A stretch of 55,351 nucleotides of DNA from Synechococcus sp. HK05. GTDB lineage: Bacteria; Cyanobacteriota; Cyanobacteriia; PCC-6307; Cyanobiaceae. The stretch lies in the NCBI RefSeq assembly GCF_019104765.1, contig NZ_JAHRXJ010000014.1, forward strand, positions 1 through 55,351, read 5' to 3'. Shown here in pieces: positions 1 through 55,351 of this stretch. The notes beneath the pieces were generated by a model that saw only the letters and a program-made list of their open reading frames with translations, made no database searches and was not told the origin of the DNA. The position numbers and the translations under genes were made by a program. Positions within the stretch are counted from its first letter, which is position 1; the number at the start of each line of letters is the position of its first letter.

Positions 1-127
1 CCAGCAGGCAGGGAATCATCAGAACGCCGAACCAACCCACATAGAGGCGATTGTCGGTGCTGGTGACCCACTCGCAGAACTGGTTCCACGCAGAAGCGCC
101 TTGGCGCTGCTGGATGGTGGTGGTCAT
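1..127 (-). CDS. psbA: Photosystem II D1 protein, 5' end only (partial)
   Basis: The first 42 codons of the D1 reaction-centre protein, running off the left edge of the window. The translation starts [20 protein letters not shown] and continues through [17 protein letters not shown], which is the characteristic D1 N-terminus leading into the first membrane helix. D1 binds the primary donor chlorophylls, pheophytin, QB and the Mn cluster in the thylakoid membrane. The rest of the gene, including all cofactor ligands, lies outside, so the isoform (D1:1 or D1:2) cannot be judged. The gene is divergent from cofG. No good Shine-Dalgarno sequence is seen before the ATG at 127. Confidence 0.97.
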
Positions 128-331
128 GAGTACGGGATACGGAGTGCTCAGCAGCCAAGCCCAATTGGACTCGTTGATGAGCGGGAAGGAAGGACAGGCC
201 GGAAACCCGCCCTGCCACGCATCAATGTAACGGATGTTTGCGCCGTGTGACGCGCTCTTAAGGGCCAGGTGGGTTGGCTGCGCCAGCAGCGGTGCTTATC
301 TCAAGGATCAGCTGTGCTTCTGACTCCAGTG
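128..331. promoter_or_regulatory. psbA/cofG divergent intergenic region
   Basis: This region must hold the psbA promoter on the minus strand and any cofG promoter on the plus strand. On the minus strand the octamer GTTACATT (complement of 224-231) matches one half of the HLR1 consensus bound by the response regulator RpaB, and contains TTACAT, a possible -10 element. A second half-site is not convincing. This is a weak, motif-based reading; no other structure stands out. Confidence 0.35.
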
Positions 332-1288
332 ATGGCAAGCGATCTGGTGACGTGGAGTCCCAGCGTCACCCTGGTGCCCAGCCACGGCTGCTTCAACGCG
401 TGCGACTACTGCAGCTTCAGGATTCCGCTCGATCAGGCCGCCCCTCTGGGGGTGCCGGAGGCCGAGGCCCGCCTGATGGCCCGCCCGGGGGCGGCGGAGG
501 TGTTGCTCCTGAGCGGTGAGGTGGCCCCCGACTCCCCCACGCGCGGGTCTTGGTTTGCCCGCCTGCTGCAGCTCAGTCGTTTGGCCCTCGCCCACGGGCG
601 TTTGCCGCACACCAATGCCGGGCCCCTCTCGCGTCATGAGATGGCTGCCTTGGCGCGTCTCAATCCCTCGATGGGGCTGATGCTGGAAGGGGTCGGCCCC
701 GCCTACGACGCCCTGCACCGCCGTGCCCCCAGCAAAACTCTGGCGATGCGGCTGGGGCAGTTGGAGCAGGCCGGCCGGCTGGGTGTGCCATTCACCACAG
801 GCCTGTTGCTCGGCGTTGGCGAAACCATGGCGGATCGTGCGCGCGCCCTCGAGCTGCTGGCGGCGGTGCAGCGCCGATGGGGCCACATCCAAGAGGTGAT
901 CCTTCAGCCTTGGCGGCCCGATGGCGAGGCCGCCCGGCCCCTGAGCTCCCTCGAGCAGCGGGATCTTCTCGATGTGATCGCCATGGCGCGCGAGCTTCTG
1001 CCCGCTGAGGTGCATCTGCAAACGCCCCCCAACCTTTGGCCCCTAGCGCAGTTGCCTGTGGTGCTCGAGGCCGGCATCAACGATTTGGGCGGCATCGATT
1101 GCGTGGATGTGATCAATCCGGCCTATCCGCAGCCCACCCCTGAGGCGTTGCGCCAGCTGCTGGCTCCCCTGGGTTGGCGTCTGGAGCCCCGCACCTGTGT
1201 GCACCGCCACTGGTGGCCTCTGCTGCCGGCTGCCCTGAGGCGGCACGTGGAGCAGCGGGCGCGCTTGTTAGCGTCCAATGCGGCCTAG
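332..1288 (+). CDS. cofG: FO synthase subunit 1, CofG (7,8-didemethyl-8-hydroxy-5-deazariboflavin synthase)
   Basis: A radical SAM enzyme that, with CofH, makes the deazaflavin FO, used in cyanobacteria as the antenna of some DNA photolyases. The N-terminal radical SAM cluster motif CFNACDYC gives C20, C24 and C27 when the protein starts at the ATG at 332. The 318-residue length, the following NAG.L segment, and the C-terminal region with GGIDCVDVINPAYPQP all fit CofG. An upstream in-frame start at 269 would add 21 residues without family resemblance, so 332 is preferred. cofH is not in this window. The gene is 27 bases upstream of the next radical SAM gene and is probably cotranscribed with it. 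Confidence 0.88.
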   Translation: MASDLVTWSPSVTLVPSHGCFNACDYCSFRIPLDQAAPLGVPEAEARLMARPGAAEVLLLSGEVAPDSPTRGSWFARLLQLSRLALAHGRLPHTNAGPLSRHEMAALARLNPSMGLMLEGVGPAYDALHRRAPSKTLAMRLGQLEQAGRLGVPFTTGLLLGVGETMADRARALELLAAVQRRWGHIQEVILQPWRPDGEAARPLSSLEQRDLLDVIAMARELLPAEVHLQTPPNLWPLAQLPVVLEAGINDLGGIDCVDVINPAYPQPTPEALRQLLAPLGWRLEPRTCVHRHWWPLLPAALRRHVEQRARLLASNAA

Positions 1289-1315
1289 GCCCCCGCGCCC
1301 CACACCTCACTGCCA

Positions 1316-2902
1316 GTGCAACACGCCTCCCCGGAGGACCAGCGGGTGCTGTTGGTGCGCCTGCCCTGTAATCCCATTTTTCCGATCGGCCCGGTCTACT
1401 TGGCTGATCACATCCATAAGCAGTTTCCCCAGGTTGAGCAGCGGCTCCTTGATCTGGCGGCGGTGCCGCTACTGGATGTTGAAGCTGTGCTGCGCGAGCA
1501 AATCGAACGGTTTCAGCCCTCGCTGCTGGTGTTCTCCTGGCGCGATATTCAGATTTATGCGCCGGTGGATGGGCGCGGCGGCAATCCGCTGCAGAACTCC
1601 TTTGAGGTGTTCTATGCCCGCAATCCGCTGAAGCGCCTGCGCGGCGCCCTGGGTGGCTTGCGCTTGATGGGGTCGTTTTATGGCGAGCTGTGGCGCAATC
1701 TGCGCCTGGTGCGCCGCGGCCTGCGGATTGCCCGCCGCTTCCAGCCCAAGGCCCGCGCGGTGCTCGGTGGTGGTGCGGTGAGCGTCTTTTACGAGCAGTT
1801 GGGTCGCCAATTGCCCCGCGGCACGGTGGTGTCGGTGGGAGAAGGGGAGCCGCTGCTGGACAAGCTGATTCGGGGCGAGTCGCTGGAGGGTGAGCGCTGC
1901 TTCATCGCCGGCGAGGAGCCCAAGCCCGGCCTGATCCACGAGCAGCCGGCGGGCATGGAGAAAACAGCCTGCGATTACAGCTACATCGCTTCGATCTGGC
2001 CCCAGCTCGACTGGTACCTCGATGGGGGCGACTTCTACGTGGGCGTGCAGACCAAGCGCGGCTGCCCCCACAACTGCTGCTACTGCGTGTACACGGTGGT
2101 GGAAGGCAAGGCGGTGCGCGTGAACCCCGTGGAGGAGGTGATCGCCGAGATGCGCCAGCTCTACGCCAAGGGCGTGCGGGGTTTCTGGTTCACCGATGCC
2201 CAGTTCATCCCGGCGCGGCGCTACATCGACGACGCCAAGGACTTGCTGCGGGCGATTCAGGCTGAGGGTTGGAGCGACATCCGCTGGGCCGCCTACATCC
2301 GCGCCGACAACCTCGATGCCGAGCTGGCGGAGCTGATGGTGGCCACCGGCATGGACTACTTCGAGATCGGCATTACCTCCGGTTCCCAGGAGCTCGTGCG
2401 CAAGATGCGCATGGGCTACAACCTCCGCACCGTTCTGGAAAACTGCCGGCTGCTGGCCCGCGCCGGTTTCCGGGAGCACGTGTCGGTCAACTACTCGTTC
2501 AACGTGATCGACGAGCGTCCGGAGACGATTCGCCAAACCGTGGCGTACCACCGCGAGCTCGAGCGCATCTTCGGTGCCGACAAGGTGGAGCCGGCGATCT
2601 TCTTCATCGGCCTGCAGCCCCACACGCACCTGGAGCAGTACGGCTTCGACCAGGGCCTGATCAAGCCCGGCTACAACCCGATGAGCATGCTCCCCTGGAC
2701 GGCTCGCCAGCTGCTCTGGAACCCCGAGCCGATGGGCAGCACCTTCGGCCGCATTTGCCTGGAGGCGTTCGAGCGCAACCCCGCTGATTTCGGCCGCACG
2801 GTGATGGATCTGCTCGAGCGCGACTACGGCTTGGCTCCTCTGGAGGAGGCGTTGCATGCCCCGGTGGAGGGGCGGCGTGCCTTGGCGACCGCCACGCGCT
2901 GA
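1316..2902 (+). CDS. B12-binding-type radical SAM protein (photosystem II high-light acclimation family)
   Basis: A 528-residue radical SAM protein. The N-terminal third (about 10-200) looks like a cobalamin-binding Rossmann domain (VLLVRLPCNPIFPIG, LGGGAVSVFY, VVSVGEGEPLL). The core has the cluster motif CPHNCCYC (C250, C254, C257), then radical SAM barrel segments such as GFWFTDAQF and DYFEIGITSGSQ. From memory, this cyanobacterial family is labelled a photosystem II high-light acclimation radical SAM protein; its substrate is not established to my knowledge. The start is the GTG at 1316, although the GTG at 1346 before LLVRLPCNP is also plausible. It follows cofG closely and its stop codon abuts that of the convergent histidine kinase gene (TGATCA, 2900-2905). 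Confidence 0.75.
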   Translation: MQHASPEDQRVLLVRLPCNPIFPIGPVYLADHIHKQFPQVEQRLLDLAAVPLLDVEAVLREQIERFQPSLLVFSWRDIQIYAPVDGRGGNPLQNSFEVFYARNPLKRLRGALGGLRLMGSFYGELWRNLRLVRRGLRIARRFQPKARAVLGGGAVSVFYEQLGRQLPRGTVVSVGEGEPLLDKLIRGESLEGERCFIAGEEPKPGLIHEQPAGMEKTACDYSYIASIWPQLDWYLDGGDFYVGVQTKRGCPHNCCYCVYTVVEGKAVRVNPVEEVIAEMRQLYAKGVRGFWFTDAQFIPARRYIDDAKDLLRAIQAEGWSDIRWAAYIRADNLDAELAELMVATGMDYFEIGITSGSQELVRKMRMGYNLRTVLENCRLLARAGFREHVSVNYSFNVIDERPETIRQTVAYHRELERIFGADKVEPAIFFIGLQPHTHLEQYGFDQGLIKPGYNPMSMLPWTARQLLWNPEPMGSTFGRICLEAFERNPADFGRTVMDLLERDYGLAPLEEALHAPVEGRRALATATR

Positions 2903-4207
2903 TCAGCTTTGGGGCAGGTGCAGTTCGGCCTGTAATCCCCCCAGGGAGGAGCGATTCAGGGCAAGGCGCCCACCATGCAACTGGCAGCAGCGCTCCACGA
3001 TGGTGAGCCCCACGCCCGACCGGTTGCGTTGCTGCCGGTCATCGGCGGGGGCGATGCGCGGCATGCCGAGCAGATTGGCGCTGCTCAAGCCGCGACCGCC
3101 GTCTTCCACCAGCAGCACCACGCTGTTGCGCTGCTGTTGCGCAGCCAGGCGGATCGGAGGGGCGCCGTAGCGAATCGCGTTGTCGATCAGGTTTTGCAGG
3201 GCTCGCTCGATCAGGGCCTGATCCAGGCGCACCAGCAGTCTGGGCACGGCGAGGTCGATCGGCTGCTGGGGATAGCTGGCTGCCACCCGTTCACACAGTT
3301 CATCGAGGGCGCTCAACCGCGGCCGGAACGGTTCTGTTTGCTCGCCGGCGGCCTCTTGCAGCAAATGGGTGAGGCTGATCAGCCGATCGATCTCCACCCG
3401 CAGCTGCGGCAGGGCGTCGTTCCAGGCGGTGGGTTCGCTCGCTTGGTCCTCCAGCCGTTCCACCCGCATCGACAGCCGGGTCAGTGGGCTGCCCAGGTCA
3501 TGGGCGAGGCCCTGCAGAAAGCGGCGGCGTGATTCGTGTTGTTGGTTGAGCTGCTCGAGCACGCGGTTGATCCGAATGCTCAGCTCGCGCATCGCGCCCA
3601 TACCCCCTTCGGGCACCAGCTCCAGTTCGCCGGAGGGGATGGCCGGGAGTTGTCTGAGCAGTTGTTGGATCGGCCGTTGCAGCTGCCATTGCAGAAACAG
3701 CGCCATTCCGCTGCTGCCCCCCAGCATCAGACTTCCGATCCGGATCGCCGGCCAGAGCCAGGGCAGCGCCGTGCCGGGGCTGGCGTACACCCACAGCTGC
3801 GGGTTTGCTGCCGTGGAGCGCTGTACCGCCAACCAGTAGCCCCCGAGCCAGCTGCGTTGGCTGGGGGGATCCCTGCGCAAAGGACCGGCCAGGCCGGCAT
3901 CCCTAAGACTGCTGCGCAGAGCTTCGGCCTCTTGTCCTTGGGCCGGAAGGCTCTCCGGTGGGGGTTGTACGGCTGCCCAGATGCGCAGAGGGCGTTGTTG
4001 TCCGCTTCCGGCGGGGTGGCCGTGTAATTGGTTGGCCTGGCGAGCCAGGCTCAAACTGATCGCCTGGGTGGTGGTGGTTTGCAGGAGCTTGGGCATCCCC
4101 AGGCTGAGCAGGGCAAAGCTGCCTGCCCAGGCACTGGCCACACACAGGAGCAAGCGCAGGCTGTCGCCGCCGGTGAAGCCTCGAAATCGGTTGGCTCCCG
4201 CCCTCAT
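2903..4207 (-). CDS. Membrane sensor histidine kinase (EnvZ-like)
   Basis: A 434-residue sensor kinase, partner of the response regulator encoded just upstream. Two hydrophobic segments (about 18-40 and 148-173) flank a short extracytoplasmic domain with no recognised ligand motif. A HAMP-like linker (about 174-225) follows. The H box FLQGLAHDLGSPLTRL has the phospho-acceptor at His236. ATP-binding boxes are visible: N box LIDNAIRYG (Asn343), G1 VEDGGRGLS and G2 SGVGLTIV. This is a complete HisKA/HATPase architecture. The ATG at 4207 lies 4 bases beyond the stop of the regulator gene, so translation is likely coupled. The signal sensed is unknown. Its 3' end abuts the stop codon of the convergent radical SAM gene with no space for a terminator. 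Confidence 0.87.
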   Translation of the reverse strand: MRAGANRFRGFTGGDSLRLLLCVASAWAGSFALLSLGMPKLLQTTTTQAISLSLARQANQLHGHPAGSGQQRPLRIWAAVQPPPESLPAQGQEAEALRSSLRDAGLAGPLRRDPPSQRSWLGGYWLAVQRSTAANPQLWVYASPGTALPWLWPAIRIGSLMLGGSSGMALFLQWQLQRPIQQLLRQLPAIPSGELELVPEGGMGAMRELSIRINRVLEQLNQQHESRRRFLQGLAHDLGSPLTRLSMRVERLEDQASEPTAWNDALPQLRVEIDRLISLTHLLQEAAGEQTEPFRPRLSALDELCERVAASYPQQPIDLAVPRLLVRLDQALIERALQNLIDNAIRYGAPPIRLAAQQQRNSVVLLVEDGGRGLSSANLLGMPRIAPADDRQQRNRSGVGLTIVERCCQLHGGRLALNRSSLGGLQAELHLPQS

Positions 4208-4211
4208 CCGT

Positions 4212-4976
4212 TCAGGCCTGGGGCTCGATCTGCACCTCGGCGTTGAGGCGATAGCCCCGGCCGCGCACCGCTTCGATCATGCGGCCGCTGCCGCGCTTGC
4301 AGCTGTTGAGCAATTTGCGCAGCTTGGAGATGCGCACATCGATGCTGCGGCTGTTGGTGGCATCCACCAAGCTGCCGGTGGCCTGGCAGAGCTGTTCGCG
4401 TTCAAAGGCAATGCCGGGTGAGAGGCAGAAGAAGCTGAGCAGCGAGGCATCACCGCGGCTGAGGCTGTTCACCACACCCGTGGGGCCCTGCAGTTCCAGT
4501 CGTGCGGGATCAAACAGCAGGGTGTTGATCCGGAAGATCTGCTCGGGAGGCCGTTGCGGTGTGAGCTCACGGCGGTAGTCGAGCAGGCGCTCCAGCCGCA
4601 GCTGCAGCTCACGCCACAGGAAGGGTTTGGCCATGTAGTCGTCGGCACCGGTTTCCAGGCCCTCGATGCGTTCATCGGCGGCTCCCAGCGCGGAGAGCAT
4701 CAGCACCGGGAAGCGATGGCCCTGCCCGCGCAAACGCTCCAGGAGGTGGGTGCCGCTCTGGCCAGGCAGCAGCCGATCCAGCACCAGCACATGCGGCATC
4801 TCATCGCGCAAGGCCTCATCGAGGCCGTCGCTGTTTTCAAAGCTCCGGGCCTGCCAGCCGCAGCTGTTGAAGCGTTCCTCCAACAGCGAGAGGAGATCGC
4901 GATCGTCGTCCACCACCCACACCCGGGCATCGGGATGGCTTGAGGTTGCCGGCGGTTGCGCGGTGGATGCCGTCAT
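4212..4976 (-). CDS. OmpR-family response regulator
   Basis: A 254-residue two-domain regulator. The receiver domain has the acidic cluster DDD (23-25), phospho-acceptor Asp67 in VLVLDRLLPGQSG, and the conserved Lys117 in DDYMAKPF. The C-terminal winged helix carries the typical RSIDVRISKLRKLL recognition helix and the RGRGYRL hairpin. The start at 4976 is chosen because the ATG overlaps the TGA of the upstream CPBP protease gene in an ATGA arrangement (4973-4976); an in-frame start at 5009 is also open and would add 11 residues. It is expected to be phosphorylated by the kinase encoded immediately downstream. I could not tie it to a named cyanobacterial regulator. Confidence 0.88.
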   Translation of the reverse strand: MTASTAQPPATSSHPDARVWVVDDDRDLLSLLEERFNSCGWQARSFENSDGLDEALRDEMPHVLVLDRLLPGQSGTHLLERLRGQGHRFPVLMLSALGAADERIEGLETGADDYMAKPFLWRELQLRLERLLDYRRELTPQRPPEQIFRINTLLFDPARLELQGPTGVVNSLSRGDASLLSFFCLSPGIAFEREQLCQATGSLVDATNSRSIDVRISKLRKLLNSCKRGSGRMIEAVRGRGYRLNAEVQIEPQA

Positions 4977-5800
4977 GGTGCGCTGGTGCTGCTGGCTGTA
5001 TTCCACCAAGGTCTGCGCACAACCAGCAAAAGCGCAAGCCCTACGAGCCCTTCGATCCCGCCGATCGGGTTGTCAGGCCCGGTGAGCCAGACCGGCGCGT
5101 CGGCATCAATCAGCACCACTCCCTGCACCAACACAAACCAGCCGGCGACCAGTCCGCCGTGCAGACCAATCGCCCCCCAGATCAGGCCATGGTCGGCGCG
5201 GCGCTGGAGCCCGAGGGCGAGGCCCAGCAGCAGGAGCCCAAGCAGCAGCCCGAGCAGGAGCAGGGGCGGCAGGTTGAAGCGGGTGTGCACCAAGCTGAAG
5301 CAAGCCGCCTGCAGCCAAAGGGCCCGTTGCGCTCCGAGCAGCAGTTGCAGTTCTCCCAGCAGCCAACCGCGGAACAGCACTTCCTCGGCGAATCCCACGC
5401 CCAAACCGAGGGCTAAGCCATTCAGCAGCAAGCCGGCCGTGAGCCGGGGCTGCCAGCTGAGATCTCCAGTGAGCTGCAGGCAGACCAGCACCAGCGCCAG
5501 CAGCAGCACCGCCTTGATCACCCCCCGCAGCAGGGCCTTCAGCAGAGCCGATGGGCTGCCGCTCACGCCCAGGCAGCGCCAGGCATCCGCCACGCCCCAG
5601 GCGCGCTGGAGCCGCCAGGGCAGGCTGGCGAGCAAGGCGGCCACGCTGGGCAGGGCGGCAAGGGTGGCCCGCTGCGCGGCAGGAACACCGAGCAGCCCCA
5701 GCAGCATCTGCAGCCCCAGGAACAGAGCCACCAAACCAGCCGGGTAGAGCACGGTGCCCCACCAATGCAGCCTCGGGCGCTCTGGTGCGCTGGTGCTCAC
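4973..5800 (-). CDS. CPBP-family (CAAX-protease-like) intramembrane metalloprotease
   Basis: A very hydrophobic 275-residue membrane protein with the signature of the CPBP/Abi family: EEVLFRG (Glu139-Glu140, Arg144), the second motif FSLVHTRFN (His172) and a third His214 in GLHGG. In this family such residues form the intramembrane active site. Substrates in cyanobacteria are unknown. The chosen start is a GTG at 5798-5800 that overlaps the TGA of clpS (GTGA), and its own TGA overlaps the ATG of the response regulator. This places the protease in the middle of a translationally coupled run clpS-protease-regulator-kinase. That context makes a regulatory proteolysis role possible, but this is inference. 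Confidence 0.8.
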   Translation of the reverse strand: MSTSAPERPRLHWWGTVLYPAGLVALFLGLQMLLGLLGVPAAQRATLAALPSVAALLASLPWRLQRAWGVADAWRCLGVSGSPSALLKALLRGVIKAVLLLALVLVCLQLTGDLSWQPRLTAGLLLNGLALGLGVGFAEEVLFRGWLLGELQLLLGAQRALWLQAACFSLVHTRFNLPPLLLLGLLLGLLLLGLALGLQRRADHGLIWGAIGLHGGLVAGWFVLVQGVVLIDADAPVWLTGPDNPIGGIEGLVGLALLLVVRRPWWNTASSTSAP

Positions 5801-6144
5801 TCCTCGGGTTCGATCGTGCTGCTCAGGCCTTTGGCCTTGAGCGTTTCGCAATAGAACTCAGCGGGCTCGATATCGCACACGATCACCAGGCCCACCCCGG
5901 TGTTGTGGGCTTCCAGCATCACGGCGATGGCGTCCTGCTCGCTGAGCGAGGGCACCACCTGCCTCAGGGTGCCCACCACGTATTCCATGGTGTTCACCGG
6001 GTCGTTGTGGAGCAGCACTTTGTAGCGGGGTGAGGGCTTGCGTACCCGCTCCGGCGCTTTCTCCATCACGGCTGCGCCGCCGCTTTCACGGCCGGGCGTT
6101 TGGGTGGCGGTGAAAGCGGCTGTGCAGGGGGTGGATCGAGGCAT
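5797..6144 (-). CDS. clpS: ClpS, ATP-dependent Clp protease adaptor
   Basis: An N-degron adaptor that delivers substrates to ClpCP. The core KVLLHNDPVNTMEYVV matches the ClpS substrate-binding segment, followed by AHNTGVGLVIVCDIEPAEFY, the conserved second half. With the ATG at 6144 the protein has 115 residues; an alternative ATG at 6162 adds six. The variable N-terminus up to MEKAPERVRK is normal for cyanobacterial ClpS. Its stop codon overlaps the GTG start of the CPBP protease. dapL ends 44 bases upstream of this start on the same strand, so the two may share a transcript. Confidence 0.9.
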   Translation of the reverse strand: MPRSTPCTAAFTATQTPGRESGGAAVMEKAPERVRKPSPRYKVLLHNDPVNTMEYVVGTLRQVVPSLSEQDAIAVMLEAHNTGVGLVIVCDIEPAEFYCETLKAKGLSSTIEPEE

Positions 6145-6188
6145 CCTGTCCAACTCCGGCATCACGACAGCGGACTTTAGGCAGCAGC

Positions 6189-7439
6189 TCAGGCCGCAGC
6201 GGCTGCGGGAGCCAGCGCTGTCTGGATGCGGCGCATGGCTTCCAGCACGTTCTCGCGGCTGTTGAAGGCCGAGAGACGGAAGTAGCCCTCGCCGGCGGCG
6301 CCGAAGCCGCTGCCGGGGGTGCCCACCACGTTGGCCTGGTTGAGCAGTCGATCAAAGAAGCCCCAGGAATCCACGCCCTCAGGTGTTTTGATCCACACGT
6401 ATGGAGCCTGTTCTCCTCCGTACACCTGCAGGCCGGCAGCACTCAGTTCGCGGCGGATGATCGCGGCGTTCTCCATGTAGAAGCTGATCAGCGCCTTCAC
6501 CTGGGCCTGGCCTTCAGCGGAATACACCGCTTCAGCGCCGCGCTGCACGATGTAGCTCACGCCGTTGAACTTGGTGCACTGGCGGCGGTTCCACAGGGCC
6601 CAGAGCTCCACCTGCTCGCCATTGGCGGCGGTGCCCATCAGGCCGCGGGGCACCACGGTGAGGGCGCAGCGGGTGCCGGTGAAGCCGGCGTTCTTGGAGA
6701 AGGAGCGGAATTCGATCGCGCAGTCGCGGGCGCCTTCGATCTCATAGATCGAGTGGGGCAGGGAGGGGTCCTGGATGAAGGCCTCGTAGGCGGCATCAAA
6801 CAGGATCAGCGAGCCGTTGGCGCGGGCGTAATCCACCCAGGCCTTGAGCTGCTCCTTGGTGGCCACCGCGCCGGTGGGGTTGTTGGGGAAGCAGAGGTAG
6901 ATCAGATCCACCTTTTCGCTCGGGATCTGCGCGGTGAAGCCGTTCTCGGCGCTGATCGGCAGGTAGGTGAGGCCGCCGTATTGGCCGGCGTCATCGGCAT
7001 CGCCGGTGCGGCCCGCCATCACGTTGCTGTCCACATACACCGGATACACCGGGTCGGTGACGGCGATGCGGTTGCCCTCGCCCAGGATGTCGAGGATGTT
7101 GGCGCTGTCGCACTTGGAGCCGTCGGAGACGAAGATCTCCTCGGCGGAAATCTGGCAGCCGCGGGCCTGGAAATCGTGTTGGGCGATCGCTTCGCGCAGC
7201 CACAGGTAGCCCTGCTCCGGGCCGTAGCCGTGGAAGCCTTCGCGGGTGCCCATCTCATCGATGGCGGCCTTCATGGCGGTGCGGCAGGCCTCGGGCAGCG
7301 GTTCTGTCACATCGCCGATGCCCAGGCGGATGATCGGCGCACTGGGGTTGGCCTCACTGAAGGCCTTCACCCGCCGGGCGATCTCGGGGAACAGATAACC
7401 CGCCTTGAGCTTGAGGTAATTGCCGTTGACCTGGGCCAT
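6189..7439 (-). CDS. dapL: LL-diaminopimelate aminotransferase
   Basis: A pyridoxal-phosphate enzyme that converts tetrahydrodipicolinate directly to LL-diaminopimelate in lysine and peptidoglycan synthesis, the route used by cyanobacteria and plants. The fold-type I aminotransferase features are all visible: [26 protein letters not shown] (PNNPTG 185-190), LFDAAYEAF, and the PLP-binding Lys249 in [15 protein letters not shown]. The length of 416 residues fits the family of about 410, with an Ala-rich C-terminal extension. The ATG at 7439 starts [20 protein letters not shown], the usual DapL N-terminus. It diverges from the YgiQ-like radical SAM gene. Confidence 0.95.
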
Positions 7440-7512
7440 GTCGTCGCATGCGGGCCGCGCGGGCCCCTGGGTACTGGGCGCGATTGTCCTACGCGGGGGT
7501 GGCCGGCTGGGG

Positions 7513-10218
7513 ATGCCTTCTGCATACGATCGAGCCAGTGCTGTGCCAGCCGCCGTGACCGTTGCTCCAGCTCAGCCGGCCGGTGCTTCAGCAGATGCGC
7601 CTGTGGATTTCGCGGCCCTGGTGGACCGCAGCATCGCCAAGCCCGGCCGCTACCTCGGCAATGAGCTGGGGGTGCAGGCCCGCGACTGGGATCAGGCCTG
7701 GCCGGCCGCCGGCGTGCGCTGGGCGCTCACCTACCCCGAGATCTACGAGGTGGGCTCGAGCAACACCGGCCACATCATTCTCTATTCGATCCTCAACAGC
7801 GTTCCGGGCCAGCTGTGCGACCGCAGCTATCTGCCCGGGCCAGATCTGGCCGAGCGGCTGCGCGAGCGCGGTGAGGCGCTCTTTGCGGTGGAGAGCCGCC
7901 GGCCCCTGCCCGCCTTCGACATCCTCGGCTTCTCCCTCAGCTACGAGCTCGGTGCCACCAACATCCTTTCGATGCTGGAGCTGGCGCAGATCCCGATCCG
8001 CGCGGCCGATCGCGGCAATCTGCCTCTGGCGGATCCGGCGGCGCCACCGTTGATCTTTGCTGGGGGCCCCACCGCCACCAGCAACCCCGAGCCCTTTGCG
8101 GCCTTTTTCGATTTCGTGGTGCTGGGGGATGGCGAAGAGGTGCTGCCCGAGATCGGGCTTGTGGTGGCTGAAGCCAAGGCGGCTGGGCTGAGCCGCCGCG
8201 AGCTGCTGATCGATCTGGCTCAGGTGCCCGGGGTGTATGTGCCCTCGCTCTACGGCCCCGGCCCTGATGGCGTCACCCAGGTGCCGCTCCGACCCGGGGT
8301 GCCAGCCCGGGTGCTGCGGCGCACCGCCACGCCGATGCCCCACTACGCCATGGGGCTGGTGCCCCATATCGAAACAGTGCATGACCGGCTCACGGTGGAG
8401 ATCCGCCGCGGCTGCACCCGCGGTTGCCGCTTCTGCCAGCCGGGCATGCTCACCCGCCCCGCCCGCGATGTGGAACCCGAAGCGGTGATCGAGGCGATCG
8501 AAACCGGCATGGAGCGCACCGGCTATTCCGATTTCTCGCTGCTCTCCCTCAGCTGCTCTGACTACCTCGCCCTACCTGCGGTGGGCGTGGAGCTGCGCAA
8601 CCGCTTGGCCGATAAGAACGTGAGCCTCACCCTGCCCAGCCAGCGGGTGGATCGCTTCGACGAGAACATCGCCCACATCCTTGGCGGCACCCGCAAGGCG
8701 GGCCTCACCTTCGCGCCGGAGGCCGGCACCCAGCGCCTGCGCGACATCGTGAACAAGGGCCTCACCGATGCCGAGCTGCTGCGGGGCATCCGCACCGCCA
8801 TGGAGAGCGGTTACCGCAAGGTGAAGCTGTATTTCATGATCGGCCTGCCGGGGGAAACCGATGCCGATGTGATCGGCATTGCCGACACCTGCCGCTCCCT
8901 CCAGCAGCAGTGCCGTGATCTGGGGCGGCTGGAGCTGAACCTCACGATCAGCAATTTCACGCCCAAACCGCATACGCCGTTTCAGTGGCACAGCGTGAGC
9001 ACGGCGGAATTCCAGCGCCGCCAGCAGCTGCTGCGCGATGAGCTGCGGCGGATGCGCGGCATCAAAACCAATTACACCGATATCCGCCTCTCGGCGATGG
9101 AAGACTTCGTGGGCCGCGGCGATCGCCGCCTCGCTCCGGTGATCGAAGCGGCTTGGCGCGCAGGCGCGGGCCTCGATGCTTGGTTTGAAGCGGCGGATCG
9201 CACCTATGAGGCTTGGACCTCCGCGATCGAGGCGGCGGGGCTCGGGGGGCGCTACCGCGACCTGGAGATGGGGGAGTGGAGTGCGGCCGAAGGCATGGAC
9301 CCCGACGATCTCGCCGCCTTTTGCGGCCAGCCCCTGCCCTGGGATCACATCGATTCCGGTGTGGAGAAAACCTGGCTAGCGAACGACCTACGCCAGGCCC
9401 TGGCCGCCGCTGTGGTGCCGGATTGCTCCTTTGATGGCTGCAGCAGCTGTGGGGTCTGCGGCCCCGAGCTGGGTCACAACGTGGTGGTGCCGCCGCCGCC
9501 GATCCCGGAGCAGCGGCCCCAGCGGGCGCCGGCCAGTGAGCGGGTGGAGCGGTTGCGCTTCCGCTTCAGCAAAACTGGCTCCCTGGCGCTGCTCAGCCAT
9601 CTGGATCTGGTGCGACTGATGGAGCGGGCCCTGCGCCGCAGCGGTTTGCCAGTGAGCTTCACAGGCGGCTTCCATCCCCTGCCGCGGGTGCAGTTCGCCC
9701 TGGCTCTGCCCCTGGGGGCAGAGGCCGAGGGTGAATGGATGGACATTGAATTCACCCGCGGGCTTGATCCCGCCGAGGCGCTGCATCAGCTCCAGCTCCA
9801 GCTCCCCGAAGGATTTGCCCTGCTGCAGGTGGAGCCGGTGGCTGTGTCTGGCGCGAGCCTGTCGCAGGAGCTGGTGGGTGCCCACTGGCAGCTGGAGTTG
9901 CGCCCTGTAGCCGATCGCCCCGCGGTGGAGGCCTGGCAGGCGGCGGCGGCGGCGTTGCTCGCCAGCGAGAGCTGGATCTGGCACGACACCGATAAAAAAG
10001 GTCGACCGCGGCAGCGCGACTGTCGCCCCTTCCTCCAGAGCCTGGAGGTGCGCGCGGCGGCGGCGGATGGCGTCGTGCTGCGCTATGGCGCGGTGGTGGA
10101 TCCGGCGGGCCGAAGTTTGCGGCCCGAGCAGCTGCAGCACTGGTTTGCCCAACAGCTCGACGCCGAGCTGGAGATGGTGAGCTTGCGCCGCGAATCCCTG
10201 CAGCTTCGGCAGAGCTGA
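7513..10218 (+). CDS. YgiQ-like radical SAM protein fused to a DUF2344 domain
   Basis: A 901-residue two-part protein. The N-terminal part has a B12-binding-like region ([47 protein letters not shown]) and a radical SAM core with cluster motif CTRGCRFC (C301, C305, C308), plus [14 protein letters not shown] and [12 protein letters not shown]. From about residue 678 a DUF2344 domain begins with [20 protein letters not shown]. This fused architecture is common in cyanobacteria; in other phyla the two parts are separate adjacent genes. The reaction is not known to me. The ATG at 7513 is used. A GTG at 7543 is an alternative, because TACGAT (7525-7530) could be a -10 box, which would place transcription start after the ATG. 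Confidence 0.85.
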
Positions 10219-10603
10219 AACCCCCTGAAAACACTCGTGCTAGCGTGTGCTTACCGGTTCAACCTGAACCAAGCGCAGCTACACCGCTCTGCTCGGTCCT
10301 CGGGTTCCGCATCAGTTTTCACGAACCTCTCTTCCTGAAAGCTGCCCAATGCGGCGCCGGCAGACGGGTTCCATTCAGATCTGGATCTCGCAAGCAACGG
10401 GCTTCGGCCCCTACCCACGAAGGCCGCAGGCCTGCCGCCGTTGATGAACCGGCGTTCTCACTGAATTTTTCAAGCACCACTCCGTGTTTCTTCCCCTGCA
10501 TCGGCGATGCAGGTCCGAGTTTCTGGAGGGTTGCTCGGGCGCTGAGCGCCCCTCCCTGCTTCTGATTCTGGCCTGCTTCATGCAGGTCTTCTCCTGACCT
10601 TCC
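10219..10603 (+). promoter_or_regulatory. Long structured 5' leader of rne
   Basis: A 385-base gene-free region between the YgiQ-like gene and RNase E. Three hairpins are visible on the plus strand in the last 110 bases: CCTGCATC (10495-10502) pairs with GATGCAGG (10506-10513); GGGCGC (10537-10542) pairs with GCGCCC (10546-10551), flanked by GGAGG (10525-10529) and CCTCC (10551-10555); CCTGC (10572-10576) pairs with GCAGG (10582-10586). RNase E is known in Escherichia coli, and reported in cyanobacteria, to limit its own mRNA through the 5' leader, so such a role is plausible here. The promoter itself was not identified. Confidence 0.6.
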
Positions 10604-12637
10604 ATGCCTCAGCAGATCGTCATCGCCGAGCAGCTGCGTATTGCCGCAGTGCTCACCGATGACCGGGTGGATGAACTGGTGGTGGCCCAGGGCCGCTACC
10701 AGATTGGCGATGTGTATCTCGGCACGGTGGAAAACGTGCTGCCGGGGATCGACGCCGCGTTTGTGAACATCGGCGAGGGCGAGAAGAACGGCTTCATCCA
10801 CGTGACCGATCTGGGGCCGCTGCGCCTCAAGAAAGGCACCCTCGGCATCACCGAACTGCTGGAGCCGCGCCAGAAGGTGCTGGTGCAGGTGATGAAGGAG
10901 CCCACCGGCACCAAGGGCCCACGCCTCACGGGCAACCTCACCCTGCCGGGCCGCTTCTTGATCCTTCAGCCCCATGGCCAGGGCGTGAATATCTCGCGGC
11001 GGATCAATGCCGAAAGCGAACGCAATCGTCTGCGGGCTTTGGGTGTGCTGATCAAGCCGCCCGGTGCCGGCCTGCTGATCCGCACCGAGGCCGAAGGGGT
11101 GAGCGAAGAGCTGCTCATCGACGACCTCGAGGCGCTGCTGCGTCAGTGGGAAGCGATTCAGACCGCGGCGGAGAGTGCAACGCCGCCGGTGTTGCTCAAC
11201 CGCGACGAAGACTTCATCCACCGCATCCTGCGCGATCACTACAGCCCCGACGTGGCGCGGATCGTGCTCGACAGCGCCGATGGTGTGAGCCGCGTGAATG
11301 CGTTCCTGGGTGCCGATCAAAGCCAGGTGCAGGTTGAGCAACATCTCGACTCCGGCGAGATCCTTGAGGCCTTCAAGGTGAACGCCGCCATCCGCGATGC
11401 CCTCAAGCCGCGGGTGGATCTCCCCTCCGGCGGCTACGTGATCATCGAGCCCACCGAGGCTCTCACGGTGATCGACGTGAACTCGGGGTCCTTCACCCGG
11501 TCGGCCAATGCTCGGGAAACCGTGCTCTGGACCAATTACGAGGCCGCCACGGAGATCGCCCGCCAGCTGAAGCTGCGCAATATCGGCGGTGTGGTGATCA
11601 TCGACTTCATCGACATGGAGTCGCGGCGCGACCAGCTGCAGGTGCTGGAGCACTTCACCGCCGCCCTGCGGCCGGATTCAGCGCGTCCCCAGATCGCCCA
11701 GATCAGCGAGCTGGGTCTGGTGGAGCTCACCCGCAAGCGCCAGGGCCAGAATATTTACGAGCTCTTCGGCCGGGCCTGCCCCAGCTGCGGTGGTTTGGGC
11801 CATGTGGCCGTGCTGCCTGGAAAAGACAGCCTTCAGCCCCTGGCTGCTGCACCGGGATTGGTGCGCTCTGCGGCCTCGGCCCGCGCTGAGGTGTCCAGCC
11901 CCGCCGGCGGTGAATCCGGCAGTGGCCGCCGCCGCCGTGGTGGCCGCGGTGGCCGCGGCGGTAGCGATGCTCCAGAGCTCAGCAGCTACGACGACTCCGT
12001 CCCGGCGGGTGTCTCCAACGACGCCGCCACCGCTGCGGCTGAGCCGTCGTCTCGGCGCCCGGAGCCTGAGCTGGTGGCTGTGCCGATGGATCCCGAGCAG
12101 GAGCTCGTGTATGGCTGGTTGGGCCTCAATCCCGCCCTGTTGCTGGATCCCGTTCCCGCGGCCGACAACCTGGTGGTGCGGGTGGTGCGCCCGGGTGAAG
12201 ACGCGGAGGCGGTGCTTGAGGAAGCCCGTCAGCAGTTGGCCGCTGCAGGTCCCCGCCGCCGCCGCCGTGGTCGCGGTGGCGCCAACGGTCAGGGGACTGG
12301 ATCCGCTGCAGCCCCCACTGCAGTCCCCATGGAGAGCTTGCCTGTCACGGTGGAAATCACTCCGCTACCCGTGGACACCTTCCCCAGCTATCCCAGCGTT
12401 GCTGTGCTGCCGGACAGCGGCCTCGAGCTCGTGGCAGCCGCGGCAGAGCCGGAGGCCGTTAATGGTCGGCGCGTGCGCAGTCGGCGCCGCAGCGAGGCCA
12501 CTGCAACTGATGCGGCGGCCGTTGCCGTGTTGCCTGTGGAGGAGGCTGCTGCGACCAGCGATGCGGCGCCAGCTGAACCCAACGACGACGCCTCAGAACC
12601 CCGCCGCCGCCGCCGCCGCTCCTCTGCGGCCGAATGA
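10604..12637 (+). CDS. rne: Ribonuclease E/G
   Basis: The main endoribonuclease for mRNA turnover and RNA processing. The catalytic half is complete: S1 domain (about 35-115), the DNase I-like site with Asp291 in VIDVNSGSF and Asp334 in [12 protein letters not shown], and the Zn-link cysteines C392 and C395 in CPSCGG. The C-terminal part (about 405-677) is low-complexity and basic, with two RG-rich patches ([13 protein letters not shown] and [10 protein letters not shown]). It ends with six arginines (667-672) followed by SSAAE, matching the short cyanobacterial C-terminal motif described as the docking site for PNPase. The 677-residue size is normal for cyanobacterial RNase E. Its TGA overlaps the ATG of rnhB (ATGA). 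Confidence 0.95.
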
Positions 12638-13236
12638 ACCACCGCAGCGATCCCCTGCCCCAGCGGATCGCCGGTGTGGATGAGGTCGGCCGCGGCTGCT
12701 GGTTTGGCCCAGTGTTTGCCGGAGCTGTGATCCTCCCGGATTCGGCGCGATCCGTGCTGGCCTCAGCGGGCCTCACCGATAGCAAGAAGCTCACTGCCCG
12801 CCGCCGCGCGCAGTTGGTGCCGCTCATTCAGCAGCAGGCCGAGAGCTGGGCTCTGGGGCAGGCCTCGGCCCGTGAGGTTGATCAGGTGGGCATTCGCGCG
12901 GCCACCGAGCGGGCCATGCTGCGGGCCCTGCAGCGCCTCTGCGCACCGCCGCCGGCGCTGGTGCTGGTGGATGGGGTGTTGCCCTTAAGGCTCTGGGCGG
13001 GCCCTCAGCAGACCGTGGTGCGCGGCGATAGCGAGCACCTGGAGATCGCTGCCGCCAGCGTGCTCGCCAAGCAAGCTCGCGATGCCTTGATCACCCGACT
13101 GGCGGCGCGCTATCCGACTTATGGCCTGGAGCGGCATGCAGGGTATGGCACCGCATTGCACCGTGCTGCCGTGCTGGAGGCCGGACCCACACCCCTGCAC
13201 CGCCGTTCGTTTCTGGGCAAGGTGCTGGCTGCTTAG
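12634..13236 (+). CDS. rnhB: Ribonuclease HII
   Basis: Removes RNA from RNA-DNA hybrids and misincorporated ribonucleotides. The signature [14 protein letters not shown] carries the first catalytic acidic residues, DSKKLT follows, LVDG and the late [12 protein letters not shown] complete the site. The family residue after GRG is usually Cys or Pro-like and is acceptable here. The 200-residue length is typical. The start overlaps the rne stop codon, implying translational coupling with rne, an arrangement seen in related genomes. The TAG stop shares bases with the TAA stop of the convergent DUF1997 gene (TTAG, 13233-13236). Confidence 0.95.
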
Positions 13237-13754
13237 CGGCCGGCAGGGGCCAGGCACCAAGCGTTGAAATCATCCAGCAGCTGCTGCTGCACTCTGGTTT
13301 TCATCCCGAGCAGGATCCCCGCCAGCAGGGAGCGGCCGGTGGCTTCGAGCACTTTCACCGGGATCAGACGCAACAGGCTGGGCTGGCTCACGCTCACCGC
13401 GAGGCAGGCCTCGCCGTTGAGTCCCTCTCCGCTGACCTCCAGCCACGATTCCAGCGTCAGCTGGAAGTCGTCGACGATGCCAAGCCCCTCCAGCTGGCAA
13501 TCGATGGCTTCTAGCTCGATGCGCTTGGCGCTGCGGCGGGCCACCAGCTCCACCACCGGTTGGATCTGCAGTTGGAACACCTGCAGCCGGGTCACGGTGT
13601 AGCGGTAGTGGCCGTTGCCGAGGTTCTCCAGCTGCTCGGGATCCAGCAGGGCACCGATCACCCGCTCCTCGTCATTGAGGTAGTCGGGCAGCAGGTCGGC
13701 CTGGTGCGGGACCGACAACTGCAAGGCTTGGCTGGCGCTGAAGGCCAAAGGCAT
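13233..13754 (-). CDS. DUF1997 family protein
   Basis: A 173-residue protein that resembles the cyanobacterial/plastid DUF1997 family: an N-terminal sandwich-like region ([29 protein letters not shown]), [18 protein letters not shown], and a C-terminal helix ending [13 protein letters not shown]. No catalytic motif, signal peptide or membrane segment is seen. The function is not known to me. The ATG at 13754 is preferred because upstream codons lack family resemblance. It lies alone between convergent rnhB and divergent pheA, and its stop codon overlaps that of rnhB. Confidence 0.75.
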
Positions 13755-13807
13755 GGCTCGTTGGCCGGCGCGCCATGATCCTATCCAGCACGGCCGGCAC
13801 AACCCGC

Positions 13808-14650
13808 ATGCGCATTGCATTTCTTGGTCCTGTCGGCACCTACGGCGAGCAGGCCGCGATCCGGCTCTGTGCGCTTGAGGGGATTGAGGCGCCTGCGTTC
13901 ATGCCGCAGGTGGGCATCCGCGCCGTGGTGAAGGCGGTGGCGGAGGGCCACTGCGATGCAGCGGTGGTGCCGGTGGAAAACTCCGTGGAGGGTGGCGTGA
14001 CCGCTTGCATGGATGCCCTCTGGGAGCATCCCGAGCTGCGGGTGGCCAGGGCTCTGGTGTTGCCGATCCGCCATGCCCTGCTCGGCAGCGGACCCTTGGA
14101 GGGGGTGAGCGAAGTGCTCTCCCATCCCCAGGCCCTGGCCCAGTGCAGTCAGTGGTTGAGCGATCAGTTGCCCGCCGCGTTGCAACTGCCCACCAGCTCC
14201 ACCGCCGATGCTGCGCGGATGGTGGCCGGCAGCCGCTTCCGTGCCGCCATCGCATCGCTCCAGGCAGCCCAGGAGCACGGCCTGGAGGTGTTGGCCTATC
14301 CGATCAACGATGTGGCCGGCAACTGCACACGGTTTCTGTTGCTGCGCCAGGGCGAACGCACCCTGCAGGGCCCCCTGGCCAGCCTCGCCTTTTCCTTGCA
14401 CGCCAATCGCCCCGGTGCGCTGCTTGAGGCCCTGGCTTGCTTTGCTCACCGCGATCTCAACATGACGCGGATCGAATCACGCCCCTCAAAACGGGAGATG
14501 GGTGAATACATCTTCTTTGTGGATCTGGAGCTGCCCCAGGGGGAGGCGCCCCTGCTCCAGGCCCTCGCTGAGCTGAAGCCACTCTGCGAACATCTGGCGG
14601 TCTTCGGGGCTTATCCGATGACGCAGATCGACGCTGGCGAGCCGGCTTAA
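13808..14650 (+). CDS. pheA: Prephenate dehydratase
   Basis: Converts prephenate to phenylpyruvate in phenylalanine synthesis. The catalytic domain begins MRIAFLGPVGTYGEQAA, has VPVENSVEGGV, and contains the NCTRFLLL active-site segment. The C-terminal ACT domain carries the phenylalanine-binding ESRP motif in MTRIESRPSK, so feedback inhibition is expected. There is no chorismate mutase domain. With the ATG at 13808 the protein has 280 residues, normal for monofunctional enzymes. The TAA stop lies inside a 16-base perfect palindrome (14641-14656) that also contains the stop of the convergent methyltransferase gene. Confidence 0.94.
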   Translation: MRIAFLGPVGTYGEQAAIRLCALEGIEAPAFMPQVGIRAVVKAVAEGHCDAAVVPVENSVEGGVTACMDALWEHPELRVARALVLPIRHALLGSGPLEGVSEVLSHPQALAQCSQWLSDQLPAALQLPTSSTADAARMVAGSRFRAAIASLQAAQEHGLEVLAYPINDVAGNCTRFLLLRQGERTLQGPLASLAFSLHANRPGALLEALACFAHRDLNMTRIESRPSKREMGEYIFFVDLELPQGEAPLLQALAELKPLCEHLAVFGAYPMTQIDAGEPA

Positions 14651-14656
14651 GCCGGC
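14641..14656. repeat. Perfect palindrome containing two convergent stop codons
   Basis: GCCGGCTTAAGCCGGC reads the same on both strands. The central TTAA supplies the TAA of pheA (14648-14650) and, on the other strand, the TAA of the methyltransferase gene (14647-14649). There is no T-run on either side, so it is not a classical terminator, though it could act as a bidirectional transcription block. Confidence 0.8.
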
Positions 14657-15636
14657 TTGCGGCCCCGGAAGACCCCGAATTGCATCATTCCGGTGTCGAA
14701 GCCCCAATGCATCAGCAGCAGCGTGGGGGTTTCGCGCAGGCCCATCAGCACGGCCCGCGGCCCCAGCCCCAGCACCGCAGCCGGACGCCGCGCGCCCTCC
14801 AGGATGGAATCAATCCAGGACGGCAGGGTTTCGCGGCTCCAATCGGCTGTCTCCACCTGGAGCTGATCGCCGGCTGCACCTGACGACCAACGGCTCTGCT
14901 CGAGGTTGCGGCGGAACCCGGGGATGCTGGCAAATTCCGGATGCGCCCATTGCACCAGCAATTGGTGCATCACCCAGCGCTCAAGCCGGTTGAGGGGCTT
15001 CACGGCGGGATCGCGGCGGTTCCAATCGGCCACAGCCAGCAGCCCACCCGGCTTGAGCACCCGCAGCAGTTCATCGGCGTAGCGCTGCTTGTCGGGCATG
15101 TGGGGCCCAGCTTCCACGCTCCACACCGCATCAAAGCTCTGATCGGGTAGCTCGAGCGCTAAGGCATCCATCACCGCAAACCGACAGCTCAGGCCCGTGG
15201 GCGTGAGGTCTGTGGCGCGCTTGATCTGTCCTGGGCTGATGCTGATGCCCAACACGTTGAGGCCGTAGTCGCGGGCGAGGATGCGGGCGCTGCCGCCGAT
15301 GCCGCAGCCCACATCCAGCACGGTGCTGCCGGGGGGGAGCTGATCCAGGCCGCTCCAACGCACCAGCTCGTGCACGAAGTCTTCCTTGGCGCGGCGGAAA
15401 TCGCGGCGCTTCGGTGGGCTGCCGTAGTGGCCCAGGTGCACATGCTCGCCCCAGAGCCGCTCGAGCAATTGATCGTCGGTCCAGCGGTCGTAGGCGTCAG
15501 CCACGCTGGCGGTGCTGGTGAAGGCGCGATCACGCCAGCTCCACACCAACAGCCCGATCAGCAAGAGGCCCGCCAGAACGGCGACCATCAACATCAGACC
15601 CCCCGCCAGGGGGGTGAGCACAGCAAGGATCTGCAT
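14647..15636 (-). CDS. MPBQ/MSBQ methyltransferase (plastoquinone/tocopherol-type)
   Basis: An SAM-dependent methyltransferase resembling Synechocystis Sll0418, which methylates 2-methyl-6-phytyl- or solanyl-benzoquinol in tocopherol and plastoquinone synthesis. An N-terminal membrane helix (about 5-33) anchors it. Family landmarks are SVADAYDRWTDDQLLE, WGEHVHLGHYGSPP, the SAM motif VLDVGCGIGG (106-115), GISISPGQIKRA and SVEAGPHMPDK. The length of 329 residues fits. The ATG at 15636 follows the stop of the Lon-domain gene by 6 bases, so they form an operon. It converges with pheA with overlapping stop codons. Confidence 0.88.
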   Translation of the reverse strand: MQILAVLTPLAGGLMLMVAVLAGLLLIGLLVWSWRDRAFTSTASVADAYDRWTDDQLLERLWGEHVHLGHYGSPPKRRDFRRAKEDFVHELVRWSGLDQLPPGSTVLDVGCGIGGSARILARDYGLNVLGISISPGQIKRATDLTPTGLSCRFAVMDALALELPDQSFDAVWSVEAGPHMPDKQRYADELLRVLKPGGLLAVADWNRRDPAVKPLNRLERWVMHQLLVQWAHPEFASIPGFRRNLEQSRWSSGAAGDQLQVETADWSRETLPSWIDSILEGARRPAAVLGLGPRAVLMGLRETPTLLLMHWGFDTGMMQFGVFRGRKPA

Positions 15637-15642
15637 CAGGGT

Positions 15643-16317
15643 TCAGCGATCGGTGGCGTCGCCGGGTTCCTGCAGGTCCCTGAAGGTGTCTTGCAGCACG
15701 GTGCGGGCCGCCAGTTGGCGGCGGGTTTCATCCAGCAGTTCAAACTCCTGCCGCAGGCGCTCTTCGGTGTCGGTGATTTCCAGCAGGGTCTGCTGCTGAT
15801 CGGCCACCGGCCCCCCCAGGTGGGATCCGATCCAGAAGGAGAGCTCCCGCGGTAGATCCGGCAGATCCGTGGGCAGGCTGGTGGGTTTCCCCATCAGCTT
15901 GCCGGTGAGTTCCACCACATCTTTCAGGGCCTGCTCCACGTTGCTGGAGAGATCGCTCAGACGGTCGTGGTTCTCAGGATGTTCATCTTCAATCCAGCTC
16001 ACCAGCCCCACCTTGAAGGGCGCCTCGCGCACCACCTCGAGCACGCGAAAGCGTTGTTGGCCGAGGGTCACGATGTTGCTGCGGTCGTCGGATTGGGTCT
16101 GGCACTGCAGGATTTCAGCGCAGCAGCCCACATCCGCCATGCGACCTTCCTGGGGATCCCAACGCACCACGCCGAAGCGCCGGTCGGTGTGGAGCACCGT
16201 GCGCAGCATCATCCGGTAGCGCGGCTCAAAGATGTGCAGCGGCAGCACTTCCTGCGGAAACAGAACCACGTCGGGCAACGGGAACAGTGGCAGCTCGCGC
16301 ACGGCCAGTTGCGTCAC
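15643..16317 (-). CDS. Lon protease substrate-binding-domain protein
   Basis: A 224-residue protein made only of a Lon N-terminal-like domain: [28 protein letters not shown] is split here as [14 protein letters not shown] and [14 protein letters not shown], then [21 protein letters not shown] and [13 protein letters not shown]. There is no ATPase or protease domain. Such stand-alone proteins are widespread in cyanobacteria and are of uncertain function. The GTG at 16317 is the only plausible start and gives [15 protein letters not shown]. It is the first gene of a two-gene unit with the methyltransferase. Confidence 0.82.
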
Positions 16318-16400
16318 GTGGCAGAGGGATCAGGGTGGAACGAATCCTAGGGAGAGCTGCTGAGCGTCGCGCGGTGGCTGGCGCCGTTGGATTGGCCCAC

Positions 16401-16425
16401 AAAAAAAGCCCGCCATGCGGCGGGC
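16401..16425 (-). terminator. Rho-independent terminator of the str operon
   Basis: On the minus strand GCCCGCC and GGCGGGC (stem arms 16419-16425 and 16408-16414) enclose a four-base loop and are followed by seven T residues (complement of 16401-16407). It lies 30 bases after the rpsJ stop codon. Confidence 0.92.
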
Positions 16426-16454
16426 CTGGATCTGATCCTCTCGGAGTCAGCGGG

Positions 16455-16775
16455 TCAGAGCTTCACCTCGATGTCCACGCCGCTGGGCAGGTCCAGCTTC
16501 ATCAGAGCATCGATGGTCTTGGCCGAAGGGCTGTAGATGTCGATGATGCGGCGATGGGTGCGGGTCTCGAAGTGCTCGCGGGAATCCTTGTCCACGTGGG
16601 GCGAGCGCAGCACGCAATAGATCTTGCGCTTGGTGGGCAGGGGGATCGGACCGATCGCAGTTGCAGCGGTGTGATCGGCCGTTTCGATGATTTTTTCGCA
16701 GGAGAGATCCAGCATGCGGCGATCAAACGCCTTCAGGCGGATGCGGATCTTCTGCTGAGCGATAGCTGTGGACAT
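16455..16775 (-). CDS. rpsJ: 30S ribosomal protein S10
   Basis: A 106-residue S10 protein; it also serves as NusE in antitermination. The sequence [54 protein letters not shown] and the end [11 protein letters not shown] are diagnostic. It is the last gene of the str operon, 163 bases after tuf, and is followed by a strong terminator. In this group of bacteria rpsJ sits with tuf rather than at the head of the S10 operon. Confidence 0.98.
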
Positions 16776-16938
16776 GGATCAGGCGGGAGAGGTCAGCAAG
16801 GACCAGCGCTCGATGGGCACGAGGCAGCTGGGGAGGTTGAAGCTGGATTGTCGAGGTGCGGAAGGGGATGGAGAGCTGAAGCCCGGTGGGCTGACTCCCC
16901 ATCCCGAAACCTAAATCACGGCCGAAGCCGGATCAGGA

Positions 16939-18138
16939 TCACTCGATGATCTTGGAGACCACGCCGGCACCGATGGTGCGGCCGCCTTCGCGGATGGCGA
17001 AGCGCATGCCTTGCTCGATGGCCACGGGGCAGATCAGCTCGCCGGTCATCTTGATGCGGTCACCGGGCATCACCATTTCCACGTTGGAACCGTCGTCGGC
17101 GGTGAACGCGGTGATCTGACCGGTCACGTCGGTGGTACGGATGTAGAACTGCGGGCGGTAGCCAGCAAAGAAGGGGGTGTGGCGGCCGCCTTCTTCCTTC
17201 TTCAGCACGTACACCTCACCTTCGAACTTGGTGTGAGGCTTGATGGAGTTGGGCTTCACGAGCACCATGCCGCGCTCGATGTCTTCCTTCTGGATGCCGC
17301 GCAGCAGCAGACCCACGTTGTCGCCGGCCATGCCCTCGTCGAGCAGCTTGCGGAACATTTCCACGCCGGTGACGGTGGTCTCGCGGGTGTCCTTGATACC
17401 CACGATCTGCACGGTTTCACCAACCTTCACCACACCGCGCTCAATACGGCCGGTGGCCACGGTGCCACGACCGGTAATGGAGAACACGTCTTCAACAGCC
17501 ATCAGGAAGGGCTTGTCGACTTCGCGCTCGGGCTCGGGGATGCCGCTGTCGACGGCTTCCATCAGCTCGGTGATCTTGCCTTCCCACTCGGCGTCGCCTT
17601 CCAGCGCCTTCAGGCCGGACACCTTCACCACGGGGATGTCGTCGCCGGGGAAGTCGTAGCTGCTGAGCAGCTCGCGCACTTCCAGTTCCACCAGCTCGAG
17701 GATCTCCTCGTCGTCCACCATGTCGCACTTGTTCAGTGCCACCACCAGAGCGGGCACGCCCACCTGCTTAGCGAGCAGGATGTGCTCCTTGGTCTGGGCC
17801 ATGGGGCCGTCGGTGGCGGCCACCACGAGGATGGCGCCGTCCATCTGAGCGGCACCGGTGATCATGTTCTTCACGTAGTCCGCGTGGCCGGGGCAGTCCA
17901 CGTGGGCGTAGTGACGACCGTCGGTCTCGTACTCAACGTGAGCGGTGTTGATGGTGATACCGCGCTCACGCTCTTCCGGAGCACCGTCGATCTGGTCATA
18001 AGCCTGAGCCTTGGCCTGACCCTTCTTGGCCAGCACGTTGGTGATGGCGGCGGTGAGGGTGGTCTTGCCGTGGTCAACGTGGCCGATGGTGCCGATGTTG
18101 ACGTGGGGCTTATTCCTTTCGAACTTCTCGCGAGCCAT
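16939..18138 (-). CDS. tuf: Translation elongation factor Tu
   Basis: The GTPase that brings aminoacyl-tRNA to the ribosome. G1 GHVDHGKT (19-26), the effector [13 protein letters not shown]3 [14 protein letters not shown]4 NKCDM and the C-terminal [11 protein letters not shown] are all present. Length 399 residues is typical for cyanobacteria. Codon use is strongly biased to C-ending codons, as expected for high expression. It follows fusA by 46 bases in the str operon and is separated from rpsJ by 163 bases that may hold an extra promoter, though none was recognised. Confidence 0.98.
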
Positions 18139-18184
18139 GATGAAAAAGAATCGGGGGGTAAATGGGTATGGGAAAGATCAGGAA

Positions 18185-20257
18185 TTAATTGCCCTGATTC
18201 TTGGAGATGATGGCTTCTGCCACGTTGCGAGGAACTTCCTCGTAGTGGCTGAATTCCATCGAGAAGATACCCCGACCCTGGGTCATGGATCGGAGCTGGG
18301 TGGCGTAGCCGAACATCTCGGCCAGAGGCACCTTGGCCTGGACCTTGGACTGACCATCATCGATGGACTGCCCTTCAACCTGGCCGCGACGGGAGGAGAG
18401 ATCGCCGATGACGGACCCGAGGAAATCCTCAGGCACCTCTACCTCAACCTTCATCATCGGTTCAAGCAGTACAGGGCTGCACTTCTTGACGCCGTCCTTG
18501 AAGGCCATGGAGCCGGCGATCTTGAACGCCATCTCCGACGAGTCCACATCATGGTAAGACCCGTCGATCATGGTGACCTTCACATCGATCATCGGGAAGC
18601 CTGCAATCACGCCGGACTGGCAGGTTTCCTTCATGCCGGCTTCTGCCGGTCCGATGTACTCCTTGGGCACGACACCGCCAACGATCTTGTTGACGAATTC
18701 GAAGCCTGAACCCGGCTCGCCGGGCTCCATTTCGATCACCACGTGGCCGTACTGGCCCTTGCCACCGGTCTGACGGGCGAACTTGCCCTCACCCTTGGCG
18801 CTGGCGCGAATGGTTTCGCGATAAGACACCTGAGGAGCACCGATGTTGGCCTCCACCTTGAATTCGCGCAGCATGCGGTCCACGAGGATTTCCAGGTGGA
18901 GTTCGCCCATGCCGGCGATCACGGTCTGGTTGGTTTCCGGATCCGTGCGAACCCGGAAGGTGGGGTCTTCCTCGGAGAGGGATTGCAGGGCTTTGGAGAG
19001 CTTCTCCATGTCGCCCTTGGTCTTGGGCTCCACGGCCACCGAGATCACAGGCTCGGGGATGTAGAGCGATTCCAGAACGATCGGATCGGAATCCACGCAC
19101 AGGGTGTCGCCGGTGGTGGTGTCCTTCAGGCCGAGCACGGCGCCGAGGTCACCCGCACGCAGCTCATCCACTTCCTCACGGTCGTCGGCCTTGAGCACGA
19201 TCAGTCGGGAGATGCGCTCTTTCTTGTCCTTGGTGGAGTTGAGCACATAGCTGCCCTTCTGCAGCACACCTGAGTAGATGCGCACGAAGGTGAGCTTGCC
19301 GAAGGGATCGGCCATCACCTTGAACGCCAGGGCGCTGAAGGGAGCGCTGTCGTCTGCAGGACGCACAGCCTCTTCGCCGTTGGCCAGCACACCCTGAATC
19401 GGGGGCACGTCGACCGGTGCGGGCAGGTAATCCACAACGGCATCCAGCAGCAGCTGCACGCCCTTGTTCTTGAAGGCGGAACCACACAGCATCGGCACCA
19501 GGCCATGCTTCAGCACGCCTTCGCGGATGCCCTTGCGCAGTTCTTCTTCAGTGAGTTCGCCTTCTTCGAGGAACTTCTCGATCAGCGCCTCATCGGTTTC
19601 GGCAACCGCTTCCATCAGGTAGGCGCGCCATTCGGCGGCCTCATCAGCCATCGAAGCGGGGATCTCGGTCTCCTCGATGTCCTTGCCGAGCTCGTCCTTG
19701 TAGATGAAGGCGCGGTTCTTCACCAGGTCGACGATGCCGCTCAGTTCGCCTTCGGCGCCGATGGGCAGCTGGATCGGAGCAGCCTTGGCCTTGAGGCGAT
19801 CCTTGATCTGACCGTGCACCTTGAGGAAGTCGGCGCCGGTGCGGTCCATCTTGTTGACGAACACCATGCGGGGAACGCTGTAGCGATCCGCTTGGCGCCA
19901 GACGGTTTCCGACTGGGGTTGCACACCACCCACGGCGCAGAACACCGCGATCACACCGTCGAGCACACGCATGGAGCGCTCCACCTCGATGGTGAAGTCC
20001 ACGTGGCCCGGCGTATCAATGATGTTGATCCGGTGCTCTTTCCAGCTGGTGGAAATGGCGGCCGCGGTGATGGTGATGCCCCGCTCGCGCTCCTGGGCCA
20101 TCCAGTCGGTCACGGCGGCGCCATCGTGCACCTCACCGATCTTGTGGACCACGCCTGAATAGAAGAGGATTCGTTCAGTTGTGGTGGTCTTACCGGCATC
20201 AATGTGTGCCGCAATACCAATATTTCGTACGCGTTCTAGGGGATAGGCGCGAGCCAC
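18185..20257 (-). CDS. fusA: Translation elongation factor G
   Basis: The translocase GTPase, 690 residues. Visible features are the G1 motif [16 protein letters not shown], switch I with [41 protein letters not shown], and the C-terminal domain V ending [16 protein letters not shown]. It is the third gene of the str operon. A hairpin GTCGGCC/GGCCGAC (20310-20326) lies in the 84-base gap between it and rpsG, with a T-run on the coding strand (complement of 20286-20291), possibly a processing or attenuation site. Confidence 0.98.
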
Positions 20258-20309
20258 GGGTTAGGTCTCCGGAAGGGGAATCGACAAAAAAGCGGGCGCC
20301 ACTCTACAA

Positions 20310-20326
20310 GTCGGCCTCCGGCCGAC
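20310..20326 (-). other. Hairpin in the rpsG-fusA gap
   Basis: GTCGGCC (20310-20316) and GGCCGAC (20320-20326) form a seven-base stem with a three-base loop. It is not directly followed by a T-run on the transcribed strand; the six T residues lie about 18 bases further on. It might modulate downstream expression or mark RNA processing; this is inference. Confidence 0.5.
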
Positions 20327-20341
20327 CTGCGCGGGCGGCGA

Positions 20342-20812
20342 TCAGTAGCGGTAGTGGGCGAAGGCCTTGTTGGCTTCGGCCATCTTGTGGGTCTCTTCGC
20401 GCTTGCGAACGGCGCTGCCGGCCTCGTTGGCCGCATCCATCAGTTCGCCAGCCAGCTTCTGAGCCATGCTGCGGCCATTGCGGGCACGGGAGAAGTTCAC
20501 CAGCCAGCGAAGAGCCATGGCGGTGCCGCGCTCCTGACGCACTTCCATGGGCACCTGGTAAGTGGCACCACCCACGCGGCGGGCACGCACTTCCACCAGG
20601 GGAGTGGCGTTCTTGACGGCGGTCTCGAACACTTCCAGGGGGTCAGCGCCGGTGCGCTCGCCGATCAGCGTGAAGGCATCGGAAAGAATCCGCTGAGCGG
20701 TTGACTTCTTGCCGTGCTTCATCAGACGGGCCACGATCATGGTGGCCAGACGGCTGTTGAACTGCGGATCCGGAAGGATCGGACGCTTCTCGGCGGCGTT
20801 GCGGCGTGACAT
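20342..20812 (-). CDS. rpsG: 30S ribosomal protein S7
   Basis: A 156-residue S7 protein that nucleates the 30S head on 16S r[21 protein letters not shown], the internal [18 protein letters not shown] and the C-terminal [14 protein letters not shown] are diagnostic. It is the second gene of the str operon, 45 bases after rpsL. Confidence 0.98.
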
Positions 20813-20857
20813 AGACCTGGGGAAAGGGAATCAGGAAACGACTACGGCTGACTGAAA

Positions 20858-21232
20858 TCAGTCCTTGGGCGTCTTGGCGCCGTACTTGGAGCGCGACTGG
20901 CGGCGATCCTTCACACCAGCGGTATCCAGGGTGCCGCGAATGATGTGGTAGCGAACACCGGGCAGATCCTTCACACGACCGCCGCGGATCATCACCACGG
21001 AGTGCTCCTGAAGGTTGTGGCCGATGCCGGGGATGTAGGCCGTGACCTCGAAACCAGAGGTGAGACGCACACGAGCCACTTTGCGCAGTGCCGAGTTCGG
21101 CTTCTTCGGGGTGGAGGTGTACACGCGGGTGCACACACCACGGCGCTCGGGGCAGGCGCGCAGGGCAGGCGACTTGGTCTTGCGGGTAAGGCGCTGCCGC
21201 TCGCTGCGGATCAGCTGCTGAATCGTGGGCAT
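20858..21232 (-). CDS. rpsL: 30S ribosomal protein S12
   Basis: A 124-residue S12 protein of the decoding centre. [14 protein letters not shown], the [17 protein letters not shown] segment with the TPKKPNS motif (sites of streptomycin resistance in other bacteria), and [13 protein letters not shown] are diagnostic. The ATG at 21232 is the real start; an open extension to 21277 has no family support. It heads the str operon. The IscA-like gene ends 55 bases upstream on the same strand. Confidence 0.98.
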
Positions 21233-21286
21233 CGAGGGCCGGTTACGGGAGGCCGGAAAATCCGACCATGGCGACAATCCGCCACC

Positions 21287-21655
21287 TTACTTTGTCGCCT
21301 GCACCCCCACCCCTGCCGGCTCCTCTGCGGGGCTGAAGGCGGCGCCACAGGCGCAAATGCGCAGCTCTCGGCCCGCCCGCACCAGAAAACCGCCGCCGCT
21401 GAGATCGCCGCGGTAGTCGAGTTCGAGGCTGCCCAGGCGCTCGCACTGATCGCCAGGGGCAAAGAGGGTGATGCCATCGGCACGGGCCACGGCAACCCCT
21501 GCCAGATGGCCAGGCCGGATCCGGATCACCCAGCGCTCACAGCTGCCGTCCACCAGATCGAGATGCATCATCCCGGGGGTGCCTGCCACGGCCGCCTGGC
21601 GCCCCAGTTCGGCGGCTGCCGCAGCAGTGAGGCGCAGGCTGTGGCCCTTGGGCAT
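21287..21655 (-). CDS. IscA/HesB-like Fe-S cluster carrier protein
   Basis: A 122-residue protein with the layout of A-type iron-sulfur carriers: LRLTAAAAAELGRQ at the start, a central Cys in LVDGSCERWVIRI, DYRGDLSGGGFLV, and the C-terminal CACGAAFS, which corresponds to the CGCGxSF pair of ligands. The sequence is divergent from IscA and SufA, so its exact role (Fe-S transfer or iron sensing) is uncertain. It lies directly upstream of rpsL on the same strand and could be cotranscribed with the str operon or use its own promoter. Confidence 0.7.
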   Translation of the reverse strand: MPKGHSLRLTAAAAAELGRQAAVAGTPGMMHLDLVDGSCERWVIRIRPGHLAGVAVARADGITLFAPGDQCERLGSLELDYRGDLSGGGFLVRAGRELRICACGAAFSPAEEPAGVGVQATK

Positions 21656-21701
21656 GGGTTGAAGGTTGGGGCAGTCGCCCCAGTGTGTCAGGGTTGCCGG
21701 G

Positions 21702-23474
21702 TTAGGGGCGCTCGGGGGTGCGGGCCTGCTCCAGCTTGGGCACCAGGCCTAGGCCGTTGTGCACAGCCGCTGCCACACCCCGGCCCTTCACGGTGTGCAC
21801 ATCCGCCAGCACCAGCCCTGTGGAACTGCCGCCATCGAGGTTGAGGGCATCCTTCAATCCCTCCTGCCGCATCAGCAGTGCTGTTTCCATCAGCGTTGGG
21901 CCGGGATTGTTCACCCCTTGCAGGGTGATCAGCCAGAGCTGGCGACCATCGCTGCCCACCACGGTGCGCGGGGCACCCTGGGCCATGAAGCCGGAGCTGA
22001 ATCCTTCCGCGCTGCCGTTGAGCACCACCCGGCCGTTTTGCAGCAGCAATGGCCCGCCTCCCAGCACATTCGGCTGATCGCCCACCGCACTGCTGGCTCG
22101 GCTCTTCAGCGTGAGGGGCTCGCCTGTCTGCCATGGCACGTTCACACCGCCGCGCGCCACCAGCAACAGATCGCCATTGCGCAGCGGCACCCCGGGGCGC
22201 AGTTCCCCCAGTTCAAAGCGCTGCTGCACCACCCCCTGACGCACCAGCACGCCCATCTCGGTGCCTGTGATCGGTTGGTAACGGCTGCCCCAGTCGGCGG
22301 TGTAGCGGGCCAGGCCCTTCTGCACATAACCGCTGTTCACGCTGCTCACCGTCCAGCGTTGGCGGTTGCTGTCTTCGATCGTTTCCACCAGCATCAGCCG
22401 ATCGAAGCGGGGGAGTTCGCCCGCCGTCCAGCCGGCGGCCCCGCGGTTCAGGATCGGGCCCGACAGCCAGCGCCCCTGCTCTCGCATCGCCCCCAGGGGC
22501 AGTCGGTTCACGCGATTGAAATAGCCACCGTTGATGGCGATCAGGGCCTGCTCCTGGCGGGCCAGTTGGCTGAGGCTGCTCAGGCCCTGCATGCCATCGC
22601 TGCGGTTCAGGGGCCGCAGCTCCAGGGGCACCTGGCGGGGATCGAGGCGCACGCTGTTGATCAGCACCTGGCGGGAGCCGATGCGGCCGATGCGCCGCTC
22701 CAGCTGCAAACCCTGCTTTTGCAGTGCCACCAGGCGTGGATCCCGCTCGGGAGCTGGTGTTGGGGTGGTGGCGATGCCCTGGCCGGCTGCTTGGGGCAGA
22801 TCGAGCACCAGTCGCCAGGGGGTTCCCAGGCTGAGACGCTCCCCCTCGCGGGGCACCTGCACGCTCAACCAGCCCTGGCGCTGGTTTGGTTTGAGCCCCA
22901 GCTGCTTGAGCTGCTCCAACTGCGCCGCCGTGGCTTCCGCGCCGATCAGCAGCTGGCCATCGCCGCTGCGCACCAGTGCGGGAGCGCTGAGATCCAGCAC
23001 CACCCGCTGGCCGCTGATGCTCGGCTTGCTGGTGCGAATCGCCTGCAAAGGCCGGCTGGGCAACTCCAGCTGCAGTTCACGCCCTTGGCGGCGCACCTTG
23101 ACCCCTACGGCCTCCAGCAGGCTGCCGACGGGTACGGCCACCTCGTCGTCGAGGCTGCGTTGCTGGTCGGCGCTCAGCTTCAGCGTTTGCCCGAACCATT
23201 CGAGGGCCAGGCTGCCGCCCGCAGCGGCGCTGCGGCTTACCCCCAGCTGGCCTTCAAGCACTTCCAGCGGCAGCCAGAGCTCACCGGCATCGTCCAGCCA
23301 GAGGGCTTGCTGGCGCAGACCATTAATGCTGAGGCTTGTTCCCGAAACCCCTTGCCTGCCCGCAGGCTTCGCCTGGCGCTGCAGCGGCGCCTGGGGGGGC
23401 GGAGCCGGTAGGGGCGGCGGCGGTGTGAGAGGGATGCCGGGGAGTAGAGCCGCCAGCGCCGGCAGGGGGGGCAT
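21702..23474 (-). CDS. Phosphodiester glycosidase (NAGPA-domain) family protein
   Basis: A 590-residue protein. The N-terminus is Pro-rich, followed by segments resembling copper-amine-oxidase-like or AMIN-type binding domains (about 45-235). The C-terminal half (about 265-580) resembles the phosphodiester glycosidase domain: AINGGYFN (313-320), TVVGSDGRQLWLITLQG, and LNLDGGSSTG (544-553). Such proteins are thought to act on the cell envelope or exopolysaccharide. A classical signal peptide is not clear at this ATG, so the true start may be upstream. The gene diverges from glsF with 186 bases between the start codons. Confidence 0.75.
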   Translation of the reverse strand: MPPLPALAALLPGIPLTPPPPLPAPPPQAPLQRQAKPAGRQGVSGTSLSINGLRQQALWLDDAGELWLPLEVLEGQLGVSRSAAAGGSLALEWFGQTLKLSADQQRSLDDEVAVPVGSLLEAVGVKVRRQGRELQLELPSRPLQAIRTSKPSISGQRVVLDLSAPALVRSGDGQLLIGAEATAAQLEQLKQLGLKPNQRQGWLSVQVPREGERLSLGTPWRLVLDLPQAAGQGIATTPTPAPERDPRLVALQKQGLQLERRIGRIGSRQVLINSVRLDPRQVPLELRPLNRSDGMQGLSSLSQLARQEQALIAINGGYFNRVNRLPLGAMREQGRWLSGPILNRGAAGWTAGELPRFDRLMLVETIEDSNRQRWTVSSVNSGYVQKGLARYTADWGSRYQPITGTEMGVLVRQGVVQQRFELGELRPGVPLRNGDLLLVARGGVNVPWQTGEPLTLKSRASSAVGDQPNVLGGGPLLLQNGRVVLNGSAEGFSSGFMAQGAPRTVVGSDGRQLWLITLQGVNNPGPTLMETALLMRQEGLKDALNLDGGSSTGLVLADVHTVKGRGVAAAVHNGLGLVPKLEQARTPERP

Positions 23475-23660
23475 CCAACAGCGGCGGCAGGCCCAGCCAC
23501 GCTAGCGAGCTCGTTTGGCTGCGCCCAGGGGATACCAGCTCTTAGGATCAGCAGTTCGCAGCGCGGCCCCAGGCCGGGCGAGCCACGGCCATGGCAGCGC
23601 TTGCGCGGTGGCAGGTTCGCTCTCGCGCTGGATCAATTCGCAACAGGTTGTCGCCGGGTT
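23475..23660. promoter_or_regulatory. Divergent region between the glycosidase-like gene and glsF
   Basis: This 186-base region must carry the glsF promoter. I looked for an NtcA site (GTA-N8-TAC) and saw none that was convincing. An in-frame extension of glsF is open to 23601 but lacks family resemblance. Confidence 0.3.
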
Positions 23661-28244
<4,584 letters not shown>

Positions 28245-28277
28245 TCGGTTAGCCGGCGCTTCGGTTCGGTTCACGCT

Positions 28278-28306
28278 CCCGCCGGTCGGTTCGCCCCACC
28301 GGCGGG
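28278..28306 (+). other. GC-rich hairpin after glsF
   Basis: CCCGCCGGT (28278-28286) pairs perfectly with ACCGGCGGG (28298-28306) around an 11-base loop, 33 bases after the glsF stop. Only TTCGGTTGG follows, so it lacks a proper T-run. It may stabilise the glsF mRNA 3' end or weakly terminate. Confidence 0.55.
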
Positions 28307-28371
28307 TTCGGTTGGCCCGATCGGCCTGCCCGATTGGGCTGCATAGCTTGACTGCAATCGCAGCGGCAGCC

Positions 28372-28560
28372 ATGCCTCCTGAATTTGCCCAACACATGCA
28401 GCAGCTCTTCGCCCGCCAGATGGCTGTGGCGTTTCTTGAGCACTGCGCTCAGCTGCAGGCTCCCGTGAGCCTGGTAAAAAGCCGCATCGATGAGCTCGCC
28501 GCGGGCCCTCTGGCCGTTGAGGCCTGCGCCCTGGAGGCGGAATTCCTGCTGGATCCCTAG
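28372..28560 (+). CDS. Small conserved-looking protein of 62 residues
   Basis: A short acidic-helical protein starting [20 protein letters not shown] and ending [10 protein letters not shown]. No membrane segment, signal peptide or known motif is seen. I do not recognise a function; I believe a short gene is usual here in related genomes, but could not check. Its TAG stop overlaps the TAG of convergent lipA (CTAG, 28557-28560). It lies 127 bases after glsF. Confidence 0.6.
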
Positions 28561-29426
28561 CGCGGATACTGCGCCATCAGCCGCTGCACCTCGCCGGCGT
28601 GATAGCTGCTGCGAGTGAGCGGTGTGCTCACCACCTGCAGGAAGCCCAGCTCCTGTTCGCCATGGCTCCGGAACGCCTCAAATTGCTCCGGCGTCACGAA
28701 GCGATCCACCGGTAGATGTTTGGGCCCGGGTGAGAGGTATTGGCCGATGGTCACGATGTCGACCTGATGGCGGCGCAGATCGGCGAGCACCTCCAGCACC
28801 TCCGCATCGCTTTCCCCTAGACCCACCATCAGGCCTGATTTGCTGTAGGCCTTGGGCCAGCCCAGGCGCACCCGCTGCAGCAGCTCGAGCGAACGCTCGT
28901 AGATCCCCTGGGGCCGGGCTTTTTTGTAGAGCCGCGGCACGGTTTCGATGTTGTGGTTCAGCACATGGGGCGCCGCGTCCATCACCACGGCCAGGGCGTC
29001 CCAGTTGCCGCAGAAATCCGGGATCAGCAGCTCGATCGTGGTGAGCGGTGAGCGCTGCTTCACCTGCTCGATGCAGGCCACGAACTGGCTGGCACCGCCA
29101 TCGGCCAAGTCGTCGCGGTTCACCGAGGTGATCACCACGTGCTTGAGCCCGAGGCGGGCCACGGCTTCACCCAGCCGCACCGGTTCCGTGGGATCGAGCT
29201 CGCGAACGCTCTTGTCGAAGTCGATGTCGCAGTAGGGGCAGGCGCGGGTGCAGCCCGGCCCCATGATCAAAAACGTGGCGGTGCCGCCGGCGAAGCACTC
29301 GCCGATGTTGGGGCAGCTGGCTTCCTGACACACCGTGTTGAGCTTGAGATCCAGCAGCAGATCGGCCACCTCGCCGATCCGCTCCCGCTGGGGAGCCTTC
29401 ACACGCAGCCAGTCGGGTTTGAGCAC
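28557..29426 (-). CDS. lipA: Lipoyl synthase
   Basis: A radical SAM enzyme that inserts two sulfurs into octanoyl groups to form lipoate for 2-oxoacid dehydrogenases and the glycine cleavage system. Both clusters are visible: the auxiliary cluster C33, C38 and C44 ([12 protein letters not shown]) and the radical SAM cluster C59, C63 and C66 (CTRACPYC). [16 protein letters not shown], the SGLMVGLGE segment and the C-terminal RSSYHA, with the Ser ligand, follow. Length 289 is typical. The start is GTG at 29426. The gene converges with the 62-residue gene, sharing stop-codon bases. Confidence 0.96.
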
Positions 29427-29551
29427 AGCGCCACTTCCGCCCGCAGGCGCAGATCAGGTGCCAACTCTAGAAACTGGCCCCATCGCCCAAGGCTGCTGCG
29501 TGAAGTGGGTCAGAGCCTTTGCTGGAGGGCCATCTCCTACACTCCAGGCAT

Positions 29552-29625
29552 CGGGATGTAGCGCAGCTTGGTAGCGCACTTCGTTCGGGACGAAGGGGCC
29601 GCAGGTTCGAATCCTGTCATCCCGA
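29552..29625 (+). tRNA. trnP: tRNA-Pro (anticodon CGG)
   Basis: A 74-base cloverleaf can be drawn by eye: acceptor CGGGATG/CATCCCG, D stem GCGC/GCGC, anticodon stem CTTCG/CGAAG with loop TTCGGGA (anticodon CGG), T stem GCAGG/CCTGT with TTCGAAT. The discriminator is A and CCA is not encoded. It ends 3 bases before the stop codon of convergent cobJ. Confidence 0.95.
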
Positions 29626-29628
29626 CTT

Positions 29629-31407
29629 TCAGCTGAGCTCGGCGCCTGGATACCCCCTGGGGGTCACCATGCGACCGCCCTCCACGCGGCTGCTGCTGTT
29701 GCCGATCAGCACCAGGGTGAGCATGTCGATCTGCTCGATCGGCAGTGCCCCCAGGCTGTGTAACTGCACCGCTTCCTCGGGGCGGCCCAGTTGCCGTGCC
29801 ACCACCACGGGCGTGGATGGCGGCCGTTGCGCCAGCAGCAGCTCCTGAGCCCGGCCGAGTTGCCAATCGCGCCCCTTGGAGCGCGGGTTGTAGAGCGCCA
29901 CCACGAAGTCGCCCTCGGCCGCGGCCTTGAGGCGTTGCTCGATCACGGTCCAGGGGGTGAGCCGATCGCTGAGGCTCACGGTGCAGAAATCGTGCATCAG
30001 CGGAGCGCCGGCCCGGGCAGCCGCCAGTTGCAGGGCCGAGAGGCCTGGATGCACTTGAAAGGCTGGTCGATCGTGTTCGGCCAGGGCCATCCATTGCTCC
30101 AGGGCAAGCCCCGCCATGCCGTAGATGCCGCTATCCCCCGACGACACCAGGGCCACCGTGAGGCCCTGGCAGGCCAGCTCCAGAGCTTCGCGGCAGCGTT
30201 CCCGCTCCAAAGTGAGTTGGCCGTCGCTGCGCAGTTGGTCGGGCCGGCGCAGCGGCTCCAGCAGATCCAGATACAGGCCGTAGCCCACCCACACGCAGCT
30301 CTCCGCCAGGGCGGCTCGGGCATCGGGGGTGAGCAGCGCGAGATTGCCCGGCCCGCTGCCGATCAGGTGCAGGCAGCCCCGCTGGGGTGCCCACTGCTGG
30401 GCGGCCTGGGCGATGGCCGCCGTGGCGGCGCCTTGCTCATCGGTCGTGGCGCGCTCGATCCGTTTGGGGGTGCGCAGCTGGGCTCCCGGGCCGGCGGCCA
30501 GCAGCGCGGCCGCCTCCGCCACGCTGGCGGTGCCGAGCTCGGCCTCCACCACCGCGGAGGGATTCGGCACGGGCACGGCGCTCAAGGCGGTGCTGCTGAA
30601 GCAGCGCAGGGGCCAGCCGTGCTGTTCAGCCAGTTGCAGCAGGGCGGGTTCATCGGCTTTGCGATCGGCACTCGCGAGCCCGGCGATGGCTTCCAGCGCC
30701 AGCCCCTCAGCGGCGAGGCTCTGCTTCAGGCAGCGCTGCAGCAGCGAGAGGCTGGTGCCCCGCTCGCAGCCCATGCCAACCCACAGGGCAGGGGGGTGCC
30801 AGCGGCAGTGCGCACTGCGCTCCACCCCCACACTCAGGGGCATGCCTGCGCTGCGCTGGGGCGGCAGACCAGGCAGCTGCAACCAGCGTGGGTTGCCGCT
30901 CTGGTGCTCCAGGGCCACGGCGTCGCCGCGGGCGGCCGCTTTCATCAGCGCGTCCCAGTCGCCGGATCCGCGGCGCCAGCCCCAGCGTTGGCCAAAGGCA
31001 TCGAGGGCCACGTGTTGCTGGCTGGCGCTGCTGCCCGTCAGCACCGCTTCGCCCCCCAGCAACGCCGCCACGCTTTGGGCCAGCGCTTCAGCCCCGGCGC
31101 CATGCCCTCCCAGCAGCGGAATCGCATACCGCCCCTGGGCGTCAGCCACCACCACGGCGGGGTCGCGTTCTTTGCCGTGCAGCAATGGTGCAATCAGCCG
31201 GGTGATCGCGCCGCAGGCGCCGATGGCCACAAAGGCCCGGCTGCGAGGCCATTCGCTCTCAAGCAGCCGCTGCAGGTCGCCGGGTTGCCAGGCATCGCCA
31301 TCGGCGGGGCTGGCGATGCGGTCGATCAGGCCCCGCTCCAGCAGCTGACGCAACAGGGGAAGGGCTTGACTGTTGAGGGCAAAACCCCAGCTCAGGCGTT
31401 CACTCAT
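29629..31407 (-). CDS. cobJ: CbiG-CobJ fusion: cobalt-precorrin-5A hydrolase-like and precorrin-3B C17-methyltransferase
   Basis: A two-domain corrin ring enzyme of 592 residues for cobalamin or pseudocobalamin synthesis. Residues about 1-325 match CbiG (AFVAIGACGAITRLIAPLL, GGHGAGAEALAQSVA, LWVGMGCERGTS, AGLASADRKADEPALL). From about 345 the methyltransferase domain begins (LHLIGSGPGNLALLTP), with VALVSSGDSGIYGM and FVVALYNPRSKGRDWQL. The fusion combines ring contraction with later acyl removal. The start at 31407 overlaps the stop of the upstream lipoprotein gene (ATGA). The 3' end runs up to tRNA-Pro on the other strand. Confidence 0.92.
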   Translation of the reverse strand: MSERLSWGFALNSQALPLLRQLLERGLIDRIASPADGDAWQPGDLQRLLESEWPRSRAFVAIGACGAITRLIAPLLHGKERDPAVVVADAQGRYAIPLLGGHGAGAEALAQSVAALLGGEAVLTGSSASQQHVALDAFGQRWGWRRGSGDWDALMKAAARGDAVALEHQSGNPRWLQLPGLPPQRSAGMPLSVGVERSAHCRWHPPALWVGMGCERGTSLSLLQRCLKQSLAAEGLALEAIAGLASADRKADEPALLQLAEQHGWPLRCFSSTALSAVPVPNPSAVVEAELGTASVAEAAALLAAGPGAQLRTPKRIERATTDEQGAATAAIAQAAQQWAPQRGCLHLIGSGPGNLALLTPDARAALAESCVWVGYGLYLDLLEPLRRPDQLRSDGQLTLERERCREALELACQGLTVALVSSGDSGIYGMAGLALEQWMALAEHDRPAFQVHPGLSALQLAAARAGAPLMHDFCTVSLSDRLTPWTVIEQRLKAAAEGDFVVALYNPRSKGRDWQLGRAQELLLAQRPPSTPVVVARQLGRPEEAVQLHSLGALPIEQIDMLTLVLIGNSSSRVEGGRMVTPRGYPGAELS

Positions 31408-32744
31408 CCACCCAGCTTCTCCCGCAGCCCGGCCAACGGGCCGCGCGGGGTGGGCTGTTGCAGCGACCCGTCGGCATTCACCTGGTCGCGGGCGGAGCCA
31501 CTCAGGCTTGTTTGTGGCGCGATGCGCTCCGGCGCGGGAGCAGCTGCAGGCTCTTGGGTGACTGGTGTTGCCGGTGCCTGCTCGGGTTCAGGTTCGGGTT
31601 CTGGCTCGAGCTTCGGCTCCGGTTCTGGCTGTGATGTGGCGGGGGGGGTGTCGTCTGTTTGTGCGGGCGCTGGCGCCAGAGCAGGAGGCTCTGCTGCAGC
31701 TTCCGCTGGGGGAGCTTCGACCTGCTCAGCTGAGGGGGGAGTGGCCTCGGCTGGGGCTGCTGGGCCGGGTTGGGGTTCCGGCTCTGGCTCAAGTGCCGGC
31801 TCCGGCTCGGCGGGTGCCGCTGGCGTGACTTCAGGGGCGCGTGTGTCGCCGGCCAATAGGGCCAGATCGTTGGCCGAGAGGTTGGGGCGCAGCCAAGCGG
31901 GTTGGCTGCCTGAACCGATCACCACCTCGCGCACCACGCTGTTAAAGGGTGGATTCAGGGGATCGCCGCGGCCATCGAGCAACTCCAGTTGCACCGCATT
32001 GCTGCCGCGCTTGAAGCCCTTCAGCCACAGCGGGGTTTGGCGATCCACCAGGAAGCTGTCGCCGTTCACGCTGATGCGCAGGCGCCAGCGGGCATCGTCG
32101 TCGCGCAGGTTCTGCAGGGGGGCATCGATCAGCAGCCAATCGATCAGCACCGGCTCCATCGCCTGCGGCGCCTCCGGGCTAGCCGCAATCAGCTGGGGGC
32201 TGCCGCTGGCGGGCAGTTCGGCGGCATTGCGGGCCACGCGGTGGACCCGGATCTGGGCACTCGCGCCCGGGGCCTTCACCGCTTCTCCCCAGGGCCGGGC
32301 GGCATACACCGTCACGCGATGGCTTCCGGGCCTGAGATCCGGCATCGCCACAGCGGCTGCAGCGTCGCTGCTGGTGATCCGAATCGGTGCTTGATCATCG
32401 AGCTGCACCACGAGATGGGGCCCCAGTCCCAGCGGACTGGCATCGCTCAGGGGCCAGTCCCTCACCTCGAGCTTCAGGGTCCAAGGGCCAGCGGGCAGCA
32501 GGGCGTTGTCCTGTGGAGCCAGCACCCGCACCTGGGGCGCCCGCTCATTGAGCCGCTCACTGAGTTGTTGCACCGCTCGGGGGGGCGCCACTTCCTGCAG
32601 CGCACCTGAGGGGGCGCTGGCACTGAGGTTGCTTGGGCTTGCCGCTGATGCAGCCGGGCCGGCCTTGCTTCCGCAACCCCCGCTCACCAATGTGAGCACC
32701 ACCAGCACCAGGGCTAAGAGCGCCCGCCGCGGTGCCGCCAGCAT
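31404..32744 (-). CDS. Predicted lipoprotein with Pro/Glu-rich C-terminal tract
   Basis: A 446-residue protein. The N-terminus is a lipoprotein signal peptide with lipobox LVSGGC (Cys24). The middle (about 60-290) is a likely beta-rich globular part (LKLEVRDWPLSDA, RVTVYAARPWGEA, RLRISVNGDSF). From about 295 to 420 there is a low-complexity tract of alternating Pro, Glu and Ala, encoded by an imperfect repeat around 31560-31830, possibly a spacer through the periplasm. It ends GPLAGLREKLGG. I do not recognise the function. It is translationally coupled to cobJ by an ATGA overlap, although a functional link is not evident. Confidence 0.72.
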   Translation of the reverse strand: MLAAPRRALLALVLVVLTLVSGGCGSKAGPAASAASPSNLSASAPSGALQEVAPPRAVQQLSERLNERAPQVRVLAPQDNALLPAGPWTLKLEVRDWPLSDASPLGLGPHLVVQLDDQAPIRITSSDAAAAVAMPDLRPGSHRVTVYAARPWGEAVKAPGASAQIRVHRVARNAAELPASGSPQLIAASPEAPQAMEPVLIDWLLIDAPLQNLRDDDARWRLRISVNGDSFLVDRQTPLWLKGFKRGSNAVQLELLDGRGDPLNPPFNSVVREVVIGSGSQPAWLRPNLSANDLALLAGDTRAPEVTPAAPAEPEPALEPEPEPQPGPAAPAEATPPSAEQVEAPPAEAAAEPPALAPAPAQTDDTPPATSQPEPEPKLEPEPEPEPEQAPATPVTQEPAAAPAPERIAPQTSLSGSARDQVNADGSLQQPTPRGPLAGLREKLGG

Positions 32745-32960
32745 GGTGAATCCTCCCGTTGCTCGTTTTGAGCTTGTTCAGCACAGTCTGCAGCGTTGCG
32801 GACAACAAGCCGCTGCGCAAGTGGCGTTTGCTAACAAAAAGGGCCCTTTATTTGTTCGCCTCGGCCTACATCAAGTGCTGAAACACGCGTTTTTTCGCTG
32901 ATGTTTTGCTTCCGCAAGAGCTCAGTCCCTGACTGGCCCGGCTCCGGATTGAACCTTTGT
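32745..32960. other. AT-richer intergenic stretch upstream of the lipoprotein and psaA
   Basis: This part of the 466-base gap between divergent genes is lower in GC than its surroundings. It contains the 12-base palindrome AAAGGGCCCTTT (32838-32849), flanked by AACAAA and TTTGTT. A 52-codon plus-strand frame (32743-32901) is open but uses codons unlike its neighbours and starts inside the divergent start codon; it is not called as a gene. The promoter of the lipoprotein operon is probably here. Confidence 0.4.
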
Positions 32961-32963
32961 AAC
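32948..32963 (-). promoter_or_regulatory. Candidate HLR1 (RpaB) site for psaA-psaB
   Basis: The minus strand reads GTTACAAAGGTTCAAT. The first half GTTACAAA fits the HLR1 half-site (G/T)TTACA(T/A)(T/A); after two bases the second half TTCAAT is degenerate. It is centred about 50 bases before the expected transcription start given by TATACT (32994-32999). That is the position from which RpaB activates photosystem I genes in Synechocystis. Motif reading only. Confidence 0.45.
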
Positions 32964-32993
32964 TGCCGGGCCAAAGGGCTCGGAATTCACTTT

Positions 32994-32999
32994 TATACT
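32994..32999 (+). promoter_or_regulatory. Candidate -10 element of the psaA-psaB promoter
   Basis: TATACT is the best -10 match in the region. No recognisable -35 hexamer lies 17 bases upstream (CCAAAG), consistent with an activator-dependent promoter. It implies a leader of roughly 205 bases before the psaA ATG at 33211. Confidence 0.5.
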
Positions 33000-33210
33000 T
33001 CCGCCAGCGGTCCCCTTTCTGGGGCCCAAGCGCCAGTCATGAAAAGGGGTTTCGGCTTCGGCCTTGCCTCCCGTTCGTGTCGGCGCCCATAGGCGCACGC
33101 GGTTTTCCGCTGTGCCTGTGGCTCCACTGGTCCGTGGCCTCCGGCTTGCCGGTGCCCCTGGCCGGAAGGGTGGACCTCCACCTCGACCCCGTCCCTCGAG
33201 GAACGTCTCG

Positions 33211-35514
33211 ATGACCATCAGCCCACCAGAGCGTGGGAAAACGGCGAAGGCCCAGGTCGACCGGGTGAACAACCCGGCCACCTTCGAACTGTTCGGCAAG
33301 CCCGGCCATTTCGATCGCAGCCTTGCCAAAGGTCCCAAAACCACCACGTGGGTTTGGAACCTCCACGCCAACGCTCACGACTTCGACAGCCACACCAGTG
33401 ATCTCGAAGAGGTCAGCCGGAAGATCTTTTCGGCCCACTTCGGTCACCTGGCCGTCATCTTCATCTGGCTGAGCGGCGCCTTCTTCCACGGCGCGCGCTT
33501 CTCCAACTACTCCGGCTGGCTGGCCGACCCCACGCACGTGAAACCCAGTGCGCAGGTGGTTTGGCCCGTGTTCGGCCAGGAAATCCTTAATGGCGATGTG
33601 GGTGCCGGCTTCCACGGCATTCAGATCACCTCCGGCCTCTTCCATGTATGGCGGGCCTGGGGCATCACCAACGAAACGCAACTGATGGCGCTGGCTATTG
33701 GTGCTCTGGTGATGGCCGGCTTGATGCTCAATGCCGGCGTTTTCCACTACCACAAGGCAGCTCCCAAGCTCGAGTGGTTCCAGAACGTTGAGTCGATGCT
33801 CAACCACCATCTGGCCGGTCTGCTTGGTCTGGGCTCCCTCTCCTGGGCTGGACACCTGATTCATGTGTCCCTGCCCACCACCGCGCTGATGGATGCCATC
33901 GACGCCGGCAAGCCGCTGGCGCTCAACGGCAAGACCATCGCCACCTATGCAGACATCCCTCTGCCCCACGAGTTCCTGAATCAGGACCTCATCGCCCAGT
34001 TGTTCCCCGGTTTCGGTGCAGGCATCAATGCCTTCTTCACCGGCAACTGGGCCGCTTACAGCGATTTCCTCACCTTTAAAGGTGGTCTGAATCCTGTGAC
34101 CGGCAGCCTGTGGATGAGCGACATCGCTCACCACCACCTGGCGATTGCGGTGCTGTTCATCGTGGCCGGTCACATGTACCGGACCAACTGGGGCATCGGT
34201 CACAGCATCAAGGAGATCCTCGAGGGCCAGAAGGGCGACCCCCTGCTGTTCCCCGCCTCCAACGGTCATGACGGTCTCTACGAGTTCATGACCACCAGCT
34301 GGCACGCCCAGCTGGCTGTGAACCTGGCTCTGCTGGGCTCGCTGAGCATCATCGTTGCTCAGCACATGTATGCGATGCCTCCGTATCCCTACATCGGCAT
34401 CGACTACCCCACCCAGCTGTCGATCTTCACCCACCACACCTGGATCGGTGGTTTCCTGATCGTTGGTGCCGGCGCCCACGCCGCTATCGCGATGATCCGC
34501 GACTACGACCCCGCCAAGCACGTGGACAACGTGCTCGACCGGGTGCTCAAGGCGCGTGATGCCCTGATCTCACACCTCAACTGGGTGTGCATCTGGCTGG
34601 GCTTCCACAGCTTCGGCCTCTACATCCACAACGACACCATGCGTGCCCTGGGCCGTCCCCAGGACATGTTCAGCGACTCCGCCATTGCCCTGAAGCCCGT
34701 CTTCGCGCAGTGGATTCAGGGTCTGCACGCTGCTGCTGCCGGTAGCACCGCTCCCAACGCCCTCGCCGGCGTGAGCGAAGTGTTCAACGGCACCGTGGTT
34801 GCCGTGGGCGGCAAGGTGGCCGCCGGTCCGATCCCCCTGGGAACGGCCGACTTCATGGTCCACCACATTCACGCCTTCACGATTCACGTGACGGTGCTGA
34901 TCCTGCTGAAGGGTGTTCTGTATGCCCGCAGCAGCCGCCTGGTTCCCGACAAGGCGAACCTCGGCTTCCGCTTCCCCTGCGACGGCCCCGGCCGTGGCGG
35001 TACCTGCCAGGTGTCGGCTTGGGACCACGTGTTCCTGGGCCTGTTCTGGATGTACAACTCCCTGTCAATCGTCATCTTCCACTTCTCCTGGAAGATGCAG
35101 AGCGACGTGTGGGGCACCGTCAACGCTGACGGAACCGTGTCTCACATCACCAACGGCAACTTCGCCAACAGCGCCATCACGATCAACGGCTGGCTGCGTG
35201 ACTTCCTGTGGGCCCAGGCCGCACAGGTGATCAACAGCTATGGCTCCGCCACCAGTGCCTACGGTCTGATGTTCCTGGGTGCCCACTTCGTCTGGGCGTT
35301 CAGCCTGATGTTCCTGTTCAGTGGCCGCGGCTACTGGCAAGAGCTGATTGAGTCCATCGTGTGGGCTCACAACAAGCTGAAGGTTGCTCCCGCCATTCAG
35401 CCGCGGGCGCTCTCCATCACCCAGGGTCGTGCCGTCGGTGTTGCCCACTATCTGCTGGGCGGCATCGCGACCACCTGGTCGTTCTTCCTGGCCCGCATCA
35501 TTGCGGTCGGCTGA
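33211..35514 (+). CDS. psaA: Photosystem I core protein PsaA
   Basis: One of the two large photosystem I subunits that bind P700, the A0/A1 cofactors and most antenna chlorophylls. The 767-residue protein has the 11-helix pattern with many His chlorophyll ligands ([39 protein letters not shown]). The Fx cluster motif [12 protein letters not shown] supplies two of the four cluster cysteines. The ATG at 33211 is preceded by GAGGAA and starts [15 protein letters not shown]; the open upstream frame is leader sequence. psaB starts 19 bases after its stop. Codon use is strongly biased, as for highly expressed genes. Confidence 0.99.
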
Positions 35515-35533
35515 CCTCTCCTGACCTTTCCCA

Positions 35534-37744
35534 ATGGCAACGAAATTTCCTTCGTTCAGCCAGGGCCTGGCACAGGACCCGACAACCCGTCGTATTTGGT
35601 ACGGGATCGCCACGGCTCACGACTTCGAGAGCCATGACGGAATGACGGAGGAAAAGCTTTACCAAAAGCTTTTCTCCACTCACTTCGGTCACCTCGCGAT
35701 CATCGGCCTCTGGGTTTCGGGCAACCTGTTCCACGTCGCCTGGCAGGGCAACTTCGAGCAGTGGGTCGCCGATCCTCTGCATGTCCGTCCCATCGCTCAC
35801 GCGATCTGGGATCCCCACTTCGGCCAGGGCGCCATCACAGCCTTCACCCAGGCTGGCGCCTCCTCCCCGGTGAACATTGCGTACTCCGGCGTGTACCACT
35901 GGTGGTACACCATCGGCATGCGCACCAACGCCGAGCTGTATCAGGGTTCCATCTTCATGATGATCCTGTCGGCCTGGGCTCTGTTCGCTGGCTGGCTGCA
36001 CCTGCAGCCCAAGTTCCGGCCCTCCCTGGCCTGGTTCAAGAACGCTGAATCCCGCCTGAACCACCACCTCGCGGTGCTGTTCGGCTTCAGCTCCATCGCT
36101 TGGGCCGGTCACCTCGTGCACGTGGCGATTCCTGAATCGCGCGGTCAGCACGTGGGTTGGGACAACTTCCTCAACGTGCTGCCTCACCCCGCCGGTCTGG
36201 CTCCGTTCTTCACCGGTAACTGGGGCGTTTACGCCGCGAACCCCGACACCGCCTATCAGGTGTTTGGTACTTCAGAAGGCGCAGGCACCGCGATCCTCAC
36301 CTTCCTGGGTGGTTTCCACCCCCAGAGCGAGGCCCTCTGGCTCACCGACATTGCCCATCACCACCTGGCGATTGGCTGTCTGTTTGTGATTGCCGGCCAC
36401 ATGTACCGGACCAACTTCGGTATCGGCCACTCGATCCGCGAGATCCTCGAAGCCCACAACCCGCCCAAAGGCACCCCTGGTGACCTCGGCGCTGGCCACA
36501 AGGGTCTCTACGACACCATCAACAACTCGCTCCACTTCCAGCTCGGTCTGGCCCTGGCTTCCCTGGGCGTTGTGACCAGCCTGGTGGCGCAGCACATGTA
36601 CTCGATGCCGTCCTACGCGTTCATCGCGAAGGACTACACGACACAAGCTGCCCTCTACACCCACCACCAGTACATCGCCATCTTCCTGATGTGCGGTGCC
36701 TTCGCTCACGGTGCGATCTTCTTCATCCGTGACTACGACCCCGAAGCCAACAAGGACAACGTCCTGGCTCGGATGCTCGAGCACAAAGAAGCGATCATCA
36801 GCCACCTGAGCTGGGTGTCCCTGTTCCTCGGTTTCCACACCCTGGGCCTCTACGTCCACAACGACGTGGTGGTTGCCTTCGGTACCCCCGAGAAGCAGAT
36901 CCTGGTGGAGCCCGTGTTCGCCCAGTTCGTGCAGGCTGCCTCCGGTAAGGCCATGTACGGCTTCGATGTGCTCCTCTCCAATGGCGCTAGCGCCGCTAGC
37001 AATGCCAGCGCTGCCTACATGGGCGGTTGGATGGATGCCATCAACGATGGCGGCAACGATCTGTTCCTGCAGATCGGCCCTGGTGACTTCCTGGTGCACC
37101 ACGCCATCGCTCTGGGTCTGCACACCACCACCTTGATCCTGGTGAAGGGTGCTCTGGATGCCCGTGGCTCCAAGCTGATGCCCGACAAGAAGGACTTCGG
37201 CTACTCCTTCCCCTGCGACGGCCCTGGCCGTGGTGGCACCTGCGACATCAGTGCCTGGGACGCCTTCTATCTGGCTGTCTTCTGGGCCCTGAACACCGTG
37301 GGCTGGCTCACCTTCTACTGGCACTGGAAGCACCTCGCCATCTGGCAGGGCAACGTGGCTCAGTTCAACGAATCCAGCACCTATCTGATGGGCTGGTTCC
37401 GCGACTACCTGTGGCTCAACTCCTCTCAGCTGATCAACGGTTACAACCCGTATGGCAGCAACAACCTCGCCGTCTGGGCCTGGATGTTCCTGTTCGGTCA
37501 CCTGATCTGGGCCACCGGCTTCATGTTCCTGATCTCCTGGCGCGGTTACTGGCAGGAACTGATCGAGACCATCGTCTGGGCTCACCAGCGCACTCCGCTC
37601 GCCAACCTGGTGGGCTGGCGCGACAAGCCCGTGGCTCTCTCGATCGTTCAGGCCCGTGTGGTTGGTCTGGCTCACTTCACCGTGGGCTACTTCGTGACCT
37701 ACGCCGCCTTCCTGATCGCCTCCACATCCGGCAAGTTCGGTTGA
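35534..37744 (+). CDS. psaB: Photosystem I core protein PsaB
   Basis: The second large photosystem I subunit, 736 residues, paired with Psa[21 protein letters not shown] is the standard N-terminus. [12 protein letters not shown] again supplies two Fx cysteines, and [21 protein letters not shown] is among the chlorophyll-binding segments (written here in parts: [21 protein letters not shown]). The C-terminal phylloquinone-binding region [18 protein letters not shown] is intact. It forms an operon with psaA and is followed by two hairpins, the second a clear terminator. Confidence 0.99.
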
Positions 37745-37748
37745 TCCC

Positions 37749-37770
37749 AAGCGGCTGCTTGCAGCCGCTT
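37749..37770 (+). terminator. First hairpin after psaB
   Basis: A perfect 22-base palindrome whose arms start AAGCGGCT and end AGCCGCTT, beginning 5 bases after the psaB stop, followed by TCTCTC. The T-run is imperfect, so it may protect the mRNA 3' end as much as terminate. Confidence 0.7.
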
Positions 37771-37806
37771 TCTCTCACCTCTTGCCCCCTTCGAGGGACG
37801 ACTGCA

Positions 37807-37833
37807 GCCTCCGGCCTCGGCCGGGGGCTTTTT
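37807..37833 (+). terminator. Rho-independent terminator of psaA-psaB
   Basis: GCCTCCGGCC pairs with GGCCGGGGGC (one G-T wobble) across a two-base gap, and is directly followed by five T residues. It is the likely main terminator of the photosystem I operon. Confidence 0.88.
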
Positions 37834-37859
37834 CGTGTGGTGTTGCCCCCTGTTGTCCC

Positions 37860-38024
37860 TCAGCCGTCGCTAGGCCTGCCGGCCAGCAGCCAGGCGGCAG
37901 CGCCCAGCGCCAGCCAGGGCACCAGTTTCAGCTCGAGCAGATCACTGCTCGCCTGTACAGCTGGCTCGAGCAGCCAATGGTTGAGCCCCAGTAGCGCTGC
38001 GATTAGCAGAATCAGGGCTGTCAT
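37860..38024 (-). CDS. Small membrane protein of 54 residues
   Basis: A short hydrophobic protein, MTALILLIAALLGLNHWLLE at the start, with a second hydrophobic segment LKLVPWLALGAAAWLLAG, so probably two membrane passes. I do not recognise a function. The ATG at 38024 overlaps the TGA of tsaC (ATGA), so it is translationally coupled and likely the last gene of the dprA-prmC-tsaC run. Its stop lies 27 bases from the psaB terminator on the other strand. Confidence 0.6.
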   Translation of the reverse strand: MTALILLIAALLGLNHWLLEPAVQASSDLLELKLVPWLALGAAAWLLAGRPSDG

Positions 38025-38626
38025 CGGGGTCCGCCTTGGTTGATCAGCCCTGGCGGCATCACAGCACCGGCCCGTAGCAGTTTCCAGCCACCTTCCGGCA
38101 GCCACTCGATCACGGTGCTGCCTTGCCCAGAGGGTGCGGGCCAGGGCACAGGGCCCAGCTGAGCCACCTCCGGAAAGCGTTCAGCGGCTTCGTGGTGATC
38201 GAGGCAGGCCGGCTCGCCCGAGCGGTTAGCGCTGGTAGTAGCCAGCGGACCGCTTAGGGCGAGCAGCTCCAGGGCAGCTGCGCACGCCGGCAGCCGTAAG
38301 CCGAGGGTGGAGCCGCCTGGGTTGAGCTGCTCCAGCCAGGCGCCCTGCGCCGGCAGCACCAGGGTGAGGGCCCCTGGCCAGTAGCGCTCGGCCATGCTCT
38401 GCCAGGCCGGTTCGATCGGGCGTTCGAGGCAGTGGAGCAGTGCTTCGGCCGTTGCCGCCATCAGGATCACGGGCTTGTGGCGTGGCCGCTGCTTGAGCTC
38501 CCAGAGCAGGTTGGCTGCTTCCGGCCGGCTGGCCAGGGCTGGCAGGGTGTCGGTTGGAAAGATGGCGGCCTTGCCGTCCTGGAGCCTTGCGGCAAGCGCG
38601 CTGGGGCTGCAGCTCAGGCTGGGCAT
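38021..38626 (-). CDS. tsaC: Threonylcarbamoyl-AMP synthase, Sua5/YciO/YrdC family
   Basis: Makes threonylcarbamoyl-AMP from threonine, bicarbonate and ATP for the t6A modification of ANN-decoding tRNAs. The YrdC fold is recognisable: IFPTDTLPALASRPEAANLLWELKQRP in parts (IFPTDTLPAL, ELKQRPRHKP), then ATTSANRSGEPA near residue 150. The 201-residue length matches the short TsaC type rather than Sua5 with its extra domain. In many bacteria this gene follows prmC, as here with 19 bases between them. Confidence 0.9.
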   Translation of the reverse strand: MPSLSCSPSALAARLQDGKAAIFPTDTLPALASRPEAANLLWELKQRPRHKPVILMAATAEALLHCLERPIEPAWQSMAERYWPGALTLVLPAQGAWLEQLNPGGSTLGLRLPACAAALELLALSGPLATTSANRSGEPACLDHHEAAERFPEVAQLGPVPWPAPSGQGSTVIEWLPEGGWKLLRAGAVMPPGLINQGGPR

Positions 38627-38645
38627 GGCGGTGTGACGTGTTGGT

Positions 38646-39554
38646 TCAGGGTGTAGCGCCTGGGCGGCGGCCGCTGGCGAACCGCCAGATGCCTTCGAGA
38701 TCGCGGTGCGCCTGCACCTGCTCCAGCCCAGCCGCCCTCAGCAGGGCAAGAACGGCGCTGCTTTGATCGTGGTGGTGCTCCAGCAGCAGCCAACCGCCCG
38801 GGGCGAGATGGCTGGCGGCACCCGCTGCGATCGCGCGGATCGCTTCGAGACCATCCCCACCACCATCGAGAGCCAGGGCGGGCTCGTGATCACGCACGCA
38901 GGCCTCGAGGTTTTGCCACACCGCCGTGGGGATGTACGGCGGATTCGAGATCACGAGATCCAGCCGACCAGCCATGTCGGCCAGGGGGGCCCACCAGCTG
39001 CCCTGGCGCAACTCCACGCGCTCAAGCAGCTGGTAGCGGCTGAGATTGCGCTGCGCCAGCGCCAAGGCTTCACGGGATTGATCCACCGCCACTCCGCGGC
39101 TGCCTGGCCAGCTGCGGCCTAGGCCCACCGCCAGGCAACCCGAGCCCGTGCCCAGGTCGGCCCAGCGCAGGCTGGGGCGTTGGTCTGTGCTCCAGACGCC
39201 CCCGCTACTGCCGAGCTGTTGCTCGGCCAGCTCGATCAGCAGTTCGGTTTCCTGGCGGGGGATCAGCGCGCCTGGCCTTACCTCCAGCTCCAGATCCCGC
39301 CAAGGGCAGCGTCCCACCAGGTATTGCAGCGGTACGCCGCTGCTCAGGTGTTGCTGCCAGAGCGCCTCCAGCCGCTGCAGTGGCGCCTCCAGCTCCACCG
39401 GCTGCTCTGGATACAGGCGCAGTTGCTGGAGCGTTTGCCAGCGGATGCCGCCTCCGAGGTCTAAAAGCCAATCGAGATGGCTGGCTTCGCCGCCGGCCTC
39501 CAGTTGCCGGCGCCGCCACTGCAAAACTTCAGCTGCGGCAACCGTGTTGGCCAT
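38646..39554 (-). CDS. prmC: Release factor glutamine methyltransferase PrmC (HemK)
   Basis: Methylates the GGQ glutamine of release factors RF1 and RF2. The N-terminal helical domain is followed by the SAM-binding motif ADLGTGSGC (132-140) and the catalytic NPPY motif (204-207) in LVISNPPYIPT. PRQETELL (99-106) is the typical family motif just before. The 302-residue length is usual. It sits between dprA (25 bases upstream) and tsaC (19 bases downstream) in one transcription direction. Confidence 0.95.
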   Translation of the reverse strand: MANTVAAAEVLQWRRRQLEAGGEASHLDWLLDLGGGIRWQTLQQLRLYPEQPVELEAPLQRLEALWQQHLSSGVPLQYLVGRCPWRDLELEVRPGALIPRQETELLIELAEQQLGSSGGVWSTDQRPSLRWADLGTGSGCLAVGLGRSWPGSRGVAVDQSREALALAQRNLSRYQLLERVELRQGSWWAPLADMAGRLDLVISNPPYIPTAVWQNLEACVRDHEPALALDGGGDGLEAIRAIAAGAASHLAPGGWLLLEHHHDQSSAVLALLRAAGLEQVQAHRDLEGIWRFASGRRPGATP

Positions 39555-39579
39555 CCACTAACCCTAGGCAGGGCTGCGT

Positions 39580-40827
39580 TCAGCAGGGCCGCCACCACAG
39601 CCCCGGTTCACTGCGCAGCACCCCCGCCAGCTCGAGCCGCAGGAGCCGTTCACTGATCACCCCGGGGGCCAGTCGAAGGCGATCACACAGCTGATCCAGG
39701 GAGGCCCCAGCACCAAGGGCGGCCAACAGGGCTGCCTCCCGCTGCAGCAAGGGTGCATCCGCTGCCGCAACGCTGTTGCTGCGGGTTGGCCTAAGTGGCC
39801 CTGCGCCGAGGCTGGTGGTGAGATCGGTGGGGTTCAGCAATGGCGTGGCGCCTTGCGTGAGCCAGCGGTTGCTGCCGGCGGCGCTGATGCGGCCTGCGTC
39901 AGCGGGCACCACCCAGATCGGCATGCCCAGCTCCCAGGCCAGCTCAGCGGAGTGCAGTGCTCCGCTGTTGGCGGGGCATTCCACCAGCACCAGCGCCTGT
40001 GCGAGCCCTACCTGCAGCCGATTGCGCAGGGCGAAATGGCCGGCGCGGCCCGGGGTGTCCTCCGGCAACTCGCTCACGAGTAAGCCCTGCTCCGCCACGG
40101 TGGCCTGGAGCTGACCGTGATGACGGGGATAAACGCGGTTGAGTGGTGTGCCCAGCACCCCCACGGGGCAGCCTCCCGCTTCCAGGCAGCCCTGGTGGGC
40201 GGCTGCATCGATGCCCTCCGCCAGGCCGCTCACCACCGGCCAGCCGGCTTCGGCCAGAGCTCGCCCGATCAGCCGAGCCATGGTGAGGCCATGGCGGGAG
40301 GGGCGGCGGGTGCCCACCACGGCCACCGCCTGGCTTGGGCCCAGGGCAGCCCACCGCGACCCTTGGCCTCGCCAGAACAGCTGCAGCGGAGGCCGCTCCA
40401 GCTGCAGTAGGGCTTCTGGGTAGGTGAGATCGGAGGGGAGCAGGCAAGCGGACTTCCTCCAGCGCTGCCGCTGCTCCGCGCTCGGTGGCGCACTGATGGG
40501 GGCCGGTCCGTGGCTGCTGCGGTAGTGCTCCAGTGCCTCGAGCTCCCGCTGGTGCAGGCGTGTATGGCCGCTGAGCCCATGGATCAGGTCGGTTGCGCTG
40601 GCCCCCCAGGCCACCTCGAGGCTGCCAAACATCCCCTCGAGCCGCTCCAGCCGCTGCCAGCCGATGCCAGGGCAGCCCGCCCAGAGCATCTGCCACAGGC
40701 GTTCGCGTTCAACACGGGGATCGTGCCCCCGGTTCTGTCGCCGGTGCGCCCGGCGCTCTAGGTGTTTCGGGGAGGCCTTGAGGCCCTTCCCGGCCGCAGC
40801 AAACGGGGCCCGTAGCAGCTCTCCCAT
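39580..40827 (-). CDS. dprA: DNA-processing protein DprA (Smf)
   Basis: Loads RecA on incoming single-stranded DNA during natural transformation. The Rossmann-like domain is clear: AVVGTRRPSRHG (GS/TRxxSxYG motif), VSGLAEGIDAAAHQG and GVLGTPLNRVYPRHH. A C-terminal winged-helix region follows (AALGAGASLDQLCDRLRL). Length is 415 with the ATG at 40827; the first 38 residues are basic and poorly family-like, so a GTG at 40713 (before ERERLWQM) is possible. TATAGT just upstream suggests its own promoter. With comF-like in the same window, it hints at competence, which is established in related Synechococcus. Confidence 0.92.
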   Translation of the reverse strand: MGELLRAPFAAAGKGLKASPKHLERRAHRRQNRGHDPRVERERLWQMLWAGCPGIGWQRLERLEGMFGSLEVAWGASATDLIHGLSGHTRLHQRELEALEHYRSSHGPAPISAPPSAEQRQRWRKSACLLPSDLTYPEALLQLERPPLQLFWRGQGSRWAALGPSQAVAVVGTRRPSRHGLTMARLIGRALAEAGWPVVSGLAEGIDAAAHQGCLEAGGCPVGVLGTPLNRVYPRHHGQLQATVAEQGLLVSELPEDTPGRAGHFALRNRLQVGLAQALVLVECPANSGALHSAELAWELGMPIWVVPADAGRISAAGSNRWLTQGATPLLNPTDLTTSLGAGPLRPTRSNSVAAADAPLLQREAALLAALGAGASLDQLCDRLRLAPGVISERLLRLELAGVLRSEPGLWWRPC

Positions 40828-40839
40828 GCACCCACTCCC

Positions 40840-40855
40840 GCCAGTACGCCAGTAC
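40840..40855 (-). repeat. Tandem 8-base repeat overlapping the dprA promoter
   Basis: GCCAGTAC occurs twice in direct succession (40840-40847, 40848-40855), between the putative -10 box and the dprA start. On the transcribed strand it reads GTACTGGC twice. It could be an operator or chance. Confidence 0.6.
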
Positions 40856-40859
40856 TATA
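40854..40859 (-). promoter_or_regulatory. Candidate -10 element for dprA
   Basis: The minus strand reads TATAGT, a good -10 match, 26 bases before the ATG at 40827. No good -35 is seen. It lies just past the stop codon of the thioesterase gene. Confidence 0.45.
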
Positions 40860-40875
40860 GCGAGAGTGGTGGGTC

Positions 40876-41325
40876 TCAGGTTGGGCCGCTCTCCAGCCGC
40901 TTGAGGGCTTGGTTTAGGGCTGGAGGCAGCCGGCGCATCAGCTTGCGCTGGGCTGGCCCAGCGGAGAGATCCACCAGCACCAGCTCCACCGCGGCCTCGG
41001 CGGCCACGCTGCCATCGGCCTTGAGGAAGGCGCTGCGCCAGGGCAGCTTCACCCCTTGGCGCGGCAGCACCCAACTGCTCACGCACACCTCCTCGCCATG
41101 GAGCAGGGCCTGGCGGTATTGGATCGAGAGGCTCACCACCGGCAATTCCAGCCCCTCGGCCGAGAGATCGGCGTAGGCCAGTCCGGCGGCGCTGAGGGCT
41201 TCCACGCGGGCTTCCTCCAGCCAGCTCAGATAGGCCCCGTGCCACATCACCCCGGCGTGGTCGGTGTGTTGTGGCAGCACGCGCCGAATCAGGCGCCAGG
41301 GATGCGGTTGTTGTTGCTCCGTCAC
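40876..41325 (-). CDS. Acyl-CoA thioesterase, 4-hydroxybenzoyl-CoA thioesterase family
   Basis: A 149-residue hotdog-fold protein. The segment LPQHTDHAGVMWHGAYLSWLEEAR is split as LPQHTDHAGVMWHG and AYLSWLEEAR; it is the 4HBT active-site helix with the catalytic Asp22. SLSIQYRQALLHGEEV follows. The substrate cannot be inferred; a role as DHNA-CoA thioesterase in phylloquinone synthesis is one candidate in cyanobacteria. The start is a GTG at 41325; the open frame upstream lacks family resemblance and runs into the divergent Usp gene. Confidence 0.8.
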   Translation of the reverse strand: MTEQQQPHPWRLIRRVLPQHTDHAGVMWHGAYLSWLEEARVEALSAAGLAYADLSAEGLELPVVSLSIQYRQALLHGEEVCVSSWVLPRQGVKLPWRSAFLKADGSVAAEAAVELVLVDLSAGPAQRKLMRRLPPALNQALKRLESGPT

Positions 41326-41392
41326 GGTGTTCGCTGCGCTTGGTCCGCGGTGGCGGATCAGCCATAGGCTGCCCGAGCGCGTTGCAACGGCT

Positions 41393-42241
41393 GTGTTCCG
41401 CAACCTTCTGATCGCCGATTCCGGCAAGGGCCACGTTGAAGAGATGGTGCGCATGCTGCGCGACATCCCAGCCGTGAAGCAGGCGCGCATCAACCTGCTT
41501 CACGTGGTATCAGAGCAGGCGGGTGAGAACTACGCCGAGCACTCGCAGAAGGCGGCCGGCATCGTGGCCGAAGCGGTGCAGCGCCTCGGGCTGAACCCCG
41601 CTGAGGTGAACACGATCATTCGCCAGGGCGACACCAAGCAGACCGTGCTCAAGGTGGCCGATGAGCTCGATGCCGACCTGATCGTGATGGGCTCCCGGGG
41701 CTTGGGGCGCCTGCAGTCGATCTTGAGCAACAGCGCTAGCCAGTACGTGTTTCAGCTGTCCACGCGGCCGATGCTGCTGGTGCGCGACGACCTCTACGTG
41801 CGCCATATCAACCGCGTGATGGTGGCGGTTGATGGCACCGGCGTGGGCGATGACGCCCTGCGCCTGGCCTGTGAGCTCGTGCGCGATACCCCTGGCGCCA
41901 GCCTCACCGGCATCCACATCAGCCGGCAAGACATCACCCCCTCCCGCGGCGGCAAATCTCCGGCCGACGAGCTGCTCGAGAAAGCCGTGCAGCGGGCTCG
42001 CGGCTATGGGGTGGAGATGAAGGCCATCCACCGCACCGGCGATATCGGTCGTGGGGTGTGTGACGCGGCGGCGGATGACAAATCGGATTTGCTGGTGATT
42101 GCGTCGCAGGATCGGCGCCCCCTGGTGGCGCGCGGTTTGGTGGATATCGATCGCCTGCTCGGCTCATCGGTGAGTGATTACATCCGGGTGCATGCACCGG
42201 CGCCGGTGCTGTTGGTGCGTGAGCCGGAAGGCCGCCGCTGA
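41393..42241 (+). CDS. Tandem universal stress protein
   Basis: A 282-residue protein with two Usp domains. Domain 1 (about 1-140) begins VFRNLLIADSGKGHVEE and contains the nucleotide-binding-type motif VMGSRGLGRLQSILSNSASQYV. Domain 2 (about 140-282) begins VMVAVDGTGVGDDALRLA and ends with LLGSSVSDYIRVHAPAPVLLV; its glycine motif is degenerate (ASQDRRPLVARGLVD). Such proteins respond to stress, often binding ATP. The start is a GTG at 41393. It diverges from the thioesterase gene, with 67 bases between the starts. Confidence 0.87.
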   Translation: MFRNLLIADSGKGHVEEMVRMLRDIPAVKQARINLLHVVSEQAGENYAEHSQKAAGIVAEAVQRLGLNPAEVNTIIRQGDTKQTVLKVADELDADLIVMGSRGLGRLQSILSNSASQYVFQLSTRPMLLVRDDLYVRHINRVMVAVDGTGVGDDALRLACELVRDTPGASLTGIHISRQDITPSRGGKSPADELLEKAVQRARGYGVEMKAIHRTGDIGRGVCDAAADDKSDLLVIASQDRRPLVARGLVDIDRLLGSSVSDYIRVHAPAPVLLVREPEGRR

Positions 42242-42291
42242 ACGGCCACGGCCCTGAGGCCCCAGCGGTCAGGTCATGCCCTGGCCGCAAA

Positions 42292-42326
42292 AATCCCCGG
42301 AGCGGCCATCAGCTGCTCCGGGGATT
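42292..42326 (-). terminator. Shared terminator between Usp gene and psbM
   Basis: AATCCCCGGAGC (42292-42303) and GCTCCGGGGATT (42315-42326) form a 12-base perfect stem. On the minus strand the stem is followed by a T-run (complement of 42290-42294 region), so it terminates psbM transcripts; it may also act for the convergent Usp gene. Confidence 0.85.
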
Positions 42327-42425
42327 CGTTGGATGAGGGCTTTCGCTCGGGGAGTGCCTGTTTGTTGCTGTGGGTCGGCCAGGGGCCGAATCAAAGGGCC
42401 GAAGGGCCAAGACGCGTTCCGGTGA

Positions 42426-42530
42426 TCAACCCTGGCGGCTGCTGGTCTGGATGTACAGAACCAGCAGGAACACGGTTGGAACCAGCACGAACATCAGACT
42501 GGCGACAAAGCCGAGATCGTTGGTTTCCAT
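42426..42530 (-). CDS. psbM: Photosystem II protein PsbM
   Basis: A 34-residue single-helix subunit at the photosystem II dimer interface. The translation [20 protein letters not shown] continues to [14 protein letters not shown], an unmistakable PsbM. The helix spans about residues 7-27. It lies between a ferredoxin gene (stop 48 bases upstream) and a terminator, and is divergent from psbB as part of a PSII gene neighbourhood. Confidence 0.97.
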
Positions 42531-42578
42531 TGCAAGAGCCTTCAGCGCGATGACGGTATCACCGCTGCACGGCGCCGA

Positions 42579-43025
42579 TCAGGCCTCTTCATCGCTCGTA
42601 GTGGTTTGGCCGGAGGCCTCCTCGTCTTCGTCGCTCTCCTGCACCGGCCAGGCCGTTGGACCGGCCGGTAGGGGCTCGGCCTTGGCTTGATTCACCTTTT
42701 GATCGAGATCGCCTAGGCCGGTCTGCGGCTTGGTGAGCACCAGCACCGATTGATTCACCAGGGTTTGGCAGGCCAGGCGCCAGGTTTGCGGCCGGCGGCG
42801 CAGCTTTTGCTCTTCCACCGCAGTGCGGCCGCTGAGGCTGCCGGGGCTGCTTTCGCCCACCACATCCACAAAACAGGTGATGCATTGGCCGCAGCCGCCG
42901 CAATTGCCCAGCTGGCCCTTCAGGCCATAGAGGGCAATGCCCTCGCGCAGGGCCACCTCCCGCAGGTTCTCACCCGGGTAGCACTCCACGTCGCGACCTT
43001 CGCGAACAAACCGAATCACGGGCAT
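42579..43025 (-). CDS. 2Fe-2S ferredoxin with acidic C-terminal extension
   Basis: A 148-residue plant-type ferredoxin. MPVIRFVREGRDVECYPGEN opens the beta-grasp fold; the cluster loop contains C42, C45, C48 and C51 (CGGCGQCITC) and the distal ligand C86 (LACQTLV). The last 45 residues are an acidic extension ending EDEEASGQTTTSDEEA, unusual for photosynthetic ferredoxins of about 97 residues. The position between psbM and psbB suggests an electron-transfer or assembly role linked to photosystem II, which is inference from context. The ATG at 43025 is chosen over an open upstream frame that lacks family resemblance. Confidence 0.85.
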   Translation of the reverse strand: MPVIRFVREGRDVECYPGENLREVALREGIALYGLKGQLGNCGGCGQCITCFVDVVGESSPGSLSGRTAVEEQKLRRRPQTWRLACQTLVNQSVLVLTKPQTGLGDLDQKVNQAKAEPLPAGPTAWPVQESDEDEEASGQTTTSDEEA

Positions 43026-43294
43026 GGCAATCCCTGGGCAACCGCAGCATTCTGAGGCCGAGGGTTGCGTTTTGTAACCGCCCGCTGGGGCGCAAGCCGC
43101 TGTGAGCGGCCTGCTCGTCATCACGGCACGTTTCAGCTGTGCTGCGATCGAATCAGTGGGCCACGCGAACCCCTTACCATCGCCAGCACGGATCAAGTGT
43201 CTGCTGGTTTCGACTGGTTGGGCTTGATCGTGTTGCCAACCGCCTACCGGTTCACCGGTGCGGGCGGCTGATTGTTTCCCCGGACCTAACCCCC
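43026..43294. promoter_or_regulatory. Divergent promoter region of ferredoxin and psbB-psbT
   Basis: A 269-base region carrying both promoters. Two copies of the palindrome ACCGGT (43247-43252, 43255-43260) lie 35-48 bases before the psbB ATG. I could not identify convincing -10 or -35 boxes. Confidence 0.35.
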
Positions 43295-44854
43295 ATGGGA
43301 TTGCCCTGGTATCGGGTGCACACGGTCGTGATCAACGACCCGGGCCGTCTGTTGGCCGTGCACCTCATGCACACCGCTCTGGTCGCCGGCTGGGCCGGCT
43401 CCATGGCGCTTTATGAGCTGGCCATCTTCGATCCCTCCGACCCGGTGCTCAACCCGATGTGGCGCCAGGGCATGTTCGTGATGCCGTTCATGGCCCGTCT
43501 GGGCGTGACCGGCAGCTGGGGCGGCTGGAGCATCACCGGTGAAACCGGTGTTGACCCCGGCTTCTGGAGCTTCGAAGGTGTGGCAGCTGCTCACATCATT
43601 CTCAGCGGCCTGCTCTTCCTGGCCGCCATCTGGCACTGGACCTACTGGGATCTGGAGATCTGGCAGGACCCTCGCACCGGCGAGCCCGCCCTCGACCTCC
43701 CCAAGATCTTCGGGATCCACCTGCTGCTCGCTGGTCTGGCCTGCTTCGGCTTCGGCGCCTTCCACCTCACCGGTGTGTTCGGCCCAGGTATGTGGGTGTC
43801 AGACCCCTACGGGATCACCGGACACCTCGAGCCTGTTCAGCCTTCCTGGGGCCCTGAAGGGTTTAACCCCTTCAACCCGGGCGGCATCGTGGCTCACCAC
43901 ATCGCTGCAGGCATCGTCGGCATCATCGCCGGCATCTTCCACATCACCACCCGCCCGCCGGAGCGCCTCTACAAGGCTCTGCGCATGGGCAACATCGAAA
44001 CGGTGCTCTCCAGCGCCATCGCTGCGGTGTTCTTCGCTGCCTTCGTGGTGGCCGGCACCATGTGGTACGGCGCAGCGGCCACCCCGGTTGAGCTGTTCGG
44101 CCCCACCCGCTACCAGTGGGATCAGGGCTACTTCAAGACGGAAATCAACCGCCGCGTGCAGACGGCGCTCGACAACGGTGCCACCAAGGAACAGGCCTAC
44201 GCCTCCATCCCTGAGAAGCTCGCCTTCTACGACTACGTGGGTAACAGCCCTGCCAAGGGCGGCCTGTTCCGCGTGGGCCCGATGGTGAACGGTGATGGCC
44301 TGCCCACCGGTTGGCTGGGTCACATCGCCTTCACCGATAAGGATGGTCGCGATCTGGAAGTGCGTCGTCTGCCCAACTTCTTCGAGAACTTCCCTGTGGT
44401 TCTGGAAGACAACCAGGGCATCGTGCGCGCTGACATCCCCTTCCGCCGCGCTGAAGCGAAGTACTCCTTCGAGCAGACCGGCGTGACCGCCACCGTGTAC
44501 GGCGGCGCCCTCAACGGTCAGACCTTCACCGATCCCGCTGATGTGAAGCGCCTGGCCCGCAAGGCTCAGCTGGGTGAAGCGTTCGAATTCGATCGCGAGA
44601 CTTATCACTCCGACGGCACCTTCCGCAGCTCACCCCGCGGCTGGTTCACCTTCGGCCACGCCTGCTTCGCGCTGCTGTTCTTCTTCGGCCACATCTGGCA
44701 CGGTGCTCGCACCCTGTACCGCGATGTGTTCGCCGGTATCGACCCCGATCTGGGCGAACAGGTGGAGTTCGGTCTGTTCCAGAAGCTGGGCGACCGTTCC
44801 ACCCGCCGTCTGCCGGAGGGCTACGTGCCCCCTGCCGGCACCACCCTCAGCTGA
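43295..44854 (+). CDS. psbB: Photosystem II CP47 chlorophyll protein
   Basis: The CP47 core antenna, 519 residues, six membrane helices with His chlorophyll ligands. [20 protein letters not shown] is the standard start, [20 protein letters not shown] and [20 protein letters not shown] (in parts) follow, and the large lumenal loop lies between helices five and six (about 257-450). The C-terminal helix includes [22 protein letters not shown]. The ATG at 43295 is in the CCCATGG context; the open upstream frame is leader. psbT follows 18 bases after the stop. Confidence 0.98.
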
Positions 44855-44859
44855 TCGCT

Positions 44860-44865
44860 AGGAGG
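44860..44865 (+). promoter_or_regulatory. Strong Shine-Dalgarno of psbT
   Basis: AGGAGG lies 8 bases before the psbT ATG, a near-perfect ribosome binding site in a genome where many genes lack one. It confirms the short psbT reading frame. Confidence 0.85.
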
Positions 44866-44872
44866 TTCATCC

Positions 44873-44968
44873 ATGGAAAGCTTCGCTTACATCCTGATCC
44901 TGGCGCTCGGGATTTCCACCCTGTTCTTCGCCATCGCCTTCCGCGATCCCCCGAAGATCGGCAAGTGA
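44873..44968 (+). CDS. psbT: Photosystem II protein PsbT
   Basis: A 31-residue single-helix protein near the photosystem II dimer interface, important for QA-site repair. The sequence [20 protein letters not shown] continues to [11 protein letters not shown], typical PsbT. It is cotranscribed with psbB and followed 26 bases later by a terminator. The gene is too short for routine gene finders but is certain from the sequence and its strong ribosome binding site. Confidence 0.97.
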
Positions 44969-44993
44969 TCATCAGCCGCTTAGGCCCCACCAA

Positions 44994-45017
44994 CCCCTGC
45001 TCCGGCAGGGGTTTTTT
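44994..45017 (+). terminator. Rho-independent terminator of psbB-psbT
   Basis: CCCCTGC (44994-45000) and GCAGGGG (45005-45011) around the loop TCCG, followed by six T residues (45012-45017). Confidence 0.95.
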
Positions 45018-45164
45018 GTTGCTTGGGCCCCGTGTGGGCGGCCAGTCTCACGCTGTGGCGATGCTTTGCGCCGATCACAGATCAAAACCCCAGGCGGCAA
45101 CTCCCTTCTCAATTGGACGAAGACTGTCTACACTTGCTTCACATTTCCGGCGGACTTTCGGGCC

Positions 45165-45659
45165 ATGCAGTGCCCTTCGTGCCAGCACACCGACAGCCGC
45201 GTTCTGGAATCGCGTTCCGCTGATTCCGGCCGCAGTGTGCGCCGCCGCCGTGAATGTCTGCACTGCGAGTTTCGTTTCACCACCTATGAACGGGTGGAAA
45301 CGGTGCCGATCACCGTGGTGAAGCGCAATGGCAGCCGTGAAGCCTTCAATCGCAACAAGCTGCTGCACGGATTGCTGCGGGCTTGTGAAAAAACCGGCCT
45401 GGAGCCCAGCCGCCTCGAATCCGTGGTGGATGAGCTGGAGCTGCAGCTGCAGGGCCGCAGTGGCCGCGAGGTGAGCAGCGGTGATATCGGGGAACTGGTG
45501 CTGGTGCAACTGGCTGAGATGAGCGATGTCGCCTATGTGCGCTTCGCTTCGGTGTACCGCCAGTTCCAGAGCGTGGGTGATTTCGTGGCCACCCTCGAGG
45601 GGCTCCAAGGCGCTTCAGCCCGGCGCAGCAGCGCCAAGCGCCTGGCAGCCGTGGGCTGA
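45165..45659 (+). CDS. nrdR: Transcriptional repressor NrdR
   Basis: An ATP/dATP-sensing repressor of ribonucleotide reductase genes, 164 residues. The zinc ribbon uses C3, C6, C31 and C34 (MQCPSCQH and [16 protein letters not shown]). The ATP-cone domain follows ([20 protein letters not shown]). It ends with [11 protein letters not shown]. The ATG at 45165 is the standard start. TACACT at 45129-45134 with TTCTCA 17 bases upstream could be its promoter (weak). The rpsA gene follows, as is common in related genomes, but with its own apparent promoter. Confidence 0.96.
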
Positions 45660-45679
45660 GAGCCCTGTGCTGCGGTTTG

Positions 45680-45685
45680 TATAGT
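45680..45685 (+). promoter_or_regulatory. Candidate -10 element for rpsA
   Basis: TATAGT lies 21 bases after the nrdR stop and 78 bases before the rpsA ATG. No good -35 is seen. It suggests that rpsA is transcribed separately from nrdR. Confidence 0.5.
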
Positions 45686-45762
45686 GTGAGATTCCTCTGC
45701 GCCCGTTGGCGGGCGGCGACAGAGGCTCTCTCGTACTGCCCCAGGCAGGCCGCCGACTCTCC

Positions 45763-46830
45763 ATGACCGTGACCCCTTCCGATCTCACCACCAGCGAGCA
45801 GGAGCTCGCCGTGGATCAGGACTTCGCCGCTGAAGCGGCTGCCGATCTCGAGCTCGGCATTCCGGAAGAGGTGCCCAGTGCCGACGACTCCAGCAGCCGC
45901 AACGCCGGCCGCGATCTCGATGGTGTGGGCTTCACCCTGGATGAGTTCGCGTCGCTGCTGAGCAAGTACGACTACAACTTCAAGCCTGGCGACGTGGTGA
46001 AGGGCACCGTGTTCGCCATCGAGCCCAAGGGCTCCATGATCGACATCGGCGCGAAGACCGCCGCCTTCATGCCCATGCAGGAGGTGTCGATCAACCGGGT
46101 GGAGAGCATCAGCGATGTGCTCGAGCCCGGGGAAGAGCGCGAGTTCTTCATCCTCAGCGAAGAAAACGAAGACGGTCAGCTCACCCTTTCGATCCGCCGG
46201 ATTGAGTACCAGCGTGCCTGGGAGCGGGTGCGTCAGCTGCAGAAGGAAGACGCCACCATCTACAGCGAAGTGTTTGCCACCAACCGCGGTGGTGCCCTCG
46301 TGCGGGTGGAAGGTCTGCGCGGCTTCATCCCCGGCAGCCACATCAGCACCCGCAAGCCCAAGGAAGAGCTCGTTGCCGACTTCCTTCCCCTCAAGTTCCT
46401 CGAGGTGGATGAAGAGCGCAACCGCCTGGTGCTCAGCCATCGCCGCGCTCTGGTGGAGCGCAAGATGAACCGCCTCGAGGTGGGCGAAGTGGTGATCGGT
46501 ACCGTTCGCGGCATCAAGCCCTACGGCGCCTTCATCGACATCGGGGGTGTGAGCGGCCTGCTGCACATCTCTGAGATCAGCCACGAGCACATCGAGACAC
46601 CGCACACGGTGCTCAACGTGAATGATCAGATGAAGGTGATGATCATCGACCTCGACGCCGAGCGCGGTCGCATCTCCCTCTCCACCAAGGCCCTCGAGCC
46701 CGAACCCGGCGACATGCTCACCGATCCCCAGAAGGTGTTCGAAAAGGCCGAGGAGATGGCTGCCCGCTACAAGCAAATGCTGCTCGAGCAAGCCGAAGAC
46801 AACGAGCCCATGGGCGTCACCCTCGACTGA
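45763..46830 (+). CDS. rpsA: 30S ribosomal protein S1
   Basis: A 355-residue S1 protein with three S1 RNA-binding domains (about 75-145, 163-230, 246-315) rather than the six of Escherichia coli, the usual cyanobacterial form. Domain 1 has GDVVKGTVFAIEPKGSMIDIG, domain 3 has GTVRGIKPYGAFIDIGGVSG. An acidic, low-complexity N-terminus (about 1-55) precedes them. The ATG at 45763 starts MTVTPSDLTTSEQE. S1 helps load mRNAs on the 30S subunit, likely relevant for genes with poor Shine-Dalgarno sites. Confidence 0.96.
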   Translation: MTVTPSDLTTSEQELAVDQDFAAEAAADLELGIPEEVPSADDSSSRNAGRDLDGVGFTLDEFASLLSKYDYNFKPGDVVKGTVFAIEPKGSMIDIGAKTAAFMPMQEVSINRVESISDVLEPGEEREFFILSEENEDGQLTLSIRRIEYQRAWERVRQLQKEDATIYSEVFATNRGGALVRVEGLRGFIPGSHISTRKPKEELVADFLPLKFLEVDEERNRLVLSHRRALVERKMNRLEVGEVVIGTVRGIKPYGAFIDIGGVSGLLHISEISHEHIETPHTVLNVNDQMKVMIIDLDAERGRISLSTKALEPEPGDMLTDPQKVFEKAEEMAARYKQMLLEQAEDNEPMGVTLD

Positions 46831-46837
46831 TCACGCC

Positions 46838-47629
46838 ATGGTGTGCCTGCACTTACGCGGCACAGCCCTGGGTTCTGTGGATGCGGTGCTGTTCGACAAG
46901 GACGGCACCCTCAGCATCAGCGAGCCTCAGCTCCTCACCCTGGCTTCGGCCAGGGTTTTTCTTTGCCTGGAGCTGGCTGCCCCGGCCTTGCCCGCTGCTG
47001 TGTTGCCTGATCTTCAGCACCTGCTGGAGCGGGCCTACGGCCTCAGCCCTGCCGCAATCTGCCCAGCCGGAATCACGGCCGTGGCCAGCCGCGATCACAA
47101 CCTGATCGCCACGGCTACGGCCCTCGTGCAGGTGGGGATGGGCTGGCCGGAGGCCCTCGCCCTCAGCGAAAGCGTGTTTGCCCTGGCGGATCAGCAGGAT
47201 GCGCGTCGCAGTCAGGGTTCCGGGGGGCATACCAGCACCACCACCGAGGGGTTGCGCCCCTGGCTCCAGCAGCTGCAGGCCGCCGGCGTGGTGTGCGCGG
47301 TGATCAGCAACGACGACATGGCCGGCATTAAGCACTTTCTCGCCAGCCATGGCTTGGACCCCTTTTTTGCTGGCCTGTGGAGTGCCGAACACCGGCCTCG
47401 AAAGCCCGATCCCGCTGCCGTGCATGGCTTGTGCGAGCAGCTGGGGGTGGCGGCGTCGCGCTGCGCCCTGATCGGCGATGCCAACAGCGATCTACGCATG
47501 GCTGTGGCGGCTGGGATCCCCCATCAGTTGGCTCTTGGCTACACCGCCGCCTGGAGCAGCCCGCCGCCGCTGGCTGAACCCCATCCGCGCATCCATCACT
47601 GGACGGAGCTCAGCCTGACCGGCTCCTAG
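46838..47629 (+). CDS. HAD-superfamily hydrolase (phosphatase)
   Basis: A 263-residue HAD phosphatase. Motif I is FDKDGTLS with nucleophile Asp20 and acid Asp22; motif II is VISNDD; motif III/IV is RKPDP then LIGDANSDLRMAVAAG. The helical cap follows motif I. Substrate unknown. The start at 46838 is only 7 bases after rpsA, so the two are likely cotranscribed. metK begins 32 bases after its stop. Confidence 0.85.
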   Translation: MVCLHLRGTALGSVDAVLFDKDGTLSISEPQLLTLASARVFLCLELAAPALPAAVLPDLQHLLERAYGLSPAAICPAGITAVASRDHNLIATATALVQVGMGWPEALALSESVFALADQQDARRSQGSGGHTSTTTEGLRPWLQQLQAAGVVCAVISNDDMAGIKHFLASHGLDPFFAGLWSAEHRPRKPDPAAVHGLCEQLGVAASRCALIGDANSDLRMAVAAGIPHQLALGYTAAWSSPPPLAEPHPRIHHWTELSLTGS

Positions 47630-47661
47630 GGTGGTGAGCTATTTGCCATCCAGCTGAGCGA

Positions 47662-48930
47662 ATGAGCAGCACCGCCGGGGCGCCGTCGCGCTACGTGTTC
47701 ACCTCGGAATCGGTGACCGAGGGTCACCCCGACAAGATCTGTGATCAGGTGAGCGATGCGGTGCTGGATGCGCTGCTCGCCCAGGATCCCGCCTCGCGCG
47801 TGGCCTGCGAAACCGTGGTGAACACCGGCCTTTGCCTGATCACCGGCGAGGTGACCACCACGGCTCGGGTTGATTTCAACACCCTGGTGCGGGGTGTGAT
47901 CCAGCAGATCGGTTACAGCGGCGCCCGCGCCGGTGGCTTCGATTCCAACAGCTGCGCGGTGCTGGTGGCACTGGATCAGCAGTCGCCCGATATCGCTCAG
48001 GGTGTGGATGAGGCCGACGACCACGCCGGCGATCCCCTCGATCTGGTGGGTGCCGGCGATCAGGGGATCATGTTTGGCTATGCCTGCGATGAAACGCCAG
48101 AGCTGATGCCGCTGCCGATCAGCCTGGCTCACCGCCTGGCTCGGCGTTTGGCGGAAGTGCGCCACAACGGCACCTTGGGTTACCTGCTCCCTGACGGCAA
48201 AACCCAGGTGAGCGTGGTGTACGAAAACGATCAGCCCGTGGCGATCGACACCATCTTGATCTCCACCCAGCACACCGCGGAGATTGACGGGATCTCTGAA
48301 GAGAAAGCCCTGCGTGAGCGCATCGCTGCCGATTTGTGGAGCCATGTGGTAGAGCCCGCCACCTCCGATCTCAGCCTCAAGCCCTCGAAAGAGAGCACCC
48401 GCTTTCTGGTGAACCCCACGGGCAAATTTGTGGTGGGTGGTCCCCAGGGCGATGCCGGCCTCACTGGTCGCAAGATCATCGTCGACACCTATGGCGGCTA
48501 TGCCCGCCATGGCGGTGGCGCCTTCTCCGGCAAGGACCCCACCAAGGTGGACCGCTCCGCTGCTTATGCCGCCCGTTATGTGGCCAAGGCCCTGGTGGCC
48601 GCCGGTCTGGCGCGCAAGGCTGAAGTGCAGCTCAGCTACGCCATCGGCGTGGCCAAGCCGGTGAGCATCCTGGTGGAGAGCTTCGGCACCGGTGCCATCA
48701 GCAACGCCGACCTCACGGCCCTAGTGCAGGAGCACTTCGATCTGCGCCCCGGCGCCATCATCGAAACCTTCGGCCTGCGGGAACTGCCCCAACAGCGCGG
48801 CGGCCGCTTTTATCAAGACGTGGCCGCCTACGGCCACTTCGGCCGCAGCGACCTCAACCTCCCCTGGGAGGACGTGGCCACCATCGTCGCCAGCTTGAAA
48901 CAGGCCACTGCCAGCCGCGTTGCCGCCTGA
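47662..48930 (+). CDS. metK: S-adenosylmethionine synthetase
   Basis: Makes SAM from methionine and ATP, supplying the radical SAM and methyltransferase enzymes found in this window. The 422-residue protein has [20 protein letters not shown] (in parts), [12 protein letters not shown], the P-loop-like [20 protein letters not shown] (in parts) and [12 protein letters not shown]. Complete. No SAM riboswitch is visible in the 32-base gap upstream, which is too short for one. The 3' end overlaps the TTG start of the FGGY kinase gene. Confidence 0.97.
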
Positions 48931-50191
48931 ACGCCTGGGCCTGGGCGTTGACCTGGGCACTAGTGGCTTAAGGCTGGCGCTGGTGAACCCAGCTGGCCAG
49001 CTGGTGGCGGAGCACCAATCGCCCTATCCCGCCCCCTTTGCTGATCCCCTGGGGTGGCGGGAGGGCCTGCAGGCGCTGTGCCTGGAGCTCCCTTCCGATC
49101 TGCGCGGTGCGGTGGTGGCCATCGCTGTGGATGGCACCTCCGGCACGCTGCTGCTCTGCCGCCCCGACGGCAGCCTGGGCCCCAGCCCCCTGGATCAGGC
49201 CCTGACGTATCACCTGGCTTGCCCGGAGCAGGTTGAGGCGGCTGCGGCGCTGGTGGGCCCCGCCGGCACAGGCGTGCCCGCCGCCAGCGCCAGCGGCAGC
49301 CTGGCCCGCGCCCTGCGCCTGCTCGCCCAAGCACCGGAGCCCGGCCCCTGGCTGCTGCGCCATCAGGCCGATTGGCTGTTGGGTTGGCTCCTGGGCGATT
49401 GGCGTTGGGGCGAAGAAGGCAATAACCTGCGCCTGGGCTGGGATCAGCAGCGGGGCCGCTGGTGGGGGCGGATCGCCGAGCAGCCCTGGAGTAGCGCGTT
49501 GCCTGAGATCTGCCGATCGGGCCAGCTCCTGGGGCCCATCGGTGCTGCGGCCGCCTGTGCCTTGGGCCTGCCGCCAGAGTGCGCGGTGGTGGCCGGTAGC
49601 ACCGATGCCAGTGCGGCGGTGCTGGCGGCTGATCTGCAACCGGGCGATGGTGTGGCAGTGCTCGGCACCACGCTGGTGCTCAAGCAATTCAGTGATCAGC
49701 CCCTGGAGGGGCCTGGGATCAGCTGCCAGCGGGTGTTAGGCCGCTGGTTGGTGGGCGGGGCCTCCAACGCTGGCGCCGGTGTGTTGCGCCGCTTTTTTAC
49801 CGATGCCCAGTTGGTGGAGCTCAGCCGCCAGATCGATCCGCGCCGCAGCAGCGGGCTGGCACTGCGGCCCCTGCCGCGCCCCGGGGAACGCTTCCCGGTG
49901 GATGACCCCCGGCTCGAGCCCGTGCTCGAGCCCAGGCCGGTGAGTGATGCGCTCTACCTGCATGGGTTGCTGGAGGGCCTAGCGGCCATCGAGCGGGCCG
50001 GTTGGCAGCGGCTCGAGCAGTTGGGGGCGCCGGCGGTGCAGCGGGTGATCAGCCTCGGCGGCGGTGCCCGCAATCCCCAGTGGCGGGCCCTGCGCCAGCG
50101 CCTGCTGCAGCGCCCGGTGCTCAATCGCCCCCAGTGCACGGCGGCGCTGGGTATGGCCAGACTGGCGCTCTCCGCTCTGCCCGCTCCATGA
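48920..50191 (+). CDS. FGGY-family carbohydrate kinase (ribulokinase-like)
   Basis: A 423-residue sugar kinase of the short FGGY type that includes SePSK of Synechococcus elongatus and Arabidopsis XK-1, reported to phosphorylate D-ribulose. [17 protein letters not shown] is the phosphate 1 motif; [12 protein letters not shown] and [21 protein letters not shown] follow; [21 protein letters not shown] (in parts) is the adenosine-binding region. The substrate here is inferred from similarity of size and motifs only. The only sensible start is a TTG at 48920, 11 bases inside metK. The stop overlaps the ATG of a small membrane protein. Confidence 0.8.
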
Positions 50192-50307
50192 ACACCCGCC
50201 TGCGTGATTGGTTGGCCATGGGGCTGTTTGTGGTGCTGGCCGGCTACGTGAGCTTTTCGGGCGTGCGCTTGGCCTGGCTGCTTTGGCAGCGCTTCGGCGT
50301 GGCCTGA
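50188..50307 (+). CDS. Small single-helix membrane protein of 39 residues
   Basis: The frame starting at the ATG at 50188 overlaps the TGA of the FGGY kinase gene (ATGA), which argues for translation by coupling. The product [20 protein letters not shown] continues to a single hydrophobic helix (about 10-33) and ends LLWQRFGVA. I do not recognise it. It could be a real microprotein of the metK operon. Confidence 0.55.
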   Translation: MNTRLRDWLAMGLFVVLAGYVSFSGVRLAWLLWQRFGVA

Positions 50308-50344
50308 GCCCCCAGAATCGGGCGCATTAGTCACCCCGCTGCCC

Positions 50345-50614
50345 ATGGCCGCCGATCCCCTCACCAGCGCCGTTAGCGATCGCATCTGCAAGCACATGAA
50401 CGACGACCACGCCGAAGCGGTGCTGGCTTACGCGCGCCATTACGGCGGTGTTGCTGCCCCGCAGCAGGCGCGCATGCTGGCTGTGCGGCCTGAAGCGATG
50501 GAGCTGGAGGTGGATGGGGAGCGCCTGGCTGTGGCCTTTGATCACACCCTCAGCGACAGCGAAGACGCCCACCGCACCCTGGTGGCGATGCTGCGGGCGA
50601 TGCCCCAGGCCTGA
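50345..50614 (+). CDS. DUF2470 domain protein
   Basis: An 89-residue protein made of one DUF2470 domain: SDRICKHMNDDHAEAVLAYAR with the HMNDDH motif, then ARMLAVRPEAMELEVDGERL and a final SDSEDAHRTLVAML. In other proteins this domain is the C-terminal part of haem-utilisation and pyridoxamine-oxidase-like proteins such as HugZ, and occurs in plastid regulators. As a stand-alone protein its function is unknown. It follows the small membrane protein by 37 bases. Confidence 0.8.
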   Translation: MAADPLTSAVSDRICKHMNDDHAEAVLAYARHYGGVAAPQQARMLAVRPEAMELEVDGERLAVAFDHTLSDSEDAHRTLVAMLRAMPQA

Positions 50615-50659
50615 ACCAGCGCCGGCGGGGAATGCTCCCTGTAATCGCATCGCCGCTGG

Positions 50660-51319
50660 ATGGGCTTCCATTTCTGGCAGCACGCCCTGGATCTGATCAG
50701 CACAGCCCCCTGCCGCAGCTGCGGTGGTGCCTGTGAGCCGGCCAGCCCCAGCCCCCTTTGCGGGCGGTGCCTGGATGCACTGGCCCTGCCGGAAGGCGGG
50801 CTCCAGGGGGATCAGCCCCTGCTGTGGTGTGCCCTGGCCCCCTATGCCGCTGAGCTGCGCGGCTTGCTGCTGCGCCAGCGGCCCAAACCGGATCGGGCTG
50901 TGGTGAGCCTGTTGGCCGCGCGGTTGCATCACTGTTGCGCCTCGGTGCTGCCGGGCGCCTGGTTGGTGCCGCTACCCAGCTGGAAGCGCTCCGGCAATCC
51001 GTTGCCAGCGCTGGTGGCCCTGGCCTTGGCCGAGGCCAGCGGCGGCAGGGCGGCGCTGGCGCCAGCGCAGCTGCTGTGGCGAAGCCGCCCCACCCTGGGG
51101 CAGCACCACTTGGGCCGCAGCCTTCGCGCCCGCAATCTGCGCGACGCCTTTGGCGCAGCTCCGGCCGGCGCTGGCCTGAACCGGCCCCTTTGGCTGGTGG
51201 ACGACATCCTCACCACGGGGGCGACGGCCTGTAGCGCCGCCCACGCGCTGCAGGCCGCTGGGCATGCGGTGCAGGGCCTGCTGGCCCTGGCGCGAACACC
51301 GGCGAGCGCCCCTCGGTGA
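50660..51319 (+). CDS. ComF-family phosphoribosyltransferase-like protein
   Basis: A 219-residue ComF-like protein. The N-terminal zinc finger uses C18, C21, C34 and C37 (CRSCGGAC and LCGRC). The phosphoribosyltransferase domain has WKRSGNPLPALVALALAEA, HLGRSLRARNLRDAF and the PRPP-binding LVDDILTTGATACSA. In transformable bacteria ComF takes part in DNA uptake. With dprA about 10 kb away, this is compatible with natural competence but does not prove it. Confidence 0.87.
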   Translation: MGFHFWQHALDLISTAPCRSCGGACEPASPSPLCGRCLDALALPEGGLQGDQPLLWCALAPYAAELRGLLLRQRPKPDRAVVSLLAARLHHCCASVLPGAWLVPLPSWKRSGNPLPALVALALAEASGGRAALAPAQLLWRSRPTLGQHHLGRSLRARNLRDAFGAAPAGAGLNRPLWLVDDILTTGATACSAAHALQAAGHAVQGLLALARTPASAPR

Positions 51320-51349
51320 TCTACTATCCGCAGGTCGCCACGGCGACGG

Positions 51350-51422
51350 GCCGGGATAGCTCAGTTGGTAGAGCAGGCGATTGAAAATCGCCGTGTCCCC
51401 AGTTCAAATCTGGGTCCTGGCA
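51350..51422 (+). tRNA. trnF: tRNA-Phe (anticodon GAA)
   Basis: A 73-base cloverleaf: acceptor GCCGGGA/TCCTGGC (one G-T pair), D stem GCTC/GAGC, anticodon stem GGCGA/TCGCC with loop TTGAAAA (anticodon GAA), T stem CCCAG/CTGGG with TTCAAAT. The discriminator is A and CCA is not encoded. Confidence 0.96.
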
Positions 51423-51431
51423 TTGCAAAGC

Positions 51432-51451
51432 ATGAGGCATCCACGCCTCAT
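51432..51451 (+). other. Hairpin after tRNA-Phe
   Basis: ATGAGGC (51432-51438) pairs with GCCTCAT (51445-51451) around a six-base loop, 9 bases after the tRNA. No T-run follows, so it may be a processing signal or a leader structure of the next gene, whose alternative ATG at 51432 is inside it. Confidence 0.5.
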
Positions 51452-51458
51452 TGAGCCG

Positions 51459-51695
51459 ATGCCCATTTCGATTCCGGACAAGCCGGGCCAGCTGTTCGAC
51501 AACGCCGACAGCTTCGCGATGGTGTTCGATGCTGCTTGGCGCAAGCTCCTGGGGAGCCCTGAGGCGGCCGTGATGAGCAACGACGACAAGAAGCGCGTGG
51601 CGCTTGAGGCCTGCGCTGATCACCCCTTCATGCTCAGCAATCCCGCCATGGCGGATCAGGTGGCTGATTTCCGCATCCGTCTGCTGGGGCTCTGA
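51459..51695 (+). CDS. Conserved-looking protein of 78 residues
   Basis: A small soluble protein starting MPISIPDKPGQLFDNADSFA and ending MADQVADFRIRLLGL. No membrane segment or known motif is seen; I do not recognise it. The ATG at 51459 is chosen; an ATG at 51432 would add nine residues and place the start in a hairpin. It lies between tRNA-Phe and cpcT, and stops 41 bases before cpcT. Confidence 0.6.
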   Translation: MPISIPDKPGQLFDNADSFAMVFDAAWRKLLGSPEAAVMSNDDKKRVALEACADHPFMLSNPAMADQVADFRIRLLGL

Positions 51696-51702
51696 GCGGT
51701 TC

Positions 51703-51717
51703 CCCATAGGATCCGGC
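51703..51717 (+). promoter_or_regulatory. 15-base element upstream of cpcT (shared with cpcC)
   Basis: CCCATAGGATCCGGC is identical to the sequence at 53677-53691 upstream of cpcC. The TAGGAT within it could be a -10 box, giving a leader of about 17 bases for cpcT. The repeat suggests coordinated control of antenna genes. Confidence 0.6.
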
Positions 51718-51736
51718 CCATTCCCCGCCATCAGCG

Positions 51737-52330
51737 ATGTCCAGCCCCCTTGCTCGTCTGCTGCGCCAGCTGAGCGCTGGTTTCAGCAATCAGCAGCAGG
51801 CCTTCGACAATCCCCCCCTCTACGCTCACATCCTGGTGAAATTCCGGCCGCTGCCGCAGCTGGAACCGGGGTCGCTGCTGCTCGATCAGTCGTACGCCAT
51901 CAATCCGGCTGCCCCTTACCGCCTGCGGGTGTTGCGGGCGGAGCAGCGCGGTTCGGAGCTGATCATCACCAACCAGGCCATTGCCGATGAGCAGCGCTTC
52001 TGGGGCGCCGTTGATGACGCCGGTAAGCGGGCTCAGATCCGTGCGGCCGACCTCAAGCCCCTGGAGGGTTGCGCCTATGTGGTGCGCGAAACCGCTGATG
52101 GCTTCATCGGTGAGGTGGAGCCGGGCTGCCGCTGCATGGTGGAGCGCAAGGGGGCGCTCTCCTATCTGGTGAGCAGCTTTGAACTCAGTGGCCGCGGCAT
52201 GCGCACCATCGATCGTGGCCACGATCCGGCCACCCATGAGCAGCTGTGGGGATCGCTGGCGGGGCCGTTTGAATTCGAGCGCACCGACGATTACAGCCAC
52301 GAATTACCGGCTGATTGGCTGACGGCCTGA
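51737..52330 (+). CDS. cpcT: CpcT/CpeT-family phycobiliprotein lyase
   Basis: A chromophore lyase that attaches phycocyanobilin to the second bilin site (Cys153) of the phycocyanin beta subunit. The 197-residue protein has the family landmarks SNQQQAFDNPPLYAHILVKFRPLP (in parts: NQQQAFDNPP, YAHILVKFRP), PYRLRVLRAE, CAYVVRETADGFIGEVEPGC and MRTIDRGHDPATHEQLWGS. The distinction between CpcT and CpeT cannot be made from sequence alone, but phycocyanin linkers next door and no phycoerythrin genes favour CpcT. The next gene, a CpcL-like linker, starts 85 bases after it. Confidence 0.87.
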   Translation: MSSPLARLLRQLSAGFSNQQQAFDNPPLYAHILVKFRPLPQLEPGSLLLDQSYAINPAAPYRLRVLRAEQRGSELIITNQAIADEQRFWGAVDDAGKRAQIRAADLKPLEGCAYVVRETADGFIGEVEPGCRCMVERKGALSYLVSSFELSGRGMRTIDRGHDPATHEQLWGSLAGPFEFERTDDYSHELPADWLTA

Positions 52331-52415
52331 GGAGCGGCGAGGTAAAGCTGTGTAAGGGGCTGTGAGGTTTAGCGGCGCACCATCGATAGCTTCGCCGCTG
52401 GTTTTCTCTCCCGCT

Positions 52416-53162
52416 ATGGCCCTCCCGCTGCTGGCCACCAAGCCGATCACCCAGAACGCACGGGTGAACAACTTCTGCATCGGCACGGATGAAGCGCCGC
52501 GCACCCAAGTGGATGTGGATGAGCAGATCGAGCGTGCCTATCGCCAGATCTTTTTCCACGCGTTCAAGGTGGATCGCGAGCCGATGCTCGAGATGCAGTT
52601 CCGCAATGGCGATCTCACGGCCCGTGATTTCGTGCGCGGTTTGCTGCTCTCCCGCAAATTCCGCGATGGCTTCTACCGCTGCAACAGCAACTACCGGGTG
52701 GTGGAGCAGATCGTGGGCCGTGTGCTCGGCCGCGAGGTGCATGGGGATCAAGAGCGCATCGCTTGGTCGATCGTGATTGCCAATCAGGGGCTGGAAGGCT
52801 TCGTGGATACCCTGCTGAACTCCCAGGAGTATCTCGAGGCCTTCGGCTTGGAAACCGTGCCCTATCAACGCTCCCGCGTGTTGGCCGGCCATGCCAAGCC
52901 GCAGCTGCCCTTCAATCAGCAAGCGCCTCGTTACAACGCCTACTGGCGTGATGCCAGCGCTCGCCGCGCCCCGGCCAACCCCTTCGGCGGTGGCGGTGCC
53001 CAGTTCAGCGGCGGTCAGATGTCGGCGGCTTGGGTGGGCGGCCAACCTCCGAAATTGGCGCAAACCATCTGGCTGGCCCTCGCCGCCATCGGTGGCCTGG
53101 AGGTGCTGCGGGTGCTGCTCACCTCGGCCGGCGCCATGCTCGGCACCGGCTCTGCCGGTTGA
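52416..53162 (+). CDS. cpcL: Phycobilisome rod linker with C-terminal hydrophobic anchor (CpcL/CpcG2-like)
   Basis: A 248-residue CpcG-type linker. The phycobilisome linker domain occupies about residues 10-150 (DVDEQIERAYRQIFFHAF, NGDLTARDFVRGLLLS, VEQIVGRVLGREVHGDQERI). A Gly/Pro-rich hinge (about 180-212) leads to a C-terminal hydrophobic stretch (215-242, AQTIWLALAAIGGLEVLRVL then LTSAGAML). Classical CpcG1 lacks this segment, while CpcL (CpcG2) of Synechocystis has a C-terminal membrane anchor and forms rod-only phycobilisomes that feed photosystem I. The call CpcL is therefore likely but not proven, because the segment contains Glu and Arg. ATG at 52416. Confidence 0.75.
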   Translation: MALPLLATKPITQNARVNNFCIGTDEAPRTQVDVDEQIERAYRQIFFHAFKVDREPMLEMQFRNGDLTARDFVRGLLLSRKFRDGFYRCNSNYRVVEQIVGRVLGREVHGDQERIAWSIVIANQGLEGFVDTLLNSQEYLEAFGLETVPYQRSRVLAGHAKPQLPFNQQAPRYNAYWRDASARRAPANPFGGGGAQFSGGQMSAAWVGGQPPKLAQTIWLALAAIGGLEVLRVLLTSAGAMLGTGSAG

Positions 53163-53165
53163 GCC

Positions 53166-53570
53166 TCAGGCGCTCAGTTCATCCATGAAGGGCTGTTCCT
53201 CGTCCTCCTCGGGGAAGGGGTTCAGCTCCAGTTCAGGTTCGTTGAAGCCAGCGTCTTGAGCGCTGGCTTCTGGTTGGGGCCTCTGCAGCGGATGCACGCT
53301 GGCGCGCTGGGGTGCGCTTTGCTCGGTGAGCAGATCCTCCAGCCGCGCAATCCGCTCCTCGGTGGCGGTGAGCAAGTCGGCTGAATCGTGGCTGAGGGTG
53401 TTGCTTTGCAGGTGCTGCAATCCCTCCAGTTGTCCCTCCAGAGCGCTCAGCCGCTCCTCCAGTTCCAACAGGCGCAGGGTGAGGGTTTCACTCACCAGGC
53501 TGAGGGCCTGCATCTGTTCGCTGAGCCGCAGTTGCAACGCTCCAGCACTGAGGGATGCACTCGCTGACAT
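53166..53570 (-). CDS. Coiled-coil protein of 134 residues between phycobilisome genes
   Basis: A protein with a central predicted coiled coil (LSLVSETLTLRLLELEERLS and EGQLEGLQHLQS, then LLTATEERIARLEDLL) and an acidic, Pro-rich C-terminus ending PFPEEDEEQPFMDELSA. No membrane segment or known domain. The ATG at 53570 (MSASASLS) is chosen over an open upstream extension. The gene lies antisense in orientation between cpcL and cpcC. Its stop is 3 bases from the cpcL stop. Function unknown; a phycobilisome-related role is only suggested by position. Confidence 0.6.
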   Translation of the reverse strand: MSASASLSAGALQLRLSEQMQALSLVSETLTLRLLELEERLSALEGQLEGLQHLQSNTLSHDSADLLTATEERIARLEDLLTEQSAPQRASVHPLQRPQPEASAQDAGFNEPELELNPFPEEDEEQPFMDELSA

Positions 53571-53786
53571 GCCTTGGGCCGAAAAGGATCTGGCCGGATG
53601 GTACCGATGCTGGCCCAAGCTGCCAGGCCTGCGTTTTGTAACGATTCTGAAAGCGTCCTGAGGATGTCATTCGGCACCCATAGGATCCGGCTCTGGCGCC
53701 AACTGTGCTGGCAGCCGATTCGGTGCGTCTTCTCCCCCAGGCACGCCCTCCCAAGCAAGCCGTCCAAGCCCGCTTCCCGTAGCCCC
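53571..53786 (+). promoter_or_regulatory. Promoter region of cpcC-cpcD with the shared 15-base element
   Basis: The 216 bases between the divergent coiled-coil gene and cpcC. CCCATAGGATCCGGC at 53677-53691 is identical to the element before cpcT. If TAGGAT is a -10 box, the leader is about 90 bases. No other structure was recognised. Confidence 0.55.
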
Positions 53787-54632
53787 ATGACCCTCGCCAA
53801 CGCTGCCTATCTGGGCATCGAGCGTTACGCCAACAATCGCGTCAATGAGAACTGGATGACCGGTTCCGCCGACGACAAGGCTGCGCTCATCCGTGCCGTG
53901 TACCAGCAGGTGCTCGGTAATCAATATGTGATGTCCAGCGAGCGGCTGGAGGGCCCTGAGTCGCTGTTCAAGCGCGGCTACCTGAGCGTGCGTGAGTTTG
54001 TGCGCCAGGTGGCCAAGAGCGGTCTCTACCGCAAGAAGTTCTTCGAGAGCACCAACCCCTACCGCTTCATCGAGCTCAACTTCAAGCACCTGCTCGGCCG
54101 CGCTCCCCAGAACAAGGCGGAGATGCTGCACCACTTCACGATCCTGCAGGAGCAGGGCTTCGACGCCGAGATCGACTCCTACCTCGACAGCGCTGAGTAT
54201 CAAGAGCGCTTTGGTGAGGAGGGTGTTCCTTACCTGCACGGCTGGAACTACTCCACCGGGCAGCAGGGTCTGCAGTTCTCCTACATGCTGCAGCTGGCTC
54301 GCGGTGCTGCCGCTTCTGTGAAAGGCGACATCACCAAGAATCAGTCGCGTCTCAACCCCTCCGTGCACGCGGAGATGCCGGTGCCGGTGGTGAGCCCCAA
54401 CGCCAAGGGCAATGTGTTCCGCAAGGTGGCCACCGATGGCGTGACCCGCCAGGGCGTGGGTTCCGGCGAAGAGGGCCGCACCTTCCGCGTGGAGATCACC
54501 GGTTTCAATAACTACCGCCTGCACAAGCGCAGCAACCGCGTGCGCTTCATCCCCTTCAACAAGCTGCTCGAGTATCAGCAGCAGATCCACCGCGAAGGCG
54601 GCCGGATCGCCAGCATCACGCCGGTCAACTGA
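53787..54632 (+). CDS. cpcC: Phycocyanin-associated rod linker CpcC
   Basis: A 281-residue rod linker that joins phycocyanin hexamers and tunes their absorption. The N-terminal linker domain (about 15-150) has DDKAALIRAVYQQVLGNQYV (in parts), ESLFKRGYLSVREFVRQVAKSG and FKHLLGRAPQNKAEMLHH. The C-terminal CpcD-like domain (about 228-281) has TFRVEITGFNNYRLHKRSNR. Both domains are intact and the length is near the 288 typical for CpcC. The ATG at 53787 starts MTLANAAYLGIERYANNR; upstream open sequence is promoter. cpcD follows after 35 bases. Confidence 0.9.
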   Translation: MTLANAAYLGIERYANNRVNENWMTGSADDKAALIRAVYQQVLGNQYVMSSERLEGPESLFKRGYLSVREFVRQVAKSGLYRKKFFESTNPYRFIELNFKHLLGRAPQNKAEMLHHFTILQEQGFDAEIDSYLDSAEYQERFGEEGVPYLHGWNYSTGQQGLQFSYMLQLARGAAASVKGDITKNQSRLNPSVHAEMPVPVVSPNAKGNVFRKVATDGVTRQGVGSGEEGRTFRVEITGFNNYRLHKRSNRVRFIPFNKLLEYQQQIHREGGRIASITPVN

Positions 54633-54667
54633 TCGGTTCCTTCGCTCCCTGTTACCCCGTAGCTCCG

Positions 54668-54883
54668 ATGAAGGTTTCTGCAGGCAACCGCGGCACCAGC
54701 TTCAGCAACGATCGCCAGGTGTCTTTGACCGTGACCGGTCTGGCCAACAACGACTACTCCCGCACCGCGGATGTGGTGATGAACGTGCCCTATACCCGCA
54801 TGAACGAGACCATGCGTCTCGTGCAGCGCATGGGCGGCAAAATCACCGCTGTGAACGTGACGGGTGGCATCGACGCCGAGTGA
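54668..54883 (+). CDS. cpcD: Rod-capping linker CpcD
   Basis: A 71-residue protein composed of a single CpcD domain: [20 protein letters not shown], then [20 protein letters not shown] and KITAVNVTG. It caps the distal end of phycocyanin rods. It is cotranscribed with cpcC and followed by a strong terminator 53 bases after its stop. In many cyanobacteria cpcC and cpcD lie downstream of cpcBA; here they are upstream. Confidence 0.92.
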
Positions 54884-54936
54884 TCCAGCTTCATCGAGCG
54901 TCTCCCTGGCGGAATCGCTCGAAGGCTGGTCTCCCG

Positions 54937-54965
54937 AATCCCCCTCCAAAGAGGGGGATTTTTTT
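54937..54965 (+). terminator. Rho-independent terminator of cpcC-cpcD
   Basis: AATCCCCCTC (54937-54946) and GAGGGGGATT (54951-54960) around loop CAAA, followed by a run of T residues to 54965. It separates cpcCD from cpcB, so cpcB needs its own promoter. Confidence 0.95.
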
Positions 54966-55244
54966 GTGCGCTCCGGCGGAGTGTGCCGTCGGCGTGGTCA
55001 CGGTGGCGGCGGCTCGTGCCGGCTGGCGGCGCTGCAGGCCGGCTTCAGCGGGTCTTCTCATCTGGCAAAAAGCCTGCGGTACAGCGGCTTTGCCTCTTGG
55101 AATGACCGTTTGTTAAGCGCTGCTGATGTGGGTGATCAGCTTGTCCAACAATGGCCAGGCCAAGCGATGAGGCGGTTTCGGCCAGCTCCTCGGTTTGGCC
55201 CCTCATCCCCCTCCCCGACTCACGTCGAGAACAGGAGCTCTTCA
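54966..55244 (+). promoter_or_regulatory. cpcB promoter and structured leader
   Basis: A 279-base gene-free region between the cpcD terminator and cpcB. GGCAAAAAGCC (55064-55074) can pair with GGCTTTGCC (55086-55094), with two bulged bases. Downstream, GATGAGG (55166-55172) pairs with CCTCATC (55201-55207), and inside it GGCCA (55180-55184) pairs with TGGCC (55196-55200). The inner loop contains AGCTCCT (55184-55190), the exact complement of the cpcB ribosome binding site AGGAGCT (55233-55239). The -10 and -35 boxes were not identified. Confidence 0.55.
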
Positions 55245-55351
55245 ATGTTCGACGCCTTCACCAAGGTCGTTGCCCAGGCTGATGCCCGCGGCGAATTCCT
55301 GAACGCTGGTCAAATTGATGCTCTCTCCGCCATGGTGGCCGAGAGCAACAA
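55245..55351 (+). CDS. cpcB: Phycocyanin beta subunit, 5' end only (partial)
   Basis: The first 35 codons of C-phycocyanin beta: [20 protein letters not shown] then [15 protein letters not shown], truncated by the window edge. The chromophore-binding cysteines (Cys82 and Cys153 in the family) are outside. The AGGAG Shine-Dalgarno is at 55233-55237, 7 bases before the ATG. Its second bilin site is the expected substrate of CpcT encoded 3.5 kb upstream. cpcA is expected next. Confidence 0.97.

Follow-up and report, generated by a model that had tools for sequence, protein, structure and literature searches.

Introduction

Cyanobacterial promoters of 'type 2' consist of a -10 box and an activator site and have no -35 box (excerpts of PMC2758279). 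The regulator RpaB binds to the HLR1 element, 5'-KTTACAWW-N2-KTTACAWW-3' (excerpts of PMC13421787 and PMC11633204). Activating HLR1 elements lie at about -66 to -45, the RpaB targets named in the excerpt of PMC13421787 include cpcB, cpcG1 and apcE, and an excerpt of PMC11633204 proposes an HLR1 ahead of cpcB in Acaryochloris. For high-GC genomes, a TANNNT hexamer without a stronger centre has been reported as well (PMC3160421, in excerpt).

We analyzed a 15-base sequence, CCCATAGGATCCGGC, that precedes both cpcT and cpcC in Synechococcus sp. HK05 and that an initial annotation had read as either a shared promoter core or an operator of a phycobilisome regulon. Comparison of sequences led us to a best explanation of the whole, to which we assign a probability of roughly 0.8: the same vegetative -10 core would stand at two separate promoters, and cpcC would have an upstream activator site in addition. 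Literature searches of titles and abstract openings returned no description of this core, which is not proof that there is none, and no start-site map for freshwater picocyanobacteria was found in the literature searched.

Results

The window, by which we mean the whole stretch of 55,351 nucleotides that was analyzed, contains CCCATAGGATCCGGC in exact form on the + strand at both positions given by the initial annotation (Table 1). The distances from the 15-mer to the ATG start codons, 20 and 96 bases, had also been given correctly, and the antenna gene names were confirmed, the first gene belonging to the CpeT/CpcT family and the second encoding a phycobilisome linker with a CpcD domain. A third exact copy was absent from the window and from the 2,527,587-base genome; the genome search for CCCATAGGATCCGGC gave 2 exact matches, 1 with one mismatch and 10 with two, and the backwards-pattern control gave 1.

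Table 1. Coordinates in the window of the two 15-mer copies, the surrounding genes and the predicted promoter elements
Feature	Position	Strand	Basis or remark
15-mer before cpcT	51703..51717	+	conserved core CCCATAGGATCC = 51703-51714; genus orthologs
TAGGAT, putative -10 box of the cpcT promoter	51707..51712	+	predicted transcription start near 51719
cpcT, phycobilin lyase family (CpeT/CpcT)	51737..52330	+	Pfam PF06206, E 1e-49
cpcG, rod-core linker, between the two copies	52416..53162	+	PF00427; CpcG models below cut-offs
TTTGTAACGATTCTGAAA, candidate activator site of cpcC, about -58 to -41	53635..53652	+	uniqueness, fixed spacing, HLR1 score
15-mer before cpcC	53677..53691	+	conserved core CCCATAGGATCC = 53677-53688
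TAGGAT, putative -10 box of the cpcC promoter	53681..53686	+	predicted transcription start near 53693
cpcC, rod linker with CpcD domain	53787..54632	+	PF00427, PF01383
cpcD, small rod linker downstream of cpcC	54668..54883	+	PF01383

Several other features of the neighbourhood were recorded. The region before cpcG (52331-52415) is promoter-like, with a GTAAAGCTGTGTAAG element and a TAGCTTC; it is similar in several close relatives and differs from the cpcC element. A divergent ORF of 134 amino acids on the minus strand (53166-53570), for which there was no Pfam or NCBIfam match, shares its upstream region with cpcC. The contig and the window end soon after the start of another cpcB (55245-55351), probably at an assembly break in a duplicated cpcBA, and the genome search detected no cpcA-type gene beside this cpcB. 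A phycobiliprotein gene on another contig of the genome (C10, 48108-48599; L225) has a cpcB-like start and no second PF00502 gene adjoining it. An unlinked extra cpcB without cpcA is described for WH5701 and RS9917 in an excerpt of PMC2246261.

The initial annotation had argued that a chance match of 15 bases within 2 kb is very unlikely. For a scan of the whole window this argument was found to be too strong. The window contains 27 exact direct repeats with a length of 15 bases or more, 10 of which lie within 2 kb, and many are GC-rich and repetitive; 30 order-3 Markov simulations gave a mean of 10.6 such repeats per window and 0.87 within 2 kb. These figures would favour a chance repeat with no function. 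However, both copies have been kept across species with changing flanks, and what shows the match not to be one of chance is that the core is conserved in relatives and that CCCATAGGATCC sites are numerous, against 0 for the reversed control. We therefore consider a chance repeat to be already refuted by conservation and give it next to no credence.

Both copies contain the hexamer TAGGAT, which fits TANNNT. Eleven other near-matches to the 15-mer (up to two mismatches) were present in the genome, and 6 of these keep TAGGAT or TAGGCT while the remaining 5 break the hexamer. All 6 hexamer-keeping matches begin 16-46 nt before a gene start on the same strand; the genes behind them are psb27-like, cytidylyltransferase-like (which we take to be coaD), dapB, acyl-carrier-like (acpP-like), eno and hemB. 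None of the 5 hexamer-breaking matches was classed as upstream. They lie in coding sequence, in genes for a GHL10 glycosyl hydrolase, an E1-E2 ATPase, a prolyl oligopeptidase, gyrB and a T2SSE ATPase, the gyrB match (L010) being less clear-cut as it is antisense in gyrB with another gene start within about 200 bases downstream. When we aligned 27 genus sites (16 cpcT and 11 cpcC) on CCCATAGGAT, the invariant columns were those of CCCATAGGATCC only; the first ten of these were imposed by the selection and the last two were not. In a 400-kb background without the window, TAGGAT was seen ahead of genes 4 times against 0.63 expected, by our own crude gene calls; several TANNNT hexamers were enriched there, the top one being TACGGT (6) and not TAGGAT, and TAGGAT was found just as often on the opposite strand (4), so that these statistics are weak. 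With regard to a -35 box, the best match to TTGACA at spacings of 15-19 was 2/6 for cpcT and 3/6 for cpcC. A scan of positions 50500-55351 with the sigma-70 consensus gave 0 promoters, and 3 terminator-like sites were detected there versus 2.8 in shuffles. Conservation and the positions of the near-matches indicate that TAGGAT very probably acts as the -10 box at both genes, with transcription predicted to start shortly downstream, and to this extent the shared promoter core of the initial annotation is upheld.

A search for cpcT in 25 genomes of the genus identified 23 matches in 20 genomes, 16 of which were close orthologs with at least 81% identity. CCCATAGGATCC was present ahead of cpcT in all 16 close orthologs, and it was found at none of the 7 distant paralogs (40-57% identity) of the genus genomes. 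Among 79 named loci of the family, from freshwater Synechococcus, Cyanobium, Vulcanococcus and their relatives, 21 had CATAGGAT no more than 150 nt from cpcT; Vulcanococcus limneticus LL and Synechococcus sp. HJ21-Hayes are among the strains with the cpcT core. Judged by these loci, the core at cpcT is confined to the window's genus and a part of its relatives. One of the records (L097, CALPNT020000008.1) is titled as a Bifidobacterium breve MAG and bears a Cyanobiaceae cpcT cluster; it is probably misnamed.

The distance from TAGGAT to the cpcT ATG fell into two groups, 6-7 nt in 9 of 20 loci (L078, L080, L082, L085, L090, L093, L099, L104 and L136) and 22-28 nt in the other 11. The distance was never less than 6 nt, as a -10 box requires, and in the 9 loci of the first group the cpcT mRNA is predicted to be leaderless.

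For cpcC we took only matches with at least 79% identity for which an upstream region was available, which gave 49 of the 79 loci, the others having no such match in the sequence available. The core was exactly CCCATAGGAT in 42 of the 49, and in the remaining 7 it differed by one base. All 49 contained a TGTAACGA/TGTAACGT element together with a core-like sequence, and the spacing from start to start was 40 bases in 47 loci and 39 in 2. In the consensus of 44 distinct cpcC promoters, TTTGTAACGATTcTGAAA and CCCATAGGATCCG were conserved and the roughly 20 bases between them were mostly variable. The distance from the core to the ATG ranged from 45 to 261 nt, in contrast to the fixed distance from the core to the upstream element. 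The two-part cpcC promoter, recognized by its sequence in 49 of 49 filtered loci, is the firm result of this study. These distances also bear on the idea that the element works in RNA, within 5' leaders, as its location ahead of start codons on the sense strand could suggest. A gap of just 6-7 nt between TAGGAT and ATG in 9 of the 20 cpcT loci argues against a role in a leader, and so does a cpcC core whose position is fixed relative to the upstream element and not to the ATG; we regard such a role as hardly credible.

Matches to cpcC below 79% identity were more varied. The core with a degenerate upstream element was present in L079 and both parts were present in L137, while L089 had a changed core (CCCATCGGAT) and neither the core nor the element in exact form. 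Of 14 cpcC copies that were second copies or had a lower identity, 12 showed a GTAACG half-site followed at 41-44 bases by a core-like sequence. These do not amount to 14 independent cases, since L137 is not a second copy but a first one and L060 and L076 appear to come from one genome.

We then analyzed how the core is distributed over genomes. Exact CCCATAGGATCC occurred at 45 sites in the 25 genus genomes while the reversed control occurred at none. The sites precede cpcT (16), cpcC (11), enolase (13), uracil-DNA glycosylase (3), dapF (1) and a small ORF (1), the gene families having been verified on examples. A sample of 101 genomes of the family, some of the genus genomes included, gave 62 sites in 38 genomes, again with 0 for the reversed control. 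Thirty of the 62 sites were examined and were found at cpcC (12), eno (5), cpcT (3) and others (10, some without a clear gene); in this recount, 8 loci labelled cpcG (28-31% linker-domain match) were moved to cpcC on account of their GTAACG element. In the window's own genome CCCATAGGAT occurred 6 times (control 0), at a DEAD-box helicase gene, dapF, eno, cpcT, cpcC and an unclear site (C11:40513). At enolase, a conserved sequence of the GGTGCCAACGG type stands ahead of the core CCCATAGGATCC (L169, L173, L178, L181, L190, L194, L198 and L216-L221).

An operator for a regulator of the phycobilisome regulon, the second option of the initial annotation, would be in keeping with the 27 of 45 exact genus 12-mers that lie before cpcT or cpcC, both of which serve phycocyanin rods. 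Scatter without a link to antenna genes, which the initial annotation had named as a refutation, thus applies to only a part of the sites. However, the other 18 of the 45 precede non-antenna genes, enolase accounting for 13 of them. In six other regions of the genome with antenna genes (apcE, apcA/apcB-type, two other phycobiliprotein genes, a solitary cpcB and two other linkers), the coding strand had no TAGGAT, in a check that leaves out the rod-region cpcBA operons because the assembly stops at the window end; TAGGAT was also absent from the stretch before cpcG, between the two 15-mer copies. Furthermore, exact CCCATAGGAT was present at both genes in just 9 of the 49 family loci with a close cpcC, as compared to 33 with cpcC only, 3 with cpcT only and 4 with neither. 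With the same 12-mer before enolase and other genes, and with other antenna regions lacking TAGGAT, the operator reading is not supported, and we consider it very unlikely; of the two options in the initial annotation, only the promoter core is retained. As these sites indicate, the core is common to antenna and non-antenna genes and is over-represented at cpcT and cpcC without being restricted to them.

The length of the conserved sequence led us to weigh a distinct promoter class, in which a group 2 sigma factor or some other factor would read the 12-mer CCCATAGGATCC and tie enolase, cpcT and cpcC together. The invariant part, at 12 bases, is longer than TANNNT and occurs at three unrelated genes, and reversed-control sites numbered 0 in the 25 as well as in the 101 genomes. 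On the other hand, the genes behind one- or two-base variants (hemB, acpP-like, dapB, psb27-like and coaD-like) look like a general set, and a strong vegetative promoter would yield the same conservation, so that a distinct class appears quite unlikely. A bolder formulation would make CCCATAGGATCC an extended Cyanobiaceae promoter class with its own sigma or other factor, tying enolase (carbon flow) to the phycocyanin rod genes; at cpcC, a degenerate HLR1-type site particular to the lineage would act as a further gate. This formulation we regard as unlikely.

When up to three mismatches were allowed, the upstream part of the cpcC promoter, TTTGTAACGATTCTGAAA, had no match in the genome apart from itself (control 0). 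The search had been made to define a regulon, and within that limit no second site was found at cpcT or elsewhere in the genome. The element begins upstream of the core in all 49 filtered family cpcC loci, by 40 bases in 47 of them and by 39 in 2. Its reverse complement, TTTCAGAATCGTTACAAA, agreed with HLR1 at 13 of the 16 defined positions, one half being perfect (GTTACAAA) and the other matching at 5 of 8. Across the 44 distinct cpcC promoters the HLR1 score was 13/16 in 34, 14 in 1, 12 in 7 and 11 in 2, and a background of 910,594 sampled positions contained 10 with a score of at least 13, the cpcC site among them. With the start of transcription put at 7 nt beyond the hexamer, as we infer, the site would extend from about -58 to -41, overlapping with the activating position of -66 to -45 but not lying within it. 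The genome encodes RpaB (NF045944, 393.5 bits at a cut-off of 330). A strict HLR1 search of the genome (up to two mismatches) identified 1 match versus 5 for the reversed control, and canonical HLR1 sites were not evident. Weighing these results, we hold it at about even odds that the imperfect HLR1-like site of cpcC is one for RpaB. NtcA (GTA-N8-TAC) was rejected by eye for the cpcC element, where GTA and 8 bases are followed by GAA.

Discussion

We propose that both copies of the 15-mer are -10 cores of separate promoters, with TAGGAT placed in a preferred context, CCCATAGGATCC. The core would be read by the vegetative RNA polymerase and may serve, in these picocyanobacteria, a number of genes that are highly expressed or have housekeeping roles. 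No -35 box can be recognised at cpcT or at cpcC. At cpcC, TTTGTAACGATTCTGAAA would complete the promoter from a fixed distance, as the site at which a regulator of the OmpR type, RpaB being the most plausible one, may bind and activate transcription. Conservation, spacing and the distribution over genomes are what the sequences show, and the start sites, the sigma factor, binding by RpaB and the direction of control are inferred. Since cpcT is without TTTGTAACGATTCTGAAA, the two genes would share a polymerase signal and, on present evidence, not an operator. Tempting as it is to infer a regulon from the repeated motif, this reading corrects it: the motif is probably a polymerase signal, and the regulatory information at cpcC seems to lie some 25 bases farther upstream. 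The cpcC promoter offers a clean and deeply conserved two-part test case for the light control of antenna size in freshwater picocyanobacteria.

Compared with a -10 box of the sigma-70 type, TAGGAT fits TANNNT and its distance to the leaderless-like starts is appropriate, whereas the conserved context here is 12 bases long (CCCATAGGATCC) and a -35 box is lacking. The arrangement at cpcC, with a -10-like core, no -35 box and an upstream site at a fixed distance that is particular to this gene, fits the 'type 2' cyanobacterial promoter; it differs in that the example named in the excerpt of PMC2758279 uses NtcA (GTA-N8-TAC) while the cpcC site is HLR1-like. With respect to HLR1 and RpaB, the cpcC site differs in its second half, which matches at only 5 of 8 positions, and in the genome around it, where canonical HLR1 sites are not evident. 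It resembles the known system in its length of 18 bases, its one perfect half and its overlap with the activating position, and it stands ahead of an antenna gene in a genome that encodes RpaB.
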